Positions 1-64,000 of a DNA stretch of 64,000 nt are shown here, piece by piece. The DNA comes from Marivirga atlantica (GTDB lineage: Bacteria > Bacteroidota > Bacteroidia > Cytophagales > Cyclobacteriaceae), in assembly GCF_016734805.1 (NCBI RefSeq), contig NZ_JAERQG010000003.1, positions 496,001-560,000 of the forward strand. Reading direction: 5' to 3'. The position numbers were made by a program, and so were the translations under genes. Within the stretch, counting starts at the first letter, position 1, and every line of letters begins with the position of its first letter. The notes beneath the pieces were generated by a model, which was not told the DNA's origin, searched no databases, and was given only the letters and a program-made list of their open reading frames with translations.

Positions 1-422
1 CTGATGTTTCTGAAGTCTTGTTGATAGGTTTGATTAGTCTTTTCGCTTACCAAACGCTTATTATCCAATATCTTTTTTACGGAAAGTAGAATTTGATTAG
101 GATTTAAAGGCTTGATAAGGTAGTCTGCTATTTTTGAACCTATAGCTTCTTCCATAATAAACTCTTCTTCACTCTTGGTTATCATGACTACGGGTAAATT
201 AGGTTTAGCGCTCTTTATTACGCTCAAACTTTCAAGACCACTCATACCCGGCATATTTTCATCTAAGAAAACAATATCGAATTGCTCTTCCATACATAAA
301 TCAACAGCTTCGGAGCCATTATTTACAGCCGTAATTTTATAACCTTTATTCTCTAAAAAAATGATGTGGGGTTTTAATAGGTCAATTTCATCATCGGCCC
401 ATAAAATGTGATAGTTTTGCAT
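1..422 (-). CDS. porX: PorX-like response regulator, N-terminal part (cut by window start)
   Basis: The 140 residues in the window are a CheY-like receiver domain. The acidic pocket is D10-D11, the phospho-acceptor is D54 in a FLDENMPG context, and the sequence opens with an [14 protein letters not shown] stretch that I recognise from PorX proteins of Bacteroidetes. PorX has a receiver plus a PglZ (alkaline phosphatase-like) output domain and controls type IX secretion genes. The PglZ part would lie outside the window, so the full architecture is inferred. The gene is divergent from the HD-domain gene with only 31 bases between the start codons. Two proteins further along the window carry T9SS sorting domains, which fits. 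Another receiver protein remains possible. Confidence 0.8.
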
Positions 423-453
423 AAAATCGATTTCTGCCTTAAACTTATTTGAT

Positions 454-1674
454 TTGAAAAAATTCAGAAAAATAAACGACCCAATTTACGGATTCATTTC
501 CATAAAGAGTGATTTATTATTTAAGATATTGAATCATCCTTACTTTCAACGCTTACGCAGGATTCGGCAATTGGGTTTGAGTGAACTGGTTTATCCAGGA
601 GCTACCCATACACGATTTCATCATGCTTTGGGGGCAACTCATCTGATGGGTATAGTATTAGATCAACTATTACAAAAAGGTATTGAAATATCAGAAGAGG
701 AATATGAAGCTGCACAGGTAGCAATTTTATTGCATGACATTGGTCATGGACCATTCTCGCACGCTCTGGAATATAGTTTACTAACGGGTATCACTCATGA
801 AAATATTTCATTACAGTTTATGAAAGAATTGAACCGACACTTTAACGGTGAGCTGTCAATGGCTATTTCAATGTTTAAAAACACCTATAAAAGGAAATTC
901 TTTCATGAGTTAATTTCTAGCCAATTAGATGTAGATAGACTGGACTATTTAAATCGTGACTCCTTTTATACGGGCGTCTCAGAAGGTAATGTAAGTGTCG
1001 ACAGAATTCTGTTTCATCTCAATATTATTGATGATCAGGTTGTAGTAGAAGAAAAGGCCATCTACAGTATTGAGAACTTCCTAAACTCAAGGAGGCTAAT
1101 GTACTGGCAAGTTTATTTGCACAAAACTGCTTTAGGCGCGGAAAGGATGCTCGTTAATATTATGAACCGCGCAAAAGTTGTTCATGAAACAGAAGGTATA
1201 TCGCCTGCTTTACGCTTCTTCTTAAATAAAGAATACAGTCTGGATGATTTGCAAGAAAACCCTGATGTGATTAAGCAATTTGCCGACCTTGATGATGCTG
1301 ATATTTTACATGCCATAAAACTATGGGCTAATAATAATGACAAGGTGCTTAGTGCACTTTCTAAAAGTATGATCAACAGAGATTTATTTAAGATAAAACT
1401 AACAAATGAGCCACTTGAAAAATCAGCAATAAAAAAGATAAAACAACAAATAGCTGATCAATATGGCTTCCTAAATAAAGAAGCTGCTTATTTTTTTTCT
1501 CATGGCGAGGTAACTAATTCAGCATATATCGTTGGAGGAAAAAGTATTAAAATTTTAGATACTAAAGGAAAAGTGATGGACATTGCACAGGCGGCAGATT
1601 TACCGAATATCAAAGCTATGAGTAAAATAGTCAAAAAATATTATCTCTGCCTGCCGAAATCTTTATCTTTGTGA
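454..1674 (+). CDS. HD-domain phosphohydrolase (dGTPase-like family)
   Basis: This 406-residue protein has the HD metal-site signature in order: H57 in the [10 protein letters not shown] segment, H94-D95 in [12 protein letters not shown], and D159 in [11 protein letters not shown]. That pattern is typical of the YwfO/SAMHD1-like deoxynucleotide triphosphohydrolase group, cytoplasmic enzymes that cleave nucleotides, but the substrate cannot be read from sequence. The start is TTG at 454, because no ATG lies in frame before the HD motifs and the [14 protein letters not shown] start is typical of the family. The gene is followed by lpxD after 19 bases, so it may be the first gene of the lipid A operon. 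Confidence 0.8.
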
Positions 1675-1693
1675 CCGATTAAAATTAAATCTA

Positions 1694-2737
1694 ATGGAGT
1701 TTAGCGTTAAACAGATTGCTGAGTTAATAGGTGGTAAAGTAGAGGGTAATGAAAACGGTAAGGTGACCGACCTCGGTAAAATTGAAGAAGGTAAACCAAA
1801 TACCTTAAGCTTTCTGGCTAACGATAAATACGAAAATCACATCTACACCTCAGATGCCGCGGCTATTATTGTAGGTCAAGAATTTCAGCCCAAACAAGAA
1901 ATTAAACCTGCTTTGATACGGGTAGAAAATCCTTATTCGTCTTTTACAGTTCTGTTAGAAGAATATAACAAGATAATCTCCTATGCTAAAAATGGTATTG
2001 AAGAACCTGCCTTCATAGGGCAAGACTCTAAAGTTGGTGAGGGTATTTACAGAGGAGCATTTAGCTATATAGGCAATAATTGCATCATAGGAAAAAACGT
2101 TAAGATTTATCCTCATGTTTATATCGGTGACAATGTTGAAGTAGGTGACAATACAATAATATTTGCTGGAGTAAAAATTTATGAAAACTGCAAAATAGGA
2201 AGTAATTGTAACTTACAAGCAGGGGCAGTAATAGGTAGCGATGGCTTTGGGTTTGCTCCCCAGTTAGATGGTACGTATAAAACAATTCCTCAATTAGGCA
2301 ATGTTGTATTGGAAGACAATGTGAGTATTGGTGCTAATACAACCATTGACTGCGCCACTCTCGGATCCACTATTATTAGAAAAGGTGTCAAAATAGATAA
2401 TCTGGTACAAATAGCTCACAATGTTGAAATTGATCAAAATACAGTTATTGCAGCCCAAACAGGAATATCAGGTTCTACGAAAGTAGGAAAAAATTGCATA
2501 CTAGCTGGCCAGGTAGGTATTGTAGGTCATATTAACATCGCTGATAAGACTACCATTTCGGCTAAAGCGGGAATATCTAAATCTATTAAGACCCCAGAAA
2601 CAATTCAATCGGGTCTAGTTGCCATGGATCATAGAAAATTTCTAAAAATTAACAGCATACAAAGGAATCTTCCGGATTTATTAGAACGTGTTAAGACATT
2701 GGAAGAAAAAATTATAAATTTGTCGTCCGACAAGTAA
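1694..2737 (+). CDS. lpxD: UDP-3-O-acylglucosamine N-acyltransferase LpxD
   Basis: LpxD adds the second (N-linked) hydroxyacyl chain to UDP-3-O-acylglucosamine in lipid A synthesis, using acyl-ACP in the cytoplasm. The protein has 347 residues, the usual length. Residues 1-100 form the uridine-binding domain, residues 105-310 are hexapeptide repeats of the left-handed beta-helix, and the expected catalytic histidine is H242 in a QIAHNVEI context. The C-terminal helix (from about 315) is present. It sits just before lpxC-fabZ (6-base gap) and lpxA, so three consecutive lipid A steps are encoded together. Confidence 0.96.
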   Translation: MEFSVKQIAELIGGKVEGNENGKVTDLGKIEEGKPNTLSFLANDKYENHIYTSDAAAIIVGQEFQPKQEIKPALIRVENPYSSFTVLLEEYNKIISYAKNGIEEPAFIGQDSKVGEGIYRGAFSYIGNNCIIGKNVKIYPHVYIGDNVEVGDNTIIFAGVKIYENCKIGSNCNLQAGAVIGSDGFGFAPQLDGTYKTIPQLGNVVLEDNVSIGANTTIDCATLGSTIIRKGVKIDNLVQIAHNVEIDQNTVIAAQTGISGSTKVGKNCILAGQVGIVGHINIADKTTISAKAGISKSIKTPETIQSGLVAMDHRKFLKINSIQRNLPDLLERVKTLEEKIINLSSDK

Positions 2738-2743
2738 AAATAC

Positions 2744-4138
2744 ATGCATACCAAACAGCATACAATAAAAAGTCCGATCACCATTTCCGGAACCGGATTA
2801 CATACAGGAGTAAAAGTTAACCTTACCTTTCGGCCTGACGATATTGATTCAGGTATACGCTTTAAACGTATTGACTTACCAGATCAGCCCATAATTGAAG
2901 CAGATGCCGATTTGGTTACAGATATATCCCGAGGTACAACACTATCAAAAGGTGAAGCCAAAGTTTCAACTGTTGAACATGTTTTAGCAGCTTTGGTGGG
3001 TTTGCAGATTGATAATGTAATGATTGAACTGGATGCTGCTGAAACTCCTATTATGGATGGTAGTTCTATTCTATTTATTGAAGCACTGGAAGAAGTAGGA
3101 CTGCAAGAACAAAATGCGCTTAGAAACTTCTTTGAAGTACCTGAGGGTATTTTTTACTATGACGATGCCAAGAATGTAGAAATGGCGGCATTGCCGGTTG
3201 ATGACTACAGAGTGACAGTAATGATCGACTATAATTCAAAAGTACTGGGTAGTCAGCATGCATCTCTAAACAATATTACAGATTTTAAAAGAGACATTGC
3301 CTCAAGCAGGACTTTCTGCTTTTTGCATGAATTACAATACCTATATAATAACAACCTTGTAAGAGGTGGAGATCTAAATAATGCCATTGTTGTAGTAGAT
3401 AAACTTATTGAGCCAAAGGAGCTAGATGAATTAGCTGTTCTATTTAATAAGCCAAAGATTGAAGTTAAAGAAGAAGGAATACTTAACAATATTGATCTGA
3501 GGCATAAAAATGAACCTGCAAGACATAAGCTGTTAGATGTAGTAGGTGATTTGGCCTTAGTAGGTCGACCAATAAAAGCACAAATTCTTGCTGCAAGACC
3601 AGGCCATTCAACAAATGTTGAATTTGCTAAAAAGATCAAAAAAGTTATCAAGCAGACTGAAAAGGCTGCTCCAAAATACAATCCTCTTGAGGCACCTGTT
3701 ATGGATATTGAGGGGATTTCGTCTATGCTGATGCACAGATATCCTTTCCAGTTAGTTGATAAGATTATTCACCAGGATCACAAAACTGTCATTGGTATTA
3801 AGAATGTAACAATTAACGAAAACTTTTTTCAAGGTCATTTCCCAAACAACCCAGTAATGCCTGGAGTTTTACAAATTGAAGCTATGGCTCAGACAGGAGG
3901 TATTCTGGTACTTAGTACAGTAGAAAATCCTTCTAATTACTGGACATACTTTTTAGGGATAGATAATTGTAAGTTTAGAAGAATGGTTAAACCAGGTGAT
4001 ACCATGGTTTTAAAGTGCGAACTTATGGCGCCCATTAAAAGAGGTATTGCAAAAATGATTGGTACAGCTTATGTAGGTAACCACATTGTAAGTGAAGCTA
4101 CATTAACTGCCAGAATTGTTAAAAAAGAAGAAGTCTAG
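2744..4138 (+). CDS. lpxC/fabZ: Bifunctional LpxC deacetylase / FabZ dehydratase fusion
   Basis: One 464-residue chain joins two enzymes. Residues 1 to about 305 are LpxC, the zinc UDP-3-O-acyl-N-acetylglucosamine deacetylase that commits precursors to lipid A. Catalytic E78, zinc ligands H79, H261 and D265, and catalytic H288 (ARPGHSTN) are all visible. Residues from about 318 are FabZ, the 3-hydroxyacyl-ACP dehydratase of fatty acid synthesis, with H365 in GHFPNNPVMPG and E379. This fusion is known across Bacteroidetes and couples the two pathways that compete for hydroxyacyl-ACP. Both active sites look intact. It lies between lpxD and lpxA in one operon. Confidence 0.97.
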   Translation: MHTKQHTIKSPITISGTGLHTGVKVNLTFRPDDIDSGIRFKRIDLPDQPIIEADADLVTDISRGTTLSKGEAKVSTVEHVLAALVGLQIDNVMIELDAAETPIMDGSSILFIEALEEVGLQEQNALRNFFEVPEGIFYYDDAKNVEMAALPVDDYRVTVMIDYNSKVLGSQHASLNNITDFKRDIASSRTFCFLHELQYLYNNNLVRGGDLNNAIVVVDKLIEPKELDELAVLFNKPKIEVKEEGILNNIDLRHKNEPARHKLLDVVGDLALVGRPIKAQILAARPGHSTNVEFAKKIKKVIKQTEKAAPKYNPLEAPVMDIEGISSMLMHRYPFQLVDKIIHQDHKTVIGIKNVTINENFFQGHFPNNPVMPGVLQIEAMAQTGGILVLSTVENPSNYWTYFLGIDNCKFRRMVKPGDTMVLKCELMAPIKRGIAKMIGTAYVGNHIVSEATLTARIVKKEEV

Positions 4139-4193
4139 CTATATTACCTTTTGAAAGGAAATATACCTTCTTAAAAAGAAAAGCTTTCATAGC

Positions 4194-4976
4194 ATGATCA
4201 ATAAAAATATGTCATTTATTCATCCTGAGGCTAAAATTGGTAAGGATGTTACAATAGAACCTTTTTCATATATTGATAAGAACGTTGAAATTGGTGATGG
4301 CACCTGGATAGGACCTAACGTTACTATTAATGATGGGGCACGTATAGGTAAGAACTGTAAGATTTTCTCTGGCTCAACAATTTCGGCCATACCTCAGGAT
4401 TTAAAATTTGAGGGGGAATCAACAACTACTGAAATTGGTGACGGTACTGTAATCCGTGAATATGTTAACATAAGTCGTGGTACAGTTGATAAAAAAACCA
4501 CAAAAATCGGAAGTAACTGCCTGGTAATGGCCTATGTACACATAGCACATGACTGTATCATTGGTAATCATTGTATCTTAGTAAACTCCGTACAAGTTGG
4601 CGGACACGTCTCTATAGACGATTGGGCCATAATTGGTGGTGCTTCGGCCATACATCAGTTCGTGAAGATTGGCAGCCATGTAATGATTTCAGGTGGTTCT
4701 TTGGTCAGAAAAGATGTCCCTCCTTTTGTTAAGGCAGCCAGAGAGCCTCTTACCTATTGTGGTATTAACTCAGTAGGTTTAAGAAGAAGAGGATTTACAA
4801 ATGAACGAATTAACGATATTCAAGAGATATATCGTAATTTATATTTAAGTGGACTCAATAATGCAAAAGCACTTGAGAAAATTGAAACATTAATTACCTC
4901 AAGTGAAGAAAGAGACACGATTACCTCTTTTGTGAGAAACTCTGAAAGAGGCATAATGAAAGGATACGGTAATTAA
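4194..4976 (+). CDS. lpxA: UDP-N-acetylglucosamine acyltransferase LpxA
   Basis: LpxA transfers a 3-hydroxyacyl chain from ACP to UDP-GlcNAc, the first step of lipid A synthesis. The 260-residue protein has hexapeptide repeats over residues 8-190 and the family motif AYVHIAHDC, where H119 corresponds to the catalytic histidine of the E. coli enzyme. The C-terminal helical domain (residues 195-255) is complete. Two starts are possible: ATG at 4194 or the second ATG at 4209, which gives an N-terminus (MSFIHPEAKIG) more like other family members. The gap to the upstream gene is 55 bases and to the downstream ABC gene 14 bases. Confidence 0.95.
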   Translation: MINKNMSFIHPEAKIGKDVTIEPFSYIDKNVEIGDGTWIGPNVTINDGARIGKNCKIFSGSTISAIPQDLKFEGESTTTEIGDGTVIREYVNISRGTVDKKTTKIGSNCLVMAYVHIAHDCIIGNHCILVNSVQVGGHVSIDDWAIIGGASAIHQFVKIGSHVMISGGSLVRKDVPPFVKAAREPLTYCGINSVGLRRRGFTNERINDIQEIYRNLYLSGLNNAKALEKIETLITSSEERDTITSFVRNSERGIMKGYGN

Positions 4977-4990
4977 TTCAGTTCATATAT

Positions 4991-5614
4991 ATGAAGCTTG
5001 AATTAAGATCACTTTCCAAAAAATTCAATAAAAATCATCTGTTTAAGAATCTCAATCTTTCCATTGCTGAAGGAGAGACGGTAGCCATAACAGGTGCTAA
5101 TGGATCGGGCAAGTCTACTCTTTTAAAAATAATTTCAGGTTTAATAGCACCTCAAAAAGGTGAAATTATAATTAGTATAAACCAGCATACTATAAATAAA
5201 GAAGACTATCACAAGCATATTAATATATGTGCACCTTATGTTGACTTAATTGAGGATTTTACTTTAGAAGAGCATTTAAATTTTCATAGCCAATACAAAA
5301 AGCCAATTGATATAAATTTCTTACTAGAAGAGTTGAAAAATTGCGGTCTTGAACCCCATCGGCATAAGCTTGTGCGAGAATTTTCATCAGGAATGAAGCA
5401 ACGTTTAAAATTAATTTTAACTTGCTGCTTCAATGGAGAAATACTTTTATTAGATGAGCCAGGTTCTCATTTAGATGAATCTGGAAAAAATTGGTATAAA
5501 AGAATCATTAATAAAAGGGTTAACAATAGCATAACACTCATTTTCTCCAATGATGTTAACGAATATATTAGTTTTACAGAAAAAATAGTTAACATTGAAG
5601 CTTTAAAACATTAG
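4991..5614 (+). CDS. ABC transporter ATP-binding protein (CcmA-like)
   Basis: This 207-residue protein is a stand-alone ABC ATPase. Walker A is GANGSGKST at about residues 35-43, the signature is FSSGMKQRLKL at about 136-146, and Walker B with the catalytic glutamate is ILLLDEPG at about 154-161. A proper H-loop histidine is not obvious: the segment after Walker B reads TLIFSNDVNEY, which lacks the usual histidine. No permease gene is adjacent. The gene follows lpxA by 14 bases, so it is probably co-transcribed with the lipid A genes. The short length resembles CcmA-type heme exporter ATPases, but the substrate is unknown. Confidence 0.8.
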   Translation: MKLELRSLSKKFNKNHLFKNLNLSIAEGETVAITGANGSGKSTLLKIISGLIAPQKGEIIISINQHTINKEDYHKHINICAPYVDLIEDFTLEEHLNFHSQYKKPIDINFLLEELKNCGLEPHRHKLVREFSSGMKQRLKLILTCCFNGEILLLDEPGSHLDESGKNWYKRIINKRVNNSITLIFSNDVNEYISFTEKIVNIEALKH

Positions 5615-5622
5615 CTACACTA

Positions 5623-5651
5623 TTGTTTTAAATAAAACTTTAATACTTTTA
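5623..5651 (+). promoter_or_regulatory. Probable promoter of the lipoprotein gene at 5677
   Basis: TTG at 5623-5625 and TACTTTTA at 5644-5651 are 18 bases apart and match the Bacteroidetes -33/-7 form (TTTG and TAnnTTTG) with one mismatch in the -7 element. It lies 26 bases before the start codon. Confidence 0.4.
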
Positions 5652-5676
5652 CACCGAATAAATAAAACACTTAATT

Positions 5677-6120
5677 ATGAAAAAACATCTTAGCCTCCTA
5701 AGTTATGCGCTTTTAGCTATCACAATTATTTTTGCATCATGTAAGCCAGATGATAATATTCCTTCTGAGGAAGAACAAAAACTTAATGATTTAGCGGGAA
5801 GTTATGCTCTAACGGGAGCTTCTGTTGATACAGAATCATTAGCTGGTATTATTTTTACTTTTACTACAGATGCGGATTATTCAATAACTGGGTATGAAGA
5901 ATTTGTTGCTGCTAACTTAAATCATGATGATGTATTTGCTGCATCTGGTACTTTTTCATTAAACGACAACCTTGACGTAGCAACTTTAAGCCCTGGTGGT
6001 GAAGTAACTATCGTTAGTATTAATACAGAAACTGGAATGTTAGTACTACTATATTCATCACCTTTTCCTAAGTCGAGTGATGTAGCACAAGACATTACTT
6101 TAACTTTGACCAAACAATAA
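5677..6120 (+). CDS. Small lipoprotein of unknown function
   Basis: The 147-residue product starts with a lipoprotein signal peptide that ends in the lipobox IIFASC (cysteine at about residue 22), so it is exported and lipid-anchored. The mature part is acidic at first (PDDNIPSEEEQK) and then rich in beta-prone sequence, with a lipocalin-like motif LAGSYALTGASVD near the start, as in many Bacteroidetes lipocalin-like lipoproteins. I do not recognise a specific family. It appears to have its own promoter and a strong terminator at 6143, so it is probably a single-gene unit. Confidence 0.7.
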   Translation: MKKHLSLLSYALLAITIIFASCKPDDNIPSEEEQKLNDLAGSYALTGASVDTESLAGIIFTFTTDADYSITGYEEFVAANLNHDDVFAASGTFSLNDNLDVATLSPGGEVTIVSINTETGMLVLLYSSPFPKSSDVAQDITLTLTKQ

Positions 6121-6142
6121 GAAATTATTTGTAAATAATATC

Positions 6143-6172
6143 AAAGCCGTCTTAATCAGACGGCTTTTTTTA
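6143..6172 (+). terminator. Rho-independent terminator after the lipoprotein gene
   Basis: A 10-base-pair stem (AAAGCCGTCT, 6143-6152, with AGACGGCTTT, 6158-6167) has a 5-base loop and runs into a T-tract. It is 22 bases after the stop codon. Confidence 0.9.
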
Positions 6173-6188
6173 TGCTATTTTTTGTACA

Positions 6189-6725
6189 GTGAAAGGATTG
6201 CAAAAACAATTAGGCCAATATTCTCCTACCTCTATAGAAGAAATAAGTTATAAGCAGCGCATGCTTTATCTGTTAGAAGATTCTAAAGAAAGAGCCTTTA
6301 TACGGGAAAATCTAAATGCTCATTTTACAGCCTCAGCATGGATTCTATCTTCCGATAAAAGTAAAGTATTATTGCTTCACCATACAAAACTAGACAAATG
6401 GCTACAACCTGGGGGGCATGCTGATGGTGAATTCGATTTATTGAAGGTTGCATTAAAAGAAACGCAAGAAGAAACTGGTTTAGTAGACTTACAGCTTCTT
6501 ACTCCAGAAATATTTGATATAGACATACATATCATACCTCAAAGAGAAGAGGTACCTGAACATGAACATTTTGATGTTAGGTTTGCCTTTAACACCAAAA
6601 ATGAAGGTGAAATTCAAATCAACAATGAGAGTAAAGCTTATAAATGGATTAAATTGCAAGAAATTAATCAAATAACTCAAGAGCAGTCTATTCTGAGAAT
6701 GCAGCAAAAATCAAAAACCCTATAA
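6189..6725 (+). CDS. NUDIX hydrolase
   Basis: The 178-residue protein contains a NUDIX box at about residues 76-99: PGGHADGEFDLLK followed by ALKETQEETGL. The core is slightly degenerate (KE in place of RE, glutamate shifted by one in the first half), but the REx2EExGU part is functional-looking as KETQEETG. NUDIX enzymes cleave nucleoside diphosphates linked to another group, and the substrate here is unknown. The start is GTG at 6189 since no suitable ATG precedes the domain. The stop codon is followed after one base by the next gene, so the two are translated as a unit. Confidence 0.85.
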   Translation: MKGLQKQLGQYSPTSIEEISYKQRMLYLLEDSKERAFIRENLNAHFTASAWILSSDKSKVLLLHHTKLDKWLQPGGHADGEFDLLKVALKETQEETGLVDLQLLTPEIFDIDIHIIPQREEVPEHEHFDVRFAFNTKNEGEIQINNESKAYKWIKLQEINQITQEQSILRMQQKSKTL

Positions 6726-6726
6726 A

Positions 6727-7785
6727 ATGGAAGAAAGTATACTGATTTACGGAGCAAATGGATATACTGGTAAACTCATTAGCCAAGAAGCATTTAAACA
6801 GAAAATAAACGTTCACTTAGCTGGTAGAAATAAGTCTGCAATTCAAGAAATAGCAAAACAAACTGGTTTCGACTATTCAATAGTCTCGCTTGAGGAGAAA
6901 GATAAACTAAGGAACTTACTACAATCATTCCATACGGTTATACACTGCGCTGGGCCATTTACAGAAACAGCGAAACAAATGGTAGATGCGTGCATTGAAA
7001 CAAAAACAAATTACCTCGACATTACAGGTGAAATTTGGGCTTTTGAGGAAGTTATGAATTATTCCAACCAGGCTAGTAAAGCAGAAATTAAATTAATTTC
7101 AGGGGTAGGATTTGACGTGGTTCCAACTGATTGCCTTGCAGCGATGTTAAAAGATAGAATGCCCGATGCAAATTCAATTGAAATGGCCTTTGTTGGAGAT
7201 AAAACTGCAATGTCAAGAGGAACAGCAGTTACCATGGCTAAGAACATCTCTAAAGGAGGCTTTATTAGACAAGCCGGCAAGTTAAAAAATGTGCCTCTGG
7301 CCTATTCTGTAATAGAAATCGATTTTCCTCATAAGAAGCGTACCGTAATGTCTATCCCATGGGGAGATTTGATGACCACCTATCATCAAACGGAAATACC
7401 GAATATCACAATATACTCAGGCGCTAGCAAAAAGCTTATAAAGCGAATAAAACGATTCAGAGCTTTTAAATTTTTATTAGGCATTTCATGGATTCAGAAA
7501 AAGGTCCGAACAAAAATTGAGCAATCCATTACAGGACCTAATCAGAATAGTCTCAAAACCAGCCATACGTATATTGTTGGTACAGTAAAAAATAATAAAG
7601 ATGAGGCACTCACCTTAAAAATGATTACCCCTGAAGCCTACAAGTTAACGGCTTTAACAGCACTTGAGGCTGCGAAAAGATTGATTAATGATAATTCCAG
7701 AGGTAAAACAGGCTACCTCACTCCTGCTCAAGCTTTTGGTAAAGATTTCATTCTAAGTTTTGAAGGAGTTGAACTTATTGAGTAA
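6727..7785 (+). CDS. Saccharopine dehydrogenase-like NAD(P)-binding reductase
   Basis: The N-terminus ILIYGANGYTGKLI (residues 5-18) is the GxxGxxG dinucleotide-binding loop of the saccharopine dehydrogenase/trans-acting enoyl reductase family. Further family marks are the VIHCAGPF segment near residue 73 and LDITGEIWAFE near residue 96. Length (352 residues) fits. Members act on very different substrates, so only an NAD(P)-dependent oxidoreductase can be claimed. It starts one base after the NUDIX stop codon and was probably acquired or kept as a pair with it. No terminator reading in its direction follows the stop. Confidence 0.75.
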   Translation: MEESILIYGANGYTGKLISQEAFKQKINVHLAGRNKSAIQEIAKQTGFDYSIVSLEEKDKLRNLLQSFHTVIHCAGPFTETAKQMVDACIETKTNYLDITGEIWAFEEVMNYSNQASKAEIKLISGVGFDVVPTDCLAAMLKDRMPDANSIEMAFVGDKTAMSRGTAVTMAKNISKGGFIRQAGKLKNVPLAYSVIEIDFPHKKRTVMSIPWGDLMTTYHQTEIPNITIYSGASKKLIKRIKRFRAFKFLLGISWIQKKVRTKIEQSITGPNQNSLKTSHTYIVGTVKNNKDEALTLKMITPEAYKLTALTALEAAKRLINDNSRGKTGYLTPAQAFGKDFILSFEGVELIE

Positions 7786-7791
7786 AGACAT

Positions 7792-7819
7792 AAAAAAACC
7801 CCGGTGAACCAAACCGGGG
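7792..7819 (-). terminator. Terminator of the candidate small RNA
   Basis: CCCCGGT (7799-7805) pairs with ACCGGGG (7813-7819). The T-tract lies on the minus strand side (seven A residues on the plus strand, 7792-7798), and the plus strand side has none, so it serves minus-strand transcription although no minus-strand protein gene is nearby. Confidence 0.75.
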
Positions 7820-7874
7820 TAAACTATCAACCTTAAAATTACGCCCATTTGAATAAATGAATCGTAAAGCTTGA
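7792..7874 (-). ncRNA. Candidate structured small RNA, about 80 nt
   Basis: Read on the minus strand, a TAnnTTTG promoter element (7884-7877) is followed by about 80 bases that fold almost completely and end in a GC-rich hairpin with seven U residues. The predicted parts are: an outer stem of UAUCAAGCUU (7876-7867) with AAGGUUGAUA (7834-7825), one G-G mismatch; an inner hairpin UACG-A-UUCAUUU/AAAUGGG-CGUA (7866-7839) with a 4-base loop and one bulged A; and the terminator. No reading frame of note is present. The outer stem partly overlaps the expected start point. I do not recognise the family; no RNA database could be searched. Confidence 0.55.
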
Positions 7875-7876
7875 TA

Positions 7877-7884
7877 CAAATGTA
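7877..7884 (-). promoter_or_regulatory. -7 promoter element of the candidate small RNA
   Basis: The minus strand reads TACATTTG, a perfect match to the Bacteroidetes TAnnTTTG element. The -33 region is only T-rich, without a clear TTG. Confidence 0.5.
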
Positions 7885-7976
7885 GGGCAGGTTTTTAAAA
7901 CCTTTTTTTCGCATTATTGTATTTCCTTATTCATGTAAGGTTTTTCAATTATTTTAAACAATTATTGTACATACAT

Positions 7977-8696
7977 ATGATTTACCAATTCAAAAAAGTA
8001 ATTCTAATTTTCACCCTAATTCTACTTGGTTGTTCAGCATCAGAAGAAGATTTAATTCAGGCAGCTAAGCGTAAAATGGACACTAAGGCTTATCCTGAGG
8101 CAATAGAATATGCTTCTCAAGCCCTATCTGAGAATAATACTAACCCAAACACTTTCAATTTGAGAGGTGTGGCTTACTTCTTGGAAAAGGATTATTCTAA
8201 GGCAATAAAGGATTTTTCATCTGCAATAAATTTAGACTCCACCAATTACAAGCCGTATTATAATAGAGGAAATGTATATCTAGAACAAAAAGAATACGAA
8301 AAGGCCTTATTTGATTACAACCGCGCCATTAGTCTTTTACCTAACAATGCAGATTTATATATCAACAGAGCAATAGTCTTATATGAGCTTAAGCAATTTG
8401 AAGAAGCACTTGCTGATAATGATTTTGCCATTAAGCTAAGTCCTGAAAATTATTTACCCTATTTAAACAAAGGTAAAACATTAGTGAAACTAGGTAACTT
8501 CAAGGAAGCCTCAGATATGTTAACCAATGTGGTAAAAATCAATGATGAGTTAGGCGAAGCTCATTATTGGTTAGGCTTCATCAGTATTAATACTGGCAAA
8601 AAAGACATTGGTTGCGATTATTTGATCAAGGCAAAAAACAGGGGATTTGAACAAGCTCAGGAGGCGATAGATAAATTTTGTACGAATTCGCTCTAG
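7977..8696 (+). CDS. TPR-repeat lipoprotein
   Basis: The 239-residue product has a signal peptide with lipobox LILLGCSA (cysteine at about residue 19), then about five to six tetratricopeptide repeats: the recurring pattern is A-x-x-x-Y-x-x-A-L/I-x-D-x-x-x-A-I with N-x-x-x-Y-x-N-R-G, seen from residue 40 to the end. TPR lipoproteins act as scaffolds for protein complexes in the periplasm or at the outer membrane. ATG at 7977 was chosen over an upstream in-frame TTG at 7917 because it places the signal peptide at the N-terminus. It has its own terminator and no operon partner. Confidence 0.8.
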   Translation: MIYQFKKVILIFTLILLGCSASEEDLIQAAKRKMDTKAYPEAIEYASQALSENNTNPNTFNLRGVAYFLEKDYSKAIKDFSSAINLDSTNYKPYYNRGNVYLEQKEYEKALFDYNRAISLLPNNADLYINRAIVLYELKQFEEALADNDFAIKLSPENYLPYLNKGKTLVKLGNFKEASDMLTNVVKINDELGEAHYWLGFISINTGKKDIGCDYLIKAKNRGFEQAQEAIDKFCTNSL

Positions 8697-8732
8697 TAAA
8701 TCTAACTTAACAACTTTTTTACCATTTAAATA

Positions 8733-8764
8733 AAAAAACCATCTTCTTGCGAAGATGGTTTTTT
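8733..8764. terminator. Bidirectional terminator between TPR gene and tRNA genes
   Basis: AAAAAACCATCTTC (8733-8746) and GAAGATGGTTTTTT (8751-8764) form a 14-base-pair stem with a TTGC loop. A and T tracts on both sides let it end the plus-strand TPR transcript and the minus-strand tRNA transcript. Confidence 0.9.
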
Positions 8765-8766
8765 TG

Positions 8767-8838
8767 TAGCCCGTAGGGGAATCGAACCCCTGTTTCCAGG
8801 ATGAAAACCTGACGTCCTAACCCCTAGACGAACGGGCC
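8767..8838 (-). tRNA. tRNA-Glu (TTC), copy 2 in transcription order
   Basis: A complete 72-base cloverleaf is readable on the minus strand: acceptor GGCCCGT with ACGGGCT, anticodon stem TCAGG/CCTGG, loop TTTTCAT with anticodon TTC (glutamate), and T-loop GGTTCGATTCC. CCA is not encoded. It is identical to the copy at 8880-8951 and probably shares its transcript. Confidence 0.97.
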
Positions 8839-8879
8839 ATAAAATATGGTAATCATTGTAAACCAATAAGTTGAAAAAG

Positions 8880-8951
8880 TAGCCCGTAGGGGAATCGAAC
8901 CCCTGTTTCCAGGATGAAAACCTGACGTCCTAACCCCTAGACGAACGGGCC
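8880..8951 (-). tRNA. tRNA-Glu (TTC), copy 1 in transcription order
   Basis: This is the same 72-base tRNA sequence as at 8767-8838, separated from it by 41 bases. The anticodon loop reads TTTTCAT. A near-perfect Bacteroidetes promoter lies just upstream on the minus strand (8969-9000), and the shared terminator is at 8733-8764, so the pair forms one tRNA operon. Confidence 0.97.
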
Positions 8952-8968
8952 ATTTTCAAATGGTGACG

Positions 8969-9000
8969 CAAATATAGAGGGTCAGTTTTTAAATGCAAAA
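8969..9000 (-). promoter_or_regulatory. Promoter of the tRNA-Glu operon
   Basis: On the minus strand TTTTG (9000-8996), a 19-base spacer and TATATTTG (8976-8969) match the Bacteroidetes consensus exactly. The expected start lies about 12-15 bases before the first tRNA. Confidence 0.75.
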
Positions 9001-9055
9001 TTAACCCCAAAAAAAACATAGAAATATTTTCAGCGTTAAAGGAATGCTCACCTTA

Positions 9056-9087
9056 TTTGATAATACTACCTAGGTGGTTTATATTTA
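9056..9087 (+). promoter_or_regulatory. Probable promoter of the GAPDH gene
   Basis: TTTG (9056-9059), a 20-base spacer and TATATTTA (9080-9087, one mismatch to TAnnTTTG) lie 37 bases before the gene. Confidence 0.5.
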
Positions 9088-9100
9088 CTGAAATTTCTAA

Positions 9101-10117
<1,017 letters not shown>

Positions 10118-10140
10118 TAAGTAAATTCTCCATATTTAGA

Positions 10141-10177
10141 AGCCCGGTTATTTTTTTGGAATAGCTGGGCTTTTTTT
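10141..10177 (+). terminator. Terminator after the GAPDH gene
   Basis: AGCCCGGTTATT (10141-10152) pairs with AATAGCTGGGCT (10160-10171) with two imperfect positions (A-C and G-U type), then a run of T residues. Confidence 0.8.
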
Positions 10178-10308
10178 ATAAACATTAACACCTCATTTTG
10201 ATACTCACCGAAAATATTAGGCCACTTGTCTAGTAATTAGCTTGAAAATAAATTCAAATCAATTTCGATTTGTTTTAGTTAGTTTTATTGAACTATCTTA
10301 TGTTTTAT

Positions 10309-12591
10309 ATGAAGATATGTAGTTTTCAAGCCCTATTAATAAGTCTTTTAGTTGCGTTAATGACATCTAATTTAAATGCTCAAGACCAAAATCAAGAGTT
10401 GAATGAATTATTTGAACTTGAACTTGAAGAGCTATTTAACCTAGAAGTAAGCGGTACCAGCCGAATACTAAAAAAGAGTGTTGCCAATGCTCCTTCTAAA
10501 ATCATTACAGTTACAAGAAATCAAATTCGTAAAAGAGGTTATTCCTCATTGGTAGAAGTACTTGAAGATTTGCCTGCTTTTAAAATAGACCGTTTAGCCG
10601 ATCCCCGTTACTATAATGATGTCTCTATTCGTGGTCTTCGCTATTCAGATAAATTTTTAATTCTAATTGACGGAGTAAGAGTTAGTTCACCAACCAATGA
10701 AATATTACCCATACTTGAAAACTATCCAGTTCATTTTGCCGAGCAAATAGAAGTCATTTATGGTCCATCATCTGCCCTATATGGTGCTGATGCCTTTTCA
10801 GGTGTAATTAATATAATTTCAAGAAAACCTGAGGAAGTAGACGGAACGGAAATTAGAGTTGAGGGTGGTCAGTATGGTTATGGTAATGCTAATTTAATAA
10901 TGGGTAAAAAAATATCTCCTAAAACCAGTTTTATTGTCAGTGGGCAATTTATGTATGATCAACAGCCCGACCTATCAGACTACTATCCTAATGACTATCA
11001 ATCTGGTGTGCAGGGGTTGAGAACTGGAACCTTTAATACCATTTTTGGTCCAATAACTCCTAATAATAGGGTTATACCTCTTGAAGAGCATCCGGTATCC
11101 ACCTATGCCATTCATACCAGATTGAATGTGGGTAAGTTTTCGATAAACTATTTCGGCAATTATGCCAGAATCCCATCAACTACGGCTAATAGTCCAAATA
11201 ACAGCGTTTATAACAGAGAATCATTTTTAGGACAATACACTAATACAGCAAATGCCAATTACACTTTCAGTAAAGGAAAATTAACATCTACCTCCTATTT
11301 AATTGGCAGCAGATATGATTTAGATCCATGGTCAAACTTTAGGAATGTATTTACTGCCATGGAGCCAGCCTATCTCTATTCATATAGTTGGAAGTTAAAA
11401 GCAGAGCAAATATTTAATTATCAGATTTCTGATAATGGATCGGTTACGGCAGGAGCTACTTTTGAACAATTTCTATCAGTACCTAGAAGTAACGATCTAG
11501 AATACCCTTTAAAAAAATTCACCCCTCATAATCCGATTGTAGCTAATACAATTAATAGCGACTACCCAGATGGTTTAGAAACCACTATTAAAAAAGTTCG
11601 CTACGCTAACTTTGGAGTTTATGCTGAGTATGATCAGAACATTTCAGATTATTTTACAACAACTTTAGGGATTAGATATGACAATAATACCAGATTTGGA
11701 TCTACTATAAATCCACGTTTAGGCTTGGTTTGGAAACCGAGCAAGCAATTATCAGCTAAACTTATTTATGGAAGAGCATATCTGGAACCTTCTCCTCAAT
11801 ATACTTTTGATCAATATGGTTTATTGGAATATGATGAAGATACTCAGACGTTCTCAGCCGGCTTTGCTCAGTTGCCAAACCCTGACTTAAAGCCGCAGAC
11901 TATTGGAACAACTGAGGCTGCACTAAAATATCTTTTTAAAGACATTTTTATTCTTGATGCTAATGTATTCTATTCCGAAAGCACAGGACTTATCAATCCT
12001 GTATTAGTACCTAGTGGTCCTAATTATACTTTAGAAGGATTTCCTGTTGAAACACCTCAGATATATCAAAACCTTGGTGTACAGCAAAATTATGGCTTCA
12101 ATTTGCAGGCCACTTATCAAGCCAACCTAAATCAAAATTCTTCAGTAAGTCTATATGGTAGTTATGGATACCTCGAGGGCACTTTAGATCATGATGAATC
12201 AGAAGATGATATTAGAAATCTACCAGGAATATCTAATCACACAATTAAATTTGGTGGCTCTTATCAGTTTAGAAATTTATCAGCTTCTTTAAGATTTATA
12301 GGAATGGATGCTCAACGGGTGATTAACGTTGGAGCTGTTAAACCAAATGATATCACTCAATATCAATCGATCCCGGGCTACTTTATTGGTAATATGTTCA
12401 TAGAATATCAGCTATCGGTATTCAGTATCTTTATAAAAGCCCATAATTTCTTTGATGTGCGTTACAGAAATGTGAATCTCGGAGCTGCTCCTCAGGGAAA
12501 TGAAGTAGGGACTGCTTCGGCTGAATTTAGGAATGGAGCACCTCAAAATCCAGCGAGATATATAGGAGGAATCAGAATTAAAATTAATTAA
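10309..12591 (+). CDS. TonB-dependent outer-membrane receptor (linked to YfiR-like protein and kinase)
   Basis: The protein (about 760 residues) is a signal peptide (MKICSFQALLISLLVALM...NAQ), a plug domain (about residues 50-180; RGLRYSDKFLILIDGVRV, IEVIYGPSSALYGADAFSG) and a beta-barrel ending in an aromatic-rich strand. It lacks the carboxypeptidase-like N-terminal domain of SusC and looks more like colicin I/vitamin B12 type receptors. ATG at 10309 gives the best signal peptide; in-frame starts at 10288 (TTG) and 10300 (ATG) are possible. Its stop overlaps the start of the YfiR-like gene (TAATG), and a histidine kinase follows. The ligand is unknown; the operon suggests it serves signalling as well as uptake. 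Confidence 0.85.
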   Translation: MKICSFQALLISLLVALMTSNLNAQDQNQELNELFELELEELFNLEVSGTSRILKKSVANAPSKIITVTRNQIRKRGYSSLVEVLEDLPAFKIDRLADPRYYNDVSIRGLRYSDKFLILIDGVRVSSPTNEILPILENYPVHFAEQIEVIYGPSSALYGADAFSGVINIISRKPEEVDGTEIRVEGGQYGYGNANLIMGKKISPKTSFIVSGQFMYDQQPDLSDYYPNDYQSGVQGLRTGTFNTIFGPITPNNRVIPLEEHPVSTYAIHTRLNVGKFSINYFGNYARIPSTTANSPNNSVYNRESFLGQYTNTANANYTFSKGKLTSTSYLIGSRYDLDPWSNFRNVFTAMEPAYLYSYSWKLKAEQIFNYQISDNGSVTAGATFEQFLSVPRSNDLEYPLKKFTPHNPIVANTINSDYPDGLETTIKKVRYANFGVYAEYDQNISDYFTTTLGIRYDNNTRFGSTINPRLGLVWKPSKQLSAKLIYGRAYLEPSPQYTFDQYGLLEYDEDTQTFSAGFAQLPNPDLKPQTIGTTEAALKYLFKDIFILDANVFYSESTGLINPVLVPSGPNYTLEGFPVETPQIYQNLGVQQNYGFNLQATYQANLNQNSSVSLYGSYGYLEGTLDHDESEDDIRNLPGISNHTIKFGGSYQFRNLSASLRFIGMDAQRVINVGAVKPNDITQYQSIPGYFIGNMFIEYQLSVFSIFIKAHNFFDVRYRNVNLGAAPQGNEVGTASAEFRNGAPQNPARYIGGIRIKIN

Positions 12592-13115
12592 TGGTAAAAA
12601 GGCTCACCATATTGATCTTTTTCACCTTAATAATTACTCTCATTAACAAGAGTCAAGCTCAGGTTGATGATAGTCAGTTAAAATCCGTACTTATTGAACG
12701 TTTCTCTCGCTTTATGGAGTGGCCTGAAAACATGATTGATTCTGTCTTTGTGATCGAGGTATTAGATAATAAAGAAATGTACGAAATCATAAAAAAAACA
12801 TATGCCAATAGAAAAATAAATAATTTACCTGTACAAGTCACTTTACTTTCATCCCAGAAAGAATATGATCACCCCATGTGCCATGTACTTTATGTAGGAA
12901 ACTGCTATAGAGAAAATTCAACTAGCATTATTGAGATTTATCAACAATCAGGTGCCTTAGTATTAGGTCATGAAGATAGGTGTTTGGAAAATGGTGTTAC
13001 GCTGGCCTTTATTAGTGATGGTAAAAAAGTTGTTTTTGGCTATGATGAGTTAGCACTAAAAAGGAATAAGGTTTCAATAAGTTATAAACTACTACAACTC
13101 GCTAAAAATCAGTAA
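12591..13115 (+). CDS. YfiR-like periplasmic protein (DUF4154)
   Basis: The 174-residue product has a signal peptide (cleavage after SQA near residue 23) and a DUF4154/YfiR pattern: FSRFMEWPE near residue 40, and the C-terminal block from about 115 with LVLGHED, GVTLAFISDGKKVVF and VSISYKLLQLAKNQ. In Pseudomonas, YfiR holds the membrane cyclase YfiN inactive in the periplasm. Cysteines at about residues 95, 101 and 124 could form disulfides. It overlaps the receptor stop codon and is followed after one base by a kinase with a periplasmic domain, so I infer that it links the outer-membrane receptor to the kinase. Confidence 0.8.
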   Translation: MVKRLTILIFFTLIITLINKSQAQVDDSQLKSVLIERFSRFMEWPENMIDSVFVIEVLDNKEMYEIIKKTYANRKINNLPVQVTLLSSQKEYDHPMCHVLYVGNCYRENSTSIIEIYQQSGALVLGHEDRCLENGVTLAFISDGKKVVFGYDELALKRNKVSISYKLLQLAKNQ

Positions 13116-13116
13116 T

Positions 13117-14892
13117 TTGAACTTAAATTTCTATAATATATCTATAAGAAATAAACTGATAATAGTTATTCAGCTAGTTACAATAACAGCGCTGCTGGTA
13201 AGTTTTTTGAGTTATTTTATTTTCACCTCAGAGCGCGACAAGCAAAACCTTATTAACAGAATGGAAATAACAGCCAAGCTTGTTGGTGAGTATGCAGTAA
13301 GTCCTTTGGTTTTTGGCGATGCAGAAGGCGGAACTGAAATAATTACTCGCTTAAAAAGTATGCCTGAAATAGAAGAGGCATACATCCTGGATGATGATAA
13401 AGATATCTTTGCGAGCTACGTTAATGATTCTTCATCACATGAATATCATCCTTTTAATCCCAATAACAGTAGAGTTGAAGACCTATCGATATGGGATGAT
13501 GCTTACTTCCATATTCTTCAAAAGATAACCTATAAAGGAGATGACTACGGAAGTATTTATTTAGTAGTAAGCTTAAGACCTTTCAAAGAAAGATTAATTA
13601 ATGATCTAAGAGTATTGTTCATTAACATGCTTCTAATCATAGGTATTTCATGGGTTTTGAGTGTTATCATACAGCAGTATATTTCAAAACCAATTAAGAA
13701 GTTGGTAAAAACTACCAATGAGATTGTTCAGGAAGGTAATTACGACATTAGAGTAAAAAACCAAGGCACTGATGAGATAGGCCAATTATACGCTTCGTAT
13801 AATAAAATGCTGGAACGTATTAAGCTCGAGAAAGAGCAACAGCAAAAATATTCCAAAGCACTTGAAGTTAGCGAAAGAAACTACAGAACAATTTTTGAGA
13901 ATTCCATTGTAGGTATTTTCAATATCGACATTAAATCTGGCAAACTACTTCAGGCAAATGAGCGCTTTTATGAAATACTCAAATTAGATCCATCAAGGCT
14001 AGAGCAGTATACAATTGATCAGTTCCTGTCAAAAAAAGAAAGAGTTATTTTCCTGAAAACTATTGAGCGAGAGGGACAGATTGAGAATTTCGAAATCAAC
14101 CATAAAGGCGACATCTGGATATCATTCTCAGGAAAAAGAATTAAAGGTCAAAACTCGATTGACGGAGTAATTCAGGATATAACTGACAGAAAAAAGAACT
14201 ATCTGGAGCTTAAAAAGGTAAATTTCGAACTAGACAATTTTGTATATCATGCTTCACACGATTTACGATCACCTCTAAGATCTATATTAGGATTAACAAA
14301 TCTGCTCAAGCATGATAAGCCCAGTGAAAATGGCATAGAACTAATTCAAAGAATAGAAAACTCTATTCTCCGACTAGACAACCTGGTAACTGATTTACTT
14401 ACATTCTCAAAAAATAGTAGAACCAAAAGAGATATTGAAGAAATAGATTTTAAAGCCTTAATGGAAGAGTCACTTGAAGGTGTTCCTTACGAATACAAAG
14501 GAGATATTGAGGTAAGCGTAGAAATCAACGATAAGAATATTTTCAAAGGAGATAAAACAAGAATCTCAGTTATCATTAATAACCTACTGGTTAATGCCCA
14601 TAAGTACCAAAGCTCAAAAAGAGATAAAAAACATATCCATATTAAAATAAAGACCAATAAAAAGGATATGCAATTTATCATATCAGACAATGGAGAGGGC
14701 ATATCCGAAGAAAACCAAGAAAGAATCTTCGACATGTTTTATCGCGCTTCTGAATCTAGTGATGGTTCAGGTTTAGGCTTATACATCGTAAAAAATGTTG
14801 TTGACACATTAGGGGGTAGAATCTATTTAACCAGTACTGTTGATAAAGGGACTACTTTTGAAGTGATTATTCCGAATAATCAATCTATCTAG
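13117..14892 (+). CDS. Hybrid-free sensor histidine kinase with CHASE8-like, HAMP and PAS domains
   Basis: The 591-residue kinase has a first membrane segment (about 12-34), a periplasmic domain (about 35-160) whose AKLVGEYAVSPLVFGD start resembles the CHASE8 domain of YfiN, a second membrane segment (about 165-187), HAMP (188-240), PAS (255-355), a HisKA domain with H381 in YHASHDLRSPLR, and a HATPase domain with N-box NNLLVNAHKY, G1 SDNGEGIS and G2 GSGLGLYIVK. No receiver domain or partner regulator gene is adjacent. The start is TTG at 13117, one base after the YfiR-like stop codon. In effect a YfiN-type sensor carries a kinase output here instead of a GGDEF domain. Confidence 0.85.
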   Translation: MNLNFYNISIRNKLIIVIQLVTITALLVSFLSYFIFTSERDKQNLINRMEITAKLVGEYAVSPLVFGDAEGGTEIITRLKSMPEIEEAYILDDDKDIFASYVNDSSSHEYHPFNPNNSRVEDLSIWDDAYFHILQKITYKGDDYGSIYLVVSLRPFKERLINDLRVLFINMLLIIGISWVLSVIIQQYISKPIKKLVKTTNEIVQEGNYDIRVKNQGTDEIGQLYASYNKMLERIKLEKEQQQKYSKALEVSERNYRTIFENSIVGIFNIDIKSGKLLQANERFYEILKLDPSRLEQYTIDQFLSKKERVIFLKTIEREGQIENFEINHKGDIWISFSGKRIKGQNSIDGVIQDITDRKKNYLELKKVNFELDNFVYHASHDLRSPLRSILGLTNLLKHDKPSENGIELIQRIENSILRLDNLVTDLLTFSKNSRTKRDIEEIDFKALMEESLEGVPYEYKGDIEVSVEINDKNIFKGDKTRISVIINNLLVNAHKYQSSKRDKKHIHIKIKTNKKDMQFIISDNGEGISEENQERIFDMFYRASESSDGSGLGLYIVKNVVDTLGGRIYLTSTVDKGTTFEVIIPNNQSI

Positions 14893-15003
14893 TAATTCGC
14901 AACTGATTTTATTGAGAAACAATAGCTATTATTAAGGGCCACAGGATTGAAAGAAATTATCTACTATCTGCATTGCAACTAACTTTTCATTATCTTCAAC
15001 ATC

Positions 15004-15978
15004 ATGTTAAGTCACCTATTTAATAGCTACTCCCCTATTTATGAATTAGAAATTGGAGAAAGACCAATTCCTGAACCGAATAAAGACGAAGTACTTATTA
15101 AGGTGCATTGTGCTTCCTTGAATGATTGGGATCTGGAACTACTACAAGGTAAACCCTTTATCAATAAAATACTTTTTGGCCTTTTTAAACCTAAAATTGA
15201 AAGTCTTGGGATTGATGTAGCAGGTGAGGTAATTGCGCTGGGAGAAGATTGTAAAAACTTTCAGATTGGAGATAGGGTATTTGGCGATTTATCATCAGGA
15301 AAATGGGGTGCTCTTGCACAATTTACTACAGCCAGGGAAAAAGAGCTCCATAAAATACCTGATAGCATGTCATTTGAAGAAGCAGCAGCAACCCCACAAG
15401 CTGCTTTGTTAGCACTTCAAGGCCTGCTTGGTTTTGGAAATTTAGACAAAGGAAAAACAATACTGATCAATGGCGCTGGTGGGGGCGTTGGCACATTTGC
15501 AATTCAACTGGCCAAAGCAAATGGATTACATATTACCGGGGTTGATAAAGAGAGTAAATTTGAATTAATGAAATCACTTGGTTGTGATGTAGTGATAGAT
15601 TATCGAAAAGAGAACTTTACTGATAGAGAGGATTCATTTGATTATATATTAGATGCCAAATCATTTCTGAAACCCAAAGATTATTTAAGAGCACTTAGAA
15701 AAGATGGAATATATGCCACAGCTGGTGGATCAATTCCGCTATTGCTAGAAATTGCTTTTAAAGGTTTTATGGCCAGCACCTTTGGTAGTAAAAAACTCAA
15801 GGTTATAGGATTGGAGCCTAACAAAAACCTTGACATTATCATTGCTTCTTTTGAAGAAGGTAAGTTAAAACCAGTTGTGGATAACAATATTTTCTCGTTG
15901 AATCAATTGGCTGACGCTTTTGATTATTTGCAGAAAGGTGAACACTTAGGAAAAGTTGTTATTAACATCCCCCATTAA
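15004..15978 (+). CDS. MDR-family NAD(P)-dependent oxidoreductase (quinone oxidoreductase-like)
   Basis: This 324-residue medium-chain dehydrogenase has the GroES-like N-terminal domain (1-120, with VHCASLNDWDLELLQG and GIDVAGEVIALG) and a Rossmann domain with the NADP loop INGAGGGVGTFAIQLAK near residue 155. The catalytic zinc cysteines of alcohol dehydrogenases are absent from the usual positions, so a zinc-free quinone or enone reductase is likely. The substrate is unknown. It lies alone after a 111-base gap and slightly before the membrane protein gene at 16010, which starts 32 bases after its stop. Confidence 0.8.
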   Translation: MLSHLFNSYSPIYELEIGERPIPEPNKDEVLIKVHCASLNDWDLELLQGKPFINKILFGLFKPKIESLGIDVAGEVIALGEDCKNFQIGDRVFGDLSSGKWGALAQFTTAREKELHKIPDSMSFEEAAATPQAALLALQGLLGFGNLDKGKTILINGAGGGVGTFAIQLAKANGLHITGVDKESKFELMKSLGCDVVIDYRKENFTDREDSFDYILDAKSFLKPKDYLRALRKDGIYATAGGSIPLLLEIAFKGFMASTFGSKKLKVIGLEPNKNLDIIIASFEEGKLKPVVDNNIFSLNQLADAFDYLQKGEHLGKVVINIPH

Positions 15979-16009
15979 AACTCTAGAATATAAATGCACA
16001 ACAATAAAC

Positions 16010-16528
16010 ATGAGCAACACTAGTAAAATTGAAATTAAACAAGAGGCTTATCTCCCATACTCCTTCAAGCTTGTTGGCTTAACCATCAGTTTAATTTCAT
16101 TCACTTTTATAGGTGTTATCATCAGTTCTTCGGGTACATTTGATCTCCTCTTAGGGCTTAAAGTATTAGGTCTTGCTGTACTGGCTATTTCAGGACTCAT
16201 ATTATTGACTGCTCATTATCGCCTGTTAATAGAACCAAATAAACGCAGCTACCTCGTTTACGTATGGGTTTTAGGCTTTAAATCAGGAAAGTCTGAATAT
16301 TTTAACTATATAGAAAAAATATACATTAATGGCGTGAAGCTTAGCTCACGAAAAACGAGTTACTCAGGGCATGTTGTTGATCATAAGGATTATGTTTACA
16401 AAGCATTCATGAAACTTGACAATGGTGAGAAAATTCATCTGGATACTGACCATGATAGGGAAAAGCTGGATAAAAGAGTGAATTCTTATATCACACAATT
16501 AGGAAGTTTATATCAAGCAAATAATTAA
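16010..16528 (+). CDS. Membrane protein of unknown function with two TM segments
   Basis: I do not recognise a family. The 172-residue protein has an N-terminal polar segment, two close hydrophobic helices (about residues 20-42 and 47-66), and a soluble C-terminal domain with a bacterial PH-like look (short beta-strands, YRLLIEPNKRSYLVYVWVLG, then a lysine-rich end). ATG at 16010 is chosen because the longer in-frame reading would overlap the upstream gene and adds no conserved sequence. Its stop overlaps the start of the Crp/Fnr gene (TAATG), so both are probably translated together. Confidence 0.6.
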   Translation: MSNTSKIEIKQEAYLPYSFKLVGLTISLISFTFIGVIISSSGTFDLLLGLKVLGLAVLAISGLILLTAHYRLLIEPNKRSYLVYVWVLGFKSGKSEYFNYIEKIYINGVKLSSRKTSYSGHVVDHKDYVYKAFMKLDNGEKIHLDTDHDREKLDKRVNSYITQLGSLYQANN

Positions 16529-17100
16529 TGCAAACAGCGCTTCAGCAAACAATTAGTAACTTCTTTGGCATTAACAATCAAGCTACCAGTAGCATGTTGA
16601 GCTTTTTTAAAGAAGAGCATTTAACAAAAGATCAGTTTTTTGTAAAAAAAGAGCAATACTGCGACAGATTAAGCTTTATTCAAGAAGGCTATTTAAGGGT
16701 TTATGCAGAATCAGGGAATAAAGAAATTACTCAGTGGATTTCTGTCCCCAATTATTTTATTACCGAATTATCCAGCTATATTTTCGGTATGCGCTCCAGG
16801 TTTCATATCAGAGCAATTTCAGATTGCGTACTTTACACCATAAAAAAATCTGATTATGCACAGCTTAGTAAAGTAATTCCTAATTGGCCAGCTATAGAAA
16901 ATAAGTTTATATCAAGCTGCTTTATCACACTGGAGAATCGTGTCTTTAATTTTCTTTCTTTAAGTGCTGAAGAGCGTTATGATAAACTCTTTGAAGAAAA
17001 CAAGGAGATTTTTAATCAGGTGCCATTGCAATATTTAGCTTCCATGCTTGGCATGTCGCCTGAAACATTTAGTCGAATCCGCAATAAAAAGCTTTCTTGA
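16528..17100 (+). CDS. Crp/Fnr-family transcriptional regulator
   Basis: The 190-residue protein has a cyclic nucleotide-binding-like beta-roll (about 25-110; DRLSFIQEGYLRVYAESGNKEITQWI, IRAISDCVLYTI) and a C-terminal helix-turn-helix (about 165-190; LQYLASMLGMSPETFSRIR). The Fnr iron-sulphur cysteines are not present, and the roll lacks the arginine needed for cAMP in Crp, so the ligand is unknown. This small type is common in Bacteroidetes and often sits beside the enzymes it regulates, here the oxidoreductase upstream or the SRPBCC gene downstream. It overlaps the upstream membrane protein gene by one base. Confidence 0.85.
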   Translation: MQTALQQTISNFFGINNQATSSMLSFFKEEHLTKDQFFVKKEQYCDRLSFIQEGYLRVYAESGNKEITQWISVPNYFITELSSYIFGMRSRFHIRAISDCVLYTIKKSDYAQLSKVIPNWPAIENKFISSCFITLENRVFNFLSLSAEERYDKLFEENKEIFNQVPLQYLASMLGMSPETFSRIRNKKLS

Positions 17101-17161
17101 TTTAAGTCAAGAGCAAGCCCTGCATTAGAAGCTACCTTTATTCCATAATAAAAATAACATT

Positions 17162-17584
17162 ATGGAAAAGCAGATTAAAACAAGCATTCATATCCAGGCA
17201 TCACCAGAAGCCGTATGGAAAATTTTAACCGATTTTAAGAAATACCCTGAATGGAATCCTTTTGTGAAAGAACTAAGCGGAGAAGTAAAAGAAGGCAATC
17301 AGATTGTCGTGAAATTACCCGGCATGAATTTTAAGCCTATTGTTCAGTCATATGATGAAAACAGAGAGTTTAGCTGGCTAGGCCATTTATGGTTTAAGGG
17401 ACTGTTTGACGGACACCACCAATTCAAACTGATTTGGCAGGATGATAATTCTACTTTATTCGAGCACAAAGAAGATTTCCGAGGGATATTGGTAAAACCA
17501 TTATTAAAGATGGTGGCAAAAGATACAGTAAATGGTTTTCAGGACATGAATAAAAAACTGAAATATTTAGCTGAACAACAGTAA
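17162..17584 (+). CDS. SRPBCC-domain protein (polyketide cyclase/dehydrase-like)
   Basis: The 140-residue protein is one START/SRPBCC domain. The family pattern is visible as SIHIQASPEAVWKILTDFKKYPEWNPFVKELSGEVKEG split over residues 8-45, and the later FEHKEDFRGILVKPLL. Such proteins bind hydrophobic ligands in a deep pocket. The ligand is unknown. It lies 62 bases after the Crp/Fnr gene and 60 bases before a VOC gene, and all three read the same way, so they may form one stress-related unit. Confidence 0.8.
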   Translation: MEKQIKTSIHIQASPEAVWKILTDFKKYPEWNPFVKELSGEVKEGNQIVVKLPGMNFKPIVQSYDENREFSWLGHLWFKGLFDGHHQFKLIWQDDNSTLFEHKEDFRGILVKPLLKMVAKDTVNGFQDMNKKLKYLAEQQ

Positions 17585-17644
17585 GTTACTTACAAATATT
17601 AAGTAAATTAAATCACGAAGAACAATCAACTTAATTAGATCAAT

Positions 17645-18013
17645 ATGAAAAATGCGCTCAATTGGTTTGAAATACCAGTGCTCGATTTTGAACGTGCCAA
17701 AGCCTTCTATGAAGAGGTTATGGACACAAAAATGGAACTAATGGAAATGCCAGGTTTTAAATGCGCCATGTTTCCTGCAGATTTAGAAAATGGTATTGGA
17801 GGATGCATCATGCAAGGTGAAGGCTATGAACCAAGTAATCAAGGAAGCATCATCTACTTGAATGCCGGAGATGACCTAAACGTTCCACTTAACAGGATAG
17901 AATCTGCCGGAGGCAAAGTAACGCAAGCTAAAACCGATATTGGTGAAAATGGCTTTATGGCCTATTTCGAGGATACTGAAGGCAACAGAGTAGCTTTACA
18001 CTCAAATGGATAG
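17645..18013 (+). CDS. VOC-family (glyoxalase/dioxygenase-like) protein
   Basis: The 122-residue protein has two beta-alpha-beta-beta-beta halves. The start LNWFEIPVLDFERAKAFYEEV (about 4-24, broken by turns) and the end GFMAYFEDTEGNRVALHS are typical of the VOC superfamily, subgroup YdhQ/CmrA-like. Metal ligands cannot be assigned with certainty. The substrate is unknown. A bidirectional terminator follows the stop codon and separates it from the convergent PhnA-like gene. Confidence 0.8.
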   Translation: MKNALNWFEIPVLDFERAKAFYEEVMDTKMELMEMPGFKCAMFPADLENGIGGCIMQGEGYEPSNQGSIIYLNAGDDLNVPLNRIESAGGKVTQAKTDIGENGFMAYFEDTEGNRVALHSNG

Positions 18014-18030
18014 TACATTTTTAATTACTT

Positions 18031-18060
18031 AAAGCTGACTACTCAACAGTCAGCTTTTTT
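18031..18060. terminator. Bidirectional terminator between VOC and PhnA-like genes
   Basis: AAAGCTGACT (18031-18040) pairs with AGTCAGCTTT (18048-18057). T-tracts follow on the plus strand, and A residues precede it, so it can serve both convergent genes. Confidence 0.8.
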
Positions 18061-18394
18061 AGGCCTTCTTCACAAATTCTGATTTCAAAGCCATTGCTCC
18101 AAAACCATCCACTTTGCAATCAATATTGTGATCACCCTCAACCAATCTGATATTTTTTACTTTGGTGCCTGCTTTGATAGGCTTTGGGGCTCCTTTCACA
18201 GGTAAGTCTTTGATAATCGTTACAGCGTCCCCATCATTTAGAATGTTGCCATTTGAATCTTTTACAACTAAACCTTCTTCTTGATTTTGTTCTTCAGGAT
18301 TCCATTCATGACCACATTCGGGACACATTAATAAACCATCAGAAGGATAAGTATAAGGAGAATTACAGTTTGGGCAAGGTGGAAATTCAGACAT
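18059..18394 (-). CDS. yjdM: PhnA/YjdM-type zinc-ribbon protein
   Basis: The 111-residue protein has a zinc ribbon (C7, C10, C24, C27 in CPNC and CPEC) and the PhnA C-terminal domain with [19 protein letters not shown] and [23 protein letters not shown]. The family was once linked to phosphonoacetate hydrolysis, but the E. coli YjdM protein is not part of the phosphonate pathway; its role is open. It is monocistronic, convergent with the VOC gene and divergent from the GNAT gene. Two promoter-like elements precede it. Confidence 0.9.
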
Positions 18395-18414
18395 ATTTCA
18401 TTAAAATTAATGGT

Positions 18415-18452
18415 CAAAAGTACTAGTTTTATTTTATTAAAAGCCAAAGGTA
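18415..18452 (-). promoter_or_regulatory. Two tandem -7 elements before the PhnA-like gene
   Basis: The minus strand reads TACTTTTG (18422-18415) and TACCTTTG (18452-18445), both matching TAnnTTTG, 30 bases apart. They sit in a near direct repeat (CAAAAGTACTA and CAAAGGTACTA on the plus strand). They would give leaders of about 14 and 44 bases. Confidence 0.5.
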
Positions 18453-18473
18453 CTAAGGTGATTTACAAACAAG

Positions 18474-18998
18474 ATGATAATGAATTTAAAACCTCTACTC
18501 AAAAATAAACTAATCACAATCGAACCGCTAAAAGAAGAGGATTTTGAAGCCCTTTATGAAGTCGCTAAAGATCCGTTAATTTGGGATCAACATCCTGCAA
18601 AAAGATACCAAAAAGAAGTATTTTCAGAATTCTTTCATCAGTCATTAGCGTCTGGCGGGGCTATGATCATAATTGATAATGAAACAGCTGAGGTAATTGG
18701 TAGTTCGCGCTTTCAAAGCCTAGAAGGTTTTGCCAATGGCATTGAAATAGGTTGGACTTTTCTAGCCAGAAAATACTGGGGTGGTAAATACAACGCCTCT
18801 ATCAAAAACTTGATGATAACGCATGCTTTGAAACATGTAGATTATGCTTTCTTCATAGTTGCCAAAGAAAACGAACGCTCGAAAAAGGCTATGGAGAAAA
18901 TTGGTGGTAGACTTGTTGAGCCTAATGAATTCACGCAACTTCCAGACAAGGGAGATCAAAAAGTAATCTACGTGATTGAACGCTCATCTTATTATTAA
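18474..18998 (+). CDS. GNAT-family N-acetyltransferase
   Basis: The 174-residue protein shows a RimJ/RimL-like GNAT pattern: LITIEPLKEEDFEALYEVAKDP (split, about 13-34), IGSSRFQ near 80, IEIGWTFLARKYWGGKYN near 88-105 with the acetyl-CoA region, and FFIVAKENERSKKAMEKIGG near 125-145. Such enzymes acetylate amines on small molecules or protein N-termini; the substrate is unknown. Starts at 18474 and 18480 are equally good. It is divergent from the PhnA-like gene with 79 bases between them. Confidence 0.8.
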   Translation: MIMNLKPLLKNKLITIEPLKEEDFEALYEVAKDPLIWDQHPAKRYQKEVFSEFFHQSLASGGAMIIIDNETAEVIGSSRFQSLEGFANGIEIGWTFLARKYWGGKYNASIKNLMITHALKHVDYAFFIVAKENERSKKAMEKIGGRLVEPNEFTQLPDKGDQKVIYVIERSSYY

Positions 18999-19072
18999 TG
19001 CCAAATACTGCCAGAACAAAAGCTGTTGATTTCTCGTATTAACAATGACATTCACAATTAAGAAATTACTCC

Positions 19073-19183
19073 ATGCTAGGAATCTGGTTAAATAAAATAG
19101 GGCAAACTAAAACGCTCTCAATATTCATAGTCGCCTCTATACTAACTTTAGGAATTGGCTTTTTAATAGCGCTTTGTCTTTAA
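19073..19183 (+). CDS. Microprotein A, 36 residues, one TM helix
   Basis: The reading frame gives MLGIWLNKIGQTKTLSIFIV followed by a hydrophobic tail ending in LIALCL. It has a short basic cytoplasmic segment and a single membrane helix of about 20 residues. It is a paralogue of the product at 19301: both begin MLGIWL, then a polar K-rich stretch, then the helix. The first codons differ only at synonymous third positions (CTA/CTC, GGA/GGT, ATC/ATT), which supports selection on the protein. I see no clear promoter. The function is unknown; it could be a small membrane regulator. Confidence 0.6.
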   Translation: MLGIWLNKIGQTKTLSIFIVASILTLGIGFLIALCL

Positions 19184-19300
19184 TAAAGCTCCTGCCATTA
19201 AACTATCTGCTATTCATTAGCCCCTAACTTTTTATTTTGGTTTAAAACAATCGTTTTATTATATACGTAAGTAGTAAATAATCACTAAACAATCTATACT

Positions 19301-19405
19301 ATGCTCGGTATTTGGTTACACAAAAAAGGAAAAGTAAAAAAACTTTACGCATTTTTAACAGCCTCCTTACTATTGCTCGGAGCAGGAATTGTAATGGCCT
19401 TGTAA
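19301..19405 (+). CDS. Microprotein B, 34 residues, one TM helix
   Basis: The product begins MLGIWLHKKGKVKKLYAFLT and continues into a hydrophobic helix ending AGIVMAL. It is 34 residues long with a strongly basic N-terminal third, so an N-in, single-pass inner-membrane protein is likely. It is the second copy of a tandem pair with microprotein A, 117 bases downstream of its stop. It ends 72 bases before the pyruvate oxidase-like gene, so a link with that membrane-associated enzyme is possible but not shown. Confidence 0.65.
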   Translation: MLGIWLHKKGKVKKLYAFLTASLLLLGAGIVMAL

Positions 19406-19477
19406 AGAGACCTAGCTGTAAACTATCGCTCAAGTTGGCTGTTTACTTCCTTTAACAAAAAATCGGACCAATACAGA

Positions 19478-21232
19478 ATGAATGTTTCAGAGCAATTACT
19501 TAAGATATTAGAACAAGAAGGCGTTAAACATATTTTTGGTGTAGCAGGTGACGCACTCAACCCTCTGGTTGCAGCAATGGCAAACCAAAGCACCATCAAG
19601 TGGATAAAAATGAAGCATGAAGGTAATGCTTCTTATGCAGCGTTTGCCCAAGGTGAGTTAGGTCAAAACTTTGGAGTTTGTGCCAGTACTGTTGGTCCCG
19701 GAGCCCTTCATCTTGTTAATGGCTTATATAATGCTAAAAAAGAACGCTCCCCTGTTTTGGCAATCACTGGTCAAATTCCAGTTGCTAATATTGGTACTTC
19801 CTACCATCAAGAGGTAGATTTAACAAAAGTTTTCGATGACATATGTGAATACCAGGCCGTAATTCGTTCGGCTGAAGAAGCACCTAAAATCATTCTGAGG
19901 GCCATAAGAATAGCCATCAACAAAAAATGTGTCTGCCGAATTGAGTTACCGGCAGATTTAGCTCATGCGGCAGCGGCAAATCAAAATTTTGTACAAAGAG
20001 TTTTTAGATCTGATTCGGAAATTCATCCTTCGCAAGAAAAATTAGAGAATGCAGTTCAGCTTATTGATGGAGCTAAAAAAGTAGGTATACTGGCCGGAGC
20101 TGGTTGTCGCAATGCCAAAGAGGAAGTGATTGCTTTTTCCAAATTACTCAACGCACCAATCACTCACACCGTTCGCGCTTCAGATATATTTGATCACTCC
20201 ACGGAAAATGTAGTGGGTTTAACCGGCTTAATAGGTAATCCATCAGGATATAAAGGCGTGATGGAATGTGACTTGCTCATTATGTTGGGCACTGATTTTC
20301 CATACGGACCTTATCTGCCTGAAAAAACGAAAACTATTCAGATAGATATAAGACCTGAAAACATAGGTAACCGAACAGCAGTAGATTTAGGAATACACGC
20401 TGATTTAAAGTTTGTGCTACAATATTTAAATGAAAAGTGTAAACTTAAAAAGGATGACTCCTGGGTAAATAGCCTAAATAAGGAGTTTAGATCGTGGGTT
20501 GCTAATAATGGTGAAGATGCCTCCACAAAACGTGATTTTAAAATACTTCATCCGCAAATAATGGCCAAAGCTATTAGTGACCAGGCAAGTGATGATACAA
20601 TTTTTGTAATTGATACTGGCACCTCAGCCATCTGGGCTACGAACTTCATGAATTTTCATGCAGAAAGAAGAATGATAGGTTCGTTTAATCATGGTTCAAT
20701 GGCCGTTGGGTTACCTGCTGCCATTGGTGCACAACTACAATATCCTGAAAGGGAAATATGGGCGCTTGTTGGAGACGGAGCATTTAATATGACGCTTCAT
20801 GATTTCTCAACGGCAGTAGAATACGGCTTACCCATCAAAATAATTGTATTGAATAATAACGAGCTAGGTTTTGTTAAAATTGAAATGGAAGAAGCAGGTC
20901 TGGTACCAAATTATGATGCCTTAGAAGTTAAAAACTTTGATTTTGCACAATATGCCAAGCTCGTTGGTGGCGATGGCATTAATGTGACCAATGTGAAAGA
21001 GGTCGATAATGCTGTTGAACTTGCCAAACGATCTGACAAACCATTTATAATCAATGCCAAGGTCACAGGTGCTGAACTATCTCTACCTCCACATATTAGT
21101 TTTGGGATGGCGAAAAACTTTGCAATGTCCAAAATAAAAGAAGCACTTAGCGCTTCAAAAGGTGATAAAAAGAATTGGGAAAACATCAAAAATGAAATTA
21201 AAGCCTTCATTGATAAAGAAACGGCAAATTAA
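19478..21232 (+). CDS. Thiamine diphosphate enzyme, pyruvate oxidase/PoxB-like
   Basis: The 584-residue protein has the three domains of the family: Pyr domain (1-180, with IFGVAGDALNPL and catalytic E in WIKMKHEGNASYAAFAQ), a central domain (190-320), and a PP domain (360-540) with the TPP motif GDGAFNMTLHDFSTA...LNN. The segment NNELGFVKIEMEEAG resembles PoxB of E. coli, where it binds the cofactor region. PoxB oxidises pyruvate to acetate and CO2 and passes electrons to quinone at the membrane. A C-terminal membrane-binding helix of PoxB type is not obvious, so acetolactate synthase-like activity cannot be excluded. A VOC gene follows after 8 bases. Confidence 0.8.
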   Translation: MNVSEQLLKILEQEGVKHIFGVAGDALNPLVAAMANQSTIKWIKMKHEGNASYAAFAQGELGQNFGVCASTVGPGALHLVNGLYNAKKERSPVLAITGQIPVANIGTSYHQEVDLTKVFDDICEYQAVIRSAEEAPKIILRAIRIAINKKCVCRIELPADLAHAAAANQNFVQRVFRSDSEIHPSQEKLENAVQLIDGAKKVGILAGAGCRNAKEEVIAFSKLLNAPITHTVRASDIFDHSTENVVGLTGLIGNPSGYKGVMECDLLIMLGTDFPYGPYLPEKTKTIQIDIRPENIGNRTAVDLGIHADLKFVLQYLNEKCKLKKDDSWVNSLNKEFRSWVANNGEDASTKRDFKILHPQIMAKAISDQASDDTIFVIDTGTSAIWATNFMNFHAERRMIGSFNHGSMAVGLPAAIGAQLQYPEREIWALVGDGAFNMTLHDFSTAVEYGLPIKIIVLNNNELGFVKIEMEEAGLVPNYDALEVKNFDFAQYAKLVGGDGINVTNVKEVDNAVELAKRSDKPFIINAKVTGAELSLPPHISFGMAKNFAMSKIKEALSASKGDKKNWENIKNEIKAFIDKETAN

Positions 21233-21240
21233 AAAGGATT

Positions 21241-21603
21241 ATGAATAAACAGCTGCAAATGATACCGGTTTTACCTTCCAATGATATTGAAAGGGATATA
21301 AAATGGTATCAGCAATCTGTAGGTTTCAAATACGCTTTCGGAGACAAACACTATTGTGGTTTAACCAGAGACAATCTGGAAATCCATTTACAGCTTCATA
21401 GAGGAACGGAGGAAGACCCTATGCTGGATGGTTCAGTTATCAAAATATTTGTACCCGATTTAAAACCCTATATGGATGAGTTTCTAAAAAGAGGAACTAT
21501 AACAGCTGAAAAGATCAAAGAAAATACAGCTTGGGGTACAAATGAGTTCGGCTTTTACGACCTAAACAATAATTCTATCTTCTTTGTGCAGGATGTGCAT
21601 TAA
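21241..21603 (+). CDS. VOC-family protein (bleomycin-resistance-like)
   Basis: The 120-residue protein has the VOC repeat fold: MIPVLPSNDIERDIKWYQQSVGF near the start, YCGLTRDNLEIHLQLH in the middle, and TNEFGFYDLNNNSIFFVQD at the end, the last as in bleomycin-binding proteins. It could bind or act on a small hydrophobic molecule. It starts 8 bases after the pyruvate oxidase-like gene and was probably transcribed with it. The end of the unit is not marked by a clear terminator. Confidence 0.8.
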   Translation: MNKQLQMIPVLPSNDIERDIKWYQQSVGFKYAFGDKHYCGLTRDNLEIHLQLHRGTEEDPMLDGSVIKIFVPDLKPYMDEFLKRGTITAEKIKENTAWGTNEFGFYDLNNNSIFFVQDVH

Positions 21604-21671
21604 TAATTGCCTTTCGTGTAATACGCCTTGAAGTGCTAACTTAATTTCATGAACTTTTAATAAAAAGCATC

Positions 21672-22139
21672 ATGAAAAGAAGAATTCTATTTACCTTTTT
21701 GGCCTGTTTCACTAGCCTGCTATATACAAAAGCCCAAAACGAGCAAAAAACTGATCAAGTATTAGTAGCAGAAGCCTGCATGGATTACCTAGATGGATTT
21801 TATACAGGTGATACCACAAAAATCATCCGAAGTATAAAGCCTCGTTTACACAAATTCGGCTTCTGGAAAAATAAAGAAACGGGTGAATATAAGCTAGATA
21901 GCTACATGACTTTCGATGAAGCTGTTGCTTATGCGAAAAAGGTAGCTGAAAAAAACAGAACCCTTCCTGAAGGCATTCCAAAGAAAGTAGAAGTATTGGA
22001 CGTAATGAATCAAATAGCCTCAGCCAAAGTAACTGCATGGTGGGGAACTGACTACATTCTACTAGCCAAGGATAATGGTAAATGGATGATTGAACAGGTT
22101 ATCTGGGAAGGTCCTTTAGACAGAAAACCTTCAAACTGA
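21672..22139 (+). CDS. Secreted NTF2-like protein (putative lumazine-binding family)
   Basis: The 155-residue product starts with a signal peptide (cleavage after YTKAQ near residue 21). The rest is a cone-shaped NTF2-like domain: ACMDYLDGFYTGDTTKIIRSI near 32-52, then HKFGFWKNKETGEYKLDSYMTFDEAVAY split over 57-85, and ASAKVTAWWGTDYILLAKDNGKWMI near the end. I recognise the pattern of Bacteroidetes proteins called putative lumazine-binding, although no lumazine role is established. It is exported to the periplasm or beyond. No operon partner is obvious. Confidence 0.75.
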   Translation: MKRRILFTFLACFTSLLYTKAQNEQKTDQVLVAEACMDYLDGFYTGDTTKIIRSIKPRLHKFGFWKNKETGEYKLDSYMTFDEAVAYAKKVAEKNRTLPEGIPKKVEVLDVMNQIASAKVTAWWGTDYILLAKDNGKWMIEQVIWEGPLDRKPSN

Positions 22140-22225
22140 TCATACCATTTAAATAAACCCCTCAATTTGGGGGATTGCATTGGTTTTTAGCTTGCTGACA
22201 TTTACGGATATCAATTCCAAAAACT

Positions 22226-22825
22226 ATGTCAGCTATGCTAAACCTGAAGACTTATTTCATTATTCTGTTTACGATTTTTTATGTTAATCAAGCCAGAGGT
22301 CAGTATGCTTATGAAAGCTCCCCAGAACATCCGTATGGTCAATTAAATCCTGAAGCACCTGAGCAATTGGCAGATTATGAAAAAATCATTGGTATCTGTG
22401 ACTGTAAATCGGAAAGACGGACTCAAGATGGTGGCTGGACAGAACCTGTTGATATGACATGGGAATTCCGATACATTATGAATGGTATGGCTGTACAAGA
22501 TTTAACACTTAAAGCAGACGGCATACATTCCGGTAGTATCAGGCAATATAATGTGGATAGTGCGAGCTGGTATGTGCATTATTATTCTACCGCTGTCGCA
22601 ACTCCAAGCTTAGCCAGCTGGCATGGTGGCAAACAAGGTGACAACATCATTCTTTATAAAGAACAAAAAGCTCCTAACGGGATGGATGGTTACTACAAAA
22701 TCAACTTTACCGATATCACCGACAAAGGCTTCTATTGGCTAGGTGAATGGGTAAGTACTGATGAGAGCTTTAAACATGAAACCTGGCGGATCAGTTGTGT
22801 AAAAAGAGAAGAATCTTCTAATTAA
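22226..22825 (+). CDS. Exported protein of DUF1579-like type
   Basis: The 199-residue product has an N-terminal signal (FIILFTIFYVNQARGQ) and a soluble domain with the repeated beta pattern of lipocalin/DUF1579-like proteins: LADYEKIIGICDCKSERR, MTWEFRYIMNGMAVQD, ASWHGGKQGDNIILYKE and YKINFTDITDKGFYWLGEW. Cysteines at about residues 60 and 62 form a CDC motif, and another lies near the C-terminus. The function is unknown. ATG at 22226 and 22235 are both possible. The gene is followed by a decayed region. Confidence 0.65.
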   Translation: MSAMLNLKTYFIILFTIFYVNQARGQYAYESSPEHPYGQLNPEAPEQLADYEKIIGICDCKSERRTQDGGWTEPVDMTWEFRYIMNGMAVQDLTLKADGIHSGSIRQYNVDSASWYVHYYSTAVATPSLASWHGGKQGDNIILYKEQKAPNGMDGYYKINFTDITDKGFYWLGEWVSTDESFKHETWRISCVKREESSN

Positions 22826-22940
22826 TAAGTAATTAGAGCGTAGAATTTAATATACCTGATGTTGACTAATTATATTTCCAATATATTAAATATTTTCTAT
22901 TGGTTATTTTCTTGATTTTATAACATTAACTCTCGAGATT

Positions 22941-23114
22941 ATGGAAGCGAAGCAATTGAACAAGACTCAATTCACTAACTAAGAAATAAGCTATTATACT
23001 TTAGCAACTGCACTTGTAACTTTCTTGCTCTTCTTTATTAATGAAGGTTATTATGATTTGTGTTGGATGCAAAGCCTTGTCAACTGGATAATATTCACTA
23101 TCTATACTGTTTGA
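22941..23114 (+). pseudogene. Remnant of a small membrane protein gene
   Basis: From ATG at 22941 the frame reads 13 sensible codons, stops at TAA (22980), then continues for 43 codons with a clear membrane-helix pattern (YYTLATALVTFLLFFINEGY, then a Trp-rich stretch) up to TGA at 23112. The interrupted frame and a good hydrophobic pattern on both sides suggest a decayed small membrane protein. The stops are seen directly; the ancestral protein is inferred. Confidence 0.5.
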
Positions 23115-23229
23115 TCAATACATACCTAACGCTAAGATGGTAATCATACCCGATGCAAGACACCAACTCTATTTATATCAACCAGAACTGGTAAACAAAA
23201 CTATTAAGCGTTTTATGGAGAAGAATTGA
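23104..23229 (+). pseudogene. C-terminal remnant of an alpha/beta hydrolase gene
   Basis: In another frame, 23104-23229 reads an ILFDQYIPNAKMVIIPDARH segment followed by QLYLYQPELVNKTIKRFMEKN (in two parts) and a stop. This is the typical end of alpha/beta hydrolases, with the catalytic histidine position in DARHQ. No N-terminal part with a nucleophile is present upstream, so it is a fragment. Confidence 0.5.
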
Positions 23230-23420
23230 AACATCTATTTTGGATAAGTCGAGCATTAAAAACTACCACCAGATTATAATGTGTATTAAGCCTATAATGT
23301 CTGGGTTATCTGAATGGGTATTTCACTACGGAAGACCAGATAGCATCTTTAGGCACTGTATTTATTGCAAGAGTGAGTATTATTCTCTTTCTTGAGTTGT
23401 TTAACCTAATCAACCTTAAA

Positions 23421-23786
23421 ATGAAAAGACTTCTACTTTTACTTGCTTTTTTATGCTTTACTGCCACTTCGCAAGCACAAACCATCAAACAAGCTACAGC
23501 CCGAATTTTTGAGTCTCAGTCAAAAGAATTGTCACGTATCGTTTTGGTATATGAAACGGGAGAAAGTGAAATAATTGAATTAGAGAATTTCAAAATGTTG
23601 GCAAGCAGCTCTTCTACTAATGAAGTGCTGATAGAAAATCAAAAGAAGATCAACAAGCTCTTCAATGATATGGCTGAAAAAGGTTATGAAATATCCAAAA
23701 TGACTACTACTGGCGAAGTATTCCTTTACACTTTTGTAGTTTTCACCAAAAAGGTTGACACCCTTTTTGAGATGGGTGACAACTAA
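23421..23786 (+). CDS. Small exported protein of unknown function
   Basis: The 121-residue product has a clean signal peptide (MKRLLLLLAFLCFTATSQAQ). The mature part (TIKQATARIFESQSKELSRI...) is a short mixed alpha/beta domain with the pattern MAEKGYEISKMTTTGEVFLYTFVVF, similar to DUF4177-like small proteins in which a G-Y/W-E motif precedes beta-strands. ATG at 23421 is chosen because it starts the signal peptide; the frame is open further upstream to GTG at 23373, but that part has hydrophobic sequence from the decayed region. The function is unknown. Confidence 0.65.
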   Translation: MKRLLLLLAFLCFTATSQAQTIKQATARIFESQSKELSRIVLVYETGESEIIELENFKMLASSSSTNEVLIENQKKINKLFNDMAEKGYEISKMTTTGEVFLYTFVVFTKKVDTLFEMGDN

Positions 23787-23923
23787 CCATCAATAGTCAA
23801 TTAAGCGTTTGCAATATGCTGATATAGAAAGAAGTTCAACAAGCCGTTCTATTGCTATTCAATAAAAAATTTCAACAAGGTGTAATAATTATTGACTTTA
23901 GCCACTAAACAAGTAAAACTATA

Positions 23924-24415
23924 GTGAGTAGCGATTTTTATAAGGCCTCAATTTTACCCTATGCAGCAATCATCATCAAGATTTGCAGGGCTTACACCAA
24001 CTCGCAGGAAGATTTTGAAGACTATTACCAGGAAGTTTGTCTGCAAATATGGAGGAGTAGAGAAAATTTTAATGAACATGCACAGTGGTCTACCTGGGTG
24101 TACAGGCTGTCCTTAAATGTGTGCCTTACTTTATTAAAAAAGAAGAAAAACACTTACCAGCATTTTGCCTCTGACATGCTACCTGAAGAAGCCGCAGTTG
24201 ATAGCCATGCTTTTGCTGATGAATCGCTCAACCAATTGTATGATGCTATCAAACAATTATCAGAAGTGGACAGAGGGGTAATTCTACTTTACTTAGAAGA
24301 GAAATCGTATCAGGAAATCGCTGACATTATAGGCACCAATCCTAATAACATTGGTGTACGCATCAAAAGAATTAAAGAACGCTTAAAAAAATTATTAGAT
24401 GGAAAAGTCAATTGA
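23924..24415 (+). CDS. ECF-type RNA polymerase sigma factor
   Basis: The 163-residue protein has sigma region 2 (about 10-75; NSQEDFEDYYQEVCLQIWRS and WSTWVYRLSLNVCLTLLKKK) and region 4 (about 105-155; LSEVDRGVILLYLEEKSYQEIA, GTNPNNIGVRIKRIKERLK). Regions 1 and 3 are absent, as in extracytoplasmic-function sigma factors. The start is GTG at 23924. It overlaps the next gene, a membrane protein, by 17 bases, the usual layout of a sigma factor and its membrane anti-sigma factor. Target genes cannot be read from this window. Confidence 0.9.
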   Translation: MSSDFYKASILPYAAIIIKICRAYTNSQEDFEDYYQEVCLQIWRSRENFNEHAQWSTWVYRLSLNVCLTLLKKKKNTYQHFASDMLPEEAAVDSHAFADESLNQLYDAIKQLSEVDRGVILLYLEEKSYQEIADIIGTNPNNIGVRIKRIKERLKKLLDGKVN

Positions 24416-25037
24416 AACAATCTGGAAAAAAGGATTTTTAGAAAGTGATGCCCTTGTTGCTCCCAAAATAAATAACCTGTATGGTCAAAAGTCGAAAACG
24501 ATTATTGACAGGCTAAAACGCATGATGAAAATTAACACCTATGTAATTGCCATCTTTGCTGTGCTCAACACTGGGCTTTATGCATTTTTAGGAACTCCCT
24601 ACACAGGTCTATTCTTGTTTTTTCTTTTTATGGTTGCCTGCTGGGTAAGCATCAGGCAAGAAAAGTCACTCAAAAATATCGACATTAACCTTAGCAGTTA
24701 TGAGTATTTGAAATCATTTAACGACAGATTGAAGTCAGCCATATCAGGGAATGCAAAAGCCATGCGTTTTTTATACCCGCTGGCATTTATAGCTTGCCTG
24801 ATGCCTATTGTTCACTCCTTAAAAAAGGTAGATGTAACGCGTGAGGCTATCCTCAATTCCGGGCTACACCTCACTTATGGAATACCTACGGTTGCCTGGG
24901 CAGTAGCCATACTCATCGCCATTGTGATGTACATTTTCGGTAAAAAAATTTATTATTGGGATGTAAACCTTGTCTACAATAGGATTTTCAAGAAAATTGA
25001 AAGCATGATCAATGAAATGGAGGAGTTGAGGAAGTAA
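24399..25037 (+). CDS. Membrane protein, probable anti-sigma factor of the preceding ECF sigma
   Basis: The 212-residue protein has a soluble N-terminal part (about 1-45), two helices (about 48-68 and 72-85), a cytoplasmic loop, and two further membrane segments (about 122-140 and 165-182), then a basic C-terminus with an amphipathic helix. No zinc-binding anti-sigma motif (HxxxCxxC) is visible, so it is not a ZAS protein. Its overlap of 17 bases with the sigma gene is the reason for the anti-sigma call. A family name is not recognised, and it could be a co-transcribed sensor instead. Confidence 0.6.
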   Translation: MEKSIETIWKKGFLESDALVAPKINNLYGQKSKTIIDRLKRMMKINTYVIAIFAVLNTGLYAFLGTPYTGLFLFFLFMVACWVSIRQEKSLKNIDINLSSYEYLKSFNDRLKSAISGNAKAMRFLYPLAFIACLMPIVHSLKKVDVTREAILNSGLHLTYGIPTVAWAVAILIAIVMYIFGKKIYYWDVNLVYNRIFKKIESMINEMEELRK

Positions 25038-25045
25038 GCTTAAAT

Positions 25046-25076
25046 AATAAGCTCGCAGTTTAACTACGAGCTTATT
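25046..25076. terminator. Hairpin terminator between convergent genes at 25037 and 25094
   Basis: AATAAGCTCG (25046-25055) pairs with CGAGCTTATT (25067-25076) across an 11-base loop. T-rich flanks are weak. It lies in the gap between convergent genes and can serve both. Confidence 0.6.
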
Positions 25077-25093
25077 AAAGCTATATGTTGCAA

Positions 25094-28000
25094 TTATTCT
25101 ATAACAACCTTCACCCTGCCCTGCTGTTTAGATCCGTCAGCTTGTAAAAAGTAAATACCTGAGCCCAAACCTGAAAGATCAATCTTCTGATTTGATGCTT
25201 CAGTCAATTTAACTCTTTTTACTACTTGTCCGTTGGATGCCACTACCTCTATTTCTTGTGCCGGGCCTTGATAGCCATTAACATAAACAATACCATTTGT
25301 AGGGTTAGGATAAATGCTAAGATCAAATACCGGCTTTTCATTGCTTAATATGGCGTCTGTTTCTACGTTTACAATGCCACTGTTATTAAGGTAAATAGTC
25401 AGATTAAGTTCACGCATTAAGCTTTCAATCGGTAAATCAAAAGTACTTGCAGATTGATCAATGCCCGGGATATCTAAACGCAATTCGTAGTCTCCTTCAG
25501 AAATCTCGAGCATCTCAAAACTACCTGTACTATCAGTAACATCTACATGAACTATGCTATTGGTTTCCTTTTCTATTAGGTAGATAATCAACTCCCTAAT
25601 ACCTTCACCTTCAGCCAAATCTTCGACTGCCATACGAGAGTTGTTGCTACCTTCAGCTTTCACAACTTTACCCTTGATATTACCTCGACCAACTTCTTGT
25701 TGTGGTGAAGTCCTTTTAGGTAGCATGTACATATCTGTATCTATGTTGTCGTTAATATTTAGCACCGTGGCACTTCTATGAAAATGTGTGTCAGCATAAT
25801 AAGTAGGAAATAAATCAGCAGAACTGCTTCCTATAGGTATAACTTGAATGATGTAAGCACCATCTCTGATACCTGAAAAACTCAAATCTCCCTTAGTAAA
25901 ACTACTACGTTGGTATAATCCTCCTTCTAAAGAAAACAGTTTAGCCAGACCTACTTCTACAGGATCATCATTAGGTCTTAATACATCGAATGAAAGATTA
26001 TAAATCCCCAATACCTCCACGCTCTCTTTAGTCTCTGCATAGTTCAAACTGTCGTTTCCTTCAATAAATGCAGTTACAGTTAGATTGGAAGCACCGTTTA
26101 ATATGAGTTGATTATTGTTAATAGATGCATTTCCACTTTCAATGGCAAATTTAACAGGAAGCCCACTTGACGAGGAAGCAGATAACTGGATTGGCGATTG
26201 ATCTTGATATAAAGTGTCAGGTAGCGCAAAAGAAATGCTTTGATTCCCCTTCATTGTAACTTCTACATTCCAAACTTGTGAGGTTTCACCATCTTCAGCG
26301 GTTACCATGAAATCAACCACTTCTGTAAAATCAATGGATTGATTGGCACTTGGTTGGATACTTGCACCAGCAGATAGTTCTATGATTGGAATAAGGCTGG
26401 TTAAGTCTGTTCCTGTTGCTACCTCTATTTTAATTTGATGATCAATACTATCAATTACAGCGGCACTCAATTGCTCATTTATTACAAATGAAGTGATATC
26501 CGTAGCTGTATTAAGATTCTCATCAATTTGCACATTCAAACTTGCTTTACATCCAAATGTTAAATCCTGAACCTCTACTGAATAATTACCTGAAGACAGA
26601 TTGCCTACTTCAACTACTTTGGTGTCAGCACTCAAAACACGATATGATGTTCCGTTTAAAAAGATTTCATATTGTTCGCCAGAAATATTAGTCTCCATGG
26701 TAAAACTTCCATTTCCCTGATTACCATAATCTTCGTTAGTAATATTTAGAACTGAAGGCGTAAATTCGTATTTAGACCCTATATTTAATGAAAGCGTGTC
26801 AACACAGCCCAATAGTAAATCTTCAACAATCACCTCATACAATCCAGGAGCAAACTGTTGGTTTAATTCTATCATTAAACCATTTCCTGGGTTCTTCACG
26901 GTTTCAAAATAGTTATCTGTTTCGTCAGAATAAACGACAACTGATAAGCTATCTGTATGACTTACAGAGTCTGCTAATAAGTAAATGGAGCCATCTTCAG
27001 TGTTACTACAGCTAGCACCTTCAGTAATGCCTGTAAGCTTCATAGCATTGCAATCAAAATTTGTAAAATCAAATTCCACCCGCACTGAATCAACTACTGA
27101 ACAAACAGAAGTACCATTGATCAGATAAGCGAATGAATAAGATCCGGAAGCTGCTGCTTCGAGATTAACAATTCCAGTCTCTTCATTGTATGTTGGTTTT
27201 GTACCAAAGTAATTATTTGAAGACCTAAATATCCACATACCCACTGTGTCTTCATTATCTAGTAAATCAAAAAGGTTGATTTCAGGTGTATTTTCAATGT
27301 TAAAAGTAGCTTTAGGTGCAGCATTGAACTCCCCAGTATATGGTGGACGTTGATAAGTAAACTTTAGCTCGTCAAATGTTTCATTGCATATACTATCATT
27401 ATCGGTGATCGTCCATCTAATAATATAGTCTCCTGACACAGCAGAGTCTCTGACATTAAAATAAGCCGATGGTAATGTATCAATGCTAAAAATAGGCCCA
27501 TAGGCAATCCCTTCCGGAGCACTTAAAACACTCCAACTCCCCTTTTCATGATCGTTGGGACTGTTAGCATTCAATTGGTATGATTGCGAGCAGGTTTCAA
27601 TATCTGCTCCAGCTTCAGCAATAGTTACATTTCTTTGAATATCAACAACCTCTACCTGCACCGTATCAGAGCTGCAGCCTACCGAGTTATTAATGGCAAA
27701 AACAGTGTACGTTCCGGCCGCTAAGCCGGCATAAACTGGTTCAGTAAAATCTGGAGATTCCTTTACACTATCGCCATCAAACCAATAAAAGTCATAATCT
27801 GCAGTAACTGCGCTGTCACCAACTAAAGTGTAAGCACTGGCTGTACCATTAGCAGCTGCACTATCTGTACTGCAATAAAGGTTATCAGTTACTTCCGTTG
27901 TTAACTGAAATGGAATTGGATTAACTTTTATTGAATCGACATTATTAGAGTAGTCACATTCAAGAAAGTTGGTATTCGGAAGGCTTATAGGTGTTGGATT

Positions 28001-29977
28001 AGTTGAGCCGTAATCGTTTAAAACTGCATAAAGTTTAAAAGATGCACCAGACCCCGTTAATTCGAGTGTTAAAGTATCTTTACTTCCAACACTAAAGTTA
28101 CTCAAAGCTATATGCTCGGTAGCCAATTTCACGCTGCCTTCCTGAAGTGGCGAACCATTATAGAAAGTAACAGGTATATCACCTGAAAGTGCTACATCGC
28201 CAATATTTTCATAAAGGAAACTAACGGTAAATTCTTGTTCTGGGCAAGTAGGCTGTATAATGGTAAAAGTAGAATCTATAATGGCTAAATCTGAAATAGG
28301 ATTGGTAAGGCAGCCATCAGAACTTAAAAAGGGTGATTGGTTTAAAAAACCATTTAGAGGCCTGTTAGGACCGGGAGTACAAACTCCATCTGACCAAACC
28401 AAGTGATGTTTTTGCTGCGTTCTTGGTACAGTTAAATCATCATTGATATTGACATTAAAATAAGCGTGCTGATTCCAAACTTTTCTTGCTGGCAGCCAGG
28501 GTTCTCCAGCTGATTTATAAACCCTAACTTCAGCTGGTGCATCAAGGCTGAGATCTTCGCCCCTTGTACCAGGCCTGTAAGTTTCACTGGTACAAGTCAC
28601 GCAAATCTCTGTACTGCCATCAGCATCAACATCAGCGATAATTGGGTTTTCAGTATGTGACCTGGAACGGCAATGAACAGAAATATTAATTCTACCATCT
28701 CCATCAATTATATACATATAATTCTCATCGCGGTAAACTATTTCCATTTTACCATCACCGTTGAAATCGAACAGAGTAGGTGCAGTAATACCAGAAGTTT
28801 CATCAAAAATAAAAACTGGATTAGGATCACCAAATTCATCCTTCCAAAATGGCTCCCAGTTCTCATCCAAGGCATACAAAAAACTTCCTGAAACAAACAC
28901 TGCATTGAGCTCACCATCTCCATCTATATCCCCTATATTCACACGACCTGTTCCTCTTCTCCATCCAAATTGATAATTGTTAGCTTGCATGGAAGGGTCA
29001 CTAAAAGTCTTAACCTCATTATTATACACATCCCAAAAAAAGACAGTAGTAACATTTCCACCATCTGCACCTGAAATAATCACATCTAAACGTCCATCTT
29101 GGTTATAGTCAGCTACAGAGGTCATTGCACTCATTCCAGATGGAAAACTTCCTCCTTTCGGTTGATAACTAACAGGCATAGTCGCCAGCAAAGTAAGTAC
29201 ACCTGAATCTTGAGTTCTACTTCCTAAATTCACCGAATAGATTTTATTGCCTAATACTAACTCCAGGTTTTCATCTCCAAGAATGTCAACAGCAACACCG
29301 CTACCTGGAAATCCATTCCAATCAGCATTTGAAGTTTCCACTAAACGTATACCCGTTAGTGGGTCTCTAATTTCATCTTTATAGTATAATTCTGCTTGCC
29401 CATCACGATCAAAATCTGCCAAACCTAAAGCGACAGGATCATTTTGAAGAATCTCGGATTGCCATAATGCATTTAAGCTACAATCAAATGCGTTAATCCT
29501 AAAGTTTCCAGTGCTTCTATTTATTACAAAAACCTCCCCACAATTATCATCTTCAATATTAGCCATAGCCGCACCAGACCATTCTGGATAATCTAATATT
29601 ACTTCAGATTTAATAGAAGCATCATCTCCGTTTAGCAAATAGATTTTATCTTCATACTTATTCACTGTTAATATCTCCGGTATGCCATCCCTGTCTAAAT
29701 CTCCAATAGTTGGGCTTACCACATTATTGGTTACATGATCTTCAGATTGATGACCTAATGATAAAGAAAACTGTGGAAAATCAGTCGGTTCAGCTTCACA
29801 TGATACATCATTACCCATGTAAAATCCATCACAATAACCATTCGCTGAACAGTCAGAATCATAACAGTCAACAAAACCATCTCCATCGTCATCTATGCCA
29901 TTATCGCAAATTTCCTGAGCCTGATTGAAACCTAAAAACAGAATTGAGATACCAAAAAACAGAAAAAACCTCTTCAA
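25094..29977 (-). CDS. Giant T9SS-secreted protein with FG-GAP-like repeats and MopE-type motif
   Basis: The 1627-residue protein has a signal peptide (1-20), a calcium/metal-type motif CDNGIDDDGDGFVDCYDSDC (about 24-43), and about six FG-GAP/VCBS-like repeats (about 70-450) seen as DLDRDGIPEILTVN, DFDRDGQAELYY, DYNQDGRLDVIISG, DIDGDGELNAVFVSG, DFNGDGKMEIVYRD and DVDADGSTEICVTC. The middle holds immunoglobulin-like and PKD-like segments, and residues 1400 on carry a carboxypeptidase-regulatory-like domain. The C-terminus (from about 1555, FDLSIYPNPTNGIVYVNG) is a T9SS type A sorting domain. The protein is therefore secreted to the cell surface or medium. Its binding target is unknown. Confidence 0.88.
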   Translation of the reverse strand: MKRFFLFFGISILFLGFNQAQEICDNGIDDDGDGFVDCYDSDCSANGYCDGFYMGNDVSCEAEPTDFPQFSLSLGHQSEDHVTNNVVSPTIGDLDRDGIPEILTVNKYEDKIYLLNGDDASIKSEVILDYPEWSGAAMANIEDDNCGEVFVINRSTGNFRINAFDCSLNALWQSEILQNDPVALGLADFDRDGQAELYYKDEIRDPLTGIRLVETSNADWNGFPGSGVAVDILGDENLELVLGNKIYSVNLGSRTQDSGVLTLLATMPVSYQPKGGSFPSGMSAMTSVADYNQDGRLDVIISGADGGNVTTVFFWDVYNNEVKTFSDPSMQANNYQFGWRRGTGRVNIGDIDGDGELNAVFVSGSFLYALDENWEPFWKDEFGDPNPVFIFDETSGITAPTLFDFNGDGKMEIVYRDENYMYIIDGDGRINISVHCRSRSHTENPIIADVDADGSTEICVTCTSETYRPGTRGEDLSLDAPAEVRVYKSAGEPWLPARKVWNQHAYFNVNINDDLTVPRTQQKHHLVWSDGVCTPGPNRPLNGFLNQSPFLSSDGCLTNPISDLAIIDSTFTIIQPTCPEQEFTVSFLYENIGDVALSGDIPVTFYNGSPLQEGSVKLATEHIALSNFSVGSKDTLTLELTGSGASFKLYAVLNDYGSTNPTPISLPNTNFLECDYSNNVDSIKVNPIPFQLTTEVTDNLYCSTDSAAANGTASAYTLVGDSAVTADYDFYWFDGDSVKESPDFTEPVYAGLAAGTYTVFAINNSVGCSSDTVQVEVVDIQRNVTIAEAGADIETCSQSYQLNANSPNDHEKGSWSVLSAPEGIAYGPIFSIDTLPSAYFNVRDSAVSGDYIIRWTITDNDSICNETFDELKFTYQRPPYTGEFNAAPKATFNIENTPEINLFDLLDNEDTVGMWIFRSSNNYFGTKPTYNEETGIVNLEAAASGSYSFAYLINGTSVCSVVDSVRVEFDFTNFDCNAMKLTGITEGASCSNTEDGSIYLLADSVSHTDSLSVVVYSDETDNYFETVKNPGNGLMIELNQQFAPGLYEVIVEDLLLGCVDTLSLNIGSKYEFTPSVLNITNEDYGNQGNGSFTMETNISGEQYEIFLNGTSYRVLSADTKVVEVGNLSSGNYSVEVQDLTFGCKASLNVQIDENLNTATDITSFVINEQLSAAVIDSIDHQIKIEVATGTDLTSLIPIIELSAGASIQPSANQSIDFTEVVDFMVTAEDGETSQVWNVEVTMKGNQSISFALPDTLYQDQSPIQLSASSSSGLPVKFAIESGNASINNNQLILNGASNLTVTAFIEGNDSLNYAETKESVEVLGIYNLSFDVLRPNDDPVEVGLAKLFSLEGGLYQRSSFTKGDLSFSGIRDGAYIIQVIPIGSSSADLFPTYYADTHFHRSATVLNINDNIDTDMYMLPKRTSPQQEVGRGNIKGKVVKAEGSNNSRMAVEDLAEGEGIRELIIYLIEKETNSIVHVDVTDSTGSFEMLEISEGDYELRLDIPGIDQSASTFDLPIESLMRELNLTIYLNNSGIVNVETDAILSNEKPVFDLSIYPNPTNGIVYVNGYQGPAQEIEVVASNGQVVKRVKLTEASNQKIDLSGLGSGIYFLQADGSKQQGRVKVVIE

Positions 29978-30017
29978 TACACTTAGTTTAGCGGTGACTA
30001 TTATTTTTAATATGCAG

Positions 30018-30025
30018 CAAAGGTA
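30018..30025 (-). promoter_or_regulatory. -7 element before the giant secreted protein gene
   Basis: The minus strand reads TACCTTTG, a match to TAnnTTTG, 41 bases before the start codon. I see no clear -33 element. Confidence 0.4.
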
Positions 30026-30137
30026 TCATTTATTTGAGATAACGGCATGCTTACATTTATTAATTAACTCGTATGTAATATTATGATTAAGTTAACATCA
30101 AATATGAAGTAACTCAGAAATCTGTAAACGGTTAAAC

Positions 30138-30848
30138 TCACCCAAAATGACTCTTCTTAAATGTTTTCGATAAGAGGATGAGCAGGCCTAAAAAATATAG
30201 TAAAGCAAAAGATAAGTTTACAAAAGGAAAGTTACCAAGCAGTATTTGATCTGTAGCCTGAAAAAGCCAGTGCGTTGGAAATACACCAAAGGCCCATTTA
30301 AACTGCTCCGGCACAAAAAAGGCTGCAAAAGGAATAAGTACTATGATGTTGAAGGCTTTGGCATATACCATCCCTTGCATACGGTTTTTAACAAACGAGT
30401 TAATGCCTAAAGCATAAACCGGTACAATTAAAGCTGTAATAGCTGAAAGCACCACATTCTGCCAAATGGCAACAGTATAAAACTCCTGTACTTCCAACAT
30501 TATAAAGTTTAGTAAAAAAGTGAACACATAAGGAAATAAAAATCTGCTTATGACAAACTCTGTTAAGCTTAAAGGAACGATTCCATAAACTTTTGCTACT
30601 TCAGTCTCTTTTTCATCGAGCAAAACCATGCTATTGATAAAGCAGAACATTTGCGTATTTTCTACTAAAATAACCACCATAATCAAATTGAGATACGGTT
30701 TTACCACCTCAAATTCACTTACTAAATAGGGCAAGCCAAAAATAACAATGGCAAAAAGTATTAAGGGTAAAGCCAAAAACGACTTTAAAGAAGGATCTCT
30801 GAATATTAGCTTGAAATCTGTCACTGCAAGTTTAATAAGCTTTTGCAT
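30138..30848 (-). CDS. ABC exporter permease subunit 2
   Basis: The 236-residue protein is an integral membrane protein with about six hydrophobic helices (segments near 20-45, 50-75, 100-125, 130-155, 160-180 and 205-230). The N-terminal LAVTDFKLIFRDPSLKSFLALP pattern is typical of ABC-2 type permeases. It follows the other permease gene by 3 bases, so the exporter is a heterodimer with one ATPase. The arrangement of TetR, ATPase and two permeases resembles drug or toxin exporters; the fluoroquinolone exporter of mycobacteria has the same layout, but the substrate here is unknown. Confidence 0.8.
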   Translation of the reverse strand: MQKLIKLAVTDFKLIFRDPSLKSFLALPLILFAIVIFGLPYLVSEFEVVKPYLNLIMVVILVENTQMFCFINSMVLLDEKETEVAKVYGIVPLSLTEFVISRFLFPYVFTFLLNFIMLEVQEFYTVAIWQNVVLSAITALIVPVYALGINSFVKNRMQGMVYAKAFNIIVLIPFAAFFVPEQFKWAFGVFPTHWLFQATDQILLGNFPFVNLSFALLYFLGLLILLSKTFKKSHFG

Positions 30849-30851
30849 GCC

Positions 30852-31553
30852 TTATAATTTTAATGAAATAGCTTTACTGAATCTATAATAGGCCATCCTA
30901 TAAAAGGCCAATACAAAAAATAATGTAGCAGGTACTACATACCAAAGTTCAAAAGGTGTTCCGCTTATGCCATAATCAATCAAATCTATGCTCGATTGAA
31001 TCGGCACTAAGTAAGCCAACCAGCCCAAATCAACTATTTGAAAATAGTGAATAAGCGGTAGCGCTACCAAAGTGAGAAAGACAGGAACAGATCGCATAGC
31101 AAATTTCAAAAACTCATCCGTATAGCTCAACATGAAAACACCCAAAGAGGCTGAAATTAGGCAAATGGCCATGCACCCGATAGTGAATGCTAACATATTA
31201 AAGTCGAGGCCTAATATGGCAAAAGCAAGAATAAGCGCACATATTGTTCCAATTAAACTCAGAGCGATTATTTTAGCTAAGAGATAGTGATGAACCTTTA
31301 AAGGACTCACAAAAATAGCCGACAGTATGTCGTACTTCATTTCAGTATAAATCGCCAATGCCACGAAAAAGTAACCAATAACTGTAGGGTCGTTTAATAT
31401 AATGACCACCATAAGTCCTTCCAGATTTTCCGTATCTTTCAAAAAGAAAAGTAGCAAACCATAAATCAAGGTAACAGCAAGACTAACATTGATAATATTA
31501 TTTTTCTGAAGGAGCTTAAACTCCCAAACCAACTGTTTAAAAAATGCCCTCAT
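30852..31553 (-). CDS. ABC exporter permease subunit 1
   Basis: The 233-residue protein has about six membrane helices (near 20-38, 50-70, 95-115, 120-142, 155-175 and 205-225) and an ABC-2 type layout. The first part, FFKQLVWEFKLLQKNNII, is a cytoplasmic amphipathic start common to these permeases. Its start codon overlaps the stop codon of the ATPase gene by 4 bases (ATGA-type coupling), and the other permease follows after 3 bases. The pair may form the membrane part of one exporter. Confidence 0.8.
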   Translation of the reverse strand: MRAFFKQLVWEFKLLQKNNIINVSLAVTLIYGLLLFFLKDTENLEGLMVVIILNDPTVIGYFFVALAIYTEMKYDILSAIFVSPLKVHHYLLAKIIALSLIGTICALILAFAILGLDFNMLAFTIGCMAICLISASLGVFMLSYTDEFLKFAMRSVPVFLTLVALPLIHYFQIVDLGWLAYLVPIQSSIDLIDYGISGTPFELWYVVPATLFFVLAFYRMAYYRFSKAISLKL

Positions 31554-32401
31554 CCTTTTAAAGATTTACCAGTTACCTCGATAAAAACCTCTTCCAAAGT
31601 AGCATCTAAGGTTTCCATTCGCTTTACTTCTCTTTCCTTAATGAAATTCAGAAATTCACGATTATCACCTATTTGAGCTAAAGGAAACTCCTGACTTTGC
31701 CCATTACCTAACTCTACATTAACGGCTTCTCTGCCATATTGATGTTTCAAATTCTGAGGTGTATCAGTGGCTACCAGCTGGCCTTCAACTATGAATGCCA
31801 CCCTATCACAAATGTGATCTGCCGTTTCCATGCTGTGCGTGGTTACAAAAATGGTTTTACCTGCTTCTTTTAGACTCAAAATATGCTCTTTGATTTTGTG
31901 CGCATTAACAGGATCAAGTCCTGAAGTAGGCTCATCAAAAAATAGGATGTCAGGATCATGCTGGATAGCCCGAATAAAATTGAGCCTCATTTTCATCCCC
32001 TTTGAGTAGGACTCCACCGTTTTATTCATTGCATCTGACAGATCAACCATCTCAAAAAGTGATTCAACAGATCGACTTTTTCCACTCGGATAAAAAGAAG
32101 CAAAAAGCTCCAGGTTCTCCTTGCCTGTTAGCTTCATATAATGGTTAGGTAGTTCAAAGCCTACTCCTATTTTCTCGAAATAGCTATTATCCCATTTTGT
32201 TAAGTCTTTGCCAGCAACCTCAACCTTACCACTAAAACCTGTCAATATTTTATACAATACTTTCTGTGCGGTACTTTTACCCGATCCTGAAGGACCTAAA
32301 AAACCGAAAACCTCTCCATTTTTGATTTCAAAATTTAAGCCCTTTAGTGTTGGGGCTTCGTTTGAAGGATAGGTATAAACTAAATTTTCAACTTTTATCA
32401 T
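31550..32401 (-). CDS. ABC exporter ATP-binding subunit
   Basis: The 283-residue ATPase has Walker A GPSGSGKST (near 36-44), a Q-loop region, signature YSKGMKMRL (near 130-140), Walker B DILFFDEPTSGLDP (near 155-168) and the H-loop TTHSMETADH (near 190). A C-terminal extension of about 60 residues (ending EEVFIEVTGKSLKG) is typical of exporter ATPases of the drug-resistance ATPase type. Its start lies inside the end of the TetR gene (14-base overlap) and its stop overlaps the permease start, so all four genes are tightly coupled. Confidence 0.9.
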   Translation of the reverse strand: MIKVENLVYTYPSNEAPTLKGLNFEIKNGEVFGFLGPSGSGKSTAQKVLYKILTGFSGKVEVAGKDLTKWDNSYFEKIGVGFELPNHYMKLTGKENLELFASFYPSGKSRSVESLFEMVDLSDAMNKTVESYSKGMKMRLNFIRAIQHDPDILFFDEPTSGLDPVNAHKIKEHILSLKEAGKTIFVTTHSMETADHICDRVAFIVEGQLVATDTPQNLKHQYGREAVNVELGNGQSQEFPLAQIGDNREFLNFIKEREVKRMETLDATLEEVFIEVTGKSLKG

Positions 32402-33062
32402 GATCAGATGCGTTAAATGCCGGCTTTACTAAATTGATATAATGTTGTACATGCTCCATGAGCAGTTCTTCTTTATGATGATATACTGGTAATTGCTCTG
32501 CTATACTTTTCTGAGGATTTACCAGACCAATAAATTGTAGATGTTCCTGCATATCTCGGCCCGTATGAAAAAGTGAATAGGCCATTATATTAGTCGGAAT
32601 ATCATTTCTAAAAAGTCCCTTTTCAATTTCGGCTTTTACAAGCTCCTCGAAAATCTGTACCGCCTGCTGCATCATGTTATCAAATAAAGGTTTAACCGAT
32701 GGTGAGTGCAAGTTCTGAGACAATCCAAAAAGGAAGTGACTTTCTAAGTGGTGCTCAGTATCAAAATTGAGTCCTACTTTGAAGAGCTCAATAAAATAAG
32801 ACCAGAAATCAGGATAATCGTCTCTCTTAATCTGTGCTATGTAGGCTGCCTTTACCGCATTGGCTTTTTCGATTAGATAAAGAAACAAATCCATCTTGTC
32901 TTCAAAGTATTGGTAAATGCTTCCCTTGGCTATACCAAGTTGTTTCACCACCTCTGAAATAGATGCTTCATCATAAGGCTTTACGGCAAACTCTCTGAGA
33001 AAAGCTTTTGTAATTAGCGCTTTCTTTTCAGCTTTCAGTTTGTTAAATGTAGCTTTAGGCAT
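32388..33062 (-). CDS. TetR-family repressor of the ABC exporter operon
   Basis: The 224-residue protein has an N-terminal helix-turn-helix with the pattern EASISEVVKQLGIAKGSIYQ (near 35-54) and YFEDKMDLFLYLIEKA, then a ligand-binding helical domain typical of the TetR family. It is the first gene of the operon and is followed by the exporter, so it probably represses its own transcription until an inducer binds. Two palindromes (33068-33081 and 33100-33113) sit over its promoter. The inducer is unknown. Confidence 0.88.
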   Translation of the reverse strand: MPKATFNKLKAEKKALITKAFLREFAVKPYDEASISEVVKQLGIAKGSIYQYFEDKMDLFLYLIEKANAVKAAYIAQIKRDDYPDFWSYFIELFKVGLNFDTEHHLESHFLFGLSQNLHSPSVKPLFDNMMQQAVQIFEELVKAEIEKGLFRNDIPTNIMAYSLFHTGRDMQEHLQFIGLVNPQKSIAEQLPVYHHKEELLMEHVQHYINLVKPAFNASDHDKS

Positions 33063-33067
33063 ATTTA

Positions 33068-33113
33068 TGACTTATCAGTCACAAATATAAAATAAATTAT
33101 GACTAGTTAGTCA
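33068..33113. promoter_or_regulatory. Promoter with two TGACT-N4-AGTCA operators
   Basis: TGACTTATCAGTCA (33068-33081) and TGACTAGTTAGTCA (33100-33113) are two copies of one palindrome, 32 bases apart (about three helical turns). Between them the minus strand reads TATATTTG (33089-33082), a perfect TAnnTTTG element. One box covers the start point, the other the -33 region, which is the layout of an autorepressor. Confidence 0.7.
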
Positions 33114-33260
33114 CTTTAATTTAAAAAAGTTTTAAGAATGTTTTTATAAAATAAACTGCATATGGCATTTACGCTACTATCACTTAGTTGTAAATACCCT
33201 AATCAGGGTATGTAATAAAGATTAAAGAACCCATACTTTTGAAAAAAAACATATACAGTT

Positions 33261-34175
33261 ATGAAAAAGCTAATTATTCTTATTCTAGTTTGTACACCCT
33301 TCATGTTATCAGCGCAAGTACTCACTAAAAAAGACCTTAAAGACCGCAGTTACGGTGCAAAAAAACTTAAGAAAGCACCCAGAGAGATTTATATAAACAG
33401 CTTCTACATTGATTATCAAACCTATAAAGCAGTTTCTGCCTCTGCAGCTTCAGGGTTTAATAAATCCACAGCAAGTATAGCAGTAGGGATGATAAGCGAA
33501 CTAAGTCCTGAAGATTTTCAACAGATTACCGACAAAGCATATGCAAGAGCTGAAAAAAAGTTAAAGGAAGCAGGCTTTAGAATTGTTCCTGCAGAAGAAG
33601 CCAAGGACATAGACATGTTTAAAAAATTAGATATGATTAAAGGAGGTACTAATATTACCGGTACTTCAGTAAATACCATCCCTTCAAATAAATCATTTTT
33701 TTATAAGCCAAGCACTTTAGATAATAGTCCAAAGCTTTCAAAACAACTGGGTGATATACCTGTATTTGAATTAGCTATTCAAGTTAACTTCGTTGAGCTA
33801 ATGAGAGATAATATTGGCACAGGCTCAACCTCTGTTAAAGGTAAAGTAGACCTTACTTTTTTCCCGAGTATAAGCAGAGTTGTTTGGTCTAATGGGGGCA
33901 TAATGGGTGCTGCCAAAACAATGGTGATTTTTGACTCAAAGGGAAGACCGATTGAAATACCAGGCGTAATTAAATCTCAGAAATTAAAAGAATACGCTAA
34001 TGCTAAGGGCAAAACAGATTATATAACTGGTACCAAGTACAATGTAAAAGAAAAGATAGAGGTAAGCCATCCTGTGAATATCGATAGAGACCTTTACATA
34101 AAACAAGTTGACACCTATATAAATGCATATGTAGATATTCTAGTTGATGAATTCTTAGAGTATGCCGTTAAATAG
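33261..34175 (+). CDS. Exported protein of unknown function
   Basis: The 304-residue product has a signal peptide (MKKLIILILVCTPFMLSAQ). The mature part has a YINSFYIDYQTYKAV segment near 45, an alpha-helical stretch near 95-115 (KAYARAEKKLKEAGFRIVPAEEA) like proteins that belong to CsgG-type or similar lipid-associated complexes, and a C-terminal helix (VDTYINAYVDILVDEFLEYA). I do not recognise a family. It is followed by a bidirectional terminator and faces a convergent lipoprotein gene. There is no operon partner. Confidence 0.6.
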   Translation: MKKLIILILVCTPFMLSAQVLTKKDLKDRSYGAKKLKKAPREIYINSFYIDYQTYKAVSASAASGFNKSTASIAVGMISELSPEDFQQITDKAYARAEKKLKEAGFRIVPAEEAKDIDMFKKLDMIKGGTNITGTSVNTIPSNKSFFYKPSTLDNSPKLSKQLGDIPVFELAIQVNFVELMRDNIGTGSTSVKGKVDLTFFPSISRVVWSNGGIMGAAKTMVIFDSKGRPIEIPGVIKSQKLKEYANAKGKTDYITGTKYNVKEKIEVSHPVNIDRDLYIKQVDTYINAYVDILVDEFLEYAVK

Positions 34176-34193
34176 TTAATTATTATTAAATAA

Positions 34194-34221
34194 AAAAGCG
34201 TGCATAGTAATGCACGCTTTT
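34194..34221. terminator. Bidirectional terminator
   Basis: AAAAGCGTGCA (34194-34204) and TGCACGCTTTT (34211-34221) form an 11-base-pair stem with a 6-base loop. It separates convergent genes and has T-tracts in both directions. Confidence 0.9.
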
Positions 34222-34244
34222 AACCTTCTCAAAAACCAACTTAC

Positions 34245-35066
34245 TTAATTTGCAGGAGTAAGCACTACCGTTCCGGCATCACCGTAGGTATTGCTCCACT
34301 CCAAATTGATAGTGCCATCCGCATTTACTGTTCCACTAATGGTAAAAGGATCTCCATATCTATCAGCATCCCCGAGGTCAGATAAACTATTGCATATATC
34401 TCTAACTCTTCCAGAAGGTGGAGTATCATCATAGCCTTGAGGATATAAACCAAAAGACATATCGTCAATTGAGTAAACACCATCTGTCTCAGTTGGCGTT
34501 AATTCCACTTGAGCCGATAAACCTGCGTAAGGAGCGGCTTCCCCACCGGAACCATCTCCGAATGAACCTGAAGCAGTAGTATTATAAATACCACCAATAT
34601 CAGATGGACAAGAGAAGTTGATGCTCCATTCAGGATTGCCAAGAGGTGTTAATTCTCGGCCATCCTCCATCATAATGCTAATACCAAACACCCACTTATC
34701 TCCTGGTGATAAATCAGCCTCAGTTAACACATTTCCATTTACAGGAACATCTGCAAAAAGGTCATTGGTAGAAATTACCAAATCACCGGATTCAGTAATA
34801 GGACTTAATGAAACTACTTCAGAATTACCTTCAGTAGTCATCAATTGCTTAGTTATCTGAACTTCATCAATTGATGCGCTAGATGTTTCCTGTAAATCAA
34901 ATGATAAAGTTACCTCACTGGTTTCACCATTTAGGTAGCTTGATGTTCCTGACACTACAACATCTCCACCTTCTGATACATTATCTATCAATAGTTCTTC
35001 CTCTAAACATGCGGTAAGAGAAAGCACCATTAAAAACAAACTGATTCTATATATTATATTTTTCAT
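34245..35066 (-). CDS. Lipoprotein of a SusCD-like operon
   Basis: The 273-residue protein has a lipoprotein signal with lipobox SLTAC (cysteine at residue 20) and a mature part rich in beta-sheet sequence, with a domain of about 110 residues after GIYNTTASGSFGDGSG. It is the third gene after susC-like and susD-like genes (14-base gap to the latter). By position it should be a surface lipoprotein that helps capture the ligand, as in other Sus-like systems, but no carbohydrate-binding motif is recognisable. Confidence 0.65.
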   Translation of the reverse strand: MKNIIYRISLFLMVLSLTACLEEELLIDNVSEGGDVVVSGTSSYLNGETSEVTLSFDLQETSSASIDEVQITKQLMTTEGNSEVVSLSPITESGDLVISTNDLFADVPVNGNVLTEADLSPGDKWVFGISIMMEDGRELTPLGNPEWSINFSCPSDIGGIYNTTASGSFGDGSGGEAAPYAGLSAQVELTPTETDGVYSIDDMSFGLYPQGYDDTPPSGRVRDICNSLSDLGDADRYGDPFTISGTVNADGTINLEWSNTYGDAGTVVLTPAN

Positions 35067-35079
35067 GATATTGTCGTTT

Positions 35080-36507
35080 TTAGTTTACATCCCATTCTAC
35101 CGGATCATTAAAAATATTCACCGCTGGTGGATTGCCTGGGTTATTCGTCAACTCAGCATTCACATAAGGGTATCTTAATGGAATGATGCCTCCGGATATG
35201 TTATTCTGAGCTGGAGTGAGAGCCGGTATACCTGATCTTCTCCATTCATTATAAGCTTCTACACCTCTGGCAAAAAGAGAGATATATCTTTGAGTCATCA
35301 ACTGGTCATATGCATTGTTAGCGTCATATGCCGCTGGTTGACCTGAATCTAAATAATTGCCTACTGCCACACCATAGTAATCAAATGCTGCGGTTACCGC
35401 TTCTTCATAGAGCTGTTGTGCATTTGCACCATTCACCCAACCTCTGATAGCTGCCTCGGCCTCTACGAATTTCACATCATAATAGGTTAAAAGTGGTACT
35501 GGTGAAGTCTCCTGAACAAATACAGTCCCGATACGTGATACAATGGTATTTCCACTGCCATCCTGAGGTAAATTAGTCGGGTTACCATTAGGCACTCCTG
35601 AATAATCACCGTTGACATCTCTCCTGAGTAATGTACCTACTCTAGGATCATTCAAATCTTCCAGAATTGCTACAAAGGTATCCGAAGCACCATAATCTGT
35701 GGCTCTGTTAAACTCCTGCTGAAAAAGTGGATTAGCATTGGTTTCAAGCCTTGAACCAAAGATTAATTCTACATCATCTCCACTTTCCAGTATAGGAGCA
35801 CCACTATTGAGAATAGCTGACACACCATCTCGTGCTGCATTTTCATCAACCTCAGAAAGCCTCATATAAGCCACCAGCTTGATAGAATTAGCGAATTTTA
35901 TCCATAGAGCCATGTCTCCTCCTGCAATTAAATCTTCTGTTGCTATTACGGCAGATTCCTCATCAACCTCATCAATAGCCAGATCTAACTCGGCAATTAT
36001 GTCACTATAAACATCTCTCTGCTCATCATAAGCAGGAGTGATATTACCTGCTACTCCATTTAATGCTTCAGTATAAGGTATATCACCAAACAGGTCAGCC
36101 ATCATTTGGAAATAATAGGCTTTCATGATCCTTGCTTGTGCTCTATAATTAGGCAGCTCTTCTGACTGATCAATAATAATTTGCAAGTCGTTCAGAGCTC
36201 CAGCATAAATTTGAGCCCATGCATTATTAAAAGTAGCATCCGTTACATCGTATCTATCAATACGCTGATACTGGCCACCAGTAGTTGCCCAATGCTGCAC
36301 CCAAAATGAAGCGGCTCTATTCAATTCACCACCTAGATAGTAGGTTCCCTGTACCTGAGCAGATGGTAAAAGAAAGTTTGATGGTACAGCCTCAGGATTA
36401 TTCGGATTTTCATTAATCTCCGTAATATCCTCCAAACATGCTGAAAGTGTTGCTGAAAACAGCAAAAGCACAAACAGTCTGATTATATATATATTTATGT
36501 TTTTCAT
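35080..36507 (-). CDS. SusD/RagB-like outer-membrane lipoprotein (SusD-like_2 type)
   Basis: The 475-residue lipoprotein has the lipobox TLSAC (cysteine near 24) and the pattern of the SusD-like_2 group: ACLEDITEINENPNNPEAVPSN at the start, AQARIMKAYYFQMMADLFGDIPYTEA (split) near 125-150, and TQRYISLFARGVEAYNEWRRSG near 410-432. SusD proteins cap the SusC channel and bind the ligand. This group is often linked to peptide or non-glycan substrates, so the cargo is not assumed to be a sugar. It is co-transcribed with the SusC-like gene (16-base gap). Confidence 0.9.
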   Translation of the reverse strand: MKNINIYIIRLFVLLLFSATLSACLEDITEINENPNNPEAVPSNFLLPSAQVQGTYYLGGELNRAASFWVQHWATTGGQYQRIDRYDVTDATFNNAWAQIYAGALNDLQIIIDQSEELPNYRAQARIMKAYYFQMMADLFGDIPYTEALNGVAGNITPAYDEQRDVYSDIIAELDLAIDEVDEESAVIATEDLIAGGDMALWIKFANSIKLVAYMRLSEVDENAARDGVSAILNSGAPILESGDDVELIFGSRLETNANPLFQQEFNRATDYGASDTFVAILEDLNDPRVGTLLRRDVNGDYSGVPNGNPTNLPQDGSGNTIVSRIGTVFVQETSPVPLLTYYDVKFVEAEAAIRGWVNGANAQQLYEEAVTAAFDYYGVAVGNYLDSGQPAAYDANNAYDQLMTQRYISLFARGVEAYNEWRRSGIPALTPAQNNISGGIIPLRYPYVNAELTNNPGNPPAVNIFNDPVEWDVN

Positions 36508-36523
36508 GATTTCTTCGCTTATG

Positions 36524-39500
36524 TTAGAATGTGAACTTTAAGTTGAATCCCCAACTTTTAGTGCTTGGAATAGTGGCATACTCATACCCCTGATTGTCCG
36601 CAGCACCAAACATGCTTACTTCCGGATCTATATAAGGATTAGGTGTGCTTAACCATAGGTTTCTACCAACAGCCGAAACGTATACACTGCCAAATGGTGT
36701 TTTATCCAGAATAGACTTAGGTAAACCGTAACCTAGGGAAACCTCTCTCAGTTTAATAAATGATGCATCTACTAAACCTAGCTCCGTATCTCCGAAAAGA
36801 CTGAAGCTACTCCAGAAACTCTCATTATCTACTACGAGGCTATTTTTAGTATATGTTGTATCGCCTTCTGTACTAATACTTTCGGCAACACCATTAAACA
36901 CTATACCTGACTCACGACCTAATTCGGTTTCTTTCGCAAAGCCATTAACACGATAATGTGATACAGATGATGAATATAAATTACCACCCTTTCTCATCTC
37001 AAACAGAATAGACAGATCTATACCCTTATAAGAGAAGTTGTTTCTTAATCCACCATTCCAATCAGGAATTACCTTCGCTACAGGTCCTTGCTCATTAGTT
37101 AATACTGGTAAGCCTGTGCTTTGACTAACAATCACCTCTCCGGCATCATTTCTTCTCCATGATCTTCCATAAATTACCGGATAAGGCTGACCTAAATATG
37201 CAACTGATGAAACACTGGTGAAACCTGCCCTACCAACATTAAGCTGCTCCAGATCACCAAATAGTTCTTCCACTTTATTATCAACCTTTGTCCAGTTAGC
37301 TTGAATATCCCATCTGAATCCACTCTTTGTCCTGATTGGTGTACCTGTTAAGAGTAGTTCGATGCCCTTATTGGTCATTAAACCGGCATTTCTTGTAACA
37401 GTAGTATAACCAGACGAAGGCGCAATATTAACATTGAATATTTGATTCGAAGATTGTGAATCAAAGTAAGTCGCATCTAATGTTAAACGATCATTCCAAA
37501 AACCTATCTCAGCTCCGATTTCCCAAGAAGTAGTGATTTCAGGAATAAGATCAGGAGTTCCTATTCTGTTACCTGCTGAAAAACCAGTCACACCATTAAA
37601 TGGGAAGTTGATACCATTAAATAATCCGTCAAAAGTTCCTCCCTGGCCATATACTGAACTGAGTACGTAAGGGTTAGCATCATTACCTACCTGCCCCCAG
37701 TTACCTCTTAACTTAAGGTAGGTCATATAATCATTCTCTAAAGATGGAATGGCTTCGGTTAAAATAACTGAACCCGATACCGATGGATAGAAGAATGTAT
37801 TAGCATCTGCTGGTAAAGTTGATGACCAATCGTTACGTGCAGTAAAGTCAATGTAAGCCCAGTTTCTAAATCCCAAGTTTAAGTTACCATAAACTCCAAA
37901 TAACCTGCGCTCATTCAAATTATTGGTAGCTGTTGGCTGACCATCAATGTTAGAGTAGTTGTACAAATCAGGCACTACTATAGCAGGTGCTGAAGAAAAA
38001 ACATTCTGAACTCTTCTTCTATTATCATTTATACCTAGTACACCTGAAATTGAGAAGTCGGAACCTATTTCTTTATCAACATTTAAGAATAGATCGCTAT
38101 TTAGCTGATTGTAAACAAATTGATCTTCATAGAAAGCACCATCAACATTGGCTACTGTGTTAATAGCAGTTCTACCCTTTCTGGCATCTACATATACATC
38201 TGTACCAACCCTAGCTATTAGTTCTATGCCTTCTGCAAATTTATAGCCTAATAAAACTTTACCATTTACCCTATCTCTTCTTTGCGAAGTCCTGTTTTTA
38301 TTTACTACCCAATATGGGTTATTCCAAAAACCAGAGCCATACTCTAACTGTGTACCATCTGGCGCTTCATAATCCTTCCAGGGGCTTATATCTAAATCTA
38401 CACCCGTATAAAGGGCCTGCCACATAAATGAAGTCTGAGTTTGACCAGCTGGTGGAATATTACCTGATTGAGTTAAGGTATAAGTAGCTGATATTTCCGA
38501 TCTGAAATTATTAGCCAGTTGAGTACCAGCCTTTAGTGTAGCTGTAGTTCTGGTAACATCTGTGCTAGGCACAATGCCTTCAGATGTAGCATTAGAAAAA
38601 GACATTCTATAATGCGTATCTTCTTTTCCTCCACTAACAGATATACTGTTATTAAAAGTAGTACCAGTCTGTAAAAACTGCTTTAAGAACTGATCCTTAG
38701 CAGTTAAAGCTACAGAATCTGGTTGTCCTTCCCACTCATCATTAGGGTTGTAAACAGTTTGACCTTCAAATTTTGGACCCCAGCCTGAAAAACCTGTTGG
38801 GTTATACACCCCACCACTTCCTGTGGCATATGTTCGTTGAAATTCTGGGTAGCGCAGTACATTATCAAAAGTAACGCTTGAATTAACTGTAATAGAAGTT
38901 TTTCCCTTTGCTCCCTTTCCTGATTTAGTCGTGATTAAGATAACTCCATTAGCCGCTCTGGAACCATAAAGTGCTGCAGCTGAAGGCCCCTTTAATACTG
39001 TCATAGAAGCAATATCATCAGGATTAATATCAGCACCAGAATTTGAAAATGATGCTCCGGATCTTAAATCTGTCGATTGACGTTGGGTGTTATCGATTGG
39101 CACGCCATCAATCACGAATAAAGGTTGGTTACCATTTGTTAAAGAAGTTGGTCCTCGAACAACTATCCTGGTGGCACCACCTACAGCTCCTGTAGAATTA
39201 TTGATTTGAACACCGGATACTTTACCTTGCAAACTGCTGAGTAAATTGGTATTTGCTGCTTTGGTAATCTCATCTGAATCTAAATTTTGAGTAGCATAAC
39301 CAAGAGATTTTGCCTGTCGCTCAACACCTAAACCAGTCACTAATACTTCCTGAAGTTGCTCTACACTCAACTCCATTTGAACATCAACTACTGATCGGCT
39401 TCCTATAGCTTCTTCCTTTTTCTTCATCCCGATGAAGGAAAAAACAAGCACCCCTCCTTCTTCTGGAACAGTCAGCTTATAATTACCTTCAATATCGGTT

Positions 39501-39655
39501 GAAGCTCCGGTTCCCGTTCCTTTTAATAAGACATTGACCCCGGGAATGGGCTCTCCGTCATCTGCTCCGGTAACTTTTCCGGAAACAGTCCTGCTTTGCG
39601 CCCACAGCATTTGCGCGAGCAGCAAACAGCCTAATAATGCGTAAATCTTTTTCAT
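36524..39655 (-). CDS. SusC/RagA-like TonB-dependent transporter
   Basis: The 1043-residue protein has a signal peptide (cleaved after AQS near 20), a carboxypeptidase-regulatory-like domain (25-105; SGKVTGADDGEPIPGVNVLL), a TonB box/plug region (115-240; NQPLFVIDGVPIDNTQRQ, TVLKGPSAAALYGSRAANGV) and a long 22-strand barrel ending in the aromatic SWGFNLKFTF. It imports a ligand captured by the SusD-like partner using energy from TonB. A response regulator and a propeller-containing kinase lie upstream on the same strand. Confidence 0.94.
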   Translation of the reverse strand: MKKIYALLGCLLLAQMLWAQSRTVSGKVTGADDGEPIPGVNVLLKGTGTGASTDIEGNYKLTVPEEGGVLVFSFIGMKKKEEAIGSRSVVDVQMELSVEQLQEVLVTGLGVERQAKSLGYATQNLDSDEITKAANTNLLSSLQGKVSGVQINNSTGAVGGATRIVVRGPTSLTNGNQPLFVIDGVPIDNTQRQSTDLRSGASFSNSGADINPDDIASMTVLKGPSAAALYGSRAANGVILITTKSGKGAKGKTSITVNSSVTFDNVLRYPEFQRTYATGSGGVYNPTGFSGWGPKFEGQTVYNPNDEWEGQPDSVALTAKDQFLKQFLQTGTTFNNSISVSGGKEDTHYRMSFSNATSEGIVPSTDVTRTTATLKAGTQLANNFRSEISATYTLTQSGNIPPAGQTQTSFMWQALYTGVDLDISPWKDYEAPDGTQLEYGSGFWNNPYWVVNKNRTSQRRDRVNGKVLLGYKFAEGIELIARVGTDVYVDARKGRTAINTVANVDGAFYEDQFVYNQLNSDLFLNVDKEIGSDFSISGVLGINDNRRRVQNVFSSAPAIVVPDLYNYSNIDGQPTATNNLNERRLFGVYGNLNLGFRNWAYIDFTARNDWSSTLPADANTFFYPSVSGSVILTEAIPSLENDYMTYLKLRGNWGQVGNDANPYVLSSVYGQGGTFDGLFNGINFPFNGVTGFSAGNRIGTPDLIPEITTSWEIGAEIGFWNDRLTLDATYFDSQSSNQIFNVNIAPSSGYTTVTRNAGLMTNKGIELLLTGTPIRTKSGFRWDIQANWTKVDNKVEELFGDLEQLNVGRAGFTSVSSVAYLGQPYPVIYGRSWRRNDAGEVIVSQSTGLPVLTNEQGPVAKVIPDWNGGLRNNFSYKGIDLSILFEMRKGGNLYSSSVSHYRVNGFAKETELGRESGIVFNGVAESISTEGDTTYTKNSLVVDNESFWSSFSLFGDTELGLVDASFIKLREVSLGYGLPKSILDKTPFGSVYVSAVGRNLWLSTPNPYIDPEVSMFGAADNQGYEYATIPSTKSWGFNLKFTF

Positions 39656-39826
39656 ACATTAGTGTTTAGTGTTAAAAATTGATTAGCAGCATGCGACATA
39701 AATCCTCTTTGAAAAGATTTAGTCGTAGCCTTAAATCAAATTTGGCTAAACACAAGGCCGTATCATTCACGCAAAATAGAGTGAATAATTAGGTTGATTT
39801 TACCGCATAATGGGTGAGTAATGAAA

Positions 39827-40450
39827 TTAAATCAGGTGATCTTTACGTGCTCTATCAATAGCTTCCGACTTTGAATTTACATTGAGCTTCACGTAAATAT
39901 TCTTGATATGAGAGCGAGCTGTTTCTTTAGAGATAAAAAGTTCTTCGGATATTTGCGTATAGCTTTTACCTTCAGCAATAAGCTTAAGTACTTCTGTTTC
40001 TCTGGATGAGAGCGGTGAATTAGGGTTCACATGAAAATTCTGAATTACCATCCTGGCAATTTGAGAACTCATAGGCGCCCCTCCTTTAGTGATTTCTTCT
40101 AAAGCGCTGATAATTTCCAGGTAATTCGCATTCTTGATAATATAGCCACTAGCCCCAGCTTTCAATCCCTTAAATACAAGTTCGGAATCCTCGTATACGG
40201 TAACTATAACACATTCTGTTTTTGGACTTTTCTCTTTTATCTGGCTAATAGCTTCTATACCGTTGATACCGGGTAGTTCAAGGTCAACCATAGCAATATC
40301 AGGCTTGCTTTTGGTAATCTCTTTTATGGCACTTTCTCCATCAGGATAGGTTTTGCTAACGAAAAAAGAGCTTGAGCCATTAATAATGAGCTCAAAGCTA
40401 TCTCTAAGGTCTTCCTGATCTTCAATTATGATTACTTTCTTCTTAAACAT
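39827..40450 (-). CDS. NarL-type response regulator
   Basis: The 207-residue protein has a receiver domain (E10-D11 acidic pocket and D56 acceptor in AMVDLELPG) and a LuxR-type helix-turn-helix from about 145 (LSSRETEVLKLIAEGKSYTQ, then ISKETARSHIKNIYVKL). It is the partner of the kinase gene, which ends 7 bases before it. Both are upstream of the SusC-like gene, so the regulator is likely to control that operon. The receiver domain and the DNA-binding domain are complete. Confidence 0.92.
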   Translation of the reverse strand: MFKKKVIIIEDQEDLRDSFELIINGSSSFFVSKTYPDGESAIKEITKSKPDIAMVDLELPGINGIEAISQIKEKSPKTECVIVTVYEDSELVFKGLKAGASGYIIKNANYLEIISALEEITKGGAPMSSQIARMVIQNFHVNPNSPLSSRETEVLKLIAEGKSYTQISEELFISKETARSHIKNIYVKLNVNSKSEAIDRARKDHLI

Positions 40451-40457
40451 AATCTTG

Positions 40458-43406
40458 CTATTTAATGGTAATTAGGATAGTGCTTCCTTCACCTACCTTG
40501 CTTGTAATATCTAATATAAAACCAGAACGAGAAGCTCTTTGGGCCATATTTTTCAAACCATTTTTCTTAAGCACCTCATCCTGATTAAAACCAACTCCAT
40601 CTTCTTTAATACTAAAACAAGCTTTTGCTCCTTTACATTCATTTAATTCTACCGTTATATTTTTAGCTTCAGCGTGCTTATAAATGTTGGTGAAAGCTTC
40701 CTTCATAATCAGGCTTAAATCTCTGCTTGCCTTAGGGTTAAAAGTAAGATGACTAAAGTTTGCATCTTTGTAACATCTTAAGTTAATAGCTGAATGATCA
40801 AATAACCGCTCTGCAAAATCTTTGATATAAAAGAACAACTCTTCAAGGTTATTATTCTCCTTCTTTAATGACCAAATCAGGTCTTTGGTGGATACGAACA
40901 ATTCATTAGCAGATTTCTCAATCTTCTTAACGGCAGCTTCTTGCGTTTCTGATAAGGCCTGCATCTGAGCAACGCCTGAAAAGTTGATGATTTTGGCTAA
41001 ATGGTTTCCCAGCTCATCATGGAAATCAATAGCCATGTCCTTTCTCAAAGCATCCTGAGCTTCTTCTTTGATGCGTTGCTCTTCAGCCTGTTTTTTCACC
41101 TTGAGTTTACCAGTGTACCAAATACCAAAGAATATAATGGTTAAGGCAATACCCACAAAAATGGCCTGATACAATTTATTTAGATAAAAGGGAACTGTAA
41201 TAACAAAGTCAATAGTGGCAGCCGAAGCCTCGTCATTCTCATGCCATACTTTGAAGGTATAATTGCCAGATGGTAACTGCTTATAAACAGCATATTTATT
41301 TTCATTAGCATCATTTGTATGGTTATCATAGCCTATTAACTGATACCTTAAAGCCGCATGCTTATTGTTATATTCAGCTACATTAAAGTTAATTCTTAAA
41401 CTGTTATGCTGATATGGAATTTCAATTGACTCTTTATCTAAATTAATTACGGTTGTATCATTAAAAGTGAGCGGTTCAACGCCTTCTATTTGGATTGGAT
41501 AATACTTTTGGTCATGATACTTGTCAACTATATTTCTTGGAACCACCACAGTACCAGCTATTGTGTTAACCCAGACTTCATCATCCAATGCAATCATAGA
41601 ATTGTAAAATGTCTCAGCTCCCGCAATTTTATTAAATTTTCTTAACTGACTGATTTCATCTGTTTCATTAAGGTCAATAACATCTATACCTAATGAACTC
41701 CCTACCCAAAGCTGGTCATCAATTAGTTTTAATACATAAGTGTAATTTGATGACAGTCCATTTCTATCATGGTATTCGTGTAAAATTGTATTGGTTAATA
41801 CATTATATAAAATTACTCCTCCGGGCGCATAACCTAAAGCAAGTACTGAGTCATTAACATGCACGATGCTGGTTATAGGCGTACTATTTAGTAACGCTAA
41901 TGCTTTCGGTTGGTAAACTGATCCGTTTTCAATTATATTGAAGCCTGCCTCTGTTCCTACAAATAATTTATCGCCAATAGCAACAACACTATAAATTGAA
42001 TTTGAACTTAGTTCACCAGTAAAAGGCACCTTTACCATATGGTTAGCGTCCCATTTAAACAAGCCATCTCTTGATGAACCAATGTATATATTACCATCAG
42101 AGGTTTGTATGGATAGAATTGGCTTTTCATAAAGTTCATAGTAAGTAAAGCCTTTATTTATTTTATGTATCTTCATTAAGCCGCCATTGGAGGCTGCCAT
42201 AATACTATCATCACCTAGCTCTACAAAACTCCGGCAGTTATTGTAGCTTGGGTATTTCGATTTTATCTTTTGCTTTAATTCTCCACCTTCGAAAATATGA
42301 ATTCCGTCATTTACAGAAGCTCCCCAAACCTCCTCACCAACTTGATGAAAATCAAAATAGCCTGAATTATAATTATCGTTATCAGCCTGAAGTAAATGAA
42401 TGTCTTCTTCCTGGATTTGAAAAAGGCCTTTCATGGTGCCTAGCCACATAAAATCACCTGAGATATAAAATGACATTATTGGATAACTCAAATGTTTTTT
42501 AACCAAATTCAATGTATTGCCCTCTGCTTTACATTGAAAAAGTCCTGACTCGCCCATTAACCAATAGTACCCTTTAAAGAAAGCTGCCTGATAGATATTA
42601 ACTTTTAAATCATGAGTGAGGTAGCCCTTTTTGTTTAGTTGTTTGTCATATTTTATGAGCGAATCATATTTCAACACTAAATAACTATTACCTGACTCAC
42701 TCAATTGATAAGGTTTAAATTTCTGCTCTGAATTATAAATTGAAATGGTATCTATTGCTGAGTTGACATAATTTAGTTTTAGGGTTTGAGAAGAAGTAAA
42801 AAGTGTAACGGTATCTCCCTCTACTGAGGCCTTCGGAGAAAATTTTTGATCTGAAGCATATAAACTGCTTGTAATTATTGAGAAATCTGATTTACTAATG
42901 ATGCTAAACCGTCCTTTACTAGAAAGCAGTAAAATGGCATCATCTAGCTCATATATTCGCCTAACCATATCATCACTTCCTTCAGTATATTTGTTGTATG
43001 GAAGCTCTGTAATTTTCCCGTTTTTATAATGGACTAGCCTGTTGTAGCTAAGTAACAAATGCTCTTTCGGACCAAGTGGAATGAGGTCGATAATAAGGTC
43101 ATATTTTAACTTATCAGCTAAAGGGTGGAGCGCTTGTCCATCCCACTTATAGGCACCTCCTCCTTGGGTACCAATCCAGATAAAGCCGGCTTCATCCTGT
43201 TTAATTACAGGTACCTGACTATTGGACATACCATAAGAATAATCGATATGTTTAAAATCGAATTCCTGTGCTGGCAATTGGTTACATATGGTTAGGCATA
43301 GCCCTGTTAAAACAAGACTTAAAATCTTTGAATAATTATTTTGCAAAAGTTTTATTCTATTTAAAGCACAATATTCACTATAATTTAGGAATTCTATCTC
43401 ACGCAA
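40458..43406 (-). CDS. Sensor kinase with reg_prop propeller, Y_Y_Y and HisKA_3 domains
   Basis: The 982-residue kinase has a long periplasmic part with two-component regulator propeller repeats (about 45-680; visible as IKQDEAGFIWIGTQGGGAYKWDG-like blocks and NGLSSNYTYVLKLIDDQLWVGSSLGI), a Y_Y_Y domain (about 690-760), one membrane helix (near 770), a HisKA_3 box with H796 in DFHDELGNHLAK, and a HATPase domain (EAFTNIYKHAEA, SIKEDGVGFN, GEGSTILITIK). Unlike hybrid two-component systems of gut Bacteroides, the output regulator is a separate gene. The start is TTG at 43406; another TTG at 43346 would give a better signal peptide. Confidence 0.88.
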   Translation of the reverse strand: MREIEFLNYSEYCALNRIKLLQNNYSKILSLVLTGLCLTICNQLPAQEFDFKHIDYSYGMSNSQVPVIKQDEAGFIWIGTQGGGAYKWDGQALHPLADKLKYDLIIDLIPLGPKEHLLLSYNRLVHYKNGKITELPYNKYTEGSDDMVRRIYELDDAILLLSSKGRFSIISKSDFSIITSSLYASDQKFSPKASVEGDTVTLFTSSQTLKLNYVNSAIDTISIYNSEQKFKPYQLSESGNSYLVLKYDSLIKYDKQLNKKGYLTHDLKVNIYQAAFFKGYYWLMGESGLFQCKAEGNTLNLVKKHLSYPIMSFYISGDFMWLGTMKGLFQIQEEDIHLLQADNDNYNSGYFDFHQVGEEVWGASVNDGIHIFEGGELKQKIKSKYPSYNNCRSFVELGDDSIMAASNGGLMKIHKINKGFTYYELYEKPILSIQTSDGNIYIGSSRDGLFKWDANHMVKVPFTGELSSNSIYSVVAIGDKLFVGTEAGFNIIENGSVYQPKALALLNSTPITSIVHVNDSVLALGYAPGGVILYNVLTNTILHEYHDRNGLSSNYTYVLKLIDDQLWVGSSLGIDVIDLNETDEISQLRKFNKIAGAETFYNSMIALDDEVWVNTIAGTVVVPRNIVDKYHDQKYYPIQIEGVEPLTFNDTTVINLDKESIEIPYQHNSLRINFNVAEYNNKHAALRYQLIGYDNHTNDANENKYAVYKQLPSGNYTFKVWHENDEASAATIDFVITVPFYLNKLYQAIFVGIALTIIFFGIWYTGKLKVKKQAEEQRIKEEAQDALRKDMAIDFHDELGNHLAKIINFSGVAQMQALSETQEAAVKKIEKSANELFVSTKDLIWSLKKENNNLEELFFYIKDFAERLFDHSAINLRCYKDANFSHLTFNPKASRDLSLIMKEAFTNIYKHAEAKNITVELNECKGAKACFSIKEDGVGFNQDEVLKKNGLKNMAQRASRSGFILDITSKVGEGSTILITIK

Positions 43407-43581
43407 TATGGGGGAAAAGATGGAATTATAATAAGTAAAACGAATAGGGCTTGTGCTATTCAGACGGTAAACGCCAATGATTAACGGTAAAAAATTGCAG
43501 AAGTCACCAGAAAAAAGCCTTCAAAAATTCCCCAAAAAGAGGTGATAAAAAGGACTAAATGAACGTCTACCTTTGAAATAG

Positions 43582-43650
43582 GTTAAAAATTAAGCGCCCC
43601 GCATAAAGTAGAATCTTCTTCAAAATCTTCTTCCTTCGGGGCCTTTTTTA
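43582..43650 (+). ncRNA. Candidate small RNA in the 311-base gap
   Basis: TACCTTTG (43568-43575), a perfect TAnnTTTG element, lies before about 70 bases that hold the tandem repeat AATCTTCTTC (43612-43621 and 43625-43633) and end in GCCCCG (43596-43601) pairing with CGGGGC (43637-43642), followed by CTTTTTT. The pairing spans a 35-base loop, so the fold is weaker than that of the RNA at 7792. No reading frame of note exists. The rest of the gap (43407-43717) holds nothing I can assign. Confidence 0.35.
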
Positions 43651-43717
43651 TTTTAGTTACCATAGTTATAAAGTTTACACTATTATTGTAGCGAAGAAAA
43701 ACTTAGATTCGCCAGCT

Positions 43718-44314
43718 ATGGAGCAAATTCAATTCCCTCTCAATTTCGAATTCAAAATAACCACGTTTTCCAATGACTTTACTGTAGCCGATGCCAAAGG
43801 ACAAACTTTTGCTTATGTAAAGCAAAAGATGTTTAAATTCATTGAGGATGTGCAGGTTTATTCATCAGAATCGAAACAACAACTGATTTATAATATAAAT
43901 GCCGATAGGTGGCTAGACTTCAACGCTGCCTACAGTTTTACCAATACAGCAGGCCATGAATTAGGTAAGTTGGTTCGTAAAGGCTGGCGTTCTATGTGGA
44001 AGGCGCGTTATCATATCATCGATGAAAATCAGCAAAACCTGTATGACATCAACGAAGAGAGTGTTTGGGTAAGGGTAATGGATAATTTTCTGGGTGAAAT
44101 TCCAATCTTAAATTTCTTCACAGGTTATCTTTTCAATCCTACATATCTGGTAACTGATAATCAGGGAAATTTGGTACTCAAGCTCATCAAAAAACCTTCC
44201 TTTTTTGGCCGTAAATTCGAGTTGGTGAAAACAGCTGAATTTGATAAAGAAAATACCGATAAGGTAATACTTGGGTTGATGATGATGATACTACTTGAAA
44301 GAAGAAGAGGTTGA
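43718..44314 (+). CDS. LURP-one-related family protein
   Basis: The 198-residue protein has the tubby/LURP-one-like pattern: KITTFSNDFTVADAKGQTFAYVKQK near 13-38, VQVYSSESKQQLIYNINADRW near 46-66, RYHIIDENQQNLYDI near 97-111 and PTYLVTDNQGNLVLKLIKKPSFFGRKFELV near 142-172. Related proteins bind phosphoinositides or act near membranes in eukaryotes (phospholipid scramblases); the bacterial role is unknown. The gene ends two bases before the convergent gene at 44317, so the two may share a 3' end. Confidence 0.75.
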   Translation: MEQIQFPLNFEFKITTFSNDFTVADAKGQTFAYVKQKMFKFIEDVQVYSSESKQQLIYNINADRWLDFNAAYSFTNTAGHELGKLVRKGWRSMWKARYHIIDENQQNLYDINEESVWVRVMDNFLGEIPILNFFTGYLFNPTYLVTDNQGNLVLKLIKKPSFFGRKFELVKTAEFDKENTDKVILGLMMMILLERRRG

Positions 44315-44316
44315 TT

Positions 44317-44889
44317 TCAGGAAGCCTGAAATTCTTTTAAAATTTCCTGCATTTGTTTATAGTCTTCTAGCAATTCACTGTTCAGCATTTTAGGATTGAT
44401 CTCACTTAATAATTGTTGTAGCTTTTCAATGCCTGCCTCTTTATGTGGTAACTGATTGTCGTCTATGCAATTAATTAGATCAATGCAGCAATCATACTTT
44501 AGTGTATTGCTTGTTGGAACAAGCTCTACCCCTGTGCTTAAAGATTGCATACTGGTGAGCTGACCAAAAGTATCTCTTAAGTAAGTAGATAAATCAAGGA
44601 TTAAACTCTCTAATGAAGCTGCGCCAAAATTTGGTAACTGCTCCATAATTATTTCTGTGGCTTTACTTTGAGCAAAACTGGTATCTACTTTAGGTGGTTT
44701 ATCGAAATAGCCAACAAGTAAGCCTCTCACTAAGTGAATATGGTTTAAGCTAACAGCTTCTTGCTTCTCAAATTTCTCCATTTCCTCACCATCAATAAAA
44801 TATGGCAAACTGAAATCGCTCTTTGCATCCAGATGCTTTCCAATTTCTGATGATTTCTCAAAATGCTTCCAAATGATTTTATACTCCAT
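44317..44889 (-). CDS. Protein of unknown function
   Basis: I do not recognise this 190-residue protein. It has no signal peptide or membrane segment, so it is cytoplasmic. The N-terminal 45 residues (MEYKIIWKHFEKSSEIGKHL) are mixed, and the rest is largely helical, with IEKLQQLLSEINPKMLNSEL as a coiled-coil-like end. It contains a CCIDLINCIDD cysteine pattern near 132-142. Its 3' end is next to the LURP-one-like gene, and its start codon lies 135 bases before the secreted gene at 45025, which reads the other way. Confidence 0.5.
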   Translation of the reverse strand: MEYKIIWKHFEKSSEIGKHLDAKSDFSLPYFIDGEEMEKFEKQEAVSLNHIHLVRGLLVGYFDKPPKVDTSFAQSKATEIIMEQLPNFGAASLESLILDLSTYLRDTFGQLTSMQSLSTGVELVPTSNTLKYDCCIDLINCIDDNQLPHKEAGIEKLQQLLSEINPKMLNSELLEDYKQMQEILKEFQAS

Positions 44890-45024
44890 TCATCATATTT
44901 TAGGTCAACTAAATATAATAAAGCTAGGCTTAACTATCAGATTTTGTTTATTTATGAATTATTATTGTATCCATTTCGGATTTCGTCATTACATCATATA
45001 GCTTACACTTATTATTTTAACCTA

Positions 45025-45744
45025 ATGAATAAAATTATTCTTGTATTTTCAATTTTGCTAATCTCAAATTTTGGAAAAGCCCAATATTCAATAGATAGTT
45101 TTAGTCTTAAAGATACTTCTTCCGCTTGGTTAGATCGGAGGATTGACTTGTCAAATACCGAAATCTATACTGCGTCTGAACCAAAGGTTGAAAATTATTC
45201 ATGGAATTCCACTCCCTTCTTAAAGATTGAAGACGGACGTGAAGGCACTTTGATGTATAGAGGAGAGAAATTTAAAGGTGTTAGAATGCTATATGATCTA
45301 TACGGACAACAATTATTAGCTGAATTATTAATTAATAATGAATATTATAAAATAGTACTTTTAAATCAAAAGCAAATCGAATGGTTCAAAGTAGGTTCGT
45401 ATCATTTTAAAAGATATAGTGAAGATACAGAAAATCGACCTCCAGGTTTTTATGCTGTTGTTTTTGAGGGTCTTCATATCGATATCATTATAAAAAAAGA
45501 AAAACGCAAAAGAATCGAAAGAGGAGATTTTGTTTTTATTGAGGACGATAAAGTCCTTATAAAATTAGGTGATCAATATAACCAAATAAATAATCGAAGA
45601 TCATTATACAACCTAATGAAACCCTACAAGGATAAAATTAGAACCTATTTAAAAAACAGAAACATTAAGAGATTTGATAAAGCAAGTTTAGAAGAGCTTT
45701 ATAATTTAGGTTCTTTTTGTGATCAACTTATTATAAACAAATGA
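45025..45744 (+). CDS. Exported protein, first gene of the MG2/DUF4249/TonB set
   Basis: The 239-residue product has a signal peptide (MNKIILVFSILLISNFGKAQ). The mature part is basic in its C-terminal half (IIIKKEKRKRIERGDFVFIEDD) and has several short beta segments. I do not recognise a family. The first ATG of the signal peptide at 45025 is chosen over an upstream frame extension. Its stop overlaps the start of the TonB receptor gene by 4 bases, so the two must be translated together. It may act with the receptor at the cell envelope. Confidence 0.6.
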   Translation: MNKIILVFSILLISNFGKAQYSIDSFSLKDTSSAWLDRRIDLSNTEIYTASEPKVENYSWNSTPFLKIEDGREGTLMYRGEKFKGVRMLYDLYGQQLLAELLINNEYYKIVLLNQKQIEWFKVGSYHFKRYSEDTENRPPGFYAVVFEGLHIDIIIKKEKRKRIERGDFVFIEDDKVLIKLGDQYNQINNRRSLYNLMKPYKDKIRTYLKNRNIKRFDKASLEELYNLGSFCDQLIINK

Positions 45745-48506
45745 AGAAAGCCTTACTTCTTATAGCAACATATTTAATCCTTACCAACGCGTTCTGCCAG
45801 CAAAAGAAATATGTCAGTTTTAAAGAATCTAGTTTAACACTTACTGAGTTCTTGGAAAAAGTTACAAGTGAATATGATGTAAGGATTTACTATAAGAATA
45901 GTTGGACCGATACGGTTAAAACAAAAGTTGATTTTACTAACCTTTCAATCGAAGAAGCTCTCGATTCTGTTCTAAATAAATATAACATCTACAAATTTCG
46001 ATATAATGATGATTTTATTTTAACCAAGGATGTAATAATCATAGAACAACCGAAAATTCTACAGAGCATTTATGAACCTCAATCTAATGTAAATGGTGCC
46101 AAAGGAATGGTTTTTCAGAAAGATTTGGAAAAGATTCAATCTGAAAATAGAGACCTTAACTTAATAGAAGTAGGAAATAGAGCAAAATATAAAGAAGGTG
46201 GAAAATCCACTCTTGTTGGTTACATTAAGGAAAGAGTATCTAAAAATCCTATACCAGAAGTATTAATTTATACTGAAGACAAGAAGACTTTCTCAAAGAC
46301 GGATGAAAATGGTTTTTATGCATTAAATATTTCAAACGGCAAGAACCTTTTGACCTATCAATATTTGGGAAAGCTAACAAAGCAAAAATTTATACTTATG
46401 CTTTCTGACGGGCAACTAGATGTAGAGTTAGATGATGATATTATTACATTAAAAGAAGTAACCGTAAAGGCAGATCAAAGAGATAATATTGAAAACACAA
46501 TAATGGGTATCGAGAAAATTGATGTTCAGGACACTAAAAATATGCCGGTTGTATTAGGTGAAAAAGATATCATTAAAGTAGCAACAAGCACAGCTGGTAT
46601 TCAAACTGTTGGTGAAGGAGCAGCAGGTATTCACGTAAGAGGAGGGAAATCTGATCAGAATTTAATGCTTCTAGATGGTGCTACAATTTACAATAGCAAC
46701 CACTTTTTTGGCTTTTTCTCGGCTTTCAATTCAGATGCGTTAGATGGTATGAAAGTTTATAAGAGTAGTATGCCAGCACAATACGGAGGCAGATTATCTT
46801 CCGTCTTCGATATTGAAACCAAGAAAGCGAGTAAGGAGAAAGCTAGCTTTATAGCAGCCTTTTCTCCTATCACAGCTAAAGCAACTGCAGAAATACCTAT
46901 TATTAAAGAAAAAGCAGGTATTATGTTAGGAGGTCGAATCACTTACTCAAACTGGATACTCCAGAGAATCAACAATGCATCTTTTAAAGAAAATGAAGCT
47001 TCTTTCTCAGATCTAACAGGACGATTTGATTATGACCTAAATGAAAAAAATTCCATTAAACTTTCAGCATATATTAGTAATGATAAATTTAGACTTAATT
47101 CAGACACAATCTTTTCTTTTTCTGATTTCAGTTATTCGAATATGCTCAGTTCATTAGAATGGAGGCATATACACAATAAGAATTTCGAATCAAAGATTAG
47201 TTTCTCATCGTCTAATTATGGATATAAACTTTTGAGTAATTCGGTGCCGGAGAATTCATTCAAGCAAGATTTTGATATTTCGGAACTTACAGGAAAATAC
47301 CTTTTAGATTTTTTCATTAATGAAAAGCATACTCTTAAGGCAGGTATTGAATCAAAGTTCTATAAAGTAAACCCAGGAAGTTTACAACCAACTAATTCAG
47401 TTTCTGAAATAACAACAAAAAATATTCAACGAGAAAAAGGAATTGAAACAGGTATATTTTTATCAGATAAATACGATTTAAATAAAAAGATTAATTTAGA
47501 TATAGGACTAAGGTTCAATAATTTTGTGAGTCTCGGAGCTAAGGATGTATTTGTCTATGAAGAAAATGCTCCAAGAGTAAGGGCTTCAGTTATTGATACG
47601 CTTGACTTTTCAGAAAATGAAATTATTAAAAATTTTAATGGCTTGGATTATCGTTTTGCAGCACGATATAGCCTCAATAAGAAATCATCCATCAAGGCAT
47701 CATATAATAAAGTTAGACAATATCTTCATAGCCTTTCAAACGCTGCATCCGTTTCACCTACGGACATCTGGGTTATTTCAAATTATCATATTGATCCGCA
47801 AACTTCTGATCAGTTATCATTAGGATACTTTCAGAATTTTCTAGATAATAGTCTCGAAACAAGCGTAGAATTCTACTACAAACAATTAAATAATTTAGTT
47901 GATTTTAAGGTTGGCGCTGATTTTCTTTTAAACAATCAGATAGAAGCAGATGTCTTACAAGGAGAAGGCCGGTCATATGGAATGGAACTCTCACTCAAGA
48001 AAAAAGGTAAATTAAATGGGTGGATCAATTACACTTTTGCGCGCTCCTTGTTACGGTTAAATGGCGATTTTCCTGATGAAATCATAAACCAGGGAGATTA
48101 TTTCCCAACTAATTATGATAAGCCACATACTCTTAATGTTGTAGCTAATTACAAATTAACAAAAAGAGTAAGCTTTTCTTTAAATAGTAATTTCACCTCT
48201 GGAAGACCAGTCACCTACCCCGTAGGAACATATAATTTTAAAGGATCAGAGGTAGTACATTATAGTGACAGAAACTCCTTTAGAATACCTGATTACTTTA
48301 GAGTTGATATTGGTATTAATTTAGAGGAAGGACATAGAGTTAATAAATCTTATCATTCCTATTGGTCCTTTTCAGTATATAATCTATTAGGTAGAGATAA
48401 TCCTTTTTCAGTATTTTTTGATGTGAGAGATGGTGAGGTTTACGGCTATCAGTTAATAGTGTTTGGCAACCCTATTCCTATTGTTACATTTAATTTAAGA
48501 TTCTAA
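45741..48506 (+). CDS. TonB-dependent receptor with N-terminal STN domain
   Basis: The 921-residue receptor has a signal peptide (1-20), an STN domain (about 25-95; FKESSLTLTEFLEKVTSEYD), a carboxypeptidase-regulatory-like domain (about 155-235; LVGYIKERVSKNPIPEVLIY), a plug (about 260-375; IHVRGGKSDQNLMLLDGATI, MKVYKSSMPAQYGGRLSSVFD) and a barrel to the C-terminus. The STN domain is used by signal-transducing receptors to contact a periplasmic anti-sigma factor such as FecR. No FecR gene or sigma factor lies nearby, so the partner may be elsewhere. A DUF4249 gene follows after two bases. Confidence 0.9.
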   Translation: MKKALLLIATYLILTNAFCQQKKYVSFKESSLTLTEFLEKVTSEYDVRIYYKNSWTDTVKTKVDFTNLSIEEALDSVLNKYNIYKFRYNDDFILTKDVIIIEQPKILQSIYEPQSNVNGAKGMVFQKDLEKIQSENRDLNLIEVGNRAKYKEGGKSTLVGYIKERVSKNPIPEVLIYTEDKKTFSKTDENGFYALNISNGKNLLTYQYLGKLTKQKFILMLSDGQLDVELDDDIITLKEVTVKADQRDNIENTIMGIEKIDVQDTKNMPVVLGEKDIIKVATSTAGIQTVGEGAAGIHVRGGKSDQNLMLLDGATIYNSNHFFGFFSAFNSDALDGMKVYKSSMPAQYGGRLSSVFDIETKKASKEKASFIAAFSPITAKATAEIPIIKEKAGIMLGGRITYSNWILQRINNASFKENEASFSDLTGRFDYDLNEKNSIKLSAYISNDKFRLNSDTIFSFSDFSYSNMLSSLEWRHIHNKNFESKISFSSSNYGYKLLSNSVPENSFKQDFDISELTGKYLLDFFINEKHTLKAGIESKFYKVNPGSLQPTNSVSEITTKNIQREKGIETGIFLSDKYDLNKKINLDIGLRFNNFVSLGAKDVFVYEENAPRVRASVIDTLDFSENEIIKNFNGLDYRFAARYSLNKKSSIKASYNKVRQYLHSLSNAASVSPTDIWVISNYHIDPQTSDQLSLGYFQNFLDNSLETSVEFYYKQLNNLVDFKVGADFLLNNQIEADVLQGEGRSYGMELSLKKKGKLNGWINYTFARSLLRLNGDFPDEIINQGDYFPTNYDKPHTLNVVANYKLTKRVSFSLNSNFTSGRPVTYPVGTYNFKGSEVVHYSDRNSFRIPDYFRVDIGINLEEGHRVNKSYHSYWSFSVYNLLGRDNPFSVFFDVRDGEVYGYQLIVFGNPIPIVTFNLRF

Positions 48507-48508
48507 GG

Positions 48509-49684
48509 ATGAGAAAGATTATAATAATATACCTGTTTGTCTGTTCAATTTCTTGTATTGAACCTTTTGACTATAAAGTAAATGACTATGACCAGAACTT
48601 AGTTGTTGAAGCGATATTAACGAATGAAGACAAACATCATCAAGTTAAACTTACATACACTTCCCCTATCAATGATCAGGAAGAAATTTTTGCTACTGGG
48701 GCTAAAGTTAACATAACTTCAAGTAACAATGAGACTATTTCTTTTGAAGAAATTGAACCAGGTATTTACCAAACTATCAATAAAGTGAGAGGGCAGATCG
48801 GTATTGAATATAAATTAAATATTAATACAAAAGAAGATCGTGTTTATGAATCGTCTCTTGAAAAATTACCAGAAAGCGCTCCTATTACAAGTTTATATGC
48901 TAGGTTTGAGAATGTGCCTTCAGCCGAATTAAACAGAAATGAAGGAGGAATACAGTTTTTTATTGATACAGAATTGAATAATGGCCCTGGTTACTTTAGA
49001 TATGAATGGGAGGAAACTTACCTTATTGTTGTACCCTATCCTTCTGAGCTATCTTTTAACTTAGCAGATTGTACATTCGTTGAAAGAGAAGAAATAATTA
49101 GTCGCTGTTACCAAAATAGATATTCAGAAGGTTTATTAATTGCAAATTCAAATTCAAATGAATTAAATAACATAAGAGCTTTCCCTTTACATTTTATTGG
49201 AAACGAATCTGAATCTGATGCTCCTTATAGACTAAGACATAGATATTCCTTGCTAGCCAAACAATACAACATTAACAGTAGCACCTATGAATATTATAGA
49301 AAATTAAAAGCAGCAAATGAATCAGGAGGCTCTCTTTTTGATGAGCAACAAGGAGCAATTACTGGAAACATAAATTCAGTTACTGATGACGGAGAAGCTG
49401 TTTTAGGAAATTTCGAAGTTTCAAGTGTTACATCAAAAAGAAACTTCTTTAATCCAGAAGATTTTAATGCACCTTTTGAAAGACCAGACAACCTCTTCGA
49501 CTGTCCCTTTGGGCAAGAAATATTTCCTCCAGGAGATAGTTTGCTTTATTATATAACAACTGGTTTCTATGATGTTTATAAAAGGACTGAAGGCTTTGGA
49601 GCAACACTTTATATAGGCACTAAAAACTGCGTAAGATGTGATCACTTCGCAAACCCTGACAAACCTGATTATTGGATAGATTAA
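48509..49684 (+). CDS. DUF4249 lipoprotein
   Basis: The 391-residue lipoprotein has a short signal with lipobox VCSISC (cysteine at about 16) and the pattern CIEPFDYKVNDYDQNLVVEAILTNEDKHHQVKLTYTSPI typical of DUF4249 (split here). A middle beta-rich domain (about 25-115) is followed by a variable part and a C-terminal segment with conserved cysteines and FEVSSVTSKRNFFN. DUF4249 proteins sit next to TonB receptors and are thought to work with them as SusD-like partners. The gene overlaps the next one by one base (TAATG). Confidence 0.85.
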   Translation: MRKIIIIYLFVCSISCIEPFDYKVNDYDQNLVVEAILTNEDKHHQVKLTYTSPINDQEEIFATGAKVNITSSNNETISFEEIEPGIYQTINKVRGQIGIEYKLNINTKEDRVYESSLEKLPESAPITSLYARFENVPSAELNRNEGGIQFFIDTELNNGPGYFRYEWEETYLIVVPYPSELSFNLADCTFVEREEIISRCYQNRYSEGLLIANSNSNELNNIRAFPLHFIGNESESDAPYRLRHRYSLLAKQYNINSSTYEYYRKLKAANESGGSLFDEQQGAITGNINSVTDDGEAVLGNFEVSSVTSKRNFFNPEDFNAPFERPDNLFDCPFGQEIFPPGDSLLYYITTGFYDVYKRTEGFGATLYIGTKNCVRCDHFANPDKPDYWID

Positions 49685-51870
49685 TGGATAAAAAAGCAAC
49701 TTTAATAATATTCTTTTTCCTATTTGTACAATTAACTTTTGCACAGAATAGTGATATTAGGGAACGTGTTTATATACAGACCAATGACAACACTTTTATC
49801 TCTGGTGAAACGCTAAGCTTTTCAATATTTGTTATTAGTCATAAAACACAACTGTTAAGTAGTCAAAGTAACATAATATATATCGAATTAATCGGTAATA
49901 ACGGAAGCGTATTTAAACAAAAGCTTCTATTAAAAAATGGAAGAGCATCAGGCTCCTTCTTTATCAACTCATTAATTCAAACAGGGCACTACAAATTAAT
50001 AGCCTCTACTAGATGGATGAGAAATTTTAATGACTTTTTCGAGTTGCCAATAGAAGTTATAAATCCCTTTGAGGATTATAAATTAAAAATCTCCGAAAAA
50101 AACTTAAGCTTTAAACTTTTACCAGAGTCTAAAGAAGTCGTGGCTAATATCCCAAATAATATATGCTTTAAAATAAGTAACACCGAATATCCTGCGGAAA
50201 CATATGAAGCAAAAATAATTGGAGATAACTCTGAAGAAATAATAAATTTTAACTTCAATGATTTTGGTTTTGCTTGTCAGCAATTTATTCCAGAAAAAGA
50301 TCAAAAGGCTATAATAACAGACAGAAACGGTAATATCTCTATATTCCCTTTAAAATATACAATAGAAGAAGGTACAAAATTAGTCATCGAAGAAGATGAT
50401 ATCGAGATTAAGGTAACGGTCAAATCGTCCGATTCTAATAATTTATTTTTTAATCTTAATATCATCAATGATGAATTACTAAGACAAGAAAGTCTTAGAA
50501 GTAATCAACCTGTTACATTCAAAAAATCTGACTTTAAGCCCGGGCTTATTAAATTAATTTTAAGGATGGACGAAGTACTAGTTGACAAACGTCAACTATA
50601 TATCTCAGATGATGAATATTCAAGTCCTATTTTGGTGAAAGAAAATTACTTAAGTAATGATAGCGTTACAATTTATCTACCAATACCAAAAGGAAATTAT
50701 AGTATATCGGTAAGAAAGGTCTATGACAATTTTCAATGGCATTCTTTAACAGCAACCGATAGCAAATTATGGTTTATGCTCGACACTTTAAAGTTTGAAA
50801 CAATATTTCTAAAAAACACAACTTTACTGGCAAAGTTAAATGCCTTTAAAACTCTGGATAATAATGTTAAAGAAGTAAATTATTTACCTGAATCAAGAAA
50901 TGAGCTTATTCAAGGAAGAGCTTATTATAAAAATGGAAAAGAATATTCGAATAAACCTCTTATTTTATCCTTCCCGGGTAAAAATTCATTTCAAAATAAT
51001 ATAATTAACACAGATGACAAAGGTAATTTTCTTTTTCATTTTAAGCCGGACAGTTATGATCGGACGGCATATATAAGTAGTATTAATATAGCCCCAAATA
51101 TTAGCTTTGAATATGAATCTAAGTATATTAGTATCGATTCGATAAAAACCATATTTCCAGAAGTTAATTTAGATTCGTCTCAAATTTTAGACGTCAAAGA
51201 AAGGAGCATAAGGAATCAAATACTTAATGCTTATAATATCACCAACTCAATTAATAAGTTGAACACCAGTTGGCAACCTCAAATAGACAATTACAGACTT
51301 TCCTATGATTTTGATAATTATAAACGCTTCGATAATCTTGAGCAACACATAATTGAATATATAAACCTAATTTCAGTTAAAAACAATAAAGTATTCATTG
51401 GAGAGTTAAATGTACCCATTGACAGTACTAACCAGTTGATTCTGCTAGATGGCCTTCCTGTTGACCCAGAAAAAATTCTAGAAATAAATCCATATCTAGT
51501 ACAAAGCATACACATAGAAAACTCTCCAATTTATTTGGGAAAGGGTGTATTTTCTGGAGTTATGCTTTTGAAATCAAAAAATGAAATCTTAGCAGATTAC
51601 AACACTGAAGACTATGCTAAACTTGTAATTAAAGGATTATCAAATTTATTGGAGGTAGATGATAACTGGTATATTCCAAATAGTGATAATAATCAACCTG
51701 ATTTACGCGAACAACTTTATTGGCAACCAGAACTTAGACACAGTAATGATAATTCTGCTAAAATAACTTTTAAGACTTCTGATGTAAAAGGAAAGTTTTT
51801 ATTAAAAATTGATGGTTTTAGCGATGATGGAAGAGCTGTAAGTAAGAATGTAATTCTAACAGTACAATGA
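49684..51870 (+). CDS. MG2-like exported protein with plug-like segment
   Basis: The 728-residue product has a signal peptide (MDKKATLIIFFFLFVQLTFA), an MG2-type domain (about 25-125; YIQTNDNTFISGETLSFSIF, a pattern of macroglobulin repeats), further beta domains, and a CNA/carboxypeptidase-like repeat near 415-465. Near 590-640 a segment (ILLDGLPVDPEKILEINPYL, then IHIENSPIYLGKGVFSGVML) looks like the plug domain of TonB receptors, although no barrel follows. ATG at 49684 is preferred to the upstream ATG at 49672. It overlaps the DUF4249 stop by one base. Confidence 0.75.
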   Translation: MDKKATLIIFFFLFVQLTFAQNSDIRERVYIQTNDNTFISGETLSFSIFVISHKTQLLSSQSNIIYIELIGNNGSVFKQKLLLKNGRASGSFFINSLIQTGHYKLIASTRWMRNFNDFFELPIEVINPFEDYKLKISEKNLSFKLLPESKEVVANIPNNICFKISNTEYPAETYEAKIIGDNSEEIINFNFNDFGFACQQFIPEKDQKAIITDRNGNISIFPLKYTIEEGTKLVIEEDDIEIKVTVKSSDSNNLFFNLNIINDELLRQESLRSNQPVTFKKSDFKPGLIKLILRMDEVLVDKRQLYISDDEYSSPILVKENYLSNDSVTIYLPIPKGNYSISVRKVYDNFQWHSLTATDSKLWFMLDTLKFETIFLKNTTLLAKLNAFKTLDNNVKEVNYLPESRNELIQGRAYYKNGKEYSNKPLILSFPGKNSFQNNIINTDDKGNFLFHFKPDSYDRTAYISSINIAPNISFEYESKYISIDSIKTIFPEVNLDSSQILDVKERSIRNQILNAYNITNSINKLNTSWQPQIDNYRLSYDFDNYKRFDNLEQHIIEYINLISVKNNKVFIGELNVPIDSTNQLILLDGLPVDPEKILEINPYLVQSIHIENSPIYLGKGVFSGVMLLKSKNEILADYNTEDYAKLVIKGLSNLLEVDDNWYIPNSDNNQPDLREQLYWQPELRHSNDNSAKITFKTSDVKGKFLLKIDGFSDDGRAVSKNVILTVQ

Positions 51871-51877
51871 TCATATA

Positions 51878-52555
51878 TTAATTCAAGTTAATTTGATCGA
51901 TATTCTTTTGAAAATGAAGTTCAAGGGAATCAAGATTTAGACAGCATAAATTACCCATTCCTTCCTGCTCCATTTTAAAACAGCCATTGTCAATATCCAT
52001 CACCTGGTTCTTGTCAAACTGATCTCTCATTTCAATAATTCTTTTTTTGGTAATAGGTTCATGACCGTGAATAATCTTCCTATCTCCCAGCCATTTGTAA
52101 TTGATAGTTTCATACCAGCCTCTTATCCACATCAGGTTATGGCTATCCTCTAAAGGATTTGCTTTGGAAAAGTCGAGTCCGGCATGTACAAAAATATGCT
52201 CCCGATCATCCTTATAAAGCTTTAGGTTCTTAAACCAATCAATATAATGATTGTCCAACTGATTTAACTTCTTAACACCAAAGCTATCTAAAGTTTCAGT
52301 AAATATAGAAGGTGGATTACCGCTGTCAAGATAATCCAAAAGCATATCTTCATGATTTCCCTGAATGGTGTGAATCTGATAGTCATTTTGCTGAAGATAC
52401 ATGATTTTATCAATCACCTCCTTGCTTCTGGGCATCCTGTTGATGTAGTCACCAAGTATGAATAATTCATCTGATTTATTCAATCCTATTGAATTCAAAA
52501 GCTCCTCAAAAGTAAGTCCGCATCCGTGTATATCGCTGATAGCGTATTTTGGCAT
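51878..52555 (-). CDS. PPP-type metallophosphoesterase with altered motif II
   Basis: The 225-residue protein has the phosphoesterase motifs SDIHG (residues 7-11), GDYINRMP (35-42), GNHEDML (66-72), HAGL (near 123) and HGHEP (near 162). In PPP phosphatases motif II is usually GDYVDRG, so here the second aspartate is asparagine and the glycine is methionine, while the first aspartate and arginine are kept. The metal site is probably intact, but activity is uncertain. The substrate could be a phosphoprotein or a nucleotide such as a diadenosine polyphosphate. The gene is convergent with the MG2 gene. Confidence 0.82.
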   Translation of the reverse strand: MPKYAISDIHGCGLTFEELLNSIGLNKSDELFILGDYINRMPRSKEVIDKIMYLQQNDYQIHTIQGNHEDMLLDYLDSGNPPSIFTETLDSFGVKKLNQLDNHYIDWFKNLKLYKDDREHIFVHAGLDFSKANPLEDSHNLMWIRGWYETINYKWLGDRKIIHGHEPITKKRIIEMRDQFDKNQVMDIDNGCFKMEQEGMGNLCCLNLDSLELHFQKNIDQINLN

Positions 52556-52822
52556 ATTTTTAAACTTTGGTATTTGCTTTATAAATAAATATATCGATCG
52601 GATGTTTAATTAGTAAACCTTGAGCTCTTATGATTCAAGCCTTAACAATACGTAGAACTTGTTTTAGCAATTATTCAATAGTACATAATTATGAAATATA
52701 GAAGCCGCATTCAATGTATTATTGCTGTCATAGATTAGTGATTCTTCTCAACTTTAAGACATCAGAAACGTGTAGTGGATTATAAAAGAATTTATAATTC
52801 GTATACAATCCCCATTAATTAG

Positions 52823-53836
52823 ATGAAATCAAATATACCTTACTCCATATTGGAATTAGCCACCGTTTCTCAAGGAGAAACTCCTGGAGATTCTTTTGAA
52901 AAAGCTTTAGACTTAGCGCAAAAGGCTGAAACAGCAGGCTATCATCGCTTTTGGTTGGCAGAACACCATAACATGAAAAGTATTGCCAGCTCTGCTACTT
53001 CGGTATTGATTGGTCATATAGCTAGTGGCACAAAAAAAATACGTGTCGGTTCCGGAGGTATAATGCTCCCTAACCATTCTCCTTTAATTATTGCTGAACA
53101 GTTTGGTACCTTAGGGAGACTATACCCGGATAGAATAGATCTAGGCCTTGGCAGAGCACCAGGCACGGACCAGACCACTGCTCATGCCATCAGATCAGAT
53201 AGAATGCAATCTGTATATCGCTTTCCTGATGAAGTGAACCAAATTCAACAATACTTTTCAGCTGACAATGAAACCTCTACCGTGAGGGCAACAGTGGCTG
53301 AAGGGGTAAATGTACCATTATATATTTTAGGCTCCAGCACTGATAGTGCTCACCTTGCGGCCAAGAATGGATTGCCTTATGCTTTTGCTAGTCACTTTGC
53401 CCCAGGTCAATTGATGGAAGCTTTATCGATTTATCATAATGAATTTGAACCATCGGAACAATTGGAGGAGCCCTATACCATTGCCTGTGTTAATGTAATA
53501 GCTGCTGACACAAATGAGGAAGCAGAACAACTCTCAACCTCTTTAATTAAAATGATGTTAGGTGTGATGACCAACAACATAGATTATATGCAGCCTCCTA
53601 CAGCTATGACGCCTGATTTAAAGGAATTAGCTATGAGCCCAGCTTTTCAGCGTATGCTAAAATATGCCTTTATTGGTGATAAAGCAGATGTTAAAAGGAA
53701 GACCAAAGAGTTTATTAATGCTACACAGGTAGATGAGCTCATGGTAGTTTCTCATATTTACAATCATGAGGCGCGGTTGAAATCTTATGAAACTTTTGCT
53801 GAAATTATGCAGGAATTAATGAGTATGGAAGCCTAA
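52823..53836 (+). CDS. Flavin-dependent luciferase-like (LLM) oxidoreductase
   Basis: The 337-residue protein has the TIM-barrel pattern of the bacterial luciferase-like family: SILELATVSQGETPGDSFEK at the start, GYHRFWLAEHHNMKSIASSATSVLIGHIA near 37-65, IRVGSGGIMLPNHSPLIIAEQFGTL near 72-96 and RIDLGLGRAPGTDQ near 101-115. This matches the MsnO8-type group of LLM oxidoreductases, which use FMNH2 or F420. The substrate is unknown. It is a single gene with a 267-base gap before it, in which I see no clear promoter or RNA. Confidence 0.88.
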   Translation: MKSNIPYSILELATVSQGETPGDSFEKALDLAQKAETAGYHRFWLAEHHNMKSIASSATSVLIGHIASGTKKIRVGSGGIMLPNHSPLIIAEQFGTLGRLYPDRIDLGLGRAPGTDQTTAHAIRSDRMQSVYRFPDEVNQIQQYFSADNETSTVRATVAEGVNVPLYILGSSTDSAHLAAKNGLPYAFASHFAPGQLMEALSIYHNEFEPSEQLEEPYTIACVNVIAADTNEEAEQLSTSLIKMMLGVMTNNIDYMQPPTAMTPDLKELAMSPAFQRMLKYAFIGDKADVKRKTKEFINATQVDELMVVSHIYNHEARLKSYETFAEIMQELMSMEA

Positions 53837-53867
53837 AGTCATTCGTTTTCAGAATTTACAATATCAA

Positions 53868-53901
53868 TAAAAAATCCGTAGTGTTCAAAGGAACACTACG
53901 G
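53868..53901 (-). terminator. Terminator of the glycan utilization operon
   Basis: On the minus strand CCGTAGTGTTC (53901-53891) pairs with GAACACTACGG (53886-53876), with a 4-base loop, and is followed by ATTTTTTA. It ends transcription of the GH3 gene and not that of the plus-strand gene, which has no T-tract. Confidence 0.8.
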
Positions 53902-53930
53902 GTATAACTAAACTAAAACGAAGCTCTTTT

Positions 53931-56231
53931 CTAATCCACCAATTCAATTGTCTGGGTTAATTCTCCAATTATTAATTCAAATTCTCCTGCCTCTATTACT
54001 GCTTTTCCTGTAGCATCGAAATATTTTAAATCATCAGCTGTCAGTTCAAACCTTACAGTTTTTCTTTCACCAGCAGCTAAGCTAATCTTTTCAAATCTTC
54101 TCAATCTTTTTACATCAGGTGTAATTTTACTCGCATATAAATCACTGCTAAATAAATGTACCACCTCTTTTCCTGCTACTTTTCCTTTGTTTTTAACCTC
54201 CACACTTACCTCAATTACCTCTCCATTTCTGAAAGTAGACTTATTCAATGTGAAATTGCTATACTCGAAATCGGTATAGCTTAAGCCATGACCAAAGAAA
54301 AACTGTGGGTTATAGTCCGCCTCATAATTATAAACACCTTCTGCTTTCTTTTGCTCTTCCGAGGGCTTATGTATATAAGAAATGGTAGCATTAGGATAAC
54401 GAGGGTAAGTATAAGGCAGCTTACCACTAGGGTTTACATCTCCAAAAAGGATATCAGCTAAAGCATCCCCTCCAAAATTCCCCGGCAAATAAGTTTGTAC
54501 TATAGCCTCCATTTCCAGCTCAAAACGGCTGATCACACGAGGCCTTCCTTCATTTAATATTAGAATGATTGGTTTGCCCACTTTAGCTAAAGCCAAAGCA
54601 AGCTCTGTCTGATAAGCCGACATGTACAAATCATTCATATCTCCTGGCTTTTCGGTATAAGTATTTTCTCCTAAGCACAACACTACAACATCTACCTCTT
54701 CGGCCAGCTTTAGGGTAGCCTCCATCTGATCATATTTTTCTTCATAGTATTTTCCTCCCATGATGTAGCTCACTCCGGGACTGTACATCACATTGCCATC
54801 TCCAATTTCATTTTGAATGGCTTCTAATATGGTATTGTATTCACTAGCATATTCAGGCGTTTTTTCCCCTTGCCAGGAATAAGTCCATGCTCCATTGAGC
54901 GTTCTCATAGAGTTAGCATTAGGACCAGTTACTAACACCTTTTTATCTTTAGAAAGTGGGAGGATATCATTTGAATTCTTCAATAAAGTGATTGACTCAC
55001 TAGCCATATCATAAGCTGCTTTCTCAAAAGCTTTACTTCCAAAATCAGGATAATCTTTAAAGTGAGTAGTAGGGCGGTCGAATAAATTTAAGGCAAACTT
55101 CACTCGCAACACTCTTCTTACGGCATCATCAATGCGTTCCATTTTCACAGCCCCCTCTTTAACCAATTCGATCAGACCATCGCAAAAAGTTTCATAATCA
55201 TAAGGTACCATGGACATATCAATGCCTGCATTGATAGCTAATCGGATGGCTTCTTTATCTGTTGGAGCAATACGATCACGTCTGTGAAGGTTTTCAATAT
55301 CTGCCCAATCTGTTACTATTAGTCCTTTAAAATTTAACTCCTCTTTCAAAAGCTTAGTAAGTAAGTCATAATTAGCATGTACAGGTACACCGTTTATTAT
55401 ACCAGAATTAATCATAATGGTATGTGCACCAGCCTCTACAGCCGCCTTAAATGCAGGTAAATGATATTCGCGTAATGCTTCAGGAGAAATATAAGAAGGT
55501 GTTCTATCCTTTCCTGAAACTGTAGCATGATAACCTAGAAAATGCTTTAAACTTGAAGCCACATGTTTAGGATCACCTATATTATTATTGATTCCCTCGT
55601 AGCCATTAATCATTTCAACACCGAGCTGTGCGCCTAAATAAGGATCTTCGCCAAAAGATTCCCACATTCTTGAAAATCTTGGATCTAAGCCTAGATCTAA
55701 GACTGGAGAAAAATTCCATGGAATACTACTAGCACGAGTTTCATAGGCTGTAATCTCTGCACCCTTGCGTACCAAATCTCTATTTCTGCTTGCTGCCTGA
55801 CCTATCTGCTGTGGAAACATGGTAGCTCCTACCGTATAAGTGGCTCCGTGTATTTCATCTACTCCATATATAATAGGTATCTTTAAACGTGTATCGTTGG
55901 TAGCTACATGTTGAATTTCACTGATGATACTATACCACTTTTCAGGAGTCAAAGCTCGGTTGTTAGCAGTATTCAGAACAGAACCGATGTGGTAATCTAC
56001 CAAGGCTTTTTTTAATGAGTCTTTATCGAGTGACAGTGGCTCAAAGCTGGAGAAACGATCTTCTCCTTTTCCCACTACATCCAGGGTAATTTGAGTCATT
56101 TGACCCACTTTTTCCTCCAGAGTCATCTTTTTTAATAACTGCTCAATTTTTTGTTCATTAGCTTGTGCCTGTGTCCAATGGATTGTTACAAAAGAGAGGC
56201 ATATAAATAATATTCCTTTTTTCAAGATCAT
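53931..56231 (-). CDS. bglX: GH3 beta-glucosidase (BglX-like)
   Basis: The 766-residue enzyme has a signal peptide (cleaved near AQA, residue 23), the GH3 TIM-barrel (about 30-390) with nucleophile D308 in GLIVTDWADIEN, the alpha/beta sandwich (about 400-600; VTGPNANSMRTLNGAW, LCLGENTYTEKPGD) and a fibronectin type III-like C-terminal domain (about 650-760). It is the last gene of the locus and would release glucose from oligosaccharides in the periplasm. Its length and domain order match periplasmic BglX. A gap of 23 bases separates it from the GH30 gene. Confidence 0.94.
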   Translation of the reverse strand: MILKKGILFICLSFVTIHWTQAQANEQKIEQLLKKMTLEEKVGQMTQITLDVVGKGEDRFSSFEPLSLDKDSLKKALVDYHIGSVLNTANNRALTPEKWYSIISEIQHVATNDTRLKIPIIYGVDEIHGATYTVGATMFPQQIGQAASRNRDLVRKGAEITAYETRASSIPWNFSPVLDLGLDPRFSRMWESFGEDPYLGAQLGVEMINGYEGINNNIGDPKHVASSLKHFLGYHATVSGKDRTPSYISPEALREYHLPAFKAAVEAGAHTIMINSGIINGVPVHANYDLLTKLLKEELNFKGLIVTDWADIENLHRRDRIAPTDKEAIRLAINAGIDMSMVPYDYETFCDGLIELVKEGAVKMERIDDAVRRVLRVKFALNLFDRPTTHFKDYPDFGSKAFEKAAYDMASESITLLKNSNDILPLSKDKKVLVTGPNANSMRTLNGAWTYSWQGEKTPEYASEYNTILEAIQNEIGDGNVMYSPGVSYIMGGKYYEEKYDQMEATLKLAEEVDVVVLCLGENTYTEKPGDMNDLYMSAYQTELALALAKVGKPIILILNEGRPRVISRFELEMEAIVQTYLPGNFGGDALADILFGDVNPSGKLPYTYPRYPNATISYIHKPSEEQKKAEGVYNYEADYNPQFFFGHGLSYTDFEYSNFTLNKSTFRNGEVIEVSVEVKNKGKVAGKEVVHLFSSDLYASKITPDVKRLRRFEKISLAAGERKTVRFELTADDLKYFDATGKAVIEAGEFELIIGELTQTIELVD

Positions 56232-56254
56232 GTTAGTAGTTAATTATACTTACT

Positions 56255-57679
56255 TTAAATTACAATTGTCATAACTTCACCAGCAGACAACTCTACTGAT
56301 AAATGTTTTTCATTTTGCTGAAGAGCAACCTTCTGCGCCTTTTCCTGGTCATTCAAAAGAATGACTACAGTTTGTCCTTTTGGTGTTTTAAAGGCTACAT
56401 TAGGCACTCCTTCTATCTTATTACTTTTGATTCGCTTTGAGCCAGGTCGCACATATTTTGAGGCATGACCTATGATATAATAAGCGGGATTTCTTTCTAT
56501 CTTATTTCCCTTAACAGTAATCGCTCCTAGGCAACGATCACAACCTCCCCTGTCTGTATGAGGATCTTGATTTTCATCTGCTGCAAGATTCCATTCCAAA
56601 ACAGTACGGCTCCAATTTCTGGTAGCTCCAATGATCAGTTCTCTGGTATGCCATGAAAGGTTGTTAGGGAAGTCTCCCGGAGCACCTATCCATTGTTCAG
56701 TAAAATATAAATTCTTATCTGGGTGTGCTTTATGCACTTCAGATAATGCCTCAATCTCACCTCCGTATAAATGAAAGGCTGACCCATCGATATATTGATT
56801 AGCCACGGAATCATTTAATATGCTAATGGGGTAATCAGGCCTGTCTGCATTATGGTCGTAGATAATTATCTTTGTCTTTAGTGCAGCATTCCTAAAAGCC
56901 GGCCCTAAATAGCTTTTAATAAATTCTGCTTGGGCCGTTGCCGGCATAAATAAACTCGGGTTATTACCTGGGTGCAAAGGTTCATTCTGTACTGTAATGG
57001 CATCAATAGGAATACCATTATTCTCCATTGCTTTAACATATTTCACTAAATAGTGCGCATAGGTTTGGTAATATTGAGGTAGCAAAGATCCTCCTCTGGT
57101 ATCTTGATTACTTTTCATCCAGCTTGGTGGCGACCATGGTGATCCAAGGATTTTTACGGCTGGATAAATAGAGATAATTTCCTGAAGCACTGGAATCAAA
57201 TATTTTTTATCATATCCTAAATCAAATTGCTTAAGCTGCAAATCCTCAGCACCCTTTTCTACATCATGATAAGAGAAAGGTGCTTGATCCAAATCAGAGG
57301 CTCCGATACTTAAACGTAAATAACTAACACCTATACCATTGCCTTCCGGACTAAATAATTCTTTGAGTACCTCATGTCTAGCTTTCGGATTCATTGAAGC
57401 TAGATGCATAGCACTTCCTCCTGTTAAGGTATAGCCAAATCCATCTATCTCTTGGTAAGTGCTATCGGGATTGATTTGAATAAGTGGAAGCTCATCTGCA
57501 GCAGCATCTGCAATTACCTGATTCTTCTCTTCTAATAATTTTGTTTGATCAAGGGTTGTACGAACTATAGTTACTTGATAATTCGATTCAGATTTATCTT
57601 TTGAGCTAGACTGAGCACAGCCAATAATCACCAAGAAAATAAAGCCAGCACATAAAAGGCTTCCATAAATATTTTTCAT
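56255..57679 (-). CDS. GH30 glycosidase, lipoprotein
   Basis: The 474-residue protein is a lipoprotein (lipobox VIIGC, cysteine near 21) with a GH30 catalytic domain: QEIDGFGYTLTGGSAMHLA near 76-94, KILGSPWSPPSWMKSN near 178-193, acid/base E233 in TVQNEPLHPG, nucleophile E328 in YFTEQWIGA, and the C-terminal beta-sandwich. GH30 members include glucosylceramidases and beta-1,6-glucanases. The neighbours (GH5, GH3) point to a beta-glucan; beta-1,6 cleavage is the most likely role. It is probably surface- or periplasm-anchored. It follows the GH5 gene after 34 bases. Confidence 0.92.
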   Translation of the reverse strand: MKNIYGSLLCAGFIFLVIIGCAQSSSKDKSESNYQVTIVRTTLDQTKLLEEKNQVIADAAADELPLIQINPDSTYQEIDGFGYTLTGGSAMHLASMNPKARHEVLKELFSPEGNGIGVSYLRLSIGASDLDQAPFSYHDVEKGAEDLQLKQFDLGYDKKYLIPVLQEIISIYPAVKILGSPWSPPSWMKSNQDTRGGSLLPQYYQTYAHYLVKYVKAMENNGIPIDAITVQNEPLHPGNNPSLFMPATAQAEFIKSYLGPAFRNAALKTKIIIYDHNADRPDYPISILNDSVANQYIDGSAFHLYGGEIEALSEVHKAHPDKNLYFTEQWIGAPGDFPNNLSWHTRELIIGATRNWSRTVLEWNLAADENQDPHTDRGGCDRCLGAITVKGNKIERNPAYYIIGHASKYVRPGSKRIKSNKIEGVPNVAFKTPKGQTVVILLNDQEKAQKVALQQNEKHLSVELSAGEVMTIVI

Positions 57680-57713
57680 GTGTTTAAATATTAAAAATAG
57701 CGACTGTGCTACT

Positions 57714-60488
57714 TTAAAGGATAACTATTTTTTTGATGGCTTGAGATGTTTTGTTGAACAACATGACAAAGTACATCCCTGACTGTAAATTATGTTCAAC
57801 GAGCATTTGGTTTCGGCTTCGAGAAATTTCCATTTCCTGAATAATTTCACCTCCAAGTGAGTAAATAACCAGCTTATCAGGAGAGAAGGAGCTTCCAAAA
57901 TCTATGTTAAAGTGATTTTTACCTGGATTTGGATAAATATTTACTTCCTCATTGACTATTCTTTTTTTTGTTGAAGTAGGGTTCACATCGGCTACTTTCT
58001 TAAGTTCAAACCAGTTTAGATTGAATAAGGAGGAAGTAGCTGTTAAACGAAAAGTGTAAATACCCTTATCAAGGAAAGCACCGGAGCCTTTGGCTGTTTT
58101 CCATGTTTGCCACCCACCTGTTGCCTCAAAAGAAACCTGAGAGATAGCTATAGCAGTGCCTACTTCATTAAAGTATTTTAAAGATAGAGAACCTCCACTA
58201 CTTTCAGAAGCTACTCGGTAGTTCACTTCATAATTAGACGAATCAGTAACATTTACCATATATTCTACATAATCGCCATTATCGATATAGGAAAGGTTAG
58301 AGCCTCCTCCATTGTCTTCAGCATCTTCTAAAGAGAAACCATTATTAAGTACAAAGTCTTCAGCCTGAATACGACCTGGAATTTCATGAGGAATTATTCC
58401 TCCTGCTAATACAATATTTACCGGCTCATCAGAAAACGCTTCCAATGCTACACCCGACTGTGTCATAATCTCAGTGCCGTTATAACTGATCAAAACTTCA
58501 TCGTAATAATCTAAACTTTCTTCAAGCTGTACATTAATCAGTTGTAAGGTATCTTCAGCTAAGGATACGGCAGAGATGGCGACTGCCTCGCCATTTCTTG
58601 TTACTGAAAAACCATGTGTATCAGGTATGGCTTCAAAGGTTTGGTTAAAAAGGAGTTTTATATTTTTTTTTTGATGAGTGCCTTCTTTATTAAGTATTTT
58701 CGGTTGCGCTACACTGGCAGAAGGACCGGTAAACGAAAAGTAATTTATGTTGAAATCACCTGTTTCAAAGTAAAGTTTAATCCTGTTAGTTCCTTGTTTA
58801 AGTACTACATCAGATACCGTTGTAGTTTGCCACGCTTGAAAATCACCTGTATTTGGCAGCTCAATGGATTCCGTTGCCTGTATACCATCTACCTGTACGA
58901 TTAATCTTCCATTTGCATTGGTGGAAGCTGTTCTTAGATTTAGGTCATAATTTCCGGCTTCTTCCACTTGAACAGTAAATAATAACCATTCACCCTGCTC
59001 TATCCATCCCACATTAAAGCCATTGCTTAGTTCGTCTTCACATGCTTCAATGTCTACCCCATCATTTCGGTAAGCATAGCCATTGTTCCAGGTGGTACCA
59101 CCTGCACTACCACTTGTATTAGAAGCCACATTATCGAAATAAGCAAAGCCATTTTTACCTAAATCATAATTCACCGCATAAATTATATTTTCATCTTCCG
59201 GAATAATAGAATGAGCAACAAAAGGCTTAGTAGCATCTGTATGAGGTTGTCTGATTTTGGCATCAACCACATCTTTATGGTAAATATTATTTTCTAATTT
59301 CAGATCTTCGGCTAATTGCATTAAGCCTGCATAGGCATCAGCTTCTGATGGTTTTTCCGCTCCATTGTTCCAATAATCCAATATAGCCTGATATTGATCA
59401 TTTCTTTTGATTTCCAAAGGATTATTAGAACCCAATTTCTTTAATGGCCACCAGCACCAGCCCATATTATTCTGCTCAAATAAGGTAATAGCATTTGTAA
59501 ACCATGTATTGGAATTTTCACCAGTTTCTCCAAGCCAAATAGGTACATTACGTTCATTTCTCATATCCAGCATTCCTTGAATGGCTCCCTGATCATTGCC
59601 ATTCCAATATTTATGATAGCTGATGACTAAGTTATCATCCCATAGTGTGGGTAATCCGCTATAGTTATTTCCCCAGCAGTTCCCTTCTATCACTACAAAG
59701 TGGTTTTGATCTACCTCTCTAATAGCTTCTGTAATGTCTTTTTGTAAATTCCATAACAAAGTATTTTGCGACTCAGCACAGCCATTAGGATCATTATTAA
59801 TATCCTGAAAACCCCAATTAGGTTCATTTATTAAATCGTAGCCAGCAATATTAGGCTCATCTTTATAGCGGTCAGCTAATTTTCTCCAAAGTGCAATTGC
59901 TTTTTCCTGATTGGCCTCACTTTCCCATAAAGATGGTTTGGTGTCATCATAATCACTGATATCCGCATTTTTTCCCTGACCACCAGGTGCAGCATGTAAA
60001 TCCAAAATCAAATACATATTGTTTGCTTTACACCACGACAATAAGCTATCAGTCATAGCAAAGCCCTTCTCTCTCCACGTAATTTCACCTTCTATAGGTT
60101 CTTCTTCTATTGGTGGGGTAAATAATTTGTAATGCATCGGCAAGCGAATGAGATTATAACCCCATGCTGCCATAGAGTCAACATCAATTTTTCGCATGTG
60201 GTTGGCCAACCAGGCATCATAAAACTCCTCCTTCTTTTCAGCACCTACTAATTCCTCTATGCGTGCTTCTAACTCATGTTGTGGGCCACCAGTACCAAGC
60301 ATATAGCCTTCCTGCAACATCCAGCCACCAAGTCCTATACCTCGAAAGATAATTTCATTTCCATTCTCATCTTTTATTTGTGTGCCATCTGCTTTTAAAA
60401 AACCTTGCGATTTGACATTTAGGTTGCCAAACAAGAGAAATAAAAGTATCAGAAATATTGTTCTACTCTGTTGCGGTATGCTATTCAT
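57714..60488 (-). CDS. GH5 glycosidase with CBM6-like domains and T9SS sorting domain
   Basis: The 924-residue protein has a signal peptide (cleaved near SQG, residue 28), a GH5 catalytic domain (about 40-380) with acid/base E222 in DLINEPNWG and nucleophile E321 in IWLGETGEN, two CBM6-like beta-sandwiches (about 420-590 and about 705-825, each with the DIEACEDE/FVLNNGFSLE-to-WNTAxG pattern), a bacterial Ig-like spacer (about 600-690), and a T9SS type A sorting domain from about 840 (NIYPNPGKNHFNIDFGSS). It should be secreted and attached to the cell surface, where it would cut the polymer first. The GH5 subfamily cannot be fixed by eye. Confidence 0.92.
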   Translation of the reverse strand: MNSIPQQSRTIFLILLFLLFGNLNVKSQGFLKADGTQIKDENGNEIIFRGIGLGGWMLQEGYMLGTGGPQHELEARIEELVGAEKKEEFYDAWLANHMRKIDVDSMAAWGYNLIRLPMHYKLFTPPIEEEPIEGEITWREKGFAMTDSLLSWCKANNMYLILDLHAAPGGQGKNADISDYDDTKPSLWESEANQEKAIALWRKLADRYKDEPNIAGYDLINEPNWGFQDINNDPNGCAESQNTLLWNLQKDITEAIREVDQNHFVVIEGNCWGNNYSGLPTLWDDNLVISYHKYWNGNDQGAIQGMLDMRNERNVPIWLGETGENSNTWFTNAITLFEQNNMGWCWWPLKKLGSNNPLEIKRNDQYQAILDYWNNGAEKPSEADAYAGLMQLAEDLKLENNIYHKDVVDAKIRQPHTDATKPFVAHSIIPEDENIIYAVNYDLGKNGFAYFDNVASNTSGSAGGTTWNNGYAYRNDGVDIEACEDELSNGFNVGWIEQGEWLLFTVQVEEAGNYDLNLRTASTNANGRLIVQVDGIQATESIELPNTGDFQAWQTTTVSDVVLKQGTNRIKLYFETGDFNINYFSFTGPSASVAQPKILNKEGTHQKKNIKLLFNQTFEAIPDTHGFSVTRNGEAVAISAVSLAEDTLQLINVQLEESLDYYDEVLISYNGTEIMTQSGVALEAFSDEPVNIVLAGGIIPHEIPGRIQAEDFVLNNGFSLEDAEDNGGGSNLSYIDNGDYVEYMVNVTDSSNYEVNYRVASESSGGSLSLKYFNEVGTAIAISQVSFEATGGWQTWKTAKGSGAFLDKGIYTFRLTATSSLFNLNWFELKKVADVNPTSTKKRIVNEEVNIYPNPGKNHFNIDFGSSFSPDKLVIYSLGGEIIQEMEISRSRNQMLVEHNLQSGMYFVMLFNKTSQAIKKIVIL

Positions 60489-60519
60489 CTATTAAATATT
60501 TACTAACCATTAATCATTA

Positions 60520-60557
60520 TTAAAAAATTGTTGGCAGAATATTCCTGCCAACAATTT
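60520..60557 (-). terminator. Internal terminator inside the glycan utilization locus
   Basis: On the minus strand AAATTGTTGGCAG (60557-60545) pairs perfectly with CTGCCAACAATTT (60537-60525) across a 7-base loop and is followed by a T-rich run. It stands between the lipoprotein gene and the GH5 gene on the same strand. Confidence 0.85.
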
Positions 60558-60575
60558 AATTAACCTAAACTATTT

Positions 60576-61862
60576 CTAATTCATTTCTACTAATTCAACA
60601 TCATCTACAGTAACCCCATCAGCACCTAGGTTACCATCCCAACTTCCTACTTTAATTAATACGTATACAGTTCCAGAGTCAGAAAATGAGGTGGTATTCC
60701 CTATTTCTATTCTACCCGTGGTATAATCTACGCCATCTTCAGGAGCTGTGCCAGATACATAGTATTCATTCCATGAGCCTGTAGCTCCGGCATTATTTAC
60801 TAATGCTTTAAATTTGTAAATCTGACCTGCAGTTACATCAACAGCTTGCCATACACCAACATTGGTTTGTACTGAGCTTGTTCCATTACTAAATTTCATT
60901 ACTCCATCTGTAAATTCTACATCAGTTAATGCCATTCCCATATCAGTAACTGTCCAAGCAGCAGGATTTTCCATGTCACTACCTTCCAAAATATTATCTC
61001 CTTCTAATAAGCGAGGCTGTGCTACAAACTGAATATCATCAAGCCACAAGCCATTTTCTCCGAGGTTTCCATCCCAACTACCTGTTTTAATAACCAGATA
61101 ATAAGTACCATCAGTTGCTATATTCACTTTGCCATCTCCCAAACAGGAAAGTTCACCTAGCGTAGTATCAAATGCATCATTACCACAGCCAGTCCAGGTA
61201 TTAAGTCCGGTAAACACATCTCCTGAAGGATCACTTCCTTCTTCAGGCTCATCTTGTAATAATATTACTTCCAGCCAAGAATTAGTCATCCCTGAACCCT
61301 TAACAGACGCATCGAATTGATAGGCCCTACCTCCTTTTAACTCAACAGCCTGCCAAATAGCTAAAGTTGACTGAGCCGGATTTCCATTAGTTACATTCAA
61401 AGCTCCATCAGAAAAGGTATAATTAATTTCCGTATTACCTGAAGCTGTAAAAGACCATGCTTCCTCATTTTCCATGTCACCACCACTAACAGCACTTGAC
61501 CCTGTGACAGCATCATTTGCTACGTCTACAGTTTGAGTAGCTGTTGAATAGCCTCCTGCACTTAGCACAGTAAGCGTCACTTCATAAGTACCTCGATCAT
61601 CATAAGTTACTGTGTCAGTGGCTTCACCTACAAATTCATTTCCATTTCCTAAATTCCATTTATATGAAAAGCCCTTCTCTGTTGTACTCTGAAGAACATA
61701 AGTATTCTTACTATTTTGTGTAGAAATATCAGTGATAGTAAAAGCAGCTTCTGCTTTAGGTCCTAAGCCTAACTCCTCATCGTCTGGAGTACAACTTATA
61801 CCACCAAAGATCATAAGAAAACCAGCCACAATGCTGAATGAATTTATATTGATAGATTTCAT
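60576..61862 (-). CDS. PKD-domain lipoprotein, probable surface glycan-binding protein
   Basis: The 428-residue lipoprotein (lipobox GGISC, cysteine near 24) has a PKD domain (about 37-115; YKWNLGNGNEFVGEATDTVTYD, GTYEVTLTVLSAGG) and two related beta-sandwich domains (about 120-285 and about 290-428), each with a GSDMENPAAW- or GGDMENEEAW-type start and an IKTGSWDGNLG or IKVGSWDGNLG end, so they are internal repeats and resemble CBM4/9-like folds. It lies after the susD gene and is the likely surface glycan-binding protein that feeds the SusCD pair. Confidence 0.82.
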   Translation of the reverse strand: MKSININSFSIVAGFLMIFGGISCTPDDEELGLGPKAEAAFTITDISTQNSKNTYVLQSTTEKGFSYKWNLGNGNEFVGEATDTVTYDDRGTYEVTLTVLSAGGYSTATQTVDVANDAVTGSSAVSGGDMENEEAWSFTASGNTEINYTFSDGALNVTNGNPAQSTLAIWQAVELKGGRAYQFDASVKGSGMTNSWLEVILLQDEPEEGSDPSGDVFTGLNTWTGCGNDAFDTTLGELSCLGDGKVNIATDGTYYLVIKTGSWDGNLGENGLWLDDIQFVAQPRLLEGDNILEGSDMENPAAWTVTDMGMALTDVEFTDGVMKFSNGTSSVQTNVGVWQAVDVTAGQIYKFKALVNNAGATGSWNEYYVSGTAPEDGVDYTTGRIEIGNTTSFSDSGTVYVLIKVGSWDGNLGADGVTVDDVELVEMN

Positions 61863-61886
61863 AATTTTAGATTTTAATATTAAAAA

Positions 61887-63419
61887 TTAATAAGCCGGGT
61901 CTTGCTCAAGCTTGGTTCCGTCAAATTCAAGTTCTGATTGTGGAATAGGTAAGGCATCATGTTTTCCTTCAACAAAACCTCTATCTTTCAATACCTCCTC
62001 AGCTTTTCCTGTTCTTATTAAATCGAACCATCTATGACCTTCACCCGCTAACTCTAATCTTCGTTCTTGCATAATGCTTTCCATAGTAGCTGGTACAGGG
62101 CTTAATCCTACTCGCTCACGTACAGCATCCAGAAGTGCTTGCGCTCTGGCAGCATTTATACCACCTCTTACCAATGCTTCTGCCTCCATTAGGTAAGTAT
62201 CGGCTAATCTGATTTCATACTCATTGGTAGGGAAATTAATTTCAAATGGAGCTGTATTATCTTCCGTTTTATTCTCTTCCTTCCCGGCAAACTTTGCTAA
62301 AAAGTATCCTGTATTTTCATGTGCTTTTTCATAGGTTAAAACTCCTGCCTGCTCCAGGCTGTCTATATTGGCAATAGTAGTTGCATACCTAGGATCATTG
62401 ACTCCTCCTTGAACGAAGGCATTGACTAAACTTGGCGTTACTGTATTAAAGCTCCAACCAGATACAAAAGAAGGTGCAGCACTTTCATCAATTATTGTAT
62501 ATCCTCGAGGGGCTACCATAATACTTAAAGGATTTCCTTCAGAACAGGCTATACAATCCCACTGACCTTGCGAAGTAGAATTATGGCTGATTTCAAAGAT
62601 TGATTCTGCATTAAATTCATTGTCTAGTCTAAAGAGATCCGCATAGTTATCTAAAAGGCTATTACCAAATTGACTACTACCTCCAGGTGTACCATTTACC
62701 TCACTAAATTGTGTAGCAGCCTGATCAAACTTTTCTTGCTGTAAGTAGACTTTACCTAACATGGCAATACCAGCAGCTTTTGATGCTCTACCAGCTTCTG
62801 TACCTAAATCAACACTTGCAGGTAAATCAGGAATGGCAGCCAATAAATCTGCTTCTATTTGCTCATAAACTACAGGCTTATCAACTTGCTCTACCTGAAA
62901 TATCTCAGAAGTAGGCACTGGTGCTGTAATTAAGGGTATTCGTTCAAAAAGCCTTACCAGATCAAAATAATAATATGCTCTTAAGAATTTAAGTTCCGCC
63001 ATGAATCTTGCCTTTAAAGCGTCATCCATTGGTACCTCTGGTAACTTCTCAATCAAAATATTAGAACGGAATACTCCGGAATAATTCCTGTTCCAGAACT
63101 CATATTGTGGTCCAACAACCGGATTTAGTGTATACTTGTCCCAAACCTGCATTTCATTGATGTCAGTAGGGCTACCACCACCAGCGAAAAAATCATCTGA
63201 AGCAGCATTTAACAAACCTGTTTTCACTACATAAGAGTTATTCCATCCGAGCGGATCATATGCTGCAATAAGTCCATTGTAGGCCTCTTCAGCATTTTTA
63301 TAATAGTTATCTTCTAAGGCTGTTCCCTTCGGATCAACCTCAATAAATTCATCTGTACAAGCAGTGAAAACGAAGCATATCAAAGAAAGTATCGCTATAT
63401 TTTTATATGTAATTTTCAT
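61887..63419 (-). CDS. SusD-like nutrient-binding lipoprotein of the glycan locus
   Basis: The 510-residue lipoprotein (lipobox VFTAC, cysteine near 21) has the SusD/RagB pattern: EVDPKGTALEDNYYKNAEEAYNGLIAAYDPL (split), ARFMAELKFLRAYYYFDLVRLFERIPLITAP (split) near 137-166, and the C-terminal RERVGLSPVPATMESIMQERRLELAGEGHRWFDLIRTGKAEEVLKD (split). It binds glycan at the surface and closes the SusC channel. It lies 22 bases after the SusC-like gene and 24 bases before the PKD lipoprotein gene, so the three are one unit. Confidence 0.94.
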   Translation of the reverse strand: MKITYKNIAILSLICFVFTACTDEFIEVDPKGTALEDNYYKNAEEAYNGLIAAYDPLGWNNSYVVKTGLLNAASDDFFAGGGSPTDINEMQVWDKYTLNPVVGPQYEFWNRNYSGVFRSNILIEKLPEVPMDDALKARFMAELKFLRAYYYFDLVRLFERIPLITAPVPTSEIFQVEQVDKPVVYEQIEADLLAAIPDLPASVDLGTEAGRASKAAGIAMLGKVYLQQEKFDQAATQFSEVNGTPGGSSQFGNSLLDNYADLFRLDNEFNAESIFEISHNSTSQGQWDCIACSEGNPLSIMVAPRGYTIIDESAAPSFVSGWSFNTVTPSLVNAFVQGGVNDPRYATTIANIDSLEQAGVLTYEKAHENTGYFLAKFAGKEENKTEDNTAPFEINFPTNEYEIRLADTYLMEAEALVRGGINAARAQALLDAVRERVGLSPVPATMESIMQERRLELAGEGHRWFDLIRTGKAEEVLKDRGFVEGKHDALPIPQSELEFDGTKLEQDPAY

Positions 63420-63441
63420 AATCTTATTCTTTAAACTATAA

Positions 63442-64000
63442 TTAAAAACCTAGACTAACGCCTATCATGTATGATCGAGCCTGTGGGTAAATCCCTCTAT
63501 CTATTCCAAAAGAACCTCCCCCTATTTCAGGATCATATCCAGTATATTTGGTGAAAGTCAGCAGGTTCTCAGCCATGACGTAAATTCGTGCCTTATTTAA
63601 GCCACTTCGCTCAACAATAGAGAGAGGTAAATTGTAGCCGACTTGCACCACTTTGAATCTGAAGTAATCACCATCTTCAATGTAAAAGTCTGAAGGGTTT
63701 TGGAAGTTTTTATTAGGATCAGTATTTGTTAATCTTGGGTAATCATTTGAGGTACCAGGACCTGTCCACCTACCTAAAGCAGCTGATTGATAATTAGCTG
63801 TTGAAATATCTAAGCGTCTCAAGCCCTGAAAAATCTGATTGCCCGCTACGCCCTGACCTAGTACATACAAGTCAAATCCTTTATAATCGGCATTTAAACT
63901 AATACCAAACGACCAATCAGGAATTGGACTTCCTAAGAATGTTCGATCATCCTCATCAATTACGCCATTTCCGTCTAGGTCAGCCCATTTAAAATCACCT
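63442..64000 (-). CDS. SusC-like TonB-dependent transporter, C-terminal part (cut by window end)
   Basis: The 186 residues in the window are the last barrel part of a SusC-like transporter: KWADLDGNGVIDEDDRTFLG (calcium-type motif near the end of the barrel), PIPDWSFGISLNADYKGFDL, GLNKARIYVMAENLLTFTKY and the C-terminal ARSYMIGVSLGF. The frame is open to the window edge, so the gene begins outside. It is directly followed by the susD-like gene on the same strand, which confirms the SusCD pair of the glycan locus. The N-terminal plug and barrel cannot be seen. Confidence 0.92.
   Translation of the reverse strand, partial: GDFKWADLDGNGVIDEDDRTFLGSPIPDWSFGISLNADYKGFDLYVLGQGVAGNQIFQGLRRLDISTANYQSAALGRWTGPGTSNDYPRLTNTDPNKNFQNPSDFYIEDGDYFRFKVVQVGYNLPLSIVERSGLNKARIYVMAENLLTFTKYTGYDPEIGGGSFGIDRGIYPQARSYMIGVSLGF

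Follow-up and report, generated by a model that had tools for sequence, protein, structure and literature searches.

Most of what is known about regulatory RNAs in the Bacteroidota comes from Bacteroides of the gut, with some host-associated species besides. In the open-licence literature we found no paper on a Marivirga small RNA or on small RNAs (sRNAs) of the Cytophagales or Cyclobacteriaceae; related searches led to work on, among others, Bacteroides, Flavobacterium and Acinetobacter. According to PMC11697453, B. thetaiotaomicron has 14 FopS paralogues, which prevent translation of susC-type mRNAs by binding close to their start codons; FopS is in turn bound by the RRM protein RbpB, which counteracts the block. 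GibS, also from Bacteroides thetaiotaomicron, has its R1 seed in common with FopS and binds translation start regions. GibS carries two seeds (R1 and R2) and is glycan-induced. According to PMC9723704, Rfp18 of Flavobacterium psychrophilum is a conserved Bacteroidota sRNA needed for normal protease expression; its pairing region lies in the third stem-loop, and its deletion lowers two target mRNAs. GibS and Rfp18 were compared with the RNA reported here by description only.

Here we describe a minus-strand locus at 7792-7884 of the window (the whole 64,000-nt stretch of Marivirga atlantica DNA that was analysed), which is almost certainly a functional RNA gene, strongly conserved and absent from Rfam. 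Searching the whole window against Rfam returned only two tRNAs at gathering thresholds, and six loci from other genera likewise matched no family at gathering. The two tRNA genes stand in tandem on the minus strand with equal scores (8767-8838 and 8880-8951) and are apparently tRNA-Glu, the anticodon having been read by eye. Low-threshold matches of the locus (PsrR1, anti-hemB, RyhB, rteR and others) were set aside, as they rest mainly on the terminator; for the photosynthesis regulatory RNA PsrR1 (RF02701), the likeness lies in the terminator hairpin and adjoining bases (25.6 bits, E 0.0021), is limited to model positions 48-79 and falls below the gathering score of 42.

The match to FopS (RF04319) aligns UUUAAGGUUGAUA to UUUAAGGUUAAUA and scores 16.8 bits (E 0.9) against a gathering score of 56. 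Of 13 positions in the linker before the terminator, 12 are identical in the FopS seed, a value reached by 11 of 2000 shuffles; this figure is uncorrected for the picking of FopS from 13 weak Rfam matches. Both RNAs have UUUAAGGUU(A/G)AUA before the terminator, at 9 versus 11 nt from the stem. FopS has susC-type start regions as its experimentally established targets, and those predicted here are start regions of exported proteins, a complementarity seen in silico in Marivirga and not seen in G163, an RNA-positive genome of genus g13. On the other hand, the Marivirga RNA is present as a single copy in this genome versus 12-15 copies of FopS, it has an extra 5' hairpin, and its outer stem is able to cover the seed, unlike FopS, for which PMC11697453 describes a single-stranded 5' stretch. 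By analogy, the RNA would thus work like FopS in its proposed mechanism but lacks two features of that family, the model score and the multicopy arrangement. The earlier remark that no known family was recognised holds for Rfam at gathering thresholds but has to be qualified by the resemblance of the linker to the FopS seed; the family to which the Marivirga RNA belongs is new, but its kind is familiar.

The RNA gene and its conservation in Marivirga

A first-pass annotation had put forward a structured small-RNA candidate equipped with a promoter and a terminator of its own, a proposal that the comparative evidence supports: the locus has the free-standing gene, promoter and intrinsic terminator of a trans-encoded base-pairing sRNA (Table 1). 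The promoter element TACATTTG is a perfect TAnnTTTG, as claimed, which we take to be the -7 type of Bacteroidota promoters, and its letters are identical in all ten Marivirga genomes aligned. The claimed fold, nearly end to end, is borne out, with a minus-strand minimum free energy of -27.9 versus -14.3 kcal/mol (sd 2.45) for 200 dinucleotide shuffles, none of which equalled it (z -5.5), but the outer stem has 9 pairs (UAUCAA/UUGAUA plus CUU/AAG around one G-G mismatch) rather than 10; the inner hairpin is just as it was described. The plus strand likewise folds well (z -4.7). The terminator hairpin has 8 pairs with seven U/T directly 3', the T-run is usable by the minus strand only, in line with the original claim, and a terminator scan calls the site on that strand, although the scan alone proves nothing, since it gives 2 terminator-like sites in 2.2 kb versus 1.9 expected.

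Table 1. Coordinates of the features discussed (window positions)
Feature	Position	Strand	Basis
Promoter -7 element TACATTTG (TAnnTTTG type)	7884-7877	minus	read from sequence
Outer stem, 5' arm UAUCAAGCUU	7867-7876	minus	fold; present in Marivirga
Inner 5' hairpin, 11 pairs, one bulge, 4-nt AUUC loop	7840-7866	minus	fold
Conserved linker UUUAAGGUUGAUAG, proposed seed	7824-7837	minus	cross-genus conservation; complementarity tests
Intrinsic terminator, ACCCCGGU/ACCGGGGU hairpin plus T7 run (7798-7792)	7792-7820	minus	fold, terminator scan
Predicted target site ATCAACCTTAAA (L148)	23409-23420	plus	directly before ATG 23421

The flanking ORFs, 6727-7785 and 7917-8696, are both on the plus strand; named by eye, the gene ending at 7785 is saccharopine-dehydrogenase-like and the one starting after 7917 encodes a TPR lipoprotein. 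Minus-strand ORFs listed nearby (63-73 aa) sit within plus-strand genes, which agrees with the absence of a minus-strand protein gene noted at first pass. The small RNA and the TPR gene are divergent, and a CCTTACATGAAT block that lies between them at 7929-7940 is well conserved in the genus and is perhaps a shared regulatory site.

In a search of 59 relatives, the block was found at 96-100% identity in all nine other Marivirga genomes, which places it beyond chance. Averaged over 30 columns of the ten-genome alignment, identity is 0.96-1.0 for most of the element, against 0.52-0.83 for the flanking sequence, with a near-invariant stretch running from TACATTTG to TTTTTTTATG; near-invariance beside variable flanks points to strong purifying selection. 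The ten genomes reduce to four distinct rows, in which 98.2% of cells are paired: all cells of the inner hairpin are paired, with a single one-sided change from U-G to U-A, and one outer-stem pair is lost in two of the four rows. The compensating changes in three stems that would have counted as support did not appear within the genus. No pair changed on both sides in the four rows, a result reached by 500 of 500 shuffles, so that the control is uninformative, and the lack of such changes reflects how little the element varies.

The linker and its homologues in other genera

A model of linker plus terminator built from five sequences (model R1) and run against 295 family genomes gave matches at E <= 1e-5 in 22, among them the five that supplied the model sequences; the 22 are ten Marivirga genomes and twelve others from six genera. 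G130, from genus g50 (E 3.4e-4), was accepted because of its promoter TATCTTTG and hairpin. The linker (U)UUAAGGUUGAU is kept before the terminator in seven other Cyclobacteriaceae genera, or eight genera with Marivirga included and G130 counted as the eighth. All 22 genomes have TTTAAGGTTGAT, and G130 has ATTAAGGTTGAT. The 5' hairpin differs between genus groups, and neither Marivirga 5' stem is kept outside the genus, where the linker and the terminator persist; since the hairpin is replaced and the linker kept, conservation resides in the linker rather than in the stems. Nine homologues from g13, g26 and g92 could be aligned, and their terminator stem has 98.6% paired cells with four pairs changed on both sides (9 cells); 0 of 500 shuffles reached the covariation score, and 40 of 500 had at least as many pairs of this kind. 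Outside the genus, compensating changes are found for the terminator stem in three genera but not for the two 5' stems, which are not kept there.

The RNA has common neighbours within groups of genera (gene names by eye). Eight of the nine g13/g26/g92 homologues lie between LON-domain-like and aminotransferase-like genes, the LON-domain-like neighbour but not the aminotransferase-like one having been found in G128, and the RNA adjoins a Sua5/YrdC-like gene in G020, G022 and G130. Among the matches listed, only G031 has two strong copies (L055 and L074), whose upstream sequences differ and whose 3' halves are near-identical.

Promoters also differ in class, with TAnnTTTG in Marivirga versus a sigma-54-like GG-N10-GT in three other genera. 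All nine g13/g26/g92 homologues carry GG-N10-GT (GGCAC or GGCAT, then TTGT) about 12-13 nt before the hairpin, which we take to resemble a sigma-54 promoter, but with GT in place of GC; TAnnTTTG occurs no more than 120 nt upstream of the linker in two of the nine (G203 at -61, G128 at -100). All 22 genomes examined for sigma-54 encode it. TAnnTTTG lies 59-62 nt before the linker in G130 and in both copies of G031 and 80 nt before it in G022, and none was found upstream of the linker in G020.

An exact linker-plus-terminator pattern gave 16 records in 84,980 species genomes, of which 13 carry the cassette and match family genomes. We regard the records L083 (within an open frame), L086 and L093 (both without the rest of the cassette, by eye) as chance. 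Model R1 run over 390 order-level genomes gave 11 matches at E <= 0.001, nine of them within the family; the two matches outside it, in G508 and G617, are unconvincing and look by eye like ordinary gene-end terminators (L379 is without the linker and L378 has TTTAAGGATGACAG). Matches in G037 belong to an unrelated dispersed repeat with AAGGAGGATAG (13 copies examined of 14 matches), and these 13 copies (L028-L040) contain TTTAAGGAGGATAGTTTACC. At E <= 0.1, model R1 matched 151 of 295 family genomes, mostly weakly, and TTTAAGGTTGA lies within reach of a T-run in 94 of 295, some with terminators (g78, g58 and other genera); both sets were treated as possible relatives and left out of the counts. 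TTTAAGGTTGA stands directly before terminators in g78 (L066, L081) and g58 (G311, G266, G275), in g78 just behind a reading frame, and these elements are possible 3'-UTR-derived relatives.

Among 15 viral contigs, 13 (L414, L416-L427) share a cassette of TTTAAGGTTGAT plus terminator, with sigma-70-like TTGAC...TATAAT promoter letters upstream (by eye) and a short reading frame downstream, which is probably unrelated to the Bacteroidota RNA. Viral contig L415 may carry a phage-borne relative: at positions 759-798, TATATTTG is followed by TTTAAGGTTGATAACCCC...GGGG and a T-run.

Complementarity of the linker to gene starts

In Marivirga, the linker is statistically complementary to the starts of genes for exported proteins. 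Simple rules of our own served here: the first ATG of an ORF was taken as its gene start, and signal peptides were assigned from hydrophobicity and motif. The 11-base linker complement ATCAACCTTAA occurs 111 times in the ten Marivirga genomes, 10 of these being the RNA gene itself, and 86 distinct sites were read among the other 101 (12 unread, 3 duplicate contexts). Sense gene starts, with an ATG no more than 12 nt upstream or 45 nt downstream of where the site begins, were found at 21 of the 86, and 15 of them are signal-peptide-like; the opposite strand gave 3 gene starts and 1 signal-peptide-like. At least three of the 21 are orthologues of others, leaving 18. As a control, we took ten family genomes with neither the linker-plus-T-run pattern nor a model R1 match at E <= 0.1, the exception being G222 with a match at E 0.04, and found 1 sense and 2 opposite starts at 30 sites (30 of 60 read). 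The difference from Marivirga gives a Fisher p of 0.007, or 0.015 with 18/83 after removing the three orthologues, in a comparison unmatched for base composition (G222 has 40.5% G+C versus 36.7%).

Pairing energies point the same way in this genome (G000, 725 starts), where 18 signal-peptide-like genes pair with the linker UUUAAGGUUGAUAGUU at -11 kcal/mol or better. Shuffled linkers gave 5.6 (sd 2.8) and 0 of 300 reached 18, and the other genes gave 14 versus 10.3 (reached by 50 of 300). The signal-peptide counts at -9, -10 and -12 were reached by 21, 13 and 1 of 300 shuffles. With a 20-nt linker at -12, we counted 19 versus 6.4 signal-peptide-like genes (0/110) and 15 versus 11.7 others (23/110), and over all genes the longer linker gave 34 versus 18.3 at -12 (3/120) and 95 versus 77.2 at -10 (18/120). 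In Marivirga aurantiaca (G002, 333 starts), signal-peptide-like genes numbered 6 versus 2.2 at -11 (9/300) and 10 versus 5.0 at -10 (16/300), and two of the better pairs involve what are by eye TonB-linked receptors, 1047 and 1067 residues long. G222, which is without the RNA, gave 3 versus 2.4 at -11 (47/100) and 8 versus 5.4 at -10 (19/100). On Marivirga starts at -11, the FopS linker paired with 2 signal-peptide genes versus 18 for the Marivirga linker, which says little since the FopS linker is more A/U-rich.

Within the window, the predicted site before ATG 23421 precedes the gene of a 122-aa signal-peptide-like protein (23421-23786) and has a duplex energy of -14.9 kcal/mol with the 16-nt linker; an alternative GTG start at 23373 would place the site inside the reading frame. 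Among eleven 8-mers of the complement, six are found at gene starts at 3.4-4.6 times and one at 2.8 times expectation (counts 3-7 each), the remaining four at 0.6-1.7 times, and no complement k-mer is among the 25 most enriched there. In g103 genomes (e.g. G239, G263, G288), a leader TCAACCTTACCCAGATTTTAAAATTTCAACAAAATGAA that contains the linker complement recurs with close variants in several species.

Other results weigh against pairing with these gene starts. RNA-positive G163 (304 starts, 400 kb) showed no clear excess, with 4 versus 2.9 at -11 (35/100) and 18 versus 12.2 at -9 (10/100). In G000, control windows at -100..-46 were somewhat above shuffles at -11 (signal-peptide 7 versus 4.1, others 12 versus 8.7), and the start windows read in antisense were as well (6 versus 4.4). 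A crude scan of 295 genomes for TCAACCTTA-N1-28-ATGAA gave no support for RNA specificity: Marivirga had 65 hits versus 57 for the reversed pattern, and g78, without a model R1 match better than 3.9e-5, had 144 versus 36. It is conceivable, if unlikely, that the RNA is a base-pairing sRNA with one or a few dedicated targets and that the exported-protein signal arises as a by-product because the leaders of such genes are A/C-rich and have little structure. The lack of a Marivirga excess in the spacer test fits this reading, as does the presence of TCAACCTTA before ATGAA in 281 of 295 family genomes. Target sites are also mostly not conserved among orthologues: for target 1, a strong site was found in 0 of 7 orthologues with a readable start (best -8.0; G002 start not found), and for target 2 it was kept in only one of eight related places (G003, -13.4). 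However, by-product leaders do not account for a signal-peptide bias that no dinucleotide-shuffled linker reproduced in G000 (0/300) and that is absent in one genome and one ten-genome set without the RNA.

Proposed mechanism and significance

We propose that the locus encodes an Hfq-independent trans-acting antisense RNA for exported-protein mRNAs, a reading to which we assign a probability of roughly 0.6. Transcription, presumably in response to an inducing signal, would start near 7876-7870 at the primary-sigma-type promoter TACATTTG and end near 7792 at the GC hairpin and U7, yielding an RNA of ~80 nt. The linker between the 5' hairpin and the terminator would be the seed and in the cell would pair with AUCAACCUUAAA-like sequences around the start codons of exported-protein mRNAs, the predicted sites lying between -45 (the edge of the tested window) and +12 relative to the start codon. 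Candidate targets include lipoproteins and TonB-linked receptors (by eye), and pairing would presumably repress them by blocking translation initiation, as FopS does in Bacteroides.

The RNA might instead act through a protein, the linker being the binding site of an RNA-binding (e.g. RRM) protein that is titrated or delivered, which we consider improbable. It would suit such a role that replacement of the 5' stems has left the linker in place, that FopS, according to PMC11697453, associates with RbpB through its 5', seed-bearing part, and that Hfq (PF17209) was matched in 0 of 22 genomes, the same profile having matched 5 of 14 control genomes. Protein binding does not, however, predict antisense matches at gene starts. 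A strict scan for the RRM motif, covering the window and stretches that make up part of the genomes of G000, G163, G222 and G002, gave no match.

For the proposed antisense RNA, the 5' end adds a possible level of control. UAUCAAGCUU matches the predicted mRNA target UAUCAACCUU in all but one base and pairs with the linker; this near copy of the target could hold the seed closed. In the predicted fold, the Marivirga seed is about half paired, a point against its proposed role, and the mean unpaired probability of the linker is 0.46 if the RNA starts at AUCAA and 0.74 if it starts three bases later; the true 5' end thus decides whether the seed is locked, and the 5' arm may mask the linker in Marivirga. 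Linker accessibility in other genera was 0.38-0.60, values that are unreliable because the folded stretches ran past the terminator. The same one-base likeness to the target could make the RNA a sponge or decoy whose 5' end captures a different small RNA by its seed; this is very unlikely, since no second copy was found in this genome (G000), where the next best match is 25 nt inside a 366-codon open frame, and the 5' arm is not seen outside the genus. Equally hard to credit is that the locus encodes a small protein or is simply a gene-end terminator accompanied by a chance promoter: a short ATG frame does overlap the 3' half (by eye), but it crosses the terminator into unconserved flank and the genus's two single-base gaps lie upstream of its ATG, and against a gene-end terminator stand the minus-strand-only T-run and a promoter and body roughly as invariant as the terminator.

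Altogether, these findings raise the question of whether gut Bacteroides and marine Cytophagales have retained one and the same seed or arrived at it separately. We advance only tentatively, and with considerable doubt, the view that a very old seed, UUUAAGGUU(G/A)AUA, common to Bacteroidales (FopS/GibS) and Cytophagales, would tune the exported and outer-membrane proteome phylum-wide without Hfq, with scaffold, copy number, neighbourhood and promoter class having changed around it and the Marivirga 5' target mimic serving as a built-in lock. The conserved linker and a testable set of exported-protein targets provide a handle on Hfq-free RNA regulation in the phylum.
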